A stretch of 60,000 bases of DNA from Bolinopsis microptera (lineage: Eukaryota; Ctenophora; Tentaculata; Lobata; Bolinopsidae), in contig NC_087080.1 of assembly GCF_026151205.1 (NCBI RefSeq), positions 15,511,337 to 15,571,336 on the forward strand, read 5' to 3'. How positions within the stretch are numbered: position 1 is the first letter of the stretch; each line of letters opens with the position of its first letter. Below the pieces are notes generated by a model that saw only the letters and a list, made by a program, of their open reading frames with translations, made no database searches and was not told where the DNA came from. The translations under genes were made by a program, and so were the position numbers. Of the stretch, positions 1 to 60,000 are shown piece by piece.

Positions 1-147
1 GCAGAACAGATTAACATTAAATAAGTTTGCATAATAGTGATTATTATGCAGGTGAAAAATGAGGATAGATAACAATAAACTGTAAAAATCATGTTTACAA
101 GTTTCCTCTGTACACTTTCTCTAATCTGAAGTAACATAACTACTCAC

Positions 148-2992
148 AGTGCACTTGTTGGGTTTTTCTCCGCTGTGAACCCTCATATGAATCAGCAGCT
201 TGTACCTCGCGTTAAAGGGCTTTGTTCTCCGGCAACAGTTAGCCCAGAAGCAAGTGAACTCGTCTCCCTTCTTCTGATCAACGTGAACCTGAATAGTTTT
301 ACTATTGATCAGTCATGTTCATCACAGCCGTTTTTTGAAGGTTCATACCCTCTAAACCTTTCAATATAAAATCATGTTGCCCACGTGATCACGCGCCCCT
401 GTCATGGCTCTGCCCACCATCAACCATGCAGTCTCACCAGCCACACTGAGGTTTGCACCTGTCGTAGCTCACTCGGTGGTGTACCACTTTTCTCGCATTC
501 TTCAGCAACTGATAATGAAGGCTCGCCCCTGACATCGTGAGAGCAACCCTTTTAACTGCAGCTCCACAATGTCCAATCTTCACAGCCCTATTTTTTCCAT
601 TATCAACACCCCACAACTTCAACACACCGCGTGAAGTAAATCAGAATCATGTTATCCACTCCCCGCGGCCCCCTTACGCCACCTACTCCAGACGGCTCAC
701 CAGTGTCAACCTACCTTTTCAATGTGGCGGACGAACTGCTCCTGTGAGTTGAAGGGCCGCTCACACCCGCTCCATCTGCACCGGAACTTGTCCCCCGAGC
801 TGTAGCGCTTGTTACACGGCTGGTCCTCTGCAATGTACGTGCTGCTGTCTGCCTCTGTTATCTGGAGGAGGGGGTTGGTGAGTGAGGGGAGTTTAATTTA
901 GAAGGAAATTAGAAGGATTGGAGGGGGTTGGTGAGGAGGGGAGTTTAATTTAGAAGGAAATTAGAAGGATTGGAGGGGGTTGGTGAGTGAGGGGAGTTTA
1001 ATTTAGAAGGAAATTAGAAGGATTTTTCTCATTTCTGTCAATCGATCAGCTGCATAAATTTTATTAATTATCGGTGATTTTTTAAAGTATGCTGTTCTCG
1101 CCTGTCCACAATAAAAATTGTACAATAAAAATTTGATGAGTAAAGCTTGTGAATGATCCTGGTAGGGGTAAGCAGTGGATTAGAGGGGCAAGACACAATG
1201 GTTAATCAAATGGTTATTCAAGATACCGGGTGTGGCCCGATAATCTGGGATCTTATTATCCGTGTAATTCATTTTATGATAGGATATCACTAATGGTAAA
1301 CATGCAGGACCGCATGATTTTCATTTCTTAAACCACTCTAATGAACTCCCATGAAATGTGAACTGTCACATGTTTCTGACAAAATAACAACAATCCAGGT
1401 AGCAGCAGGTGACAGTGGAAATATAAAGTTCAGATCTAGGACTGCCTAAAATTCTTTAAAAACTTTAAAAACCGTCAATCTCATCAACTTCTGTTTGAAA
1501 GGGTTAGGTACTCTTAGCTACCAAAAGTTAAAATGTAGCATATTTTAACTTTTGATTGCTTAACACAATGGCCTATCAATGATTATTGATCAGCACTCTG
1601 AGACTAACCAAGCTGTTAACCAACAACCCAATTAGTTACCCCGATAATTAATAACCCACTCAAGTTCACCCCTAATCAAGCTAGTTTTACAACCTCGAGT
1701 ACTGACCAAGAGAGGTGAGTACCTCAAGTACCTCGCACGGCTGATTGACAGATGGGACAAGCCCTGCTTGCTAAGTGCAGTGTTTGACCTAACACCAAGC
1801 ACAAGACCCCGCTCCCCTGGTTAACGGCTCTTTAACCGAGGCTGTAACCACTGGTTACCGGGGCTGTTACCACTGGTTACTAACCAGCACAGCCATTGGC
1901 TGGCTCTTTAACCGTGCAATGGGGTGGTGTGCTGATTGATGTTAGCTAACTAAGTTTTGTCATGATTTGATTATTATAAGGGTGTTGAACTGTAGACTAT
2001 TTCTCAGATGTTAACCAAGTAAGAGAGAATTCACCGATATTATTTTGATAAATTGTAGTGGTTAAACATTGTACAACTGTAGTGGTCACTAAAAACTCAA
2101 CCTATCACCAGATGGCTAATGTGGTTGCCAGTACGGCAGCTATAGCTCATGATAGGCTATCATTGTAGCTAAAATAAACATCAAACCACAGTCTGATACT
2201 TGTCCATGAAATACCAAACCAACTGAACACAAGCTAATCGAATGGTGAGTTAATGAAAAATGTTACCCATATTAATTGATGAAAGTTAAGTGAGGTATGA
2301 TTATTGATAATTATACGTGGCTACTATTACTTTACCTGTATATTATAAGAAGAGAAAGGTCGTTTGCGGTAGTTGGTCTCAACTGGGGCCTCTGTTGCTC
2401 CTGCCCCGTAGAAAGCGTTTGGAACTGACACCACTCTTCTGCAATTCTCGTCCTGAAACGATTCATCATGAAGCATACATTTTGTATTCACAAACATACA
2501 TGATACATTTTGTATTCACAAACATACATAATACATTTTGTATTCACTGTGTATTGTGTACCGGGTAGCTCTATGTAGCACTTGTGATCATAGGAGAATC
2601 ACCGAATGTAATACGTACAAAGTGTGGGAAATCAAAGAGAATACATTTCAAATAAACTACAAGACGGTGAAAAAGATTGCCTATTTGGCATATTAAAATA
2701 ACCGATTAATTTTCCACTGACTTAATTTTCCACTGACTTATCGTTTAATTTTACGGCATAATATCGCTTTTCCAAAATGTAGCAACCAAAGTTTACAAAC
2801 ACGTACCCTGTCTTGAATATAAGGATACGTTTCATTCTGTTGCACTCCTAAACTCTGATCAGGAGACAGGAAAACAGTTGGACCCGGGTAACCACCAGGG
2901 ACCCCTAGTCTGGTGACAGGGTCCATGGGGAGGGGGTAGGAGTGTGGAGCGGCATCTCCCAGGAAGTGGAAGAGAGCTGGTTCTGGATGCTG
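148..2992 (-). CDS. GLIS: GLIS-family C2H2 zinc-finger transcription factor (partial, 3' end outside window)
   Basis: Four minus-strand exons join in phase 0: 2992-2807 (62 residues, Pro-rich), 2452-2336 (39 residues), 861-715 (49 residues) and 288-148 (47 residues). Each has an AG acceptor and GT donor (donors GTACGT, GTAAAG, GTAGGT, GTGAGT). The third exon holds a C-x4-C...H-x4-H finger, with CRWSGC and the first His in VRHIEK. The fourth holds a second finger with FTCFWANC and PFNARYKLLIHMRVHSGEKP, ending just inside the third finger (NKCT). These strings are nearly diagnostic of fingers 1-2 of GLIS1/GLIS3 proteins, nuclear DNA-binding factors of the GLI/ZIC/GLIS superfamily. The remaining three fingers and the C-terminus lie left of the window. 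The 5' end is uncertain: an ATG at 3019 opens into the first exon, but an acceptor at 2993 suggests more exons upstream. The family call is strong; the exact ortholog is unresolved. Confidence 0.88.
864..1022. repeat. 53-bp minisatellite, three copies, in a GLIS intron
   Basis: Three near-identical units of about 53 bp, each with a G-rich half (ggagggggttggtgag) and an A-rich half (tttaatttagaaggaaatta). They lie just upstream, in transcript sense, of the exon ending at 861. The rest of the 862-2335 intron shows nothing I recognise. Confidence 0.85.
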
Positions 2993-3698
2993 CTGAAGAG
3001 GGGTGTTAACTATTAACATGGGTTTGAAAGAAAAGTTCGTAAAGAGTTATTGCTTTTATGGTAGGGCTCTTGATTCCAGGCGGTATTCCAGAGATTACGA
3101 ATCAAGGCACACAACTCAACTACATTGTCCCAAAATATTTCACAAAATACTGAAAATATAGGACATTAAACTAAAAAGTTCAAATAATTTGCGGAAAAGT
3201 AATATACAAAAATCGGCCCGAATATGAAGATAAGGTTAAAATTAAAAGATAACAATAAAGTTAAATTACGTGGTTGATATGCTGCTGAGTCCACAGATCT
3301 GTAGTTGAGGAAACCGTGTTGTCCTTCTCAACTTTACACTCTATCATGTTGTTTAGCTGATGTAGAATTTGTAAACTACTCTATAAGGATGACAAAGTTT
3401 GATGTTTAATTGCACTATCAATGTCTGACTAAGTGTAAAGCAATTAAAATCTGAAATCAAAATTGTCAAACAATCAAACAATGAAGGACTCACAAAGAAG
3501 GGATATAGAAATACAGCTTAACGTTGGCTCAACAAGAAATAAAATGGGTATACAAATTCAATAAATAAAAAACAAGGGAATTCGATGAAAACAAAGTAAA
3601 AATCACCACACGTTCTGTGAATTGTATTTTGAAAATATGAAGCCAGCCGTAGGACGTAATTTTGAAATTAACAAAAAAAAACAGCCCAAGTTTAATTG

Positions 3699-3989
3699 CA
3701 ATTTATAAACAACAACAACAAGATACAAGGGCAGGTCTCTCCCGAACGTTGGGATGGCCTGAGGTGCTTATTTCCTTTTCAGTAACCCTAAGCCACTCTG
3801 TGCCGAGGCACTATACTATCTGTAGGGGGGTTAGTCCTACGAGCCAGAGAGTGTGTATCACCAGCCGAAGCTGTACCAAATCACAGCTTGGTAACTGGCC
3901 GACTTGCATCCGACCGGATTTGAACCCGGGTCTTCTGCGTGGGAGGCGATCGTGTTACCACTACACCACCCGGCCGACAATTTATAAAC
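3699..3989 (-). mobile_element. tRNA-derived SINE with 12-bp target-site duplication
   Basis: Read on the minus strand, the element starts with a tRNA-Gly-like head (GGTGTAGTGGTAACACG A-box region, GGGTTCAAATCC B box) at about 3976-3905. A body of about 190 bp follows and ends in a short (TTG)n tail at about 3711-3722. It is flanked by a perfect 12-bp direct repeat, caatttataaac, at 3699-3710 and 3978-3989. The anticodon stem is not well paired, so this is a Pol III SINE rather than a functional tRNA. The clean duplication suggests a fairly recent insertion. Confidence 0.85.
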
Positions 3990-5739
3990 ACCGCCACTTA
4001 ACTGTAACAACCAAACCTTTTGTAATCGGTTCTAATTTTACGATACACAACCGACATGCAGTTAGTTCTGCACAAGCAGTCAACCATTCCGAAATCATCT
4101 AGCCATGTTCACAGCTCAGCTACACTTCTACCCCCAGTGATGTGGCTGAGCAGCAGGGGGTCAATACAATACTGGACAAAATCGGCAACACATTACACGG
4201 AATAAGCTGACAATTGCTTATTGTGAGTTTTTATGAAATTGTTTCGAACAAAATATGTGATGATCGGTATCGTTTTTTTTCTCGTGTTCGGTGGCAAGGA
4301 TGAAGGTAACAATTATAAGGATATGCGAACAACATGACTACATTACAAACATCTGCATCGGACACCAACTCCGCACTGGCGACCCTCTCCAAGCAGAACT
4401 ATAATCTACGAAACATGCACTAGTTATCTAATAGGGGATCTACCAATCAGACCACCCATGCAGCCCACGTGACATGTCGTACATGGCACATGATAATTTG
4501 GCAGATATAAACGTGCGTGTCACGTGATGTCATGGCAACGTAACGCGCGTGATCACGTGATATTAGACACACATGTCCGATCAAGGCAGACAGATACTGA
4601 GGTAAAAGTGCGATTTTTCTGATCTTAAAGGATTAGATAAGTGGTTGAAACATGCAGCAAATTACAGCTGTTGCAGATAGCACTCCTACCGGCAACACCC
4701 ATATTGATCCAGGGTCCAGATTCAAAAAGTCTGGTGATTGTCGAACAGAAATTTTGTATCCTGAAAAAAAAACAACAGAGAAATCAAGCTTTATTGAAGA
4801 ATTGGTAATCATTAATTTGTTTAATTTCACTTGCTCCTATTCAACGTTCATGATTAGACCGACTTACTGAAAGAGAATTTAGATAGTAGATGTTTACTGT
4901 TTAGGTGCTTGAAGGTGAAGTGTCTAAAGAAGGTGTGAGATTCCTCTCCACTTCGTAATTGAATGCATGTAACAGTATTCATTATACTTGCTGCTATTCA
5001 TTATGCACAGTTGAAAGGGGCAACCGATTCTTTTGGAATGTTGCGAAACATCAAATGTTTGACTGCTTAATGCAAACTGAATTATCTACCCGCTTATAAG
5101 CATACCAACTCCCGAATCCCCCATCCCCGCTCATCCATCGTTCTCACGGTGGCCACGGCTGCTTTTGGAATGACAGAGCAGCTCCTAAATTGTCACAAGA
5201 CTGCCAAATTTTATGCCGTGCCCCACTCAAGAGACCCTGGAAAAAGTCGCTGTTGTTTTAATTGCAAATCGTATTTTGCAGTTCGCAAAATACGAATAGC
5301 ACCATTTAGATGTAACATGCCAGTTGTGCTTCCAAATATTTGATTATTAAGGCTTTTTGCCGCTCTTGTAGACGAATATGGATATGGTATTATACAGCGA
5401 ACAGTCATTCTATGCGGCTAGGAGCTGTAGTAAGTAGCCGCTCATTGTTACAATTCTTAACTCTAATTGCAGGCGTACCTCGGTGGATGTATACAGTTGC
5501 TTCTTTGAATCTTATTTGAGTTTGAAGCCCCAGTACCTACTTTGATATTACTGGAATTGATTCTAAACGTTTTAATTGTGATGGGTGAAAGTTTGAGTGA
5601 TGATTATAATATCACCAATATAATTTCTTTTTATTTTAACTTGCGGAACTGAACAAACTGTATCTTTAACCATTTAAAATTTCTGATTTTGAAATTATAT
5701 TTTTCGACGGTTTAGAAAAGTACACGTATCTCTGATGAG
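3990..5739. other. Intergenic, with a CACGTG-rich patch
   Basis: No supported gene. Around 4441-4562 there is a CCAAT motif (taccaatcag) and three CACGTG palindromes (near 4466, 4519 and 4554). The patch lies between the minus-strand GLIS-like gene and the plus-strand peptide gene, so it could serve either promoter. That role is inference only. Confidence 0.3.
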
Positions 5740-6130
5740 ATGAACGCATGTTCAGTGAGCCTTCTGTTGTCAATCTTCCTAGCTCTTGTTTCAGGTATTA
5801 TAACAATAATTTGTTTAATACATAGCTTGGTTCACTATCTTACCAACATTTGGATATGTACTGAGAAAGTATTCCTCATGATCATAATGCCAAACAGTAT
5901 TTGGATATTCCTAACCCGCTTTACCTATTTCAGTTGCTAACGTTTCCTTCACTGACGAAAAAGAAAACGAATCAGCCTTATCAGTATCTGGAATGAGTGT
6001 AGAAACAGCAGTGGCTGCGTTAGAGGAAAATAACATTGTTGAAGTTGTCAGGGCACGGAATGGTAAACAGGAGAAAAAAGATCGTAGACCAAATTCAAAA
6101 TGGTTTAAAAACAGATTTAGAGATTACTAG
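5740..6130 (+). CDS. Small secreted basic propeptide (neuropeptide-like precursor candidate)
   Basis: Two exons, 5740-5794 and 5934-6130, joined in phase 1 across a 139-bp intron (donor tcag|gtatta; acceptor ctttacctatttcag preceded by a ctaac branch-like motif). The product is 83 residues. Residues 1-20 are a hydrophobic signal peptide (MNACSVSLLLSIFLALVS...). An acidic spacer follows (about residues 21-53), then a strongly basic C-terminus with candidate convertase sites KK and RR, a possible GK amidation site (RARNGK) and a 13-residue tail, PNSKWFKNRFRDY. A polyadenylation signal, AATAAA, lies at 6191-6196, about 60 bp after the stop. The layout fits a prepropeptide for a peptide hormone or neuropeptide; a secreted cationic antimicrobial peptide is an alternative. 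I recognise no named family. No other ORF explains this stretch, and the splice signals are good. Confidence 0.62.
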
Positions 6131-6190
6131 GATTTAAATTTTAATGATAATATACATTATGACTTGCTTTTTTATTACTGTGCATTGTGC

Positions 6191-6196
6191 AATAAA
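6191..6196 (+). terminator. AATAAA polyadenylation signal of the small secreted peptide gene
   Basis: Canonical hexamer 61 bases downstream of the stop codon at 6128-6130. This supports the two-exon model. Confidence 0.5.
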
Positions 6197-6420
6197 ATCA
6201 AATTTTTGTTTTTTTCATAAAATCATTTTTCCACGTTCTAGATCAATGATTTTCATCATTTCTTTGTTCAATGGTAAGGTAACAACAGAAAGTGAATTAT
6301 TTAATCTCCTTCTCAGATTAACCATATTAAAAGTGGAAGGTGGTCCATTTCCAATAAGCACGGAAAGTTGCTCGACCAGGAAACTAATGAACATAAATGC
6401 TTAAACGTGATTACCAGGGT

Positions 6421-6496
6421 AATTAAAGGTAATTAAATCATAATTACCAGGATAATTAAATCATAATTACCAGGATAATTAAATCATAATTACCAG
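6421..6496. repeat. Short tandem repeat, about 23-bp unit
   Basis: Repeats of taattaccaggataattaaatca, three full copies and partial ones, immediately downstream of the small peptide gene. Confidence 0.8.
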
Positions 6497-6755
6497 CAAT
6501 ATCATAACACCTCTAATTACTGATCATCATGCTTAACTATTTAATCAGGACAAAAAACCAATGAAATCCTTTGTTTATATCTGAAGATTAAGATAATGAG
6601 GACTTATGATCATAATATATAAACCTGATTTAAGCAAATTAAAAAGACAGATGCACTTGGTTCACTGGTCTGCTAACTCCTTCCGACCCGCCTTTTCTTG
6701 TATAGCAGTTTGGTCCAACCTATAAGTATATGAATATCCTTGAAAATATCAAAGA

Positions 6756-6793
6756 CAATCCGGTTAAAAGTTTATAAACTTTTAACCGGATTG
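6756..6793. repeat. Perfect 38-bp palindrome
   Basis: The sequence from caatccggttaaaagttta to its reverse complement is perfectly self-complementary with no spacer. It is followed by a short (tag)n run near 6807-6822. No gene is associated. Confidence 0.95.
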
Positions 6794-6796
6794 TAT

Positions 6797-9253
6797 AAAT
6801 ACACAGTAGTAGTAGTAGTAGTAAATCTTTCAAAGTACGAAATATCTCTTTAAAAGAGCATCCTAGGCACCTTATAGATATCAAAACGCATAAAAAAGAA
6901 AACAAAAACATCAACCATCTTCTAACTTCTTCCACTCCTCCCTATCTAAAGCTAAAAATCTAAGGTCTTCGAAATCAGTCAAATTCTTAAGTCTAATATC
7001 AAGATTTCTACTAGTCAAGTCTTTTCTAATAACATCTAATAAGTTTAAACATGGTCTACATACACAGTTAGTTATGTAAATCTTCAGTTTTTTTAATTAA
7101 CAGCTCCTGCTCCTGTGAACATAAACAGAGCACTACTATTACCAGGGGCCACTGTACGGCTAGCAACAATGGTATTGCTATTGATCTACCAACCTACCAA
7201 CCTACTGTCAGATCGTGTATGATTCAGTTTGGCAGTAGTTATTATTCCAAGCGATTGGCGTTAATATTGGTAACTGGTCAGGTCATTTTTAATGAAAATC
7301 TTAATTTTTTAGCTCTTCATTCTAAAATTCAGATCAGAAATAGAAAGGCATATTTATTTGTAGTCGTTAATGATTTCCTTCCACCTTCCTTCCATCAATT
7401 ATGCTTTTGATCGATTTGTTTTTTGTGGTTTGTTGCATTTCATCAAGATTCTCTATCGTAGTTATTCCTTTGTCATAACCGTAAATCCATAATTAATGAT
7501 AATGGTTGATACCGTTGCATGACGTGAGGATGACGTGCGGATGACGTACGGGATTGATATGGCTCCCATGGATATTCTCGATCACATAGGTTTGTTTTAT
7601 TCCAAAGTTTTTTGTAGCGACAGCCAGAAACACCTCACCGTATAAAATATATTAGTTAATAGGGCTGTAATTAGCAAGTCTATCAATGCAATCCGAAGAA
7701 GATGGTCGACGATCGAGCCTCGATGGATAACAGTTTATCGCCGCCTTGATACCCTTGCAATTGCCCAATGATCTATTTTTTGTCATAGTACGATAAATAT
7801 CGCCAGTTACCGTAATTGCCATAATGTAACAGACCAATCGTGACTGTTTGTCAGTGATAAATCGTTTACCAGTAACCAAACGTCCATCATGAACATTGGG
7901 GCCGTGTGTTAATCGATATCTACCCAGTCAATGGAGGCGACAATGCCAACTCCTTGTGGTTCCTAGCTTGTACGGTTTCGAATGTACCCCCTCCGGCAAC
8001 GTCTGATAATTCCTATCTGGAAGCCTGTCCTGGTGAAAAGACACTGCCACCACGAATCTTCGCAGTAGCATCTATCATTTGTGGTACCACTTCATGCAGT
8101 TGCATCTCCTTTCACCCTAAATGAGCAACTGATCGTCCTTGATATCGGTAGGCACTGGACAGTGCTAAGTCGTTTTATAAACCCTAAATCCTGTCTGCAG
8201 TAGTGCAGTCTGGTTCTACCTGACGGCAAGTCCCCGCCATTCTGGCGTCGAGTAGGTCTCCGCATGTCCCGAGCAGGTTGCAGCCACACTGGCGTCGAGT
8301 ACCCTAGCGAATAGGATCACTCCTAATCTGGTATCACTCCACGTACAGATTTGCTTCAGGTGCTGCCATACTCAAACAGGAGATTTATTACTGGGAGCAG
8401 AGTACGGCTACAAATTACCTGCAGCTGAGGCAGTCCGTACTGAAAACATACCTTGTTGTTCCTGTCCGAGACAAGTGTTCCATTATCAAGGTTCTGTGCC
8501 ATTCGCAGTACTTAGGAGCGCCCAGGGACCACCATCCATGAGTGATTAACAAGTCGTTCGTACTACTCACGCCAATTGGTCCGAACTAGATGGAACATTG
8601 AACTGCAAATTGAGCGTCAGGATCAGGGTTAGGATCCCAATATACGCTGTACCCTGGATATCTGGAGTTTATCTAGTTTTGTCCCGACTTTAACAGTTAT
8701 GATTGACACCTTTACCAGCACCAGCACCGGGAGGGTGGGTGCGATGCATGGAGTGCGGTGTGGATCAGCTATATAACTTTAACTGGTATTGTCGCTGGAA
8801 ATTAGCCATGAAATGGTTTGTGCACCCTACCCTATCTCTTCAAAGTGATCATCATTAGTTGCTCTAATTCTAGATCTTCAATAGATTGTCACGGCTGAAA
8901 GAAAGGGCTGTTTGCAAGCTTTGACGCGCTTATTATTGTTGTTATCTTGATTAGTATAGGTGATAATCAGTGAAATGGCGCCCAAATCAGAAAAATCGTG
9001 TTTTTAGTGTGACAATCACTGTCTGTTACTGAGAAATTCAAATATCATTACACTTTTTAAAAGTTTCTTGCTATCCATGCCCAATTTTCAAATACAACTA
9101 ATAAATTTTTGACACTTGAAAGATCTAAATTGCATGGTGCAGCTTAAGCTCTACAAATATTTATTTTGAACCTTAATTTGCTAAGGTCACGTGACTAGGT
9201 ATTGATTTATATTCCAATTATGATCAGTGTATGCTGGGTGCAAGTTCACATCA
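6797..9253. other. Intergenic, no supported gene
   Basis: Short ORFs only, without splice context or recognisable domains. A CACGTG motif at about 9187 sits 67 bp upstream of the candidate leader exon at 9254. Confidence 0.4.
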
Positions 9254-9372
9254 ATGGAAGTGGAACAGATGACAGAAGAAACAATGGTACAGCAGAAAGT
9301 GGAGCGAGTTAGTGAGACGAGTAGCCCGGAGCGGAATGAAACTTCCAGTGATGATAACGGAGAGGAGCAGAG
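9254..9372 (+). CDS. Possible first coding exon of the DEG/ENaC gene
   Basis: An ATG opens a 39-codon acidic, Ser/Thr/Glu-rich stretch (MEVEQMTEETMVQQ...) that ends at a strong donor, ag|gtaagtg. The exon ends in phase 2. It can join in frame to a weak acceptor at 11838/11839 (gtaaatag|c), which would add 52 residues ahead of the Met at 11876. The composition fits a cytosolic N-terminus of a DEG/ENaC subunit. The link is inference; it could also be the start of an unrelated short gene. Confidence 0.45.
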
Positions 9373-11838
9373 GTAAGTGCGTGGAGTGGAGAGGAGAGGT
9401 GAGGGGAGGGGAGGGGAGGTGAGGGTAAACTTAAAGTGAATAGAGTATCGATCGGTATTTTGGTAAAAACTAAAAGCATTTGCGAAACTATAATTTGATG
9501 ATATATTATATAATATAGGGTATATATAGGACTTGAAGTTGAATGACGGTTAAAATAAGAACTCAGCAGCAACTAAAGGATTTATTGAAGAAAACTGTGA
9601 AATACGAGCCAATATGCTGGTTTTTACTCTATTTAGGTTTATCATTTGAAAATTGCCCTGGCGTAAACTTCATTTTTTAAATCATTCGATCAAAAAACTC
9701 ATTGTCCCTTGTTTAGTGAAAAGTGATGCCTAGTTTTAGGCAAGGACAATAGGATATACAAAAGCAAACATATTATGTAATTCATAATCGGAATCTTAAT
9801 CTAATCATAATTATGTTAACGTCAAATGTTTCATCATTGTTCTGTACAACACTTGATATTATACCATGAATTGCCGCTTTTATACCGCTTCTATTCAAGC
9901 CTCAAAACTGGCTTACACATTATTTCAATATTTCACCCAAACTTCAGTATTCGAAGCATTTACTACAATCTTGGTTGATGCAGGCCCTATACAATTTTTG
10001 AATCTTTCATCAACTGTCGATTAATTAAAATTGTACACATCGACCGGACAGCTGTTTCCCTCACACTTAATGATATAATTACTTAATGATATAATTGCTT
10101 AATGATATAATTACTTCATGATTTAATGACCCTGGTACTGGTGCTTGAGGTGACATTTCTCAACTTTGATTGCGGAATTTTACTCAGTTCCATTGCCATT
10201 TTGAACAACTAGTGCCTTAAAATTGTTAATTGTATCCTATTATAATACTGCAACTACAGATCCATCTGTGACAAATGCTGATCTCAGCAGATGTTACACT
10301 TGAACTTGTTAGAGGGATGTAGTAATCGGGCAACATAATGCACGGTTTTCGCTGGTCAATGTCAGTACTTCCTTGTTCAAAAGTGGTTTCACAGCCATTT
10401 TCATTATATCAACGTCTTGATTCTGATTAAAATCGGGCGCTTATATTAATATTAAAGCATAAAATGACGAACTTCCGAGCAAAATCAGACATGGTTTAAC
10501 ACAGTTTTTAATGAAACATCACAGTTTTGCGAGTGCGTCAATTAACACTTACCACCACTTGCGGTACTGTATTGCCCTTTTGGCTTTGTAACCGCATTGC
10601 ATTAACTTACGTTTTAATTCACCTTTTCTTTGCGAAACTATGACTTTTTAACATTTAAAGCAGCAAATTTATCAAGTTTTTACGTCCAAATATCGAAAGG
10701 TGAGCTAGAAACGGCCGTGCCGTTAACAAACAATGACACAACACAAATATCCAGGATCGGTCAGATATAGCCATAAGTATCCCCGTGTCATGACATAAGC
10801 AGGTTTTGATAAAAATGAATGGAATCGTCCGATCGTTAGTGGGCCGTGGATGCAAATTGTATAATAGTTGCACCCTATTATTCGAGTTAATTGATTTGCC
10901 GAACAGATTTTGAAAGGAAGGTTTGGGTTGCACCGCCATTTGGTCGTGCCAGCTCCGCAATGAATGATGTGTTAACTAATAAACCAGGCTCTGCCCCAAC
11001 ACATTGTATCGATTGTGGGGTCAATTGTTGTTGAAACAGTTGCAAGAATAACGGCTATTGGATATTATACATGCAACAATCTGTCATTGTAAATTACAAT
11101 TCAGGAAAGAAATATTGTAAGGAGGACGTATTATGTGATCACTGATCAGGCATCATTTATCAATTAGTGCAACTGGATCATTGGCCGACGGCTCTAATCA
11201 GTCAAACCCATGCACTAGCTCTATAAAATATTTGATCAAACTTTTAAGTTTTAACTATTACCCATAAAGTGTTGAAGAATGCACCTTAATGAGTGTAATA
11301 TCAGAGGACTCACAGATTTATATCCCTTTTTAATTGTCTCTATTTCCTGAAGAATATTGGGTTGTAATATTATGAATTAAGAAGGGCCGTTTTACATGCT
11401 ATATCCGCTAATTTGTAATAAAAAGACTCAGAAATAGCCTATTGTAACTTAATATAGAAAGAATAATTTTTGATGATTGTTAAAAAAATGGTTGTCTCAA
11501 GTCATCCCAGCAGCTAAAATTGCTGGCTATAATTTAAATGAAACTGTTGAAACAATTAATATAAATTAGATGAAATGATCTGGAATTTTTAAATTAGTCA
11601 GAAATTCCTATTTAATCTGGTTTCCCTTGAGAAGTTTTTCACCTCACTGCACCGTTCCAAGATATTCCAGTCATTTTAAACCAATTTTGCTCACAGTTCT
11701 AGATTTGAAGCAATTACAGTAATTTACCAGATGCCAGCTGCAGTTAATTACAAATATATTACCGCTATCATTCTGAAAAATTCATTCAAAAGATCACGCA
11801 TTTTATGTCTTAATCATAGAACAGCCTGGTGTAAATAG
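9373..11838. other. Putative intron 1 of the channel gene
   Basis: No supported gene. It contains a G-rich run (9387-9424) and about four copies of a 17-bp AT-rich repeat (cttaatgatataattac) at 10067-10128. Confidence 0.35.
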
Positions 11839-11875
11839 CTTTGAAATTGTCGTCTTCATTCGTGTTGTTCCCACT

Positions 11876-14800
11876 ATGATTCACCTCAACGACAAAATCC
11901 GTCGACAGAGTCTAAGCCATGATTTAGACTTGGGCAAACGATCCCGACATCTGGCTGGTGATCTGGTGGCTGAAAGTTGTTCGTCCATGAAGAGAAAAGG
12001 AAGCGTTTACGAGGGAAGGTTTTCAACCACTTTACTGAACATACAATATCTCCATCCTGATTCAAAGAGCCTTATCGGGAGCGTTCTACAGCACAGGTGA
12101 ATACTCAGTATAATGTAGTTTAGTTTTTATTACCATGGTTCACCCCTGCTTTGGGTGAATATTCTGGATCACTGAGATTTTCCTCATTTCAACCCCCCTG
12201 ATGGCTGATACTGTAAGTCACTCACCAGTCAGGGTCCATCCCCATCCTTCACCAGATCCAATTCTAAGCTCCGGAACTTTAAACTAGCACGGATGATATG
12301 TCCGTTCGTACTTGCAGACCAAGAAATTCGTTCAACTTCTTCCTAATTATTCTTCACATGTAGCTTTACTGATAAATTGTGAAATTGTTTCGGTTTTCTT
12401 TATTCGTTACCTTCAATCATCTTAAAAACATAACAGTTTGTGCGAGCACCGTTCATCAATCATTGATTGATTGTTATTTGGTTATACGAACCTTTCGTTC
12501 CTTTTTAAAATATTCATACCATTGAAAACATTTCAGGTCCCCCGATATGAGGAGAAAAAGGAAAAGCAAAGAAGACAAAAAACACGCTTGCCTCAAAACA
12601 TATACTGTTACAAAGTGGATATTTTATATTGGTATGTCAAACTGAGTTCAAAGACATAATAATATAAATTCACTAAATAATCAATACAAAAAGTACCACA
12701 ATTATACCATTGGACTACTCATACTATACAATTTAACATTTTATTTCAGCTTGGGCCGCTGCTCTAGGATACACTCTGTTTAATATTTCCAAAAGTCTGG
12801 AAAAGTTCCTTTCAAAACCTGTCAGTACTAAAATCACAGTTTATCATAACGAGGATGGCACGATGCAGTTCCCAACCATATCGCTTTGCAATCTTAACAG
12901 GGTAAGTTTGGAGTAAGTTGTGATCGCTCTGCAATCATAACAGGGTAAGTTTTGATTGAGCTAGTTTTCTCAATTCTATGGTCTTCTTCTTCCGTCAACC
13001 TGAATGTTTGATATTATTTTACAACTTGTTAATAATTATTTGTGGTAATTATTCAACCACACCCTTTTTATTGCGTTCCTAGTGGATACACGTTGAAGAA
13101 TTTATCAAGTTTATTTCAGGTAAATACGTCCTATCTATCCAAAAATCCTGCTCTTCAACGAGTTTGGCAGATTGTCGATGGACGTAAGACATTGTATTTG
13201 TTGACACATATATTTGTTTGCCATCCATGCCACAGTTGAGAATTGAGAATTCGTACCATTTTATTTCTGTCCGATTACTACAAGAGACATAACCATCATT
13301 AAATAATACGCCACAAATTGTAGGCGCTCGCGGGGAACTGGATTGGTCTGATCCTACTACTTCTAAACTGGGTGGAATATTCTATCAAGATATACTCAGG
13401 TAATAAGGGCTTTGAGAACTGTGCACACTTTTACCGTCAAATGATTTGGCTAACACGTGTAAATAAAATTTACACGTGTTAGTTATTCTTATACTCTCCT
13501 TAATAAATGGAATCCTCGATACACTCTGCACTTTGCCTACCGAGTACCACGTGTTAACTGTCTAACATAGTACTTGTTTGCAGAAATTCGGCCTCCTGGG
13601 AGAATACTCTTCTGTTTTGTGCGTATGCCGGGGTGAGACGTTGTTCCGACCTTCCTACCTTCAAGAACATGTCCAACATGGTTGAAGAGGTAAGACTTTC
13701 GTGATACAAATCTTGAAGTTTATTTTATCTTTTCCTTTTTTCTATCAGTTAACTCTTTTCTACTGTGACGTAAATTGTTTCAGGAATTGTCCCCAACTGG
13801 AAAGTGTTATAGATTTAACCCTAAGGGACTGTTATTCTCTAAAGCAGGGGAATATGGGTCGGTGTACCTGAGATTGAACATCAATCTCAGAGAATACGCC
13901 GATAAAAGTAAGCTGTATTGTTATCTGGACATTCAAGCAATTGTTGATCTCCAAATCTTATCATTCGATCATCTCATCAGATAAGGTTTGCATTCAGCCT
14001 AATCCTCCATCTATTTTCAGGTGACAATGGTTTTGTAATGGCAATGCATCACCACACTCAGTACTCTAGTACTCGGAACACGGGCATTGTCATGTCACCT
14101 GGATTTAAATACCGTATTAACATCAAAACTCTCGAGGTAATTTTGTACTTATATAATACATAAAGCTTCAGGTGAACACAAAACTTCCAGATTGTCTGAT
14201 GTGACTTGATATCGTTGAGTTTCTCATTATACTATTACTATCGTCTTGGAGCACTGTCGACGACAACTCCAATATGCATGCTGCAGTTATACTAAATATG
14301 AGTGTCTCTAAAACTAGTGGCTTCCAGCGAACAGAGCTGCCTGTTGAACACGGCGGAAGGTGCAATTCCAGTAACTCCTTCAACAGCTATGGTTCATATG
14401 ATTTGGAGTCCTGTCATACAGAATGCAGGGACAGGTGAGCTTAATCTTTCTTTAAATATTTGATACACTATTTTTATTTCTTTTAGTTATAATTTTGGTT
14501 TTCCATAGACCTTCCAACCTTCCAACACAAACGAAAGATCGAATGGACAGTGTGCCTGCAAGCCTTATAACATTTTATAATACAAGAGTTTCTTCATTGA
14601 CCGTTAAATTGTTAAATTGTTTAATTGTTTAATTGTTTATTGTCAGGGATCTGAACGAGACTTGTGGGTGTATTCCCGTCCTCCCGCCCTTCAATATACA
14701 CGGTTACAAAGCTTGCACTCTCAAAGAAATGTACGATTGTGGTAATCAAGCTTATTTTAACTTCGGTAAGATAAATCCCAAAACATTTCCTTATCTCAAG

Positions 14801-17800
14801 TTTATCCAGCTTGAATTGGAACCATTCTAAGTCAAGTTATAAATTATAATTGCATCAATCGTATGGATGGACCAGATTTTTTGTCTTTTTACAGCAGTTT
14901 GGTCTGTTTGATTCAGACCCAATAATTTATTTATATTCATCTGCAGTTCTAGAGGAGTCAGATACAGAACAGAAGGGTAAACACTCTTGCAACTGCTGGG
15001 TACCCTGCAGACACTACAGTTACGAGCTCTCTACTGCTACCACTGCTATATCCAGGTGGCAATTAATTAGCAGTTAATTAATTAATTAATCATAATAAAT
15101 CAATTAGCAATTAATATAGGATCTGTCTTGAAATTAACCTGGGATTAGTTTTACTGTAGGCATCTTGTCAGTAATACTAATTCAGTATTTGTGACCCAAG
15201 GGTCTTCTCTGGAGGTCACCACTCACCAGACTCAGACACCTGAGGAGACCCTTGGGTCACAAATACTGAATTAATAGATGTATTTTTGCTACAAAAAGGA
15301 AGAACGTGGTAAACGCTATTGAATGTTGTTTGGTAAACGTTTAAGGATAATTAGTGATAATTAAGGATATTAGGGATATTAGGGATATTCCATATTATCT
15401 CATTGGGAAAACCAACATTACTTCTTATCCGATCAACTACGCTCCAAATTAGAGTTAATTAAGATTTCAGTCGCACGGTTGGATACTGGTAAGTGTTTAT
15501 TATTGTTACCGATAAGCACGCCCCGATTGGGGCCAATAAGGTAGCAGATAAACCGATACATGGTAACATAATTACAATACCAGACGGGTTATTGTAAATA
15601 CCTCTGATGAAATACTAACGACCTGTTTAAACTCATTCAATGGCTTAACGAGAGGCCTGCAATCACTGAAAGTGTAAAAATTTTATCTGCCATCTGAACC
15701 TGAAAAGAGACGTCGAAAATTAACTCCAGCATGGCGTGTTCCCGCGATTTCAACCATCAGCTCCCTAAAATTAATACAAGTTCATCTAGACGTTAAGACT
15801 CGTCTAGACCGGATTCTGTAGCGACACACCTTCTCCTGAAGTCTGGACCCCTTGACCACACTCCACCATGGCGAAGTAAAGGTGAAGGGATGAACGGAGT
15901 GACCGATCGGAAAAATTCGATGACATACGTTACTCCTACACTGATTATTTGACTCTTGCGATCTGGGATATATGGGCCCTTGTTGGATGTTGATTCTGAT
16001 TTCTAGATCTCCATATTCTTCGGCATATATATTTGGATATATTCAAAAATCTTGAAAGGTTCAAAGCTGACTTTATGAAAATTTCAGGGAGTATGCCGAG
16101 ACGAAATCTTCTGGTAGGGAAGGAGAAAGACTAAACTTTACAACTGACGATGTTTTGTACGTATTCTGTTTGGTTGGTGGAACTTACCATTATCAAACTT
16201 CCTACTATACAAAATGTGTTCTATTGTGTAACCCGCCAAATAATAATACTGTCAACGGTATTTTTGGTAGCCTTCTCTTGGTCAAACATTATAAAGCATA
16301 ATCGGTAAAAGGGTACTAAAAGATCCAAGTAAGTGGTATATTTCAATGACTCGATGGGTCTGTTTGCAGGATATTAATATTCCTTGGTGGGTATTAGGAC
16401 CCGGTCGGACCTCTTCTGGCTGCACCCCCGATCGTGCGCTACTTAATTAGTGATAGCGGCATCTTAGCATCTAATTGCAGCCACTGATCGATCCCGCTGT
16501 ACTTTGTGGAAAAACTCTTGCTATAAGTTCAAAGGTTCCTCCACAAATTGGCAAACTTGGACGTATTGATGAAGTCGATCGTGAAAAATGATCACTTGGG
16601 CAAGTACTATTATAGTGTATGGCTATAACTATGTTTAACTATCAGATAGCTAAAAATTCTTATAATCGGTTAAAACTTATAATAGCGGCTTAGTGGCTCA
16701 GTTGGTTAATCCGGGCCTGGTATTGCTTGAGGTACCAGGTTCGATTCCCGACTCTGTCACTAGCCGTGGGGTGAGAGTCGTCGACGCTCAGCTAAGGATC
16801 CTGAGTGGTCTATGCAGCCCCCGGTCCACTCAGCCAAATACTCGAGAAATCGGGTGTGAGGGTTAAATGAGGAGCTGCCCATTGCAGCAAAGTCTCGGGC
16901 GAAGAAAGTATGGTACACACTACCTTAACCGTCACTGGCCTAATGTATAATTGAATCCTTCGGCTTCCTGTAATTGGCTGGTTACACACTTGTGTAACAA
17001 TGTGGCTGTTGGAATGTCCGAAGTAAAATAAGATTTGAGATAAAAAAATGACTCGATGGGTCTGTTTGCAGGATATTAATATTCCTTGGTGGGTATTAGG
17101 ACCCGGTCGGACCTCTTCTGGCTGCACCCCCGATCGTGCGCTACTTAATTAGTGATAGCGGCATCTTAGCATCTAATTGCAGCCACTGATCGATCCCGCT
17201 GTACTTTGTGGAAAAACTCTTGCTATAAGTTCAAAGGTTCCTCCACAAATTGGCAAACTTGGACGTATTGATGAAGTCGATCGTGAAAAACGATCACTTG
17301 GGCAAGTACTATTATAGTGTATGGCTATAACTATGTTTAACTATCAGATAGCTAAAAATGCTTATAATCGGTTAAAACTTATAATATTGAATTTTCGAAC
17401 ATGACATGATTTCGTAAGGCCACAATTACCATTTTACTTAAGATTAGAACAATTATTTTCCACTTTACTGTAGTTTGTAAAATTGGATTCGTAATTAGAG
17501 TAATCGAGAATAAGGAAACCTACGTTTACTAACTTATTTTTTACTGTATAATTGGATTGTTTTTTTTCCCGTGTTTTGCTTTCAGACACAAATCTTTTTA
17601 CTATCCTCCTGAGCTATTTGAACCAATGGATAGTTTGTAATTATCACCACAGATAAGTTGGTCAAATATTAGTGCAATTGGGTATCACAGATAAATTGGT
17701 CAAATATTGGTGCAATTGGGTACCACAGATAAATTGGCACAATATTAATGCAATTGGGTACCACAGATAAATTGGCAAAATATTGGTGCAATTGGGTACT

Positions 17801-19078
17801 TATCTTAATTCTTCGCAACAAATGATGGCACCTTGAACAATTCCAACATCATTATCTACTTCTAATTAATAGTTCACGTGGTAACAACTGGTTACCATGG
17901 TCACGTGATTACTTCACCATGGTAACAACTGGTTACTTCACCATGTAGACAGGGTTCTACTCAGCTGGATACTTTATCTAACATCCCACCAGGAAAATAA
18001 TGGTGGTCTGCGGGAAATAGACTTATCTAAATTGCTCTACCCAAAATATTTAATGTCAGCCACTGGAACACCACTGGATGTACAATTACGCGATACTTGG
18101 ACAGGAATTTTTAGATTTTATCTTCAATGACTCGCCATTAGTCGGCTCATAGCAGGAATAAAGAGTGAAACGGTTAACGAGGTAGAGAGATTAATTGGCA
18201 CAGTGAGGTGCTCAGGTGTACATGGAAGGGAACATGCTCATTTATGCTCATTTTTAATTAACCATATTAGGTCTAATCAACAGTGTGAACTGATCAACTG
18301 AATGTTTCATATTTCAGGAAGAATAACATCATCCTGGAAGCATATTTCAGGGATATGTACGTCCAGGAAATCTCACAAATCCCGGAGTACAGCTTTTGGA
18401 ACCTTCTAGGTGAACGGCGAACAAAATTAGTATTTTAAGTTTTTATGTAAATCTGTGCGTTAATTAATTGAACATAATACGGCTGATTTAATCTTCCTCA
18501 CACACACAGCTCCTTATTATCACATGATTATTATAGGAACATAATAATGTGTATATTTGTTTCAAATTTCAGCGGATGTTGGAGGCATGCTGGGTTTGTT
18601 TCTAGGGGCCAGTGTTTTCACTATCATTATTTCAGCGGATGTTGGAGGTATGCTGGGCTTGTTTCTAAGGGCCAGTGTTTTCACTATCATTATTTCAGCG
18701 GATGTTGGAGGCATGCTGGGCTTGTTTTTAGGGGCCAGTGTTTTCACTATCATTGACTTTATCCGCTATGCTATCAACTATACCTATAAGGAGTACAAAA
18801 CACGGTTCAGAGATGAAGAATCGTCCGGATCGAAGAAGAGAAGGAGAAGAAGTAAAGATAAGAACAATAACTTCCTTAATAGTGACAGGGGTGGTAGAAA
18901 GGGTGGGGCACATGTCCCAGGGATTTGCAGCAAACGCCTGAAGAAAACAAAACTTTCACCCTCGGCAGAACGCTCGAAGAGCCACAACTCGTCTTCAGAG
19001 GGTATAAATGGAGCAGGAGAAGATGGCATAAGTGCATTTGATATGAACGGTCAGAATAATGTCTTAAAGCTGATATAA
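11876..19078 (+). CDS. DEG/ENaC sodium channel subunit
   Basis: Fourteen exons: 11876-12096, 12537-12631, 12750-12901, 13120-13183, 13324-13399, 13584-13689, 13784-13907, 14021-14144, 14318-14434, 14647-14765, 14947-15055, 16088-16156, 18318-18409 and 18573-19078. Together they give 1974 nt, 657 residues plus stop. The end of the eighth exon is uncertain: 14144 keeps frame, while 14136 has the other donor. The product is a two-TM, amiloride-type cation channel of the plasma membrane. Seen in order: TM1 (KWIFYIAWAAALGYTLFNIS), the post-TM1 motif FPTISLCNLNR, a Cys-rich extracellular domain with GKCYRFN, CGCIPVLPP and CNCWVPC, then pre-TM2 NNIILEAYFRD and TM2 with GLFLGAS, the selectivity-filter motif. 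The basic, Ser-rich C-tail is cytosolic. The TM2 segment is present three times in tandem. Ligand or stimulus cannot be inferred. Confidence 0.9.
15178..15273. repeat. Long hairpin in a channel intron
   Basis: Arms 15178-15204 and 15247-15273 are 27-bp perfect inverted repeats (taattcagtatttgtgaccc...), extendable to about 33 bp with one mismatch. The loop is about 30-42 nt. It lies in the intron between 15055 and 16088 and would fold into a pre-miRNA-sized hairpin on either strand. It could equally be a tiny inverted-repeat element. Confidence 0.9.
16345..16684. repeat. 340-bp direct repeat, left copy
   Basis: Near-identical to 17047-17386; I see two substitutions in 340 bp. It ends exactly where the tRNA-derived SINE begins. 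It is intronic in the channel gene. No coding content is recognised. Confidence 0.9.
16685..17046 (+). mobile_element. tRNA-derived SINE flanked by 340-bp repeats
   Basis: The head resembles a tRNA gene: gcggcttagtggctcagttg carries an A-box-like region and ggttcgattcc is a B box (about 16739-16749). The body ends in a tail of the form gagataaaaaa, directly against the second 340-bp copy. The element is a 362-bp non-autonomous Pol III retroposon candidate. It differs from the SINE at 3699-3989 in head and body. Confidence 0.75.
17047..17386. repeat. 340-bp direct repeat, right copy
   Basis: Second copy of the 16345-16684 segment, starting aatgactcgatgggtctg and ending ggttaaaacttataata. The two differences noted are at aaaaaYgatcac and aaaaatKctta. 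Confidence 0.9.
17648..17799. repeat. 38-39-bp tandem repeat, four copies
   Basis: Units of cacagataaattggNNaaat...gcaattgggtac, diverged by a few bases, within the last large intron of the channel gene. Confidence 0.85.
18566..18754 (+). repeat. In-frame triplication of the TM2/pore exon start, each with a splice acceptor
   Basis: Three tandem 63-bp units (21 codons) each begin with atttcag|cggatgttgg and encode SADVGGMLGLFLGASVFTII. Candidate acceptors precede 18573, 18636 and 18699. Use of the third gives a conventional channel of 615 residues. Use of the first inserts two extra pore segments (657 residues). Unit 2 changes the filter Gly to Arg (FLRAS; codon 18668-18670). Units 1 and 3 keep GAS. 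Only unit 3 continues into the normal end of TM2 (DFIRYAINY). Confidence 0.93.
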
Positions 19079-19959
19079 TTTTTGATCTTTTTAATTTAAT
19101 TTTTAGCTCCGTGGCCTATAAAATGTTAAGGAGAAATCAGAAACAGTTCTAAAGGAATGCATAAAAAGTCTAATATTTTTACAATAATCTCAAAACATGC
19201 AGACACATTAAATCTTATTATCTAAATCTAAAAGACATTCCACCACTCGGTTTTAACTCTGATATCAGGAGATATTTTAAAATTTATTTTGTAAGGTTCC
19301 GGTTTATATACCAAGTTTAATTGAATTTGCCCTATCGTTTAAAATAGAAATGATAAAGCCCCAATTCTCATTTTAAACAAGGTATCATACTTTAAACAAA
19401 TGTACACGCATACTTTAACACTAATCAAAATCATTTGAAAATGGATACGATAAAGCCAGTTCTGTGTTAAAAACACTCGAATTGTAGCTGGATAAAGAGA
19501 GTTAAAAATGAGTCTAGGAAACATCATGAAATATTCAGTATCAAGGGTGCCTTCAGCCTACAACGTACCACGGATCACACGGCCAGTATCACATGTAAAA
19601 CTGTATTAACGAGGTATAGCAAATAAAAATCAAATTATTTCAAAGATCAGAGACCTGATTCATCCAGGTCAAGAAATTTATCTCAAATAATCACTCGGAT
19701 TCAAAAACCATCACTAAAATAAAACAATATAGTTCACTATCGCTAATACTAAAACATATCATTAAGTCGTCTATAAATTCTTGCATGTACACACAGAATG
19801 AAAGGTCATAACCGATCAGTTTTTAAAGTCCAGGCGATCTTAAATGCCTAATATAACTGATTTCTCCGGTGGTTCATCGTCTACTTTTTGGCTTGCAGTT
19901 CTCCACTGTCTTTGTGTGAGCTAGGGGTGTGAGCTAGGGGTGCTAGATGTTTCCTTCAT
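19079..19959. other. Convergent 3' intergenic region
   Basis: Lies between the ends of the plus-strand channel gene and the minus-strand homeobox gene. AT-rich with several TTTATT/AATAAA motifs; no coding evidence. Confidence 0.5.
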
Positions 19960-22900
19960 TTATTGGAAGGACCACCCGAGGTTAAATGTTGGAGTACTGA
20001 AGGCTGGCTTCGTTGTTTTTCCTTTTGAGAGGGAGCCCGGTTTTAGTATTCAAGTAATAAAATAATAATAATATTAGAATAAATAAGCTATGCTTTCAAA
20101 ACCACTTGAAAACTGGTTGAGTTATAATTTGAACTTTTTGACCCTTCACGACCGAGTCTTTGAATTGAAATCATGATCACTTACCCCCAAATAATCCCAA
20201 GTCCTTGCCAAGATAGTTAGTGTTAGCGTTGAGTCTGAGGTTGTGAGAGAGGAAGTTGTTTCCGTGGAGGGTGGAGCTGTTGTTGGAGCTCATCAGTCTG
20301 TCGTTGTAGGAGCTGTTCGGTTTGACGTAGGGCTGTGCAGCTGCGCTGTAGGATAGCGACCTACCGTAACTGTGATCTGAGAGGTATGGAGGGTTAGGAC
20401 GTTAGGTCGCTCGTTCTTAACTTGGTAACCTGGTAGCCTGGTAACCTGGTAACCTGGTAACCTGGTAACCTGGTAACCTGGTAACCTGGTAACCTGGAGT
20501 GGAGTCTGCCAGCAATTTAAAGAAAACGTTCCATGAAGATGGCTGTAAACAATAAACATGTAGATAATCTCATTAGCTTAAACTTTAAATCTAATGGTCC
20601 GGAGTGAGGATACTCTGATCGCACCGGCGTTTATCTATCTATAGGTTTAAACTCACTCGAAAAGCCAGTTGAAAACATAGTCGTCTGAACGGTTTTGTTG
20701 TCCTTAGCCCGGAAATTCTGCCATTTCCTCTTAACCTGAATAAAGTACATTTTTTAGCATTCATCACGATTCTATCTTCCTGCTAAAGATGAATATAACG
20801 AACATTACACTACCCCCAGTAGCCTAGTTGAACCGGAAAATTACCCCAAAATAGATCGTCTGGTAGATGAGTAAGGTAACGAGAAGAAACAAACACTTAA
20901 GGTCGCAAGTACTCAACTCTTCGCCGCAGTGAGAGTTAGTAATACTGATATAATAATCACCTGGGCTGGGGTCAGGTTAAATTGTTTTGCAATTTCGTCA
21001 CGTTCTCCTCCATCCAGGTACCGTTTATGATCGAAAATATTTCGCATCCCCTTGTTCTGAAAAGTAGGGATTGGTTAAGTTGAGGTGAAGATCCGGAGAG
21101 TGGAATGCTATGTCTGGCAAAAATTCCGAAGTCAAGTCGTGGTCAATATATATTTAATATTTATGTTATAGATGCAAAGTTTTTCTGATTCTTTCTTAAT
21201 GGCTTTTTAAAGATCAGATCACGTAAATATAAAATCTGTCGACAGAAAAGGTCAAGTATGAATAATTACAATAATTACTATAATTATAATAATCATTGCA
21301 CGTAAAATAAAAGTTAATAATACGGATAAGATCATTATGAACAATGCACATACCTGTATTTCTGTGAAGGTAGTACGTTTCCTCTCTTTTTGTCCTGGGA
21401 TAATTCAATTGGTAAGTGCCCACTAAAGGCGAAAATAATTATGATCATTTATGGCCGTAAAATTACATCTATATAAACTATTAGAAGCAATTTTCGACGA
21501 ATAAAAATAAAACTGGCACCGTATTAATATCGTAATAATCCCCGGAAAATTTGTCATCGAACCTTAAATTTCTAATTTGATCTTTAATAAGCGCTAGTGC
21601 TGGTAACAACGTCAACTGTAATTCCTTTAATTTTTTGTAAATACGATCGAAAATCTAATTTCTTAAAACAGTAAATTTTCACCAATAATATTCCAGTATG
21701 CCCTAAACATCAAGCTTAGTAACGTGGAAATTTTTACCCTAATTCTTTACAAAATTCGAAGGTAAACTCGCCTTTAATTCTTAATTTTTCGTCGACACGC
21801 CAATGAAGAGATGGATATATTTCATTCCAAAGTATTGTTAACCCCCACGTATAGAGGCTCCTGATACTTTATTTTATCTCACGAATCACACAGAAAATGC
21901 CTGTTAAGTGGATACGTCGCTATTTTTATTGTGTTATACTGAGTACAGGTAACAGGATAATATCATTAGACGTACTTAAGAAAACGAGCCGTCTTGTTTT
22001 GACTGGAGATACGGGTACCGGATAATATCTAGCTGGCTGCCCTCTCACACGTGCCCGGGGTCGCGGGGGTTTAATTGAATAAAGGAGTTACAGATTAGCA
22101 GGTACTTGAAAAGGAGATAACCAGACGCCAAGCTATTACCTAAGACGTGAAACCATGTCATCTGGACTCCAGATTGAAATCCAGAAAATGGTTCAAACAA
22201 TTGCTCAATTGGTAAAACGTGAAAACGTTTAAGAGTTTATCGACCATGGAAAATGGAAGCCCAGATAATGTGGTCAATGTCGCCAGCTGTGGAGGGTTAT
22301 ATCTTTTAATCTAATAAAAATTTATCAGGGAGAATTCCTCTGCACTAAAATGAGTGTTTTATTAATATGTCGTTATCACATCAATTTATCATATACTGAA
22401 TAGGAGGCAGTTTGGCTATTAATGCCTTCAATCGGTCAATATTTTGAGATTTAGCACCGTTTTCTCGTTCTTGGTACGAATTGGAACGCAGTATCTTTAA
22501 TTCTGGCTGTAAAGGTCCTAACGCCCTTGTTAGTCGCTCTCACATCCCGTCTCAGATCATGGAGTACCTGATTAACTTACCCCTAAACACACCTGATTTG
22601 AGAGAGCCCACGTGACCGAATACGGGGCTACCATTGGTGCGTGAGCTGCGCTGCACGCTCCGCGACCGGGGTACCAGGGGCGACGGATTGGGACGCACCT
22701 GGTCATTGGGAGCAATACTCTACAACAAACCAACTGTCACAATTCAGGCAATTCATTAACTAAAGACATTGACGAACTAAATTGTTTGTTTGTTTCTAAG
22801 GGCAATTGCCTGGTTAGCAGATTGTTCGTATAACAAGACGGAGTACCTTGCACGAAGGTCATATCTCTACTCCTCTCCAGACATATCAGCCGAAAGTTGG

Positions 22901-25900
22901 CCGGTTTGCCGATCATGGGTGGTCTTCCGGGCAAGCAGTCCACTGCTAATATGCTGAATGTCCAGGAACTTCAGCCCCTTCTTGCCCCAGAAAAATAGAC
23001 AGTCCTATTAGTAGGCAGACTGGAGCTAGCAGGCAGGAATTTAGACATATGACCAGGCGTTTACAAGCCCCTTAACTACTCTCTTTACCTTTGTCAACTC
23101 TTTATTATTATTATTTTTCAATTATACCCAGGTAGGGTGAGAGCATCCTGCTTACATGACTTTTCTGGGAAGTGCAGGATCCTGTTTATCAATCACTCAT
23201 TAAGCTTTGAAACGCTCCACTGGGCTGCGAATCAAGGAGATCAGACCCAGATTTCTTGACGCAAAGTTTTACGCCAATATTATTAACCGTCTATCTAAGT
23301 CGAGGTCCCTACCAAAACTAGAAAAATTACGGTCAAGATTTGCCGATCATATGCAAGGCTTGAGGATTGGATGAGTGTGATATGATTAAATACTCGTTGG
23401 ATCTTTCTCTCGACTAAGGGTAAAAATTAAGTTATAAATTGCTTCTACTGAGTAGAAATAATGTAGACATTGACACAAAGCATTGGAACGAATTGGTGCG
23501 GTGGTCTAATTAGTTTCAGGTGTATACTGATCATATTTAGATATAGATCTGGGCTCCTTGAAGATCTTGCGGTGCTTTTAATGCTAATACAGCACCTCAA
23601 AGTAGTTTTCAGGTCCAATTGGAGATAACTATGTGGTATTCAGCAGCTAATAGGGCAGAATTAGTGTCTTGCCTTGTTTTGCAATCAATTTCCTGGTGAC
23701 ATTCCGATATCTACAACTAGGACTTGGTAATTTTCTCTTGACCGTGACAGTGAAGAGGGGAAGTCAATCATCTGAGTGATTTCAGTCAAAATTTGGGTCA
23801 ACCGATCGAATTGAGTTTCGGATCTACTAGACAAATTCTACTTCGCGCCCGACAGATGTCTTTTTATTATGATCAATAAAGAAGAAATAAAACATGGCAA
23901 ATTGCTCCATTCTTAAATTTTTTGCGTCTAATTATCTAAAAGTTAAAGTCTAGACCCACAAATTGTTATTTATTTATTTTGAGTCTATTACAAATATAGA
24001 AACAGGGTGAACAAAAATTTCCACGGTTTGGGATTCGTTGTAAAATTTATAAATAGATGAATATAACTCCATTTGCCATTGAGTCTACTGACATGCTAGG
24101 CTGGAACCCAAAAAATAGCCGTTCTAGCCATCAATATTTTAGTATTTCCCCATATGACTGTCTGAACCCTGTGGTAGCCAACGACGGGAGCTGCCAGAAC
24201 TAACTTGGATGTACTTTATTAGCCCATAATTTTCTAATTTTTAAATCCATAATTGTTGTAAATCGATCTGAGTCGATCGAAATTAATCCGGAAAAAACCT
24301 GTGCAAACCTTTCCTCTTCTTACATAGCTGATCGATCAGGGCAGTATTTTTGTGACAGCTTGGAAAACTAATTGGAAGTTGGTCATGTTTTTAAAGCGAA
24401 ATGCCTTTCAGGGAACTGTTCATCTGGTTGCCGTATACGGGGTATCTAACCCGATAATTTGGGCACAAGTACTCTACAAATTAAATCTGAATCCCTGGAA
24501 TGGTCATTATTGTGGGATTAATCGCCGGTTTCCGACACTACAGTGTGCGTCAAGTTGCAAATGTCATCAGAAAACGATTACCTAATCCCTTGATAGGATC
24601 GCTTATTTTATTATGTAACAACGCTACTAAGCATCTTTATATTAAAATTCCTCTCCGAGCAAGTCAGATTTTAATTATAGTAAGGACCTGCGGACTGTTG
24701 ATGCAAATTAAAGACAATATTGGGTCGGACCAGGCAATCAGATCGTACCGATGACTAAGGTACTAGTTTGTCGTACTCAGGTCTAGTTGGAATCCGACGA
24801 TTGTCTAAAAAAGTTAACCTCGTGACAAATTCAACGCCATTTTGACAGATTGCAGGGATAAAAAGCAAGATGTCGTGAAGTTGGGAAAAGTATCAACAAG
24901 TTAGGAAACGGATCGACAGTCATCCGGAAACCTCAGTGTCTATTTGCGATAGACAGCAATATTAAATAAAGAAAAGTTGCCTAGTCCCGGATTTGTGTTG
25001 ATGAATCGATAAGAATTAATTATCAGATGGATTGGAGCTAGGGAGAGCGAAGTTTGTGATCGAGCGTCCGCCGCTCCAGATTTTTGCAATCAGACAAAAC
25101 CTCTCCCTGCGCTAAATTTTCTGACGACGGCGAAACACAGAAAAAAACTGTTTAAGAATTAGGAGTAAATTTCATTGCATCTGTCAATCAGATCTTTGAG
25201 CAGGCAGCATGACTTAAATGTTTATTTCGGGAAAACCGTACAAATTGTGTACAACTGGTGAGATTTCATGATCATCATGGATCTCAGACTGAAATAAAAA
25301 GGACAAAATTTGGTCGGTCAAAATGCGAGCGTTCATCTTAGATCAAAATACGTGGGAATTATTTAAACAATTTAAGGTGAAAATTGTGTCGAAAATGTAT
25401 TGAGCCAAGAGAATTCTCACTTAAATGTTTCCAATTGAGGCTTATCATTATCTAAATAAACATAATATTCGTTATTCTGTTTTTTTATCTGCACAACCTT
25501 ATATCTTTAGAGACAAAATATGGAACAACAGAAAACACCATGACTTATAGCTGGACCGACAAATGATGTGAGCGACTAAAGATAAGAAATACCAATACGT
25601 TTCAAACTTATCTTTATTCTGATCGAAATCTTAAAATTCATTGAATCTATATTTTGAGGTTTGTGTGTAGTATGAAGGAAGCTTGATATACCTTTATATC
25701 CGGATAATGAAGATTCGAACATTAGTTATTCACAAAAAATCATACAATGGCAGATTGGTTTTCTGTCTTCAAGTCACAACTTTTATTCTTTGATTTAATA
25801 ATGATAATGAAGCCCTTGTACGAAGTAGCCAAAGCTATATTTGTATGGGGAAACTGTATCAACTGAGGTTGTAAAATAATTTTTTGGGGACGTAAAAGAT

Positions 25901-27258
25901 CAATACTTATCGTTGACAGTAATAATAGTGATACACCTGGTAATCTTAAGGCTCAAATCATACTCAGACCTTGATATGGGAATATATGGGAACGTAAAAG
26001 AAAAATAAATTGACTATGATTATCATAGAGATTGGAGGTTTCTTGCCGAACAGAAGTTCAGTGTTTAGTTTTTGCTATTTCGGAACAGTCCTCTTTGAAC
26101 TGGGGTTACCTTTGATAACGAGTGATTATTAATTTGTCAGACTTATCGGCTCTAAATTTGCCGGTCCTAAGTTTGCTAATCACATCTTTTGCGGTAGTAC
26201 TCAGAGCCGACCATACATAAAGCTGGTTACTTTTTGGACGGCAGAACTTTGAAGCGTTTCGATCTTTTGATTTATGTATTGATAGTGCTGGCTATTATGA
26301 ATTATCTATTCGATTCAAATGAAATAGCGTGATTCTGAACTGAGTCTTTTATACTATGCTGTAATGTTGCTATATTGGTTCTTTGTATACGTCATCTTTC
26401 CTAATGTTATGTCCAAACTTATTTAAAAATTGTTCAATTTAATCAACAAATTGAATCTGAGAAAATCGAGAGATGACGCATTTGATAAACATTTTGCGGA
26501 ACTTGAGACCCGCAAACTTTAGGTAGATAAGTCATCCACTATTGACAGACACAACAAAAACTGATCAACGGCAAAAATGTATCATCCATTTGCACCTTGC
26601 ATGATGACCTCAAAGGAATCAACCAAACAAAAAGTAACGATTGGTTGTAAGAGACGCGATTTGTAAATGTTACATCGGACGGTACGTTGCGAACAAAGGT
26701 AGGCTAGTTATCAGCTACTAAAAAAATTAACAGAAATTGCATCTAATGATGATCATAAAAGTCGTACCGAAAACCATTCACACAAATGTTGAGCTCGTAC
26801 ACAGTACAAATTTGGAGACTGCTTAAAGTTGAACTTGAAATCACAGCTCAAGAAAGTGTCACTTATAGATTGCTCAATGAAATAAATTCTACAGACACCG
26901 CTTAATAAAACTTCACCGCTTAAAAAAAGTGGATTACGGACAAAAAAACTTAGAGGTAGACTGAGGTTTCATTGCGAATAAATCTCATTTTGTGAAATTT
27001 TAAAACTAAATTTCCCTAAGAGTGTGTGTATAACAGAAACTAACCGAATGTTGAAGACATTGAGAGTTGCTGCTGTCTCTGACTTTCATGACATCTGCAC
27101 CGACACTTGTCCGTGTTGAATCCTCTCATCAAATGTTTGTCTAGGGGACAGCCGCAGCATCCTCGAGTGTTCCTTGATTCCTGCTTTTGTGGCTTGCTTT
27201 TGTTTCGACCGAGCAGATTGTCGATGCTAAAGGCTCCAAGTCCGGATTGTCCACTCAT
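19960..27258 (-). CDS. Homeobox transcription factor with eh1 motif and atypical homeodomain
   Basis: Six minus-strand exons with matching phases: 27258-27045, 21394-21354, 21056-20961, 20735-20657, 20376-20185 and a putative last exon 20021-19960. Together they give 684 nt, 227 residues. The N-terminus carries GAFSIDNLLGR, an engrailed-homology-1 (Groucho-binding) motif. The homeodomain spans exons 2-4. Using F8 as anchor it keeps F8, F20, Y25, R31, L40, V45, Q50, N51, R53 and K55. Residues 45-55 read VKRKWQNFRAK, so Trp48 is Lys, Phe49 is Trp and Arg52 is Phe. The tail is Ser/Asn-rich (SYGRSLSYSAAAQPYVKPNS). eh1 plus Q50 suggests an ANTP/NK-like repressor, but the class is not assignable by eye. 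Exon 1 also has a Cys-rich stretch (CCGCP...CRCRCH). The last exon is the least certain. Confidence 0.8.
20417..20496. repeat. 8-bp microsatellite (aacctggt)n
   Basis: About nine copies of an 8-bp unit with one variant, in the homeobox-gene intron just upstream (in transcript sense) of exon 5. Confidence 0.9.
21395..27044. other. Large intron 1 of the homeobox gene
   Basis: About 5.6 kb without recognised coding exons. A GC-rich patch at about 22590-22720 contains four attgg/ccaat-type motifs and could be regulatory, by inference. No recognisable mobile element seen. Confidence 0.45.
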
Positions 27259-27419
27259 GGTGATATTAAAGTAAAAGTGTGGTTTAATAAGGTATTATAA
27301 GCGAAAGCAAAGAGTAAGAGAGCGAATTGATCGGGAGGATATCGTAAACCTTGTTTAGCGGCCCAGTAAACGCGTGACATACCGAAGTGTTTACCAATCG
27401 CTGATCAGTGTCTCGCAAA

Positions 27420-27530
27420 ACGTTGACCAGTCACGTGATCTCACCCTCCCGCTCGCTTGACCAATCAGAGGGGTTCACGTGTTTTTGCCATGGCGACCAA
27501 TGGCGGGTCGGCGGAACTTCACGTGCGTTT
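27420..27530 (-). promoter_or_regulatory. Candidate promoter of the homeobox gene
   Basis: About 160-270 bp upstream of the ATG at 27258. It contains three CACGTG motifs (near 27435, 27476 and 27520) and two CCAAT boxes (gaccaatcag, gaccaatggc) in a locally GC-rich, CpG-bearing stretch. No transcription start can be read from sequence. Confidence 0.4.
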
Positions 27531-28190
27531 ACCGTCAAGGTTGTTCAGCCCCAACAGGTCTGGGTAGCAGCAGTCTGATTAGGTTATATGTGGCTAGAAA
27601 ACATTATCTAGAGCCCGGGGTTGAGCGATATACTCGGCTACCTACTTACAAACTGCTCTCATTATCTTTGTGCTACTTGGAGGCGTATCAGAAGTTTATT
27701 GCCGGCAAGACAAGTAAATTGTTTGCATCACCCCAGTACCAACCTTGCCATCATATCACGACATTTAATTCACCTTGTTATTGAATTGTAAATGGGTTAT
27801 AATCATATCCAGTGAAGGCTGGTGGACTAAAGTCCGTGTCAGATAAGTGGAGCAGTATCACTACTCGGTACTTTCCACTTATTTCATGTTTTTACGGTCA
27901 TTAACATTATTTACAGGGAAACAAAGCATGTCTAATTTTACGTAATGATCTAAAAATGAATAAACCAATTTTTATAGCTTTAGCGTAATTGATTTGTATT
28001 AGTGGGCGTTAGTATCATTATACATATTTAGACGATCCTCCTGCCACTGCTACGATTCCAAATAACTTTCTGATAGATTTTACGCGATTGATCTAATCGT
28101 GCTGCGATGATTTGGGTGCTATAATTAAGAGACAAAGAGTTTAACCGACGAATACCCTTCTGTGCAACTATATACTTTGGGGGCAATCGA

Positions 28191-28602
28191 ATGAACCGTA
28201 TATCGTAATTTGACTTTAATCAACGGAGCTAAATAGGTATAATTTACTATATTTTACTATGTTTATAGACTCGTTACTGTTAGGAGTATCCACGTTTTGT
28301 AATTCAATAATCATTTCCAGTCATTAACTTTCCACCGGAAAAACTTTGGTATTTTTTATTTTCAGAGGCTTTAATTCTCAGTAGTTATAAAAAAGTACTG
28401 AGAAGAGAATGAACCGTATATCGTAATTTGACTTTAATCAAAGGAGCTAAAAGGTATAATTTACTGTATTTTACTATGTTTATAGACTCGTTATTGTTAG
28501 GAGTATCCACGTTTTGTAATTCAATAATCATTATATATATATTACCAGTCATTAATCTTCTATCGGGAAAAGTTTGTATTTATTCTATTTTCAGAGAGTT
28601 TC
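28191..28602. repeat. Diverged direct duplication, about 190 bp per copy
   Basis: Two copies starting atgaaccgtatatcgtaatt at 28191 and 28409, each ending near a ttttcagag motif. Copy 2 has an extra atatatat run. Confidence 0.85.
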
Positions 28603-29763
28603 CTCGGTACTAATGACAAGTTGACCATTTTATCTCAAGGCCACTGCTACCAGCTAAAATGTGCACAATAAGTTTACCACGGGCGTTAAGGACGGCACCA
28701 TCTAAAACTTTAAAGCCAGGCATTGATTCTGAAATACTTAACAGGCTTTAGTCTTAAAATTGGCCACCTCACCATGTTTAATGTCCCCGAAAAGTTTAGT
28801 ACCCATTTTAGTACCCCCTAGGTTTTAAAAGAAGACCTACAAACAAACATACTTGTCACTTCCTCAAAGGTTTTAACTGGAACTAAGGTGGAAGTGATAA
28901 TAGCACATTAAAAGTTTCCATTTGGTGTAAATCTTGTGTTAATGGTCTTAAATACGTGCCATGGCTGAGCCACCAGGTACCAGGGTCTCGCTTTAATTGA
29001 ATTCTTCCCCCCGTAAGGTTACAAGATTGTGAAAGTAATGGGTTTCAAATAAACAGACCTTTACTGATTATCAATAAAGGAAATATCGGAAACATTCCCC
29101 CCTTACAATGCCCCTCCTTAATATATACTGTCCTGGTATCCGGGTCATTTTATAATCCTCATAAAATGAGTGTTGTTTGTGACATCAGAGTCCTTAATTT
29201 ATTAGTTTAAAGATACATTAGATCAACGTTTTAAACCTGTTCAAATCTTAATTTGTATCTCATTAAACTTAAATGAAATACTCTAATTTTCCACTTACTT
29301 AAATATTGATCCTATATTAGAATTTTCTAGTATATCAGAAAAATGCTGACTTAATGGTTGAAACTTTTAAAATTAAGTTTATCTATGACGTATCAGAGCA
29401 AATACCAAAGCTTATCAATGACTTTCGCCTTTTTTCCCTAATTTCAGACTGAAAGGCAAGTTTTACCTCTAATATCGATAAAGTTATAACGCCGTACCCC
29501 TCTATACCTTGTACAATTGTGGACATGATTGGGCGTGGGCAAGCAGTCGACAAAAATCACTGAGTTGTTATCTTCGGGCATGATTTGACTTGAAGCCTAG
29601 TTTCCATAAAATGCCCCTCAAGCAATTCTTCTGAATCTAAACGAGGACGAGTAATAACTAAAGCTCATACCTAAGTGACAATGACTTGTGATAATGATAT
29701 CATGCTCACATTATAACAATAATTTAAGTCATCGCTCTTCGTCATCCCTATCTAGATTGATTT

Positions 29764-29841
29764 TTCACCAGTTTACTGGCACCTGTTCAAACTTCATGTC
29801 TCTTCACCAGTTTACTGGCACCTGTTCAAACTTCATGTCTC
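29764..29841. repeat. 39-bp tandem duplication
   Basis: Two identical units beginning ttcaccagtttactggcacc. No gene context. Confidence 0.9.
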
Positions 29842-32800
29842 TTCACCTGGCCATCTCAATCAGAACAGTTACTTCTATACTACAGCGATATTGACACGCT
29901 TGAACTCAATTGTATCAAGGGACATGATAAGGGAAGATCTAATCATTGCCAATCAGAGCAGCACTACTCAGCAGCGGGGGGTGATAGAGATACGATACTT
30001 GTCTGCATCTCCAGATCTGCCCGTCCAGGAAGTATTAGACCGTGGCGGGTCAAATTTAATCCCTGATGTCTAACTGATGTCAAATCCTCAGTTCATTAAG
30101 GCTGGTAAAAGTACGGGGCTCACTGCTTCCACTAAGATGACACTGTCTCATTGAACTATATATATCTCCTTGTATTCGATCAAGATCATAAGCCATATTG
30201 TATTTAGATAGGTTGGTGTTTACTCGCTCACAAAAACGATCCTTTGAGTAGGCATGATTTCCTGCTCCGAGTAGCATTTTATTGGATATATTCACGATAT
30301 AAAATCATTGCACTATCTCTGCGAAGGGGCGGTTATGAGTGACCTAATAAATCCTGACTGATTTAGTGACACTGAGACTCTAACATATTTTGGTGAGTAT
30401 TATTTAGTTTTCTCATTACAAGGTTTAAACTTTCTGTTTTTACAGTTACAGTAAAGTTCGTCTGCACAGAACCAGATACCCGTGTCAATAAAACCATTGT
30501 ACGCCTGTCTGGTGTTGTACGCGTGCGCCCAGGTTGATCCCGGACCATTTTGAAAACCAAATGTGTGCAGCAATGGTAGTTGTGACCTCACTAGTTAGTG
30601 TCGGTGTGACTGCCCTCGTAATTTGTGTCAGTCCCGAAATAACTGAATCAGCATGGGCACAGTTTCTATCTGTCGCAGTTAGGTTGTCACGGTTTAGAGA
30701 AGTCCGCATTTGGGAAGTTTAAAATGATTGGCTGGCCAGGAGAGCAAGGAGGACGGTGGTTGGTGAATTTAGGTGAAGCCTTACAAAAGAGTTTGAAACA
30801 ATATTGAATTAGTGTTCCATTCTAAAGTACTTGAAAATTGTTTAAGTACGTAATCAGGGACACGCGACTAAGGACGATAAGAATTTCTCCGTCACGAAAG
30901 TAGTTCTCCTGTCATAAGGTAATCCCACCTGCCATGTTTAAAAATTCAATATAATATGATCTGAGTCAGTGCCCGGGGGAGAGGAGGAGAAGGAGCAGCA
31001 GACGGACTCGTCCAGACAACAGACAATGTCTGTCAAGTAAACACATTCGCTGTCCCTATTACAGAGTAAACCTGGAAGGGACTGAATGGTACTTACTTAC
31101 TTAACTAATGTACCCTAATTATGATCAATTCATCTAATTATGTCGTCTAAAGACATAAGTATATTTGTACCAACACAGTGTATCTGTAACTTGAAGTCTC
31201 GATCTGAAGGGCTGCTAAAAGCATTGCACGCACTGTTATGTTATCAATAATGGCCCGTCCGAAAGGATCGACAGCGAATGATTTGGCTAAAGTTGAATTA
31301 GCGAGCTGGACATATAACCCGGTAATAAGTCAATAGGATGGTCCTCCTGCGAATTGCCCTCGATTGCTGCAAATTATTTTCAAAATTCTGTTAATTCACT
31401 TACTAAGAATTGTCGGATGGATTTTAGCACTAATCAAGGGCGGATGGGGACCGATAAATGAGCAGGAATTTCTTGAGTGATTTAACCCTGTTTGGTACGT
31501 AGGATTACCTCCTGCTGCTGTTGACCAAACGGATCAAGTCCTCACACGCACACGTGCCATTGACAAATGTTTACCCTCTGCGGAGATTTTAAAGACAGGA
31601 CGTCTCTTCAAAATTATCCCTTACGTTTTCATCATTCCCACCGAATTCTACGTAAAGTTGAGGTTGTCGGCGTTAAGTTTAACCTTTAAATCAACCTCCC
31701 CGATGATTGTGAATGTAAATTTTACTCTGACAATCGAAAATTTGATCCAAAGGCATTATGATTGTCGCCAAGTGGTTGGAAAAACAAATAGCCCCCTAAT
31801 TCACATAATCAGCGGTCACCTGCAATTCATTATTACGATATCACCACTCAAGTTCTGATCTGGCTAGCGTAGTACTTTAATTTCCGATCCACCAATCGTT
31901 TCTCATCTACTACCGTGGTCGGGAAATTTAGACCCCTGCTCACGGATACGCCTACAAGTCGACTTTAAACCGGAACTGATAACGAGAATGTCCATTTTTC
32001 AGCTGACGGTTATAGCCGCAAGATACAGCTGTGATCAAACCGACTCCATGAAGGGCCGGTATTTAGAATTGAGAAGAAAGGATTTATTTGTGAGGGGATG
32101 TGGATAATATAAGTGTTGTTAAAACATTTAAACGTGATTAAGGTTGATAAGTATAGGATTATGTGCTGGAGGTGACATAACCTTCAATACTTGTGAACAG
32201 GCGGTCTCGATAACCAATCCGTCGCTATATGATGATGCTGTACAAATTTAAACATGGTTTATTCCGATGGAATATGATTGAATTTGGAGCATAGGAGAGG
32301 TCGTGGCTTGATAAGGAAACTGTGAATTGCTTCAACAATTGGTATGTATAATTCGATTAGACTTAGAACATACTTTCTGGGCAGGTTTTTGTGAGCAGGC
32401 AACTCCCATACCAGTAACGTATTGTTCTCAGTAGCCGACGGAAAGTCACCCCGAACTCGCTGGAGATAAGGGGAGTAGGGCAATTCTTCACTTCAAACTA
32501 TAAGGTGTTAAATATTGGCGAAATATTATATCATAATTCCGGGCTTAAATGCTGGAAATTGGTCTCAATCAACTCAAATTCAATTTATGAATCATGGATT
32601 GGTTCGATTGCACCATGTGAAAAATGGGGGGATGATTATCAGAAGTCATCGGTATTTGATAGGAATCTGATCGGCCGGCCAGGACTTGGTATTAAGCCAG
32701 CCATTCTGTCCTTCCGTGAAGGACGGAGGTATGGCTGTTAACGTAATGAGTCAATGCAGAAGTAGCAGCGTGAGGAAAGCTGAATCTCTAATCTCAGATA

Positions 32801-33920
32801 TTCATATCCTGGGTCCAATAATACCTGGTACCTGGTTCCTGGGAGTAGGTCCCTGCTCAGTGCTTGAACGAGTTTTATTTTCGGGGCAAGTAGCATTATC
32901 GGGCGTGTACTCGTCACGGCAATTGCCCGGTTACGCTCTGAAAGAAAATCAGCTCAGCCGATTTTCAACTTTGGGCTGAATACTGGTCCCGTCAAAGCTG
33001 CAAATCAGTGACAAATTTCTGTCGGGGTTTTTGCCAAAACTTAAATTTCAAAGCGTTAACATCACAAAGAATTAGGTCTTAGCCATGTTTAGCATTTTTA
33101 TCACTCACTTTGTCAAGAAATATATTCAGTGGAGGTTCCCTATTGTTTGCGGGGGACTCAGAGTATGAACCTTATAGCTACTTTGATTATATTTATACTA
33201 GCACATACATCACCATTTTGTAGAGGTATATTGATTTCTAGACTTGTCAGTGACCGGGAGGGCGGATCAAAATTCAGGAATCAGGTCGGTTGACAACTTG
33301 GATAAGCGGTAACGAATAACAACTAATTGAACTGCAGACATCCTGAGTTTGAAAGTATTCATTTGAGCGGATTCCGATGACTATTGGGTGCCTTTCAAGT
33401 CTAAAAACTTATTAGAAAATATCCCACCCGATTTTTCTCCCCGTTGAATTTGAAGATTACACATTTGGAGTTCAACCGTTCTTATACCTAGACACATGTT
33501 TTACTTTAACGTATTCCAGTAGGATTGGGCCCGCGATGCTAATAAGAGGAGTCACTAATGGCAATGTGCCCAATATCAAGTTATTTGAACGTCTCAAGTC
33601 TCAAGTCTCAACTCTCATTGACCGACTTCATTTGTAAAGCTCCTTTTGTCTTTCCATGAGCCTTTGTTCTTGCGAACAAACAACTACTTCATAACAAGGC
33701 TTTGTGTCTCATAACAGTGTGTCTTTGGTGTTATCATTACAAAAGATTCACTGTTCGGATAACTTTCCAACAACAATATAAAATTGTCTGTCCCCACGAG
33801 ACCCCATAATTGTATCTGGCATTCAGTTGTTTCTCTCCTAAAAAGCTTGTCTGTTGTAGTATAACGGCCATTATCATGTGAAGATATGCGATAACAATAA
33901 TCCTGATTTCAACCTGTCAG

Positions 33921-35255
33921 TCTGCAAACCCATACGAAACATGTATCAAAGCAGGCAATTATAAGGAATATCGTGGTACTGAAAGCACAACAGTCAACGG
34001 TGTGAAATATCAAGCTTGGGACTCACAGTCCCCCCACGAACACACCCGTACCGCTGAAAATTACCCGGACACTGGATTGGAAGCGAACTTCTGCAGAGAC
34101 CCTGATGACGAGCCAGGAGTTTGGAGCTATACTACAGACAGTGAAGTCAGGTGGGACTACTGTGATATACCCACGTGCTTTACCACTGATGCCTCCCAGA
34201 TCTGCTCCGAGGGCAAGCAGAAGGATTACAGGGGAGTTATCAGCACGAGTATCTCAGGAGTTAGGTGCCAGGCGTGGGAGTCAGGATACCCTCATTCTCA
34301 CACCAGGGTTCCGGCTAATTACCCCGAGTTCGATCTTGAGGCCAACTATTGTCGAAACCCTGGTTTTTACTTAATCTTATCACAATTACCGATTTAAGGT
34401 TCTTTAATTAACCCGGGAAATAATTCTTGTGGTTATTAAGTTGGGAACCAGACATATTATCCCTCGAAATTTTATCCACCCGCTATTTATCAAGGGTTCT
34501 AGATTTAGAGTTTAGGTTACTGTTGTTAGGGTTATGGTTAGGGTTGGGGTTGGGGCACGATTGTGAGTGGGTGTTAAGTCACGTTAAAGGGTGTGAGTGG
34601 GTGTTAAGTCACGTTTTTGGCTGAGTATTGGGGGTTTAAACGTAGTAAGTGATAACACTATGTAATCCATTCCAGATGATGAGATGAGTGCGTGGTGTTA
34701 CACCATGGACAGTAACAAGCGTTGGGAGTACCTTCTACTAACTGCGAAGAGAGAAAACGGCAGATTAACGCGATGCCTCAGATAGAAGGTGTTCGGATAA
34801 CAGTCAAGGTTGGAAGTGCGACCAAGAACCTGGCTGTCAAGAAGGATGTCGAGTATGAAACCTTCTGGTGTCTGTTTCTTGGGAGTTGTAACGAATTGAT
34901 TGTTGACGATTCTACTGTAACTCTGTGGAACGTTATACCCTTTAAATTTGAAGAAATTCAGTGTTACAGGATAGAAAAGGCCAGTGGCCGTCTATCTGGC
35001 TTGTCCATCAATGCAGAGTTTCCACAAGTCTCATCAAAACAGGCGGTGACTCTAAATCAACCTGAAAACAGAGAAAACTGCTGGGAATTCGTTCCCGTAG
35101 GTGAAAACATTTTCAAGATCAGGAAGAGGTTGGGGAATGAGAATGGAAAGATGTTGACATCAGTTCAAGCTGATGGTGGCGAGTCGTATTCTTTTGTGGC
35201 GATGTCTAAGGTTGAATCTAACAACGTCAGTTTGTGGCAACTAACTAAAGTGTAA
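33921..35255 (+). CDS. Two-kringle extracellular protein with possible beta-trefoil-like tail (5' partial, frameshifted)
   Basis: Exon 33921-34362 follows the acceptor aacctgtcag. It encodes kringle 1 (C at residue 8 to ...YCDIPTC) and most of kringle 2 (ICSEGKQKDYRG...YCRNP). Exon 34676 onward completes CRNPDDE..AWCYTMD..RW in phase 1. At about 34722-34730 the frame breaks: the natural continuation (VPSTNCEERK...) is in another frame and runs open to the stop at 35253-35255. The last ~140 residues repeat a pattern of hydrophobic strands with CYRIEKASG and LWQL, loosely like a ricin-B-type beta-trefoil carbohydrate-binding fold; that is tentative. Kringle 1 lacks the second and fourth Cys (VKYQAW, VWSYTT), which normally pair. 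A signal peptide must be upstream and is not identified. The donor at 34362 (gttttt) is weak. Confidence 0.65.
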
Positions 35256-35822
35256 ACATTCGATAACGGGCAATGTCCGCCCATAACGTATAACTATTTA
35301 CCATGTCAGAAATGTTAAAGAACACGACCAACACATCTGACATCGTGTACCTCGATTAACTGGCCCTTATCAAACCGGAGCACTTTGTTGCCGAACTGAC
35401 CAGACCTTTAACGCAGCTACCACATTTCATGTTTTGTTAGCCCGAAATTCGCAGATAGACTATAAGTATTATAGAAGGAGGTTACCATGATTAAGTAGCT
35501 CAAGCTGTCGAGATTTTGCTGTTTGCGTTACTAATTTTTATTAGCAGTCTTAAATTAAAATATCAAGTTTATAAAATTATTGTCGTATATCATAATACTA
35601 TAATTCTTACGTAGCAATTGGCTTGTGACTTGTACTTGTAGTCCCTATTAGTCTGTATTGATGACGATGTATTAGATACAATATTGTACACCGTACATAA
35701 CATGGACATCAAGCAATGTGGACTGTTGTACAAATTGCAGCAACTCACACCAAAAGCTGTGCATATAGGAACGCGCAAATTGTTGATTGTTATATGTATA
35801 ACAACAAATAATTAAAGGCATA
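35256..35822. other. Intergenic, nothing recognised
   Basis: AT-rich spacer between the kringle gene and the tRNA array. Confidence 0.5.
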
Positions 35823-35904
35823 GCATCGATGGCCGAGTGGTTAAGGCGTCAGACTTGAAATCTGATGGGCAATGCCCGCGCAGGTTCGAACCCTGCTCGA
35901 TGCG
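35823..35904 (+). tRNA. trnS-TGA: tRNA-Ser (TGA), copy 1
   Basis: 82 nt, intronless. Acceptor stem GCATCGA pairs with TCGATGC, discriminator G. Anticodon arm cagactTGAaatctg. It has a long variable arm (gggcaatgccc) typical of tRNA-Ser and the B box GGTTCGAACC. No encoded CCA, as expected for a eukaryote. Confidence 0.95.
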
Positions 35905-35976
35905 ATAATTTTGCAAATGATCAATGATGCGACTCCTGACCCCAGATTTGGAAGAAATTGTTACAGTTTTAACATA

Positions 35977-36058
35977 GCATCGATGGCCGAGTGGTTAAGG
36001 CGTCAGACTTGAAATCTGATGGGCAATGCCCGCGCAGGTTCGAACCCTGCTCGATGCG
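35977..36058 (+). tRNA. trnS-TGA: tRNA-Ser (TGA), copy 2
   Basis: Sequence identical to copy 1, 154 bp downstream. Flanking sequence (ctcctgaccccagatttgga) is also repeated, so the whole unit is tandemly duplicated. Confidence 0.95.
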
Positions 36059-36123
36059 ATACTTTTGCAACTGATTCGACTCCTGACCCCAGATTTGGAA
36101 GAATTTGTTACCGTTGTAATATA

Positions 36124-36205
36124 GCATCGATGGCCGAGTGGTTAAGGCGTCAGACTTGAAATCTGATGGGCAATGCCCGCGCAGGTTCGAACCCTGCTCG
36201 ATGCG
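36124..36205 (+). tRNA. trnS-TGA: tRNA-Ser (TGA), copy 3
   Basis: Identical to copies 1 and 2, 147 bp downstream of copy 2. Stems, anticodon and variable arm are intact. Confidence 0.95.
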
Positions 36206-36278
36206 ATACTTTTGCGACTGATGTGACTCCTGACCTAACCCCAGATTTGGAAGAATTAATTGTTACAGTTGTAATATA

Positions 36279-36370
36279 GCATCGATGGCTGATTGGTTAA
36301 ACTTAAGGCGTCCGTCAGACTTGAAATCTGATGGGCAATGCCCGCGCAGGTTCGAACCCTGCTCGATGCG
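36279..36370 (+). pseudogene. tRNA-Ser pseudogene, copy 4 (D-arm insertion)
   Basis: Acceptor and anticodon arms match copies 1-3, but the D-arm region reads ggctgattggttaaactt and the gene is 10 nt longer (92 nt). The added bases between the D arm and anticodon stem should disrupt the fold and the A box. Confidence 0.85.
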
Positions 36371-36448
36371 ATAATTTTGCAAATGATCAATGATGCGATT
36401 CCTGACCCAAAATTTGGAAGAATTTGTTACAATTGTAAATGTAACATA

Positions 36449-36533
36449 GCATCGATGGCCAAGTGGTTGAGGCGTCACTTTCAAAAATCTGAAGTGCAAT
36501 ACCTGCGCAGGTTCGAATTGCCTGCTCGATGCG
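36449..36533 (+). pseudogene. tRNA-Ser pseudogene, copy 5 (anticodon lost)
   Basis: Both acceptor ends (gcatcga, tcgatgc) remain. The anticodon arm is changed to cactttcaaaaatctgaagt and the T arm has an insertion (ttcgaattgcc). No TGA anticodon loop can form. Confidence 0.85.
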
Positions 36534-36825
36534 ATCCTTTTGCAAATGATGCAATTATTTTGTACTAAAACTTTCCACGTTTGTCCACGTCTGACGTCGA
36601 TCTTATCTCCAGATTTTTAAAAATTTCTAGACACAGTTGTAACATTGAGCATAAAATCAATGGTTGGATCGGACTTCGACGCGCCGTGCAAACTAGCATT
36701 CTTGCTTCACAAACTGAATTTCTTGCTTCGCATCGACGAGATGGTTGCAATTCAACGATCTAAAAGGGTTAACATTGTCAATTATCAATATTGATGACCG
36801 AAATTTGTTTATGGTAGGCAATGCA

Positions 36826-37870
36826 TGATGCGCCATCGACAGTGAGCCGCGCGTGCCGACTGTAAAATGATTTTTTAGCGCTAATTTCGGCCAGCCCAAA
36901 ATTCTTGAAACAAATGCGTGCGTATTAAGTAACCTTTCCTTATTTCAATTTTAACAAAAATTGGTTAGCTTACTCATAGACTTACAAGGAAAGTGTATTT
37001 TCCCCTATTTTACCCATTTGCATTACTATATCAATTCCGATATCCACCAAATTTTTCGAACAATTGTGAAAGCGGAAAGCCGTATTGAAAGGTTTTCACT
37101 AATTTTCAGAGTGATCTCATTCAAGGAACCGAAAATATAACAGAATAATACGACGAAAATCAACGAAGTACGCCAAATTACGCGACTTTTACACCAACTT
37201 TTGTCTTTCACTTTAGCTCCAAAAGCCGCGCACCATCAAATATAAATATATATTGTAGCGCGATGCGTTACTGTGCCGCGCCGCGCACTCAATAAGGCTT
37301 CTCACAGCTAGATCGGCAAAATGCGCTACTGTGCCGCGCCGAGCTGCCATGAATTGACATCGTCAATTAAAAATATATATAAAAATAAACTTGCTCGGAT
37401 TTTTAAAATGTTTGTACCACTGCACTGTTTTCTAGAGACTGTGAGAATTTTCACAATACCAAATTTGTCATACCTTTTTGGAAAAATCAGGGAGTTTCGC
37501 TTAGGTGCCATATTTGATGCTGCGCGGCTTTTGTGTTTTGGAGCAAAAATAGCTGTAAAAGTCGCGTAATTTGACCAAATTCGTTGATTTTTGTCGTATT
37601 ATTCGGATATATCTTTAGTTCCTTGAATGAGATCATTCTGAAAATTGGCGACGACCTTCCAGTAGGGCTTTCACAACTGTCCGAAAAATTTGGTGGATAT
37701 CGGAGTTGATATAGAGATCAAAATGGGGCAAAATACGCTGCTTTTAGCTGTAACATAATGTTTGATAGTTGGATATGCTTTAAGTTTTTCGGACACTTTC
37801 TTGTAAGTTTATGAGTAAGCTTACCAATTTTTGTTGCAATTGCACCCCGGCGAACGCCGCGGGCTTCATA
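36826..37870. mobile_element. Foldback repeat: two opposed arms around a small element
   Basis: The left arm (about 36826-37252) reads gcgccatcgacagtgagccg...agcgctaatttcggcc...tccgatatccaccaaattttt...ccaaaagccgcgcaccatc. The right arm (about 37371-37870) is a diverged reverse complement of the same family. The 118-bp element at 37253-37370 sits between them. Other copies of the arm family are at about 43390-43490 (reverse), 44140-44205 (reverse), 44483-44870, 48500-48670 and 50565-51155. No coding capacity. Confidence 0.8.
37253..37370. mobile_element. Short element B (118 bp), 9-bp target duplication
   Basis: Starts ttgtagcgcgatgcgttact, ends gacatcgtcaattaa, and is flanked by aaatatata on both sides. 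Contains two copies of the GC-rich motif actgtgccgcgcc. Ends are imperfect inverted repeats (TTGTAGCGCGATG versus TTAATTGACGATG). Confidence 0.85.
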
Positions 37871-38880
37871 TTGCTGCGCGTGTTAAAACAAATTTTCGGC
37901 ATAAATTTGTCAGGAGATCGACTGTAATTCCGTTTACGAACCTTTTAAAGATATTTGACAGTGCCGATTCTATCCCTTAAAGGATTTTCAATAGTGCCGA
38001 GGAAAAATAAAACATCAAATTCATTCATCTGAATATTAGTAAAGGTTATAATGATTATATCAAATCAAGATTTCAAACGCGTACAATCATTAACTCTAAT
38101 CAAGTATTGTCAACTGTGATTAAAGATCATAGCAAAGTATGCTATCCTATATGTAAGCTACAATGAGGAAGAAACAGCATTATACAACAGTATTACAATA
38201 ATAAATATATGGATAATACCAAAATGTAACTATTACTGCTAATAAATACAGTTTAAAGATAAACTTATCAAATTTAAAATTGACACGAAACTAATACGCG
38301 GTTTATATTAGAATGCAACACAAACACTAAACACATCAAATAGAAACAAAAAAAGATATCTCGCACTGTCAGTCATTACATATTACAATTATATAAATAA
38401 CACCGAAGAACTCATATATCAACAGCTCGAGTAGCGCACACTACTATTCCAATTTGAGTGTCTGACAGTGGCAGGGGAAGCGTCCAAGGTTCGATGCCGC
38501 GACCGTGATCTTTTAAACATTTTGTGAAAGTCGTCTTTGTTTAAGAAGGTCCACTTCCAGTAGCCCATTTTCTCCCCACATAACATTTCTTCATCCTCAG
38601 TGCTCAGCAAGACCTGTTTTATTTTCCATTACAGTAATTCCATGTTCCAATGAAATCTAACTCTTCAATTTTAATATCAGCGGTCGGATTAGATCCTGAA
38701 ATATGGAAGTGAAACTCAGTAAATTTTTACAGTCAAGCAATACTATAACTTCTATTCGTAAAATTTTACAAGATTTGTTTCCAGTTTCGGACAAATTCAC
38801 AATATTACTACATAACAACTTAGTAATGTAAGCAGTAAGGGCCCTCTCCAAATTTTAATCTGTAGAAGTGCACGTGCAAA
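37871..38880. other. No supported gene
   Basis: AT-rich DNA with short ORFs only. Confidence 0.4.
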
Positions 38881-38889
38881 TAACGCGCA

Positions 38890-40420
38890 GCTTTAATGCA
38901 AAAATACGTGTGTGCTCTTGGCGCGCGCTAAAAGTCTGTGCTGAAAATATTGGTTTGGTACCGAGAGTTTTAAAATTCCCGCCAATTTCCAGAAGATGAA
39001 TCCGAGATTTTGGAAACATTTGAGACAACTTCTGATACATGTTTTTCGGCTGTATATGTCCGTGAACTGAGTGGGATTTGCCCTGGTATGATAGAGGGGC
39101 ATGTGTACTAACATTTCCAGCCACTTAGAAGTGCAAAGTATACCCCTGGTTCATGGAATGAACGAAATGAACACAAAATGAACATTTTCCTAGAATCCCC
39201 TGAATTAAACTAAAACCGATTGGAATCGATCGGTATTGATATCAGGAGTGTCCCTGAGAAGTTTGGTGTGCCTAGCATGTTCAGAAAGGGCTCTGGGGCA
39301 ATGTTTCCATTTTGGTTTCAGAGTAGTTGAGATGGTGGAAACATTTGAGACAAATTTGGAAACATGCTTTTGCAGCCGTATTTATGCTTGTACTGACTTG
39401 GAATCTATCTGGTATGGTAGAGGGACACATGTACTAACATTTCCAGCCACTTAGAAGTGCAAAGTATACCCCTGGTTCATGGAATGAACGAAATGAACAC
39501 AAAATGAACATTTTCCTAGAATCCCCTGAATTAAACTAAAACCGATTGGAATCGATCGGTATTGATACCAGGAGTGTCCCTGAGAAGTTTGGTGTGCCTA
39601 GCATGTTCAGAAAGGGCTCTGGGGCAATGTTTCCATTTTGGTTTCAGAGTAGTTGAGATGGTGGAAACATTTGAGACAAATTTAGAAACATGCTTTTGCA
39701 GCCAAACTTCTCAGGGACACTCCTGGTATCAATACCGATCGATTCCAATCGGTTTTAGCCCAATTCAGGGGATTCTAGGAAAATGTTCATTTTGTGTTCA
39801 TTTCGTTCATTCCATGAACCAGGGGAGTATTTTGCACTTCTAAGTGGCTGGAAATGTTAGTACATGTGTCCCTCTACCATACCAGATAGATTCCAAGTCA
39901 GTACAAGCATAAATACGGCTGCAAAAGCATGTTTCCAAATTTGTCTCAAATGTTTCCACGATCTCAACTACTCTGAAACCAAAATGGAAACATTGCCCCA
40001 GAGTCCTTTCTGAACATGCTAGGCACACCAAACTTCTCAGGGACACTCCTGGTATCAATACCGATCGATTCCAATCGGTTTTAGCCCAATTCAGGGGATT
40101 CTAGGGAAATGTTCATTTTGTGTTCATTTCGTTCATTCCATGAACCAGGGGAGTATTTTACACTTCTAAGTGGCTGGAAATGTTAGTACACGTGTCCCTC
40201 TACCATACCAGATAGATTCCAAGTCAGTACAACCATAAATACGGCTGTAAAAGCCTTGTCACACTTTTGTCTCAATTCTGTCTCATGTTTCCAAAATGTT
40301 TCCAAAATCTCGGATTCATGAACTCCCAATTTCAAACTACAGAAAAAGAATCCGAAATTTTGGGACAGCCTAAAACATATTCTGATTAATGCTTTTCGAC
40401 TTTATTTGTCCGTAAACTGA
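38890..40420. repeat. Inverted duplication of a ~325-bp unit
   Basis: Two direct copies (about 39121-39446 and 39449-39705) are followed, from about 39706, by reverse-complement copies running to about 40260. A more diverged copy lies on each outer side (38930-39120; 40262-40420). The centre of symmetry is near 39705. Every unit contains maggaatgaacgaaatgaacac-type and ccgattggaatcgatcggta motifs. The 72-codon ORFs it carries on both strands are by-products of the repeat. Confidence 0.85.
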
Positions 40421-40431
40421 CAACTACAGCA

Positions 40432-42530
40432 AATCTATCTTCTCTACGATCTACGAACTGGGCCCGAGTTACTTGTTTTAAAATACAGCAAATCCATCTT
40501 CTCTACGAACTGGGCCCGAGTTACTTGTTTTAAAATACAGCAAATCCATCTTCTCTACGAACTGGGCCCGAGTTACTTGTTTTAAAATACAGCAAATCCA
40601 TCTTCTCTACGAACTGGGCCCGAGTTAGGTACTTGTTTTAAAATACAGCAAATCCATCTTCTCTACGAACTGGGCCCGAGTTACTTGTTTTAAAATACAG
40701 CAAATCCATCTTCTCTACGAACTGGGCCCGAGTTACTTGTTTTAAAATACAGCAAATCCATCTTCTCTACGAACTGGGCCCGAGTTACTTGTTTTAAAAT
40801 ACAGCAAATCCATCTTCTCTACGAACTGGGCCCGAGTTACTTGTTTTAAAATACAGCAAATCCATCTTCTCTACGAACTGGGCCCGAGTTACTTGTTTTA
40901 AAATACAGCAAATCCATCTTCTCTACGAACTGGGCCCGAGTTACTTGTTTTAAAATACAGCAAATCCATCTTCTCTACGAACTGGGCCCGAGTTACTTGT
41001 TTTAAAATACAGCAAATCCATCTTCTCTACGAACTGGGCCCGAGTTACTTGTTTTAAAATACAGCAAATCCATCTTCTCTACGAACTGGGCCCGAGTTAC
41101 TTGTTTTAAAATACAGCAAATCCATCTTCTCTACGAACTGGGCCCGAGTTACTTGTTTTAAAATACAGCAAATCCATCTTCTCTACGAACTGGGCCCGAG
41201 TTACTTGTTTTAAAATACAGCAAATCCATCTTCTCTACGAACTGGGCCCGAGTTACTTGTTTTAAAATACAGCAAATCCATCTTCTCTACGAACTGGGCC
41301 CGAGTTACTTGTTTTAAAATACAGCAAATCCATCTTCTCTACGAACTGGGCCCGAGTTACTTGTTTTAAAATACAGCAAATCCATCTTCTCTACGAACTG
41401 GGCCCGAGTTACTTGTTTTAAAATACAGCAAATCCATCTTCTCTACGAACTGGGCCCGAGTTACTTGTTTTAAAATACAGCAAATCCATCTTCTCTACGA
41501 ACTGGGCCCGAGTTAGGTACTTGTTTTAAAATACAGCAAATCCATCTTCTCTACGAACTGGGCCCGAGTTACTTGTTTTAAAATACAGCAAATCCATCTT
41601 CTCTACGAACTGGGCCCGAGTTACTTGTTTTAAAATACAGCAAATCCATCTTCTCTACAAACTGGGCCCGAGTTACTTGTTTTAAAATACAGCAAATCCA
41701 TCTTCTCTACGAACTGGGCCAGAGTTACTTGTTTTAAAATACAGCAAATCCATCTTCTCTACGAACTGGGCCCGAGTTACTTGTTTTAAAATACAGCAAA
41801 TCCATCTTCTCTACGAACTGGGCCCGAGTTACTTGTTTTAAAATACAGCAAATCCATCTTCTCTACGAACTGGGCCCGAGTTACTTGTTTTAAAATACAG
41901 CAAATCCATCTTCTCTACGAACTGGGCCCGAGTTACTTGTTTTAAAATACAGCAAATCCATCTTCTCTACGAACTGGGCCCGAGTTACTTGTTTTAAAAT
42001 ACAGCAAATCCATCTTCTCTACGAACTGGGCCCGAGTTACTTGTTTTAAAATACAGCAAATCCATCTTCTCTACGAACTGGGCCCGAGTTAGGTACTTGT
42101 TTTAAAATACAGCAAATCCATCTTCTCTACGAACTGGGCCCGAGTTACTTGTTTTAAAATACAGCAAATCCATCTTCTCTACGAACTTGGCCCGAGTTAC
42201 TTGTTTTAAAATACAGCAAATCCATCTTCTCTACGAACTGGGCCCGAGTTACTTGTTTTAAAATACAGCAAATCCATCTTCTCTACGAACTGGGCCCGAG
42301 TTACTTGTTTTAAAATACAGCAAATCCATCTTCTCTACGAACTGGGCCCGAGTTACTTGTTTTAAAATACAGCAAATCCATCTTCTCTACGAACTGGGCC
42401 CGAGTTACTTGTTTTAAAATACAGCAAATCCATCTTCTCTACGAACTGGGCCCGAGTTACTTGTTTTAAAATACAGCAAATCCATCTTCTCTACGAACTG
42501 GGCCCGAGTTACTTGTTTTAAAATACGACA
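40432..42530. repeat. 52-bp satellite array, about 40 copies
   Basis: Unit: acagcaaatccatcttctct, then acgaactgggcccgagttac, then ttgttttaaaat. Copies are almost identical. Three units (near 40625, 41513 and 42088) carry the same 4-bp insertion (gagttaggtacttg), and a few single-base variants occur. The first unit is a longer, diverged form. There are no unique spacers, so this is not CRISPR. Confidence 0.98.
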
Positions 42531-43390
42531 AAGTTAACTGCTGAATGTTCCCGGTCAAAAATTAATTATAGTTTATATTAAAATATTGTCTATTGTCTAT
42601 GTTTTACTATAATGCTGGGAGCCTTGTTGTAAATAATAGGGTACATACCATTCCTTGAAAGTCGTTATTTCGGAGTGAGCAATCATTTTGTTGACTAGCG
42701 AATCTAAATTGAAATAGTCGAATATCACTCAATTTCAGTTGCAGGTCGACATCCTTAAAATTAGAGAGCAAATAATTTTATTTTGTACTCTACTTCAGTC
42801 AATATAAATAGAAATTACAGCAATTTGAAGTAACAGCATATCAAGCTATATCATACATAATTATGAAAGCCTCGCAGAGATCTCGATTAAATCTGTAAAC
42901 GTACATTTAACGGTAAGATATATAGATAGCGCGCAATATAAGCGCACGCATAAAACCAATATGGCTGCCACACAAAGCTACAAACTGGAACAAGAAATGA
43001 AAATTGTGAATTCAACCAGCTTGGATACTATTATCCAACGCGACATTGGTTTGGGCGCATTATCGACAAGTTTTAAATGCGCGGAACATTTTTGTGCGCG
43101 GCACTAGCATTTTAAATTTTCTAAATTCAAATCATAGCCAGAGTTATGGTTATTTTTCAAGACAAATTTTGAGGCAAATTTTACGTGTAAATTATTCATT
43201 TTTCATTCATGATCACTCATAATTTGAACAATTTACCTTGGATTGAATTGAACTCTTCAGTATTCGATGATTAAAACAATTGTTTTAAGAACAGAGTAGT
43301 TTTAAAGCTAAACATTCGCAATTTGTCTTAACAGGAGTCTTGGGAGAATTATAAAAATGAAATTTAAACGTTTTAGCGGCGCATGAAGCC
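42531..43390. other. No supported gene
   Basis: AT-rich, nothing recognised until the reverse foldback-family fragment at about 43390-43490. Confidence 0.4.
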
Positions 43391-43553
43391 CGCGGCATTC
43401 GCTGGGGTGAATTGGAGGTCGGGAAGGATTCTGAATATCTATTTGTTTGAAGAAAATTGTGCTGGCCGAAATTAGCGCTAAAAAACAGATGATGATTAAC
43501 CACTCTACACTGTACACTCGACTGTCACGTGACTTTTTCAACCCGTTCTCTAG

Positions 43554-43828
43554 CTCCCCCTCAGATATTAAAGAAGAGGAAGGAGAGAAGGAGGAACCAC
43601 ACAAAGGAATGTACAACGTGGCAGGAGGAGACCTCATCACCCAAATCTACGCCGCCTCCGGGCAACTACTGGACCTCACCTACCGGGCTGGCCGGCTCTA
43701 TCATACCTCACCTACCGGGCTAAAACACGGGTCTTCATAGTGATATGACTTTGATTTCGAATAGACTGATATTTATTGACATTTTTGGTTAGGTCCATGG
43801 TTAGGACATTGGACAGTTGTTATTTTTT
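43554..43828 (+). CDS. Putative last exon, duplicated copy 1
   Basis: After an acceptor-like ctccccctcag (to 43564), an open frame starting DIKEEEGEKEEPHKGMYN runs to TAG at 43738-43740. The 275-bp segment is repeated at 45676-45950 with one difference seen. The encoded tail (GGDLITQIYAASGQLLDL) looks like real protein but I recognise no family. Upstream exons for this copy are not found, so it may be a gene fragment. Confidence 0.4.
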
Positions 43829-43885
43829 CTCTAGCTGGTTCTGAACGACTTTTCGAAACCATACTCCTCTAATCTGATACCAACT

Positions 43886-43940
43886 CTAACCCTAACCCAA
43901 TCCTTAACAAAAACATATGCTAAAACCCTAACCCTAACGG
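43886..43940. repeat. Degenerate telomere-like (CCCTAA)n
   Basis: Short runs of ccctaaccctaac mixed with variants. Reverse-oriented TTAGGG-like runs occur at 48836-48912 and 34518-34556. Interstitial, not a chromosome end. Confidence 0.6.
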
Positions 43941-44250
43941 GAAATTAGACTAACTTCCTTATACGGTCATATCACGTGATCGAGACAGTTTCTCGCCAAT
44001 ATCTCGTCAGGGGAGCATTTAAACCCTATGTCATGGGGGTGATTCGGAATCAGCGTCCGAAAATACATCGATTGAAGTTGGTTACAACCGTCGGGGGCCC
44101 TTTTAGAAAAATCTCGAAGATCGACTGTAGAGTGATTTAGCACGCTCGCTAAAAAACCATCCTACAGTCGGCACGCGCGGCTCACTGTCGATGGCGCATT
44201 ACCTAGATAGGGTTTCCTGGAGATTAGTCGTTCAGGACCAGCTAGAGAAC

Positions 44251-44327
44251 TTACTGGGCCGCGCTCAGCTTGTCATTCCACCTAATCTTTATGTTTATGA
44301 ACATGATAGCCTGAGGTCCCCAGGTAA
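44251..44327 (+). mobile_element. Short element A (77 bp), 9-bp target duplication
   Basis: Starts ttactgggccgcgctcagc, ends ctgaggtccccaggtaa, with imperfect terminal inverted repeats (TTACTGGGCC / TTACCTGGGGACC). Flanked by ctagagaac on both sides. Confidence 0.9.
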
Positions 44328-44506
44328 CTAGAGAACGGGTTGAAAAAGTCACGTGACAGTCGAGTGTAAAGTGATTAATCACGCTCCTACTAAATCGCGC
44401 GAATCGCTCCGCGCCCAAATTTAAGAAAATTCTTGTGAAAAGGCCCTTTAGGTGTGTAATTGATTTGAATTATGTATGATGTAGTGCGCCATCGACAGTG
44501 AGCCGC

Positions 44507-44585
44507 TTACTGGGCCGCGCTCAGCCTGTCATTCCGCCTAATCTCTATATGTTTATGAACATGATAGCCTGAGGTCCCCAGGTAA
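44507..44585 (+). mobile_element. Short element A (79 bp), nested in the foldback family
   Basis: Flanked by tgagccgc at 44499-44506 and 44586-44593. Removing the insert and one flank restores the uninterrupted family sequence gacagtgagccgcgcgtgcc. Confidence 0.92.
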
Positions 44586-44638
44586 TGAGCCGCGCGTGCC
44601 GACTGTAGGATGGTTTTTTAGCGCTAATATATTTCGGC

Positions 44639-44758
44639 TTGATTGACGATGTCAATTCATCTCAGCTCGGCGCGGCACAGTAGCGCATTTTGCCGATCTG
44701 TCGCTGTGAGAAGCCTCATTGAGTGCGCGGCGCGGCACAGTAACGCATCGCGCTACAA
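44639..44758 (-). mobile_element. Short element B (120 bp), nested in the same foldback copy
   Basis: Runs ttgattgacgatgtcaattc...catcgcgctacaa, flanked by atttcggc on both sides. The unbroken family reads gcgctaatttcggccagc at this point. Confidence 0.9.
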
Positions 44759-45145
44759 ATTTCGGCCAGCACAAATCTCTTGAAACAAATGCGCATTGAG
44801 TAACCTTCCCTTGATCCAATTTTAACAAAAATTGGTCTGCTTACTCATAAACTTACAAGGAATCCCCCCATGGTACGGAATCCTCCCACCCGGAGGCTTC
44901 CCTGTAATAATGTCATGTTGCAGGTTTGTTACAATCGATCGTAACTAATATAATAATATTCTATTAACTTATGTTAAACTTAATATCATAACTTAAAATA
45001 ATTATTGTTCCGGACGGTAGTGATATTGCGGGGTGTAACAAGTTTACAGTTATAACTTCACTTTATTAATAATTGTTTGTTGTAATAATTGTTTTGTTAA
45101 ACCAATGATTGTTTGGTGTATTTCTCTAACCAACATAATGGTCAG

Positions 45146-45354
45146 GCATGTACGGAGACCTCCCTGCTAGCTCCTGCTCCTACGAGGACCTAATCCTTCT
45201 GATAGAGAAACTGATAGAACTCCTCTGTCCTGGTCTTCCGCTGGTCAAGACCAGTTTGTACGAGCTGGAGCTCTTGTTCCATCCCTGGGTGGAAAGTTGG
45301 TACGCTAGTCCAGACCATGGAACATCAACGTCCTGCTGTTATTCAGAGCACTGA
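45146..45354 (+). CDS. Putative exon of an unknown protein
   Basis: Preceded by a good acceptor context (tttctctaaccaacataatggtcag). The open frame (MYGDLPASSCSYEDLILLIE...FHPWVESW) is Leu-rich and looks coding, ending in TGA at 45352-45354. It lies between the two copies of the duplicated exon (43554, 45676) and may belong to the same gene as 45676, but I could not find a donor that joins it in frame. No family recognised. Confidence 0.35.
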
Positions 45355-45675
45355 TGTGGCTGGACGGAAATCCAGCCTCTAAAATTAGACTTGTTCTTCC
45401 CGGTATGTGGTGTTTGTGGGAAGAGTGCCGTTAATAAAAAATAATCTTCTTTTCCTGTAGCTTATATGATATCCTAATCTTGAACCCGTCTCTGATCCTG
45501 ATCTAATACTGCAGTAATTATAGTGAGTAAGATAGAAGTAGTTAATAAACCTCTCCAAAAACGGTTGACAGGTCGAGTCGTGGCTAAGTAATGAACGAAT
45601 GAGAGCTCATTTTTGTCACGTGACAGCACTACTATGAAATATCCCTCATTATATATTCTCTACTCTGTGATCACC

Positions 45676-45950
45676 CTCCCCCTCAGATATTCAAGAAGAG
45701 GAAGGAGAGAAGGAGGAACCACACAAAGGAATGTACAACGTGGCAGGAGGAGACCTCATCACCCAAATCTACGCCGCCTCCGGGCAACTACTGGACCTCA
45801 CCTACCGGGCTGGCCGGCTCTATCATACCTCACCTACCGGGCTAAAACACGGGTCTTCATAGTGATATGACTTTGATTTCGAATAGACTGATATTTATTG
45901 ACATTTTTGGTTAGGTCCATGGTTAGGACATTGGACAGTTGTTATTTTTT
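45676..45950 (+). CDS. Putative last exon, duplicated copy 2
   Basis: Same 275-bp segment as 43554-43828; the frame (DIQEEEGEKEEPHKG...) runs to TAG at 45860-45862. One substitution (K to Q) was seen. Its position about 320 bp after the exon-like stretch at 45146-45354 makes this the likelier parent copy. Confidence 0.4.
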
Positions 45951-46688
45951 ACTTAGTTTGGTAATGTTATAATAATCTTGATGTCAACTGTTTTATAGCG
46001 TAAATATTCTGTTATTCTAACAGCACCGTTATAAAAGTGTTTTAATCCTTCAAACATATGTAGCTGATAGTGATATAAATATAATAACATATTGTAAAAT
46101 TATTGAAATGTGACGTGCTCTGGTATATAATATAATATGGTAGAATCTAGGTAGAATCTAGGTAGATAAGAATCTGGTAGAATGTAGAATTTTGATCTAT
46201 TTAACAGTTGGAGGCACGTTTAAGAGGCAAATCGATCTCAATTTCAATTGCTCTTTCATAAATCTCATCGTTGATAAACAGAGCTACAAATCTAAACAAT
46301 TGTGAGATTTATCCTTGGCCGTGTAACAACTTCAAATTGTGGTATTTTCGCGATGCAAAACTGAAAACAAACCTTAAATGAAATTGAATCAAAACTTGCG
46401 GGAACAATGTTATTGCAATGTTATTGATAATTCGTAAATTCGTGCAACCTTATAGTTACATAGTGCCTATAATTCAATTAACTAATTACAGGCCATGCGT
46501 TTCATAAACCATATTATGGCCCATTTCGGTCACAAATCGGAGCTTAGATTGAGTTCATTGCACGCGCGGTGGACAAATTGTGTAAAAACAACTATGCTGT
46601 CACAAATAATGCGCGCTATGGAGGTGACCAATAAAATCACGGCATTAAAACATGTGATAGCGCGCTGGCGAGTGAATTAGTAAAATCC

Positions 46689-46765
46689 GAGGGAGGGAGG
46701 GAGGGAGGGAGGGAGGGAGGGAGGGAGGGAGGGAGGGAGGGAGGGAGGGAGGGAGGGACGGAGGG
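46689..46765. repeat. (GGGA)n microsatellite
   Basis: Nearly pure tetranucleotide repeat of about 19 units, next to the truncated 3' side of the LINE remnant. Confidence 0.95.
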
Positions 46766-46799
46766 CTAGTTGAAAGGTTGGTTACTGTCGACCAGTCTA

Positions 46800-48260
46800 C
46801 AGTAGTGAGTTCCTTGTTGATCAAGGCCCAGTCAGCAGCATTGAAGTTGATGTCATCAAGTGCTGTGACAGGGCGCTGTACTGTTTCCTTGCTGGTTGCT
46901 CAAGTAGGAACTGCGGGTGGAGGAGAGTACAGGTCACTATGGCGTGGTCTGATTTCTCCGTCTTTGACACTGATAAACCGTGGATTAAATCGATATTGTT
47001 GGAGTGGATCACGTCAAGGATGTTTTGGTCCTTCCTAGTGGGTTCGTCGACTAGCTGCTCTAGGAAGTTTGAAGATATGAACTCCATAAAGCTATAAAGG
47101 CTAGTCCCGAGTTCGTGTCGGAAGCCGATTTGCTGGAGTTTGGTTTGATAGACTTACTGGACCAGTCTACAAACGGCAAACTATAGTAGCCTGCAATGTA
47201 GAGTTCAGGAGCGCCAAGGAGGTGGTCTATAAAGTCTTGAATCACACACAAACAGTCATCAAACTTGTCGACTGGTGCCTGTGGAGGGCGGTACACGCCA
47301 ACAAGGAGAAAGTTACTGCTAGCGATGTGAACCATTGCAACTATACAATAGGAGTTAGAGTACACTTTTATCGTGTCAGCAGGTAAATAGTGGTGTAGGT
47401 AGATAGCTACACCGCCTTGAGCACGTTTGTCTTGATCAGCTCTGATGCTACTGTAGCCAGGGATACACGTCTCTGCTTCAACATGGTATGGCTTCAGATG
47501 AGTCTCAGTCACAATGAAGAAGGGAGTGTAGAGCGGGCTGGTTGCTAAATTCTCGTGGAGAGATTTTAACTTCCATTGCTGGTTCTTTATCCCAGGATTC
47601 ATTCCTTGTATGTTAAGAAGAAATGTTGAGGAGGTCGGAAGTATTGACTTGAGGTCTACTTTCCCAGCAGCGGTTGGTAGAGAGCAGCTTGTTGCAGGTG
47701 CTGTGCACTGCAGTGTGCAGGGAAGCCCTGGGGAGATGAGGGGCTTGTTGGTAGGGTTGCTGAGCTACAGTTGAGTACTGAACACCTGGACGAAGATATA
47801 TCTGGGAGGGTAGATAAGAGGCCATCATTGATTCGAGTGATTTTTGAATCATGCACGAAATCTCTTACGTCCAATTCACTTTCAACTGGTCCAAATGCTG
47901 GAGAAGATCCTTGTTGCTAAAATATTTCGAAGCATTTTTATCTTGAGAGTTGAGGCGGCTTCAAAGTTGATGTATTCTTCCTGCTGCGTTTATGATTGTC
48001 TTGTGCAGGAGGGACATCCCCTTTCTTTCCTGTTGGAACAGGTTTGGGGTGGTTTGGCGCTGCTGATGCGCTTTACACTTCGAATATGTATGAGCTTGCA
48101 TTCATTGTTTAGGCACAAGTTATAGACAAGACCATTTTGGCAAAGTTGGGTATGGAAGTAGCGGCAGCTATCTCCACGATTGCAACCGTGGCGACAATGC
48201 AAAATACAAACAGTGGACAGTGCCACATAAAAAAGTGCCAAAATGGTTTAAGGCAAATGA
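46800..48260 (-). pseudogene. Decayed LINE: CCCH-finger ORF1 remnant and AP-type endonuclease
   Basis: Minus strand. At 48241-47990 there is a CCCH-like finger stretch (CRHGCNRGDSCRYFH, then CLNNECKLIH). At 47602-47060 lies an exonuclease-endonuclease-phosphatase domain (FFIVTETHL, GGVAIYL, VGVYRPP). After a frameshift it continues at 47087-46821, with the SDH motif in EKSDHAIVTC. The usual GDFN..D active-site motif reads GYYSLPFVDW, so two catalytic positions are changed. The reverse transcriptase is missing downstream. This is a dead non-LTR retrotransposon of the Jockey/CR1-like endonuclease type. Confidence 0.8.
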
Positions 48261-49123
48261 CAGAGATATTCAACAAACTGCAAGCGATAGGTTTATCAGA
48301 AGGTATAATGCAGAGAGCGAGTAAGAGAGAGTCAGGAACAAAAGTTTGTATCTGATCTCAGCTCAAGCTAGCACACGCAAGCGCGCTATATCACGCGCAC
48401 GTGACTTAAACACTGCAATATCATTGGTCATCTTTATATCCAATGCGAAATACAAACACGCGCCCTTTTCCTATAATCCATGGCGAGTGAATTAGTGAAA
48501 CCGTACTTTTGCTCCAAAAGCCGTGCACAATCAAATATGGCACCTAGGCGAAACTCACCAATCTTTCCAAAAAGGTAAAACAAATTTGGTACTGTGAAAA
48601 TTCTCACAGTCTCTAGAAAACAATGGTTAACAAATTTTGAAAATCCGAGCAAGTTTATTTTTATCGTGCACGCCCCTAGCTAGCTATCTGAATCGGTGTA
48701 TTTTTGGACGCTGATTCCGAATCACCCCACTGCACATGACGTAGGGTAAATATGCTTCCACGGAGAGTTATGGGCAAAAACCCGTTTTGGTCACGTTACA
48801 GGCTAGTAAAACATGAATTCGATTGTTTAGGGCTCGGGTCAGGGTTAGGGTTGTGGTGAGGGTTATGGTTAGCTTCGGAGTTATGGTTAGGGTTAGGGTT
48901 GGGATTAGGGTTTATGTAAAACCGTTTTGTACGGCTGCAAAACCATAAAAACCAAAGTCACGTGAAATTTTTGGGCGAGCAAATTAGTAAGAGCCGATTA
49001 ATCATCATCCTTACTGTTAGGGTTTCAGCATATGCTTTTGTTTGCCTTATCCTGACCCCTTGCGCTTGTGAAACAAGCGCGCCCGGAGTGGCGCGAAAAC
49101 ATATGGTCAGGTCCCAGGAAACC

Positions 49124-49202
49124 TTACTGGGCCGCGCTCAGCCTGTCATTCCGCCTAATCTCTATATGTTTATGAACATGATAGCCTGAGGTCCCCAGGT
49201 AA
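49124..49202 (+). mobile_element. Short element A (79 bp)
   Basis: Same ends as the other A copies. Flanks aggaaacc and tggaaacc differ at one base, giving a slightly decayed 8-bp duplication. Confidence 0.88.
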
Positions 49203-49767
49203 TGGAAACCTTATTGGTAGGGGCCTAACTTCGAAAATAAAAGAGATAGAAACGTCTGGTTTTCAACAAAATGTTCGCCTTGTAAAAATAACGTTTCCCC
49301 CAGGGGAAATTTAAGATAACGTACAGGGTGGGCCAAAAGTCAGTGGGCATGTGTTGGCGTCAAAATTTGAAAATTCGAACATTTTAGACCACGCCCATTC
49401 AAAATTAAAACACCTATATTGTTTTCTCTGAACATGCTGGACGCCTGATTTTTTCAGAAACGGTAGATTATTAAATGTTGCATCTGATCTGAAAAAATGA
49501 CGTAAAACTGATTAGAAATGACGAAGTTATCAAGCATTTTGTGTATCTCGTTAACAAAATTGACTGGGTGATTGTGTGACACCGTGACACGACACCTTAA
49601 TTGAGCAGCCTTAACGATTCCCATAATGCATAATGTTTAATGGGGTGGTTAACGGGGTGACCTTATCACGTGATTAGGTAAGCCTATCACCTGATCATAC
49701 GTAATGAATTAACTCGTTATGCTTCGTATCTCGGCCATACAAGAAGCTACAATTGTAATTTGTTCAG

Positions 49768-49864
49768 TTGATTCACGATGTCAATCCTTCGCATCTCGCC
49801 GATCTGTGGTTGCGAAAAGAATTATTTGATGCGCGGCGCGACCCAGCAGTGCATCGCGCTACAA
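49768..49864 (-). mobile_element. Short element B, diverged copy
   Basis: Reads ttgattcacgatgtcaatcc...gtgcatcgcgctacaa with tttgttca-like flanks. Older than the other copies, judging by substitutions, and inside the mariner-like element. Confidence 0.75.
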
Positions 49865-50049
49865 TTTGTTCACCGACAAACGTAATTCGAATGGCCAAAC
49901 ACAATTCAATAAAATTTAGCTCGTTCCGACTATCCAAACTATCAAATAAATGTAAAAATGAACCTTCATTTGAAAAAAAAATCTACTTTAATATTTTTCG
50001 ATTTGACAAATTCCTCGAACCAGTGGCGGTAGTAAGTCGTACCACATAC

Positions 50050-50167
50050 TTGTAGCGCGATGCGTTACTGTGCCGCGCCGCGCACTCAATAAGGCTTCTC
50101 ACAGCTAGATCGGCGAGATGCGCTACTGTGCCGCGCCGAGCTGCCATGAATTGACATCGTCAATTAA
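50050..50167 (+). mobile_element. Short element B (118 bp), 9-bp target duplication
   Basis: Flanked by accacatac on both sides. Very similar to the copy at 37253-37370. Confidence 0.9.
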
Positions 50168-50564
50168 ACCACATACCAGAAAGAATTATTTCAATTAGTC
50201 ACTCAGTGACTGAGCTATTAAGGCCAACGTATGCCCACTGACTTTTTACCCACCCTGTAGATTTTTTCCTTTTCTACCTTTTGAAAAAAGGCAATAGTGA
50301 AAGGTTACGAATGGAGGTTTTTGCAGAAAAACGTGGATTTTGGATAACGAGATAGGTGGGTTTAAATATGTCGTGTGTCCTTCCGTCCGTTACCATGCAA
50401 CGAAAAAGTTGCGCGCGCACGAGGATTGCTTGCGGAGATGTGATGTATAGATAGCCTGTGATTTATGAATGCGCGGCGCGACTGAGCTGTGTTTAACAAA
50501 ACTGATGATTTTAATTTTCATGTTGTATCCCTTACATTTCCTCACAGTAACATCCCAACCGTAG

Positions 50565-51155
50565 GTAGTGCGCCATCGACAGTGAGCGGCGCGTGCCGAC
50601 TGTAGGATGGTTTTTTAGCGCTAATTTCGGCCAGCACAATTTTCTTCAAACAAATAGATATTCAGAATCCTTCCCGACCTCCAATTGCAACAAAAATTGG
50701 TAAGCTTACTCATAGACTTACAAGGAAAGTGTCCGAAAAATTTAAAGCATATCCAACCATCAGAAATTATGTTACAGCTAAAAGCAGCGTATTTTGCCCC
50801 ATTTTGATCACTATATCAACTCCGATATCCACCAAATTTTTCGGACAGATGTGAAAGCCCTATTGGAAGGTCGTCGCCAATTTCCAGAATGATATCATTT
50901 AAGGAACTGAAGATATATCCGAATAATACGACAAAAATGGTCAAATTTGGACGAATTTGGTCAAATTACGCGACTTTTACAGCTACTTTTGCTCCAAAAG
51001 CCGCGCACCATCAAATATGGCACCTAGGCGAAACTCACTGATCTTTCCAAAAAGGTATAACAAATTTGGTATTGTGAAAATTCTCACAGTCTCTAGAAAA
51101 CATTGGTACAAAAATTTTTAAAATCCGAGCAAGTTTATTTTTATCGTGCACCCCC
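50565..51155 (+). mobile_element. Full-length copy of the foldback-arm family
   Basis: About 590 bp from tagtgcgccatcgacagtga to tttatttttatcgtgcaccc. It is the most complete single-arm copy in the window and serves as reference for the fragments elsewhere. Confidence 0.7.
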
Positions 51156-51394
51156 TACCAACCGAGGTTGGCTACAAAGTTTTTTCAAGTCAAGTTCTTA
51201 GATATGGTAATGTTTGCACTAGATTGGATATCTTTACCTCCCATCTTCACAAAATATTCAAAATTCTAATTGATAGAGGATATAGCCGTGATAGACTGAT
51301 TAAAGGCATTAAACGTTGTCTGAGGAAATATGATAACGTTTTCAGGAAGTTCGGTATTCTAGATGACCATAACATTATTAAAGAACTCCCCTGA
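51146..51394 (+). pseudogene. Penelope-like element: C-terminal reverse transcriptase fragment
   Basis: An 82-residue frame whose pattern (FSSQVLRYGNVC...ILIDRGYSRDRLIKGIKRCL...YDNVFRKFG) matches the end of a Penelope-like reverse transcriptase (SQ-x-RY motif and the following helices). The catalytic core is absent. It ends in a stop with no endonuclease directly attached. Confidence 0.7.
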
Positions 51395-52176
51395 TATCGT
51401 TTGATTTATTGAAACACGGGTACTAACTCTGCTAAACTGAACAAATTCTGAAACTTAGGTGAATAAGTGTACAACGTGCTAAACCGAAGTTCAGACTGAC
51501 CAGTGAAAATGGGCGAGCGTACCAAGTGTCATTTTAATTAGAAGTTTTAGTCAGTGATTTATTATTGAAGCTTGTAATTACAATATCTAATGCTCCTATA
51601 AATACTTTAATTAATTGTTTGTTCCGTTATTCTTTTTCCTTCCTCTTTTCCTTGTCATCCCCTTTAGTTTTAAGATTCTTGCTATAAATGGCTACAGCTA
51701 ACACTATTAATGCTAAGTACCAAACAACAAGTGGGAGGTGGATCGTTGGTATACCATTAAATCGATTTAACACCGCAATTCCAGTCGCAAGCCTGGGACC
51801 ACTACTAGCATAGTCACAACATCTACAAAGCTGCCATATAGCCTGACTGACAATTTTCTCGACTGACTGACAATGTTTCTTCTTTTTCCCCATTTAGAAT
51901 ACAAAGATTAGTACATTTTAGCTTATGATTAATATTATATTTTTACCTATAGTTTACCTAGATTTTAATGTATATGATGCATGTAATGTATAATATTACT
52001 ATTAGGTAATACGCCCAATTTGTACGTGGCACGCGTAGTGTATTGATGTGTACACGAGTATAGTTTACCTTTGCTGATAATTTCTTGAATTACAGATACA
52101 AGTTAAGTTCTACGGCAATTGAACTGAATTTCAAGTGTTTCCCGTATTTGATGCATAATTTATCAATATTATTATC

Positions 52177-52236
52177 TTGTAGCACGATGCGTTACTGTGC
52201 CGCGCCGAGCTGCCATGAATTGACATCGTCAATTAA
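52177..52236 (+). mobile_element. Short element B, internally collapsed (60 bp)
   Basis: Both ends are intact (ttgtagcacgatgcgttact...gacatcgtcaattaa) and flanked by ttattatc. The interval between the two internal actgtgccgcgcc motifs is missing, as if they had recombined. Confidence 0.9.
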
Positions 52237-52449
52237 TTATTATCATGAAAATTGAAGTGAGCTGATTGGAGCTTATACTTAAATCTATAGTAAATGTGAA
52301 ATGGAAATCTAGCGTCCGCCAAAATGAAACAACGGGCGCAATTCTTGTTAACTATCGCGAAGTCTTATTTCGGGCCTTATAAAAGTGCGCAGCTTTAACT
52401 TTGCGGATTCTTGTTCTCTGATTGGCTGAATTGTATCACGTGGTACTTG

Positions 52450-52526
52450 TTACTGGGCCGCGCTCAGCCTGTCATTCCGCCGAATCTCTATGTTTATGAA
52501 CATGATAGCCTGAGGTCCCCAGGTAA
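52450..52526 (+). mobile_element. Short element A (77 bp), 8-bp target duplication
   Basis: Flanked by ggtacttg at 52442-52449 and 52527-52534. Confidence 0.92.
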
Positions 52527-52696
52527 GGTACTTGGTGCAATTGCATTCTTGGAATGTTTGAAGCGTGCAAATGCAATGAACTTACGAGCGCGCGCAACTC
52601 AACAAGCTGTGAAGGCGCAATCACCTGTAGTAATAATAATATCGCCAGCCAGTAAGTTCTGCTGAGTTTATCGTCTATACGATACAGGGGAGCCGC

Positions 52697-52823
52697 TTAA
52701 TTGACGATGTCAATTCATGGCAGCTCGGCGCGGCACAGTAGCGCATTTCGCCGATCTAGCCAGGTCGCTGTGAGAAGCCTTATTAAGTGCGCGGCGCGGC
52801 ACAGTAACGCATCGCGCTACAAT
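52697..52823 (-). mobile_element. Short element B (127 bp), 8-bp target duplication
   Basis: Runs ttaattgacgatgtcaattc...catcgcgctacaat, flanked by ggagccgc on both sides. Confidence 0.9.
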
Positions 52824-53642
52824 GGAGCCGCGCACTCGTGCGCGGCGGGTCATATAACGTATGACAAATACAACTATAACTATTGTACGAGCGATTAACA
52901 ATAGAAATATTTTTTACATCAACTGTTTTTTCTTTAAAAAGCATTACTATTAGATGTATAGGAGTGGAAGGAATTGAGAATGGGTATAGTAGGTTGATAG
53001 GTTTTTTGTACGGTGTCACGTGTCACAAAGCAAAACATGCATAACCCTCAGCATACGCCATATTTTAATGCATATTCTCCGCGCGCAGAGCAGTTATGGT
53101 CTCGTCGCTATGGTTACCCTCCGCATACGTTTGCACGATTTGACGATCGATCGAATTACACTTGCGCGGCGCCAAGAAAACAATTTGAATTCTATGTTAA
53201 TTGATTTAGATAACAAGCGATTTCCCGGATCTTATACATGTGTAAAGTAACTTAAGCTTTTCTTTACTTGATCATTGATCAATATCATGATGCGGTACAA
53301 TACATACTAACTTCTCGTTTTGTTGTGAGTGCTTGGTGTAACCACCGACTTGGCTCCTGATAATGTCAATGATATAAGTAATCCGTTATATTGTCGAACA
53401 AATTATGATGCTGATATTATGTTGAACATGATTGTCGAGTGATTGATTTGTTAATGTTATACAGTTATACGAAATGGACCATAAATGTTATTATGAGTTG
53501 CATTACCTACTACGGATTTCACGACTACCATTTTATTTAATCTAACAACTTATGTAAACTTGTATTCCTAATTCACATGCTTTTGTTCTTTAAACTTTTA
53601 ACTGCGTATCACCACACAGGCGCAGGCTATGCTATTATAATT

Positions 53643-53739
53643 TTACTGGGCCGCGCTCAGCCTGTCATTCCGCCAAATCTTTATTCTTATTATCATTATT
53701 ATATGTTAATGAACATAATAGCCTGGGGTCCTCAGGTAA
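53643..53739 (+). mobile_element. Short element A (97 bp) with internal AT insertion
   Basis: Flanked by ttataatt at 53635-53642 and 53740-53747. Longer than other copies because of an AT-rich stretch (ttcttattatcattattata) in the middle. Confidence 0.9.
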
Positions 53740-54195
53740 TTATAATTATATGGTGTCCGGTCATTTAACTTTTTAAATTTGAATAATTGACAATGGCAAC
53801 CCCTCCATTACAATTATATGTTCCGTAGCGCCCCAAGAATTATGAAAGAATAACCATTATTTAGTATTTTGACCAACATGAAACTATCGTTAATTGTAAT
53901 TTTAAATTTTAAAAGGCATGGCAATCACTACGGTTGATGGAAATTTAGCGTCCGCTAACGGGCGCAATTCTTGTTTTAAAAGATTTCTTTGTGAATTTGA
54001 CTTTTAGTACCTCAATTTTATTTTTCAATTTTCGTGGTTTCGATCAACTTAGTTTCATGATTTCATCAATAAGCTGACTAATTGGTCATTTGGGCAAAAA
54101 GTCCATTTAATCTCAAATCTGTAAACAAAATTCAAAACCAAAAATAATGATAAACCTCATATCACACAGGAGGAGCAAAGTGCAAAGAAACTGCT

Positions 54196-54271
54196 ACTAA
54201 CTGCTCCTAACTGCTTCTAACTGCTACTAACTGCCACTAACTGCCACTAACTGCTACTAACTGCTGCAAAC
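54196..54271. repeat. 12-bp tandem repeat (ctgctactaact)
   Basis: About six imperfect copies of ctgcYNctaa(ct), upstream of the endonuclease fragment. Confidence 0.85.
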
Positions 54272-54311
54272 GGCGCGGGAATGCAAACAAGTTTTCCCTA
54301 TAACTAAGTTT

Positions 54312-54716
54312 ATATCTTGTCAGAGTTATAACCTCATTTATTTGATGGAGTGTAAGACTTGTAAACAGTCGTATGTCGGTTATACTACCTCAAATCTCCC
54401 TAAGAGATCTTCTAACCATAAGAGTCACATAAAGAAAGGTATAAGAAGTTGTAAATTAGTTAACAATTTTTTAGATATTGATCATGATTTAGATTTTAGT
54501 AACATAGCCGCCTATAATTCCTCATTTAGTAAACACCTTTCTGTCATTATAGTAGACGCTTTAGTATTTGAGCCCAATGTTAGTAAATCAGACAAAGAAA
54601 AGGCTATGGAAGCTAAAGATGGGTTCTACCAAACCCAATTGAAAACCCTTGAACGGTTTGGGGGTATGAACACCCTTGATAGTAACCATATACTTTTTAA
54701 GTCTGCCGGAGCTTAG
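54312..54716 (+). pseudogene. Penelope-like GIY-YIG endonuclease fragment
   Basis: The frame reads LIYLMECKTCKQSYVGYTT..L..R...H, the GIY-YIG core with a preceding Cys pair, and continues to LKTLERFGGMNTLDSNHILF before the stop. This matches the endonuclease module of Penelope-like retroelements. No reverse transcriptase is attached. The fragment at 51146 may be from the same or another copy. Confidence 0.75.
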
Positions 54717-55764
54717 TTGTAGTTTTTTATTTGTTGATTTTAAACGGTTTTAAGGAACGTCACTATCAGTCTTCACTCAAAGTAATCAGATCGTTATCCA
54801 CCAACAATAACATGCTCGTTACCACCTAATGAGTCTCATTGTTGCTCGCTAGCGACGCGAATAGCTCCCGATGAGATTACTGATTGGGTGACGAAATCAC
54901 TGATTAAGTGCCAAGATCACGTATCAGCAATATCTTAAAAGGGTCATAACTCGGTTAAATTGTAAAAAAACCAATTTGAAATATTGGAAAAGCACTTCAA
55001 TTATCAAACCAAACATGTCTAGAAACTTTGAAGTTCTTAGCTGAAAGCGTTCTCACTTTATGGTGACAATGTCAATAGCGAAAAAGGATTGGCGTGCCAC
55101 ACCCACTGTAATTAATTAAATTTGACGAAACTTTCAGGAAATCTAAGTTTGACCCATATCTATTGGCGCGCTACTTCGAAGAAATTTAGACAAGCAACAT
55201 GCGTCAACCATATCTATAATCTCTGAAATTTCTGTGCAATTCTAAGAAGAATTATGTGAGTTATTAAAGGGTTGCGTGTGGGCAGTTACTTTTGGGCCAC
55301 CCTGTATATACAGGGTGTACCGCATAAAGTGCAATTTTTTCCACTTCAATAGTTTTTACTTTTTGACAAATTAATTAAACTTCAAAAATATAGTTGAATT
55401 GATAAAAATAATAAAAAATATTGTTAATAGTTAAGCATCTTCTAAAAAAAGCCACCCAAAAATTAACTATTGTAGTCAGAAATTGATATTATTTATGGCT
55501 GAGGTCCAAGACTTTCAAAATCTAATAAAAAGTTTTAAAGACCTTCCTCAAAATTCTGCCCGGGCAATCTCTTTTAAATCATCCCTAAATATACATATAT
55601 ATGAGGGGCACTATCCATAAGTATAAGCACCTTCTCAACCTTGATCCGGCCCTTAAGAAGCTGGTACGTGCGGACAGTGTATTCGTGAGTCATCGAAAGA
55701 ATCAAACTATCGGTGGCATGCTTGTACACAATAAGTATCGTGCCAGTGGAACTTTAAACTGTGA

Positions 55765-55835
55765 TAATGAGAGTGGTGCAGTGGCATGGTCCCAGGCCAG
55801 CAGTCGTAAGATTGCTGGTTAGATTCCCGCCATCA
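55765..55835 (+). mobile_element. tRNA-like SINE head
   Basis: A-box-like tggtgcagtggc and B-box-like ggttagattcccgcc, spaced as in a tRNA gene but without a foldable anticodon arm. Probably the Pol III head of another SINE family. Confidence 0.45.
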
Positions 55836-56319
55836 GCAAAAATCAACCCTGATGATTTGAGCCATACTGATGAGTCCTAATAGGACAAAACACTGTGTCT
55901 ATGGATATATATATGATTATTACTCAGTATGTTTTAGTTTTGTACCGTTTTAAGTCACACAGTTTTGTACGTCTTCCTAAGACTTGTTTTCCTTTCCTAG
56001 TTTGTAAGTTATTTTAAAGATTTGTGTATATTCCAGTTGCTTTTAGAACAATTTTATCTCAGATAACGATGTTTAATAAATGATGCAAAGAATTTCGAAG
56101 ATCTAATCAACACCAACTTTTAATGTGTAGGAGTACAGCAACGATATATATATATAATATAATATATGTATATATAAATCACTTGGTATACTTTTGAAAG
56201 AGAATATCAATAACAAGAGAATAAACATGCTCAAAAGCGCTACTGTCTTATTTGTTCTAACTAAGCATTATATTTATATTTGTCCTATTAATCGGTAACA
56301 CGAAATCTGTCCGACAGCA

Positions 56320-58257
56320 CTATTTTCTTGTGTTTGAAGTGATTAAGACGTTAAAAACAATCAAACACCAGTAAATTTTGCCATTAGTTATAGCAGAACT
56401 TGTTGTGCAACTAAACGTTTTCTCGCAATCGTGTCCATCGTCTGGGAGGTCTTCTGAAACATCTTCATCTGGGATGTCACCTTCGAGAGTAACAGCTTGT
56501 GTGGTCATAAGAGAATAACCCTTGGTGTTTAGTGTAATTGAGCACGTGAAAGTGTGTTCATCTCCAACCTTTTTTAAAACAATCAAGTTCTCACTTGTTA
56601 GAGTTAGGGAAGACGTCTGGGTCCCATCTTTATATACTCCGTCTTTAGGACTGTAAGAGTTGTCCGTTTTGGTGTCTGTCATCCATTCAATGCCAGAAAC
56701 TTGTCCGCTGAGCCCTTCCATGACACAGTTGATAGTGTGATCCTCCATTATGTTCGCACTTATGACAGGAGGTGTTATCACAGCAGTCGGGCATTTCTCT
56801 TGACCACAGCTTTCCCAACCCTTCGTAGTCCGAACATGACACATAACACCAAGGCTCAGGGTCATCTGCCCCAGGATTTCGGCATAAATTTCCACCTCCG
56901 TCTGTTAAGCCGTCATCAGGATATCTGTTGGGTTATAGTCTCTATCTACTTCCCATGAAATGCAATTGAATCCGGACTTTGATATATCCACATCCCCTCT
57001 GTAGTCGCTTCCACTAGTAGCCTCTTTATAGCACTCTTCATAGGGTTCTTCAAAAATGAGTCTGTGTGTGGCTGTCATCGTGATCTCGTAATCTGGGACT
57101 TTGACTGTGCAGGTAAATTTAATTACACCCTCACCAGCGTTTTGTAGTGCAATTAGGTTCTCCTTAGTCAATGTTAGCGATGAAGTCTGGGTCCTATCTG
57201 CATACACTCCGTCTTGAGGACTGTAAGAGTTGTCTGTTTCCCTGTCAGTCGTCCATTCAATGCCAGAAACTTGTCCATAGATCCCTTTCACGACACAGTT
57301 GATAGTGTACTCCGACGTATACATTGTGATTCGTTTGTTTTGAGGTGTTATCACAGCAGTCGGGCATTTGTCTTGACCACACTCTTCCCAACCAGCACTG
57401 TCGTCCAACAGTGACACATAACACCAAGGCTCAGGGTCATCTCCATCAGGATTTCGGCATAAATTTCCAGCTCCGTCTAATAAGCCGTCATCAGGATTTA
57501 CTGTTGGGTTATAGTTATGACCTATTGTGTCCCATTTAATGCAATTGAATCCGGACTTTGATATATCCACATCCCCTCTGTAGTCGCTTCCCCTAGTAGC
57601 CTCTTTATAGCACCCTTCATAGGGTTCTTCAAAAATGGGTCTATGTGTGGCTGTTATCGTGATCTCGTAATCTGGGACTTTGACTGTGCAGGTAAATTTA
57701 ATTTCACCCTCACCAGCGTTTTGTAGTGCAATTAGGTTCTCCTTAGTCAATGTTATCGATGAAGTCTGGGTCCTATCTGCATACACTCCGTCTTGAGGAC
57801 TGTAAGAGATGTCTGTTTCCCTGTCAGTCGTCCATTCAATTCCAGAAGCTTGTTCCTTGATGTTGTTCACGACACAGTTGAAAGTGTACTCCGACTCATA
57901 CTTTGTGACAATTCGTTTGTTCTGAGGTGTCATCACAGCAGCCGGGCATTTCTCTTGACCACACCCTTCATAACCTGCGTAAACGTCCATCCATGACACG
58001 AGACACCAAGGCGCAGGGTATATTCCCCCAGGATTTCGGCATAAATTTCCGCGTCCGTCTGCTAAGCCGGCATCGGTATAATTTTCTGGGGTAAAGCTAT
58101 TATCATTCTCCCATAAGAGGCATTGGAATCCGGACTTTGATGTAGCTAAATCCCCTCTGTAGTCTTGTCCAAAAGTAGCCTCATTATAGCACCCTTCATA
58201 AGGATTTTCAGCGTTCGACAACTCAACAGTCGCGAATAAGACCATTAGCCAAAACAT
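56320..58257 (-). CDS. Secreted/surface protein with three kringle-Ig modules
   Basis: Apparently intronless. Residues 1-16 are a signal peptide (MFWLMVLFATVELSNA). Kringle 1 is residues 23-104, with all six Cys (23, 46, 73, 85, 99, 104) at standard spacing. An Ig-like domain follows (FNCVV ... IEWTTD ... FTCTV), then kringle 2, Ig 2, kringle 3 and Ig 3. The C-terminus has an acidic Pro/Asp stretch, then a short hydrophobic YWCLIVFNVLI and a basic end, which suggests membrane or GPI anchoring. Modules 2 and 3 are nearly identical at DNA level. The frame is broken inside kringle 3: a stop at 56905-56907 and a stretch (about 56935-56820) that reads correctly only in another frame, after which the original frame resumes. 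Either the allele is damaged or the assembly has two compensating indels. Kringles bind proteins or membranes; the target here is unknown. Confidence 0.8.
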
Positions 58258-58650
58258 TACACCTGCAGGAGAGGAAACATTTGAAATATATCTGGTTTGT
58301 TACAAAAAGTGTTGTTACAAAAAATGTTCATGGGAAATGGAATCGTATGATTCGCTATAAATAATAAATACCTTACGAGACATATTTGAATGGTACGAAA
58401 GTCGGTGGTTTTTCGAAAAAAAAAACACCATATTTTCGGACTACCAAAATTTAGGTCACCGTCATTATTTTCCCCAAATTATTTATCACGTATTTTCCTT
58501 AATTAATTATGACTTTATCGATTTGCTATCAATATAGTAACTTATAAATATGATTCACCAAACAAATGAACAGCAGAGTAAATCAGATTGACTACGTCTG
58601 TATTTCTACCAAGTGGAGTCACTCTCTACTTGACGTAAGATCATGCAGAT
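58258..58650. other. Upstream region of the kringle-Ig gene
   Basis: AT-rich; no promoter motif stands out. Confidence 0.35.
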
Positions 58651-59400
58651 TGCAGGGGTGCAGACATTGGCTCCGATCATTACTTGGTTCGGGGTCAATT
58701 TAGAGTCAAACTTATGGCAGATCAAAAAATGAACGCGTCTCGTAGAATATCTCCGGCGATTGAGAATCTTAGAGATCAGTCAAAGGTTGAAGAGTACTGC
58801 ATTGCTATTCAAAATCGTTTTAGCTGCCTACCAATGGAGGAGAATCTTGATGGAGAATGGACATTAGTTGGGGATATTATTAAAGAAGTGTCTATGGATG
58901 TACTGGGTGAGTGCCCCCGGTGCAGAAAGCAGCAGCATCTGACTCAGGAAACCAAAAGCCTTATTGCAGAACGCAGTTAGATAAAGCAAAAGGCTCCTAG
59001 TGACAGCAACAACAGGAACGAATACTTTCGGGCCAACAACAAACTTGTCAAAAAGAGCTGCAGGAAAGACGACGAGAATTGGGCTCTTAGAGTTGCAGCA
59101 GATTTGGAAACAGCTGATGTCCATGGCCGGCAAAAGAAAGTCTGAGCAGTTATGAGTTTAAGTACGGAGCAAGTGGTCTTGTGGATAGGACATAGGTTGG
59201 AGTTATTGTTTTCTAAAGTTTGGAATTCAGGAACAGTGCCTGACGACTGGTTAAAATCGTGATAATTGTCCCTAAGATTGGTGATACCTCCTACTGCTCC
59301 AATAATAGGGGGATCACTCTAAGATCTACAGCATCTAAACTGTATCAAATCATCATATTACAACGCATGTGTGACGCTTTAGAAGGTTTGCTACGAGACA
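58650..59400 (+). pseudogene. Decayed LINE: endonuclease end and reverse-transcriptase start
   Basis: ADIGSDHYLV at about 58661-58690 is the terminal SDH motif of an AP-type endonuclease. The linker follows, with a stop at 58978-58980. Then PDDWLKS, IVPKIGDTSYCSNNRGITL and QRMCDALEG...DNQCGFG (about 59240-59415) match the first reverse-transcriptase motifs of RTE/CR1-type LINEs. Several stops and shifts interrupt it, and the catalytic motif is absent. Confidence 0.75.
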
Positions 59401-59622
59401 ATCAGTGTGGGTTCGGTCTATACAGCTGACAGCACCTAAAACGCTACCTATAACACGAATTAATGGCGGTGTCACCGTTTCAGGGCTTGTTATAGCCCTG
59501 CTAGTCACAGGTTCGTTCCTTACAATAAAAAGGAATGAACCATCCATTGAATCATCGAAAATGGTTCACTATCCTCCCTATACTGCGGAACAACGATTGT
59601 TCGTCTACCTAAAGAAAGAGAA

Positions 59623-59896
59623 CGGTTGTCGGAGTGTAAAGAAGCGGTGCCGCAAGGTGATTGCAGCTGGGGGACTTATTGAATTGCTTTGTGAAGGAAT
59701 TTTGATTAGTTGATTTCATTTATTGATTTATCCTAAAACTTCGTGTTTTCCTGTCATTCGGTTGTCGGAGTGTAAAGAAGCGGTGCCGCAAGGTGATTGC
59801 AGCTGGGGGACTTATTGAATTGCTTTGTGAAGGAATTTTGATTAGTTGATTTCATTTATTGATTTATCCTAAAACTTCGTGTTTTCCTGTCATTCG
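59623..59896. repeat. 136-bp tandem duplication
   Basis: Two copies starting cggttgtcggagtgtaaaga at 59623 and 59759. The first overlaps the end of a 102-codon frame (59405-59713) that I do not recognise. Confidence 0.92.
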
Positions 59897-60000
59897 TGTT
59901 TTCCTGTCAATTCATTTAAATCGGTATAAAATCAATGATGATCAGGTCGTCATCTCCTCAGTATGTTTGGTAAAGCCTAATGAACCTCATTAATACACGC

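What the first reader, a model, noticed from the sequence alone, without database searches (positions are those of the whole stretch)
18566..18754. Channel pore exon triplicated in frame, each copy with its own splice acceptor
Three 63-bp units each start with a usable acceptor (atttcag) and encode the DEG/ENaC TM2 start and selectivity filter. Because each unit is 21 codons, all three acceptors give an open frame: one, two or three pore segments. Copy 2 replaces the filter Gly with Arg (FLRAS). If the upstream acceptors are ever used, the cell would make channel variants with extra or altered pore segments. This is a natural test of alternative 3' splice-site choice at a pore. I know of no described DEG/ENaC with this arrangement.
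Basis: partly seen in the sequence, partly recalled or inferred. Interest (0 to 1): 0.82.

Follow-up and report, generated by a model that had tools for sequence, protein, structure and literature searches.

The report
Repeated splice site at channel pore
In a comb jelly's sodium-channel gene, a short stretch holding a splice site and the start of the pore has been copied three times in tandem; similar copied splice sites turn up in sister genes, so this is probably accidental repeat growth that may or may not add extra pore pieces to the protein.

Summary
At 18566-18754 there are three head-to-tail 63-bp units, 95-97% alike. Each has 7 nt of intron end (ATTTCAG) and 56 nt of pore exon, with in-frame acceptors at 18573, 18636 and 18699. 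The host is an open 14-exon DEG/ENaC gene model, nearest in the PDB to ASIC5, in a 13-chromosome ctenophore genome, probably Bolinopsis microptera. The 32 other pore exons found there have one unit each; 10 share the intron position.

"No described arrangement" needs changing. Minisatellites that duplicate intron-exon boundaries are a published kind, "mirages", in lancelet genes, where splicing is reported undisturbed. Sister genes here carry them too: the closest paralog compared has six copies of another acceptor (67-70 nt apart, stops inside), two others have acceptor-bearing arrays, and two have duplicated donors. Arrays span no more exon edges than random placement gives (6 against 10.7 ± 3.3). 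The open frame is weak evidence: none of 63 possible transitions makes a stop.

Best reading: a young neutral mirage, with the normal channel made mainly from 18699. Extra-pore isoforms are possible but unshown. New: a silent change in copy 2 makes a good donor (18647), perhaps a nascent 51-nt intron.

The parts
11876..18409 (+). Exons 1-13 of the DEG/ENaC gene model (11876-12096, 12537-12631, 12750-12901, 13120-13183, 13324-13399, 13584-13689, 13784-13907, 14021-14136, 14328-14434, 14647-14765, 14947-15055, 17586-17636, 18318-18409)
   Evidence: Joined frame open; PF00858 206.7 bits. Start codon and exon 17586-17636 are inferred; adding that exon raises the Pfam score from 199.4 to 206.7 bits.
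18410..18572 (+). Pore intron (if acceptor 1 is used); phase-1 position before A/G-D-V/I-G-G
   Evidence: Same position in 10 of 32 sister pore exons
18566..18628 (+). Unit 1: acceptor 1 (exon start 18573) plus pore segment ADVGGMLGLFLGASVFTII
18629..18691 (+). Unit 2: acceptor 2 (exon start 18636) plus pore segment with filter Gly to Arg (FLRAS)
18645..18653 (+). Donor-like site gag|GTATGC in unit 2 (last exon base 18647), created by the silent C-to-T change at 18649; with acceptor 3 it bounds a possible 51-nt intron 18648-18698
   Evidence: score 8.15, 1.4% of 3,498 + strand GT sites score as high; next best in the array 0.75
18692..18754 (+). Unit 3: acceptor 3 (exon start 18699) and the pore segment that continues into the rest of TM2
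18699..19078 (+). Exon 14 as expected without the duplication: rest of TM2, tail, stop
   Evidence: matches Pfam ASC 432-455 (protein 1)

Best explanation
A young "mirage"-type minisatellite. A 63-bp stretch made of the last 7 nt of the pore intron and the first 56 nt of the pore exon of a ctenophore DEG/ENaC gene was tandemly duplicated to three copies by ordinary repeat expansion (unequal exchange or slippage: inferred); tandem arrays are common in this genome. Each copy carries a whole acceptor because the TM2-coding end (GTTTTCACTATCATT) supplies a pyrimidine tract for the next copy's ATTTCAG. Most likely the mature mRNA mainly joins 18409 to the exon-proximal acceptor 18699 and gives a normal single-pore channel, units 1-2 being removed with the intron (inferred from lancelet precedent and from the sister array in L023). 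Use of 18573 or 18636 would add 42 or 21 residues and is possible as a minor product. Selection for the extra copies is not shown.
For: Array and unit anatomy; open gene model; one pore match in each of 32 other pore exons and identical intron position in 10, with no tandem array over any of them. The closest paralog among the loci compared (L023, same contig, 45-67% identical in 9 of 10 exon matches and 32% in the other) has six tandem copies of a different acceptor plus exon start at 67-70 nt spacing; from the first five the frame meets a stop. Two further loci carry acceptor-bearing arrays: L052 35 nt x2 and L024 48 nt x25.6. Two carry duplicated donors: L055 54 nt x2.1 and L056 31 nt x2.4 (splice sites placed by eye from the open frames). 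No excess of arrays at exon edges: 6 of 196 edges against a random mean of 10.7, sd 3.3. Lancelet mirages: same anatomy, 6 and 3 copies in two haplotypes, RT-PCR suggesting undisturbed splicing (restated).
Against: No transcripts were available. Acceptor 1 keeps the old intron context and is the first strong AG after it, so simple first-AG choice would favour it and include all three units. All three acceptors score alike. Units stay in frame, with 3 of 4 substitutions silent, as constraint on protein would give (weak: P 0.06-0.14).
Confidence: 0.7

Rival explanations
1. Upstream acceptors are used in substantial amounts, giving subunits with two or three pore segments, or only the three-unit form because the first AG wins. 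Arg-filter or extra-segment subunits would be non-conducting or dominant-negative in the trimer.
For: Acceptor 1 lies in the ancestral intron context; scores 12.0, 13.5, 13.5; all three joins open; mean hydropathy of each unit core is 1.7-1.9, above that of TM1 at 1.1.
Against: Lancelet mirages reported not to disturb splicing. L023 must skip five similar acceptors to make protein. An extra 21 or 42 residues inside TM2 would be expected to break the pore (inference).
Confidence: 0.22
2. A nascent intron inside the array: the silent change in copy 2 made a donor at 18647 that pairs with acceptor 3 (51-nt intron), as the published mirage model of intron gain would suggest. With acceptor 1 the product is unit 1 + ADVG + unit 3, in frame and without the Arg filter.
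For: Donor score 8.15, above 9 of the 13 leave-one-out scores of the gene's own donors; next best in the array 0.75. Exon pieces 18573-18647 and 18636-18647 are 75 and 12 nt, multiples of three. Model in PMC3087553.
Against: 51 nt is shorter than every intron of this gene model (94-2530 nt). A site type met at 1.4% of GTs is not rare. No transcript evidence.
Confidence: 0.04
3. Assembly artefact: one unit in the animal, three in the assembly.
For: If the genome is the published B. microptera one, it was assembled with wtdbg from PacBio reads and polished with Illumina reads, and the 189-bp array is longer than a usual short read (recalled). A published lancelet mirage appeared wrongly assembled in a draft.
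Against: The three copies carry four private substitutions and no indels. Similar arrays occur in sister genes.
Confidence: 0.04

Closest known systems
Mirage minisatellites of lancelet genes (Adh3, globins BflGb6 and BflGb9, troponin C, PGBD5)
   Same: Head-to-tail copies of a stretch spanning an intron-exon boundary, units of 10 to 160 bp, high identity, splice signals inside many copies (PMC3087553 passages; PMC3902484 passages)
   Different: Ctenophore, not lancelet; unit mostly exon (56 of 63 nt) and in frame, over a channel pore; transcripts and copy-number variation untested
DEG/ENaC channels, nearest solved relative ASIC5 (BASIC)
   Same: PF00858 positions 19-455 of 455, 206.7 bits; best PDB match ASIC5, E 2.6e-31; LLAD.GG.LGLF.GAS shared in that alignment
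   Different: Extra pore units in the gene; no phylogeny done, so orthology to ASIC5 is not claimed
Variable tandem repeats at exon-intron boundaries of human segmental duplications (PMC2812944)
   Same: Tandem repeats at exon-intron edges that can alter splicing and form new introns (abstract and passages)
   Different: Human paralogs with transcript support; here none
NAGNAG and other tandem acceptors
   Same: Competing acceptors in a row that keep frame
   Different: Spacing 63 nt and created by duplication (papers seen only in a search listing)

Membership tests
Mirage minisatellite | Tandem copies of a segment spanning an intron-exon boundary | tested here: met
   7 nt intron + 56 nt exon, three copies
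Mirage minisatellite | Unit length and identity in the described range (10-160 bp; 81-100% in BflGb6) | tested here: met
   63 bp, 95-97%; ranges
Mirage minisatellite | Copy number varies between haplotypes | not testable with these tools
   One copy of the locus in the held assembly
Mirage minisatellite | Regular splicing not disturbed | not testable with these tools
   No transcripts held
DEG/ENaC (PF00858) | Family domain from TM1 to TM2 with the G-x-S filter | tested here: met
   profile positions 19-455 of 455; ASIC5 alignment
DEG/ENaC (PF00858) | Trimeric cation channel | not testable with these tools
   No expression possible
ASIC5/BASIC orthology | Groups with ASIC5 in a tree | not tested
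   Only best PDB similarity seen
Tandem mutually exclusive exons | Each copy bounded by acceptor and donor with introns between | tested here: not met
   Units abut; only one good donor-like site in the array, in copy 2

The most novel reading that the evidence does not exclude
The animal makes and uses DEG/ENaC subunits with two or three consecutive pore segments (one with an Arg filter) by choosing among the three acceptors, or the array is caught in the act of becoming a new intron through the donor created in copy 2: a repeat accident turned into channel diversity.
Probability: 0.08. Interest if true: 0.75.

Novelty: new member of a known kind. Interest (0 to 1): 0.42.

Why it matters
Structures named mirages turned up only in lancelets in my searches; related boundary repeats are known in human duplicated genes. 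Here such arrays sit in a ctenophore, in six loci of one gene family. They offer natural series for testing 3' splice-site choice: three equal in-frame acceptors here, six acceptors in L023 whose first five lead to stops, and an array of about 26 units in L024. These would show whether the exon-proximal or the first AG wins, and how tandem duplication feeds intron gain.

Tried and rejected
Mutually exclusive exon choice: rejected, no introns or paired splice sites between units. Selection inferred from the open frame: rejected, since none of 63 possible transitions gives a stop and 3 of 4 silent changes is not unusual. Enrichment of arrays at splice sites: rejected, 6 observed against 10.7 ± 3.3 by random placement, 10% of placements giving 6 or fewer. 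That count uses tblastn match edges, not exact exons, outside the window, and it missed the L052 and L024 acceptor arrays that I found by eye. It also includes L024 3151-3194 and L050 19-109, which I did not check base by base. In one search tblastn returned only 2 of the window's 3 units, so its one-unit result was cross-checked by overlaying TRF arrays on the pore matches: of 37 loci only L001, the window's own, has an array over the pore. PDB search with iGluR L005 did not identify the organism; L004 did. Structure prediction was not used: the spliced protein is not a contiguous reading of the window. Related ctenophore genomes are not in the collections offered.

The protein pasted (second protein) and 11 was read by eye, lacked exon 12 and had a wrong start for exon 9; with the scripted model replace them. 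One search compared the window protein with L007-L027 only, so 'closest paralog' means closest of those.

Full report
Observation. Each begins ATTTCAG and carries 56 nt of exon coding ADVGGMLGLFLGASVFTII; copy 2 has Arg for the filter Gly. Joining the exons by script gives one open frame with one terminal stop for each acceptor, 18573, 18636 or 18699. A matrix from 22 acceptors (12 in this gene, 10 pore-intron acceptors of sister genes) scores the three at 12.0, 13.5 and 13.5; only 0.15-0.24% of the window's 3,286 AG sites score as high.

Host gene and organism. The window is part of contig C9 (17.4 Mb) of a 264.65-Mb assembly in which a 611-base query over the region had one match. An iGluR from the same genome matches the ML032222a receptor best in the PDB (that ML names are Mnemiopsis leidyi is recalled). 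C1-C13 hold about 97.5% of the bases (lengths, summed by hand; C14 is 0.2 Mb, later contigs not looked at). Bolinopsis microptera is reported with 13 chromosome-scale scaffolds holding 97.23% (PMC10232365, passages; section 12). The organism is thus a ctenophore, probably that species or a close one. The gene model has 14 exons from 11876 to 19078 and scores 206.7 bits to PF00858; the best PDB match is ASIC5. The start codon and exon 12 (17586-17636) are inferred; adding exon 12 raises the Pfam score from 199.4 to 206.7 bits.

Sister genes. A family search listed 70 matches in the genome (such counts are lower bounds). I fetched all listed matches that reach profile position 450 or beyond, plus a few others. 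Of 42 loci searched, 37 had a pore match; removing the window's own and four repeat fetches leaves 32 distinct sister pore exons, each with one pore match. Because that search saw only 2 of the window's 3 units, I overlaid TRF arrays on the 37 loci: only the window's own locus has an array over the pore. Ten of the 32 have an intron at exactly the window's position and phase. The five loci without a pore match were L042, L044 and three short fetches made only for contig lengths. The closest of the loci compared, L023 on the same contig, has ten exon matches, nine at 45-67% identity and one at 32%, and shares the TGGAACCTTCTAG donor and the CAG|CGGATGT acceptor.

The same kind of event elsewhere. 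In L023 a different acceptor, before VLKESDVDHKP, stands in six tandem copies at 67-70 nt spacing, each with pyrimidine tract and AG; from the first five the frame meets a stop, and only the sixth leads into the exon. L052 has an acceptor and exon start twice at 35 nt spacing; from the first copy, in the frame that is open from the second, there is a stop after 12 codons. L024 has 25.6 copies of a 48-nt unit with CCCCCACCAG, ending just before an open frame that I take for the exon. L055 has a donor and exon end about twice (54 nt), and L056 a donor about 2.4 times (31 nt). Splice sites in these sister loci were placed by eye. So of 15 loci examined, the window's included, six carry arrays that repeat a splice site. 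Random placement of the same arrays would span 10.7 (sd 3.3) of 196 exon edges; the automatic count found 6, not the same six loci. Splice sites are therefore not targets; the genome is simply rich in such arrays (6.7% of these 94.9 kb).

What is known. Tandem repeats spanning intron-exon boundaries were named "mirages" in lancelet Adh3 and reported in globin, troponin C and PGBD5 genes (PMC3087553 passages; PMC3902484 passages). The globin paper reports 6 and 3 units in two haplotypes, RT-PCR suggesting undisturbed splicing, and a model in which such repeats create introns. I read neither paper whole, and the original Adh paper was not found by the DOI I recalled. Human tandem repeats at exon-intron boundaries can alter splicing (PMC2812944, abstract and passages). 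In listings of searches on such structures I saw no ctenophore case; one search listed 15 of 50 papers and one search listed 10 of 29, so this is no proof of absence. For DEG/ENaC with this arrangement I saw none in the listings (15 of 92; 15 of 18).

How it probably works. Expansion of a 63-bp unit by exchange or slippage is inferred. Differences are star-like: 1, 2 and 1 private changes, all C-to-T or G-to-A, which suits a young array. The open frame is weak evidence of coding use: none of 63 possible transitions and only 4 of 189 possible single changes makes a stop; 3 or more silent of 4 has P 0.14 for transitions and 0.06 for all changes. A period divisible by three has a prior chance of one in three. 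I think 18699 is used most, by analogy with lancelet and with L023, where a working protein needs the last acceptor. Against this, 18573 keeps the old intron context and is the first strong AG; this is not settled.

The silent change in copy 2 at 18649 makes gag|GTATGC, score 8.15, within the range of the gene's own donors (leave-one-out 0.1 to 10.5); 1.4% of 3,498 GT sites score as high, and elsewhere in the array nothing exceeds 0.75. With acceptor 3 it would bound a 51-nt intron, in frame, removing the Arg filter. The gene's introns run from 94 nt upward, so this is a long shot.

Verdict. Real, correctly described, a new member of a known kind, in a phylum where my searches saw none; its effect on the channel is undetermined. 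Interest 0.42.

Noticed in passing
L023 1521-1930 (G000 C9, about 1.2 Mb from the window): Six tandem copies of an acceptor plus exon start, 67-70 nt apart, the first five leading to stops, in the closest paralog compared: a natural competitor series for 3' splice-site choice.
   Followed up: yes
L024 1564-2796; L052 8005-8074; L055 1424-1534; L056 4793-4867: Arrays that repeat acceptors (first two) or donors (last two) in further DEG/ENaC loci.
   Followed up: partly
window 16345-16644 and 17047-17346: Two identical 300-nt direct repeats 702 nt apart inside the long intron 11; the DNA between has a tRNA-like stretch, perhaps a SINE (by eye; ARAGORN calls no tRNA there).
   Followed up: no
window 35819-36552: Tandem array, period 147, with three tRNA-Ser (TGA) genes called by ARAGORN.
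   Followed up: no
window 40450-42526: 52-bp unit repeated 39.7 times, 98% matches.
   Followed up: no
window 33882-34397 (+) and 56320-58299 (-): Open frames that look like kringle-type domains (recalled motif, no search made).
   Followed up: no
L025 and L035 (G000 C7): Two similar DEG/ENaC genes, each matching the family in a single open frame, with 54-bp tandem arrays just past the pore end; could be a varying tail.
   Followed up: no
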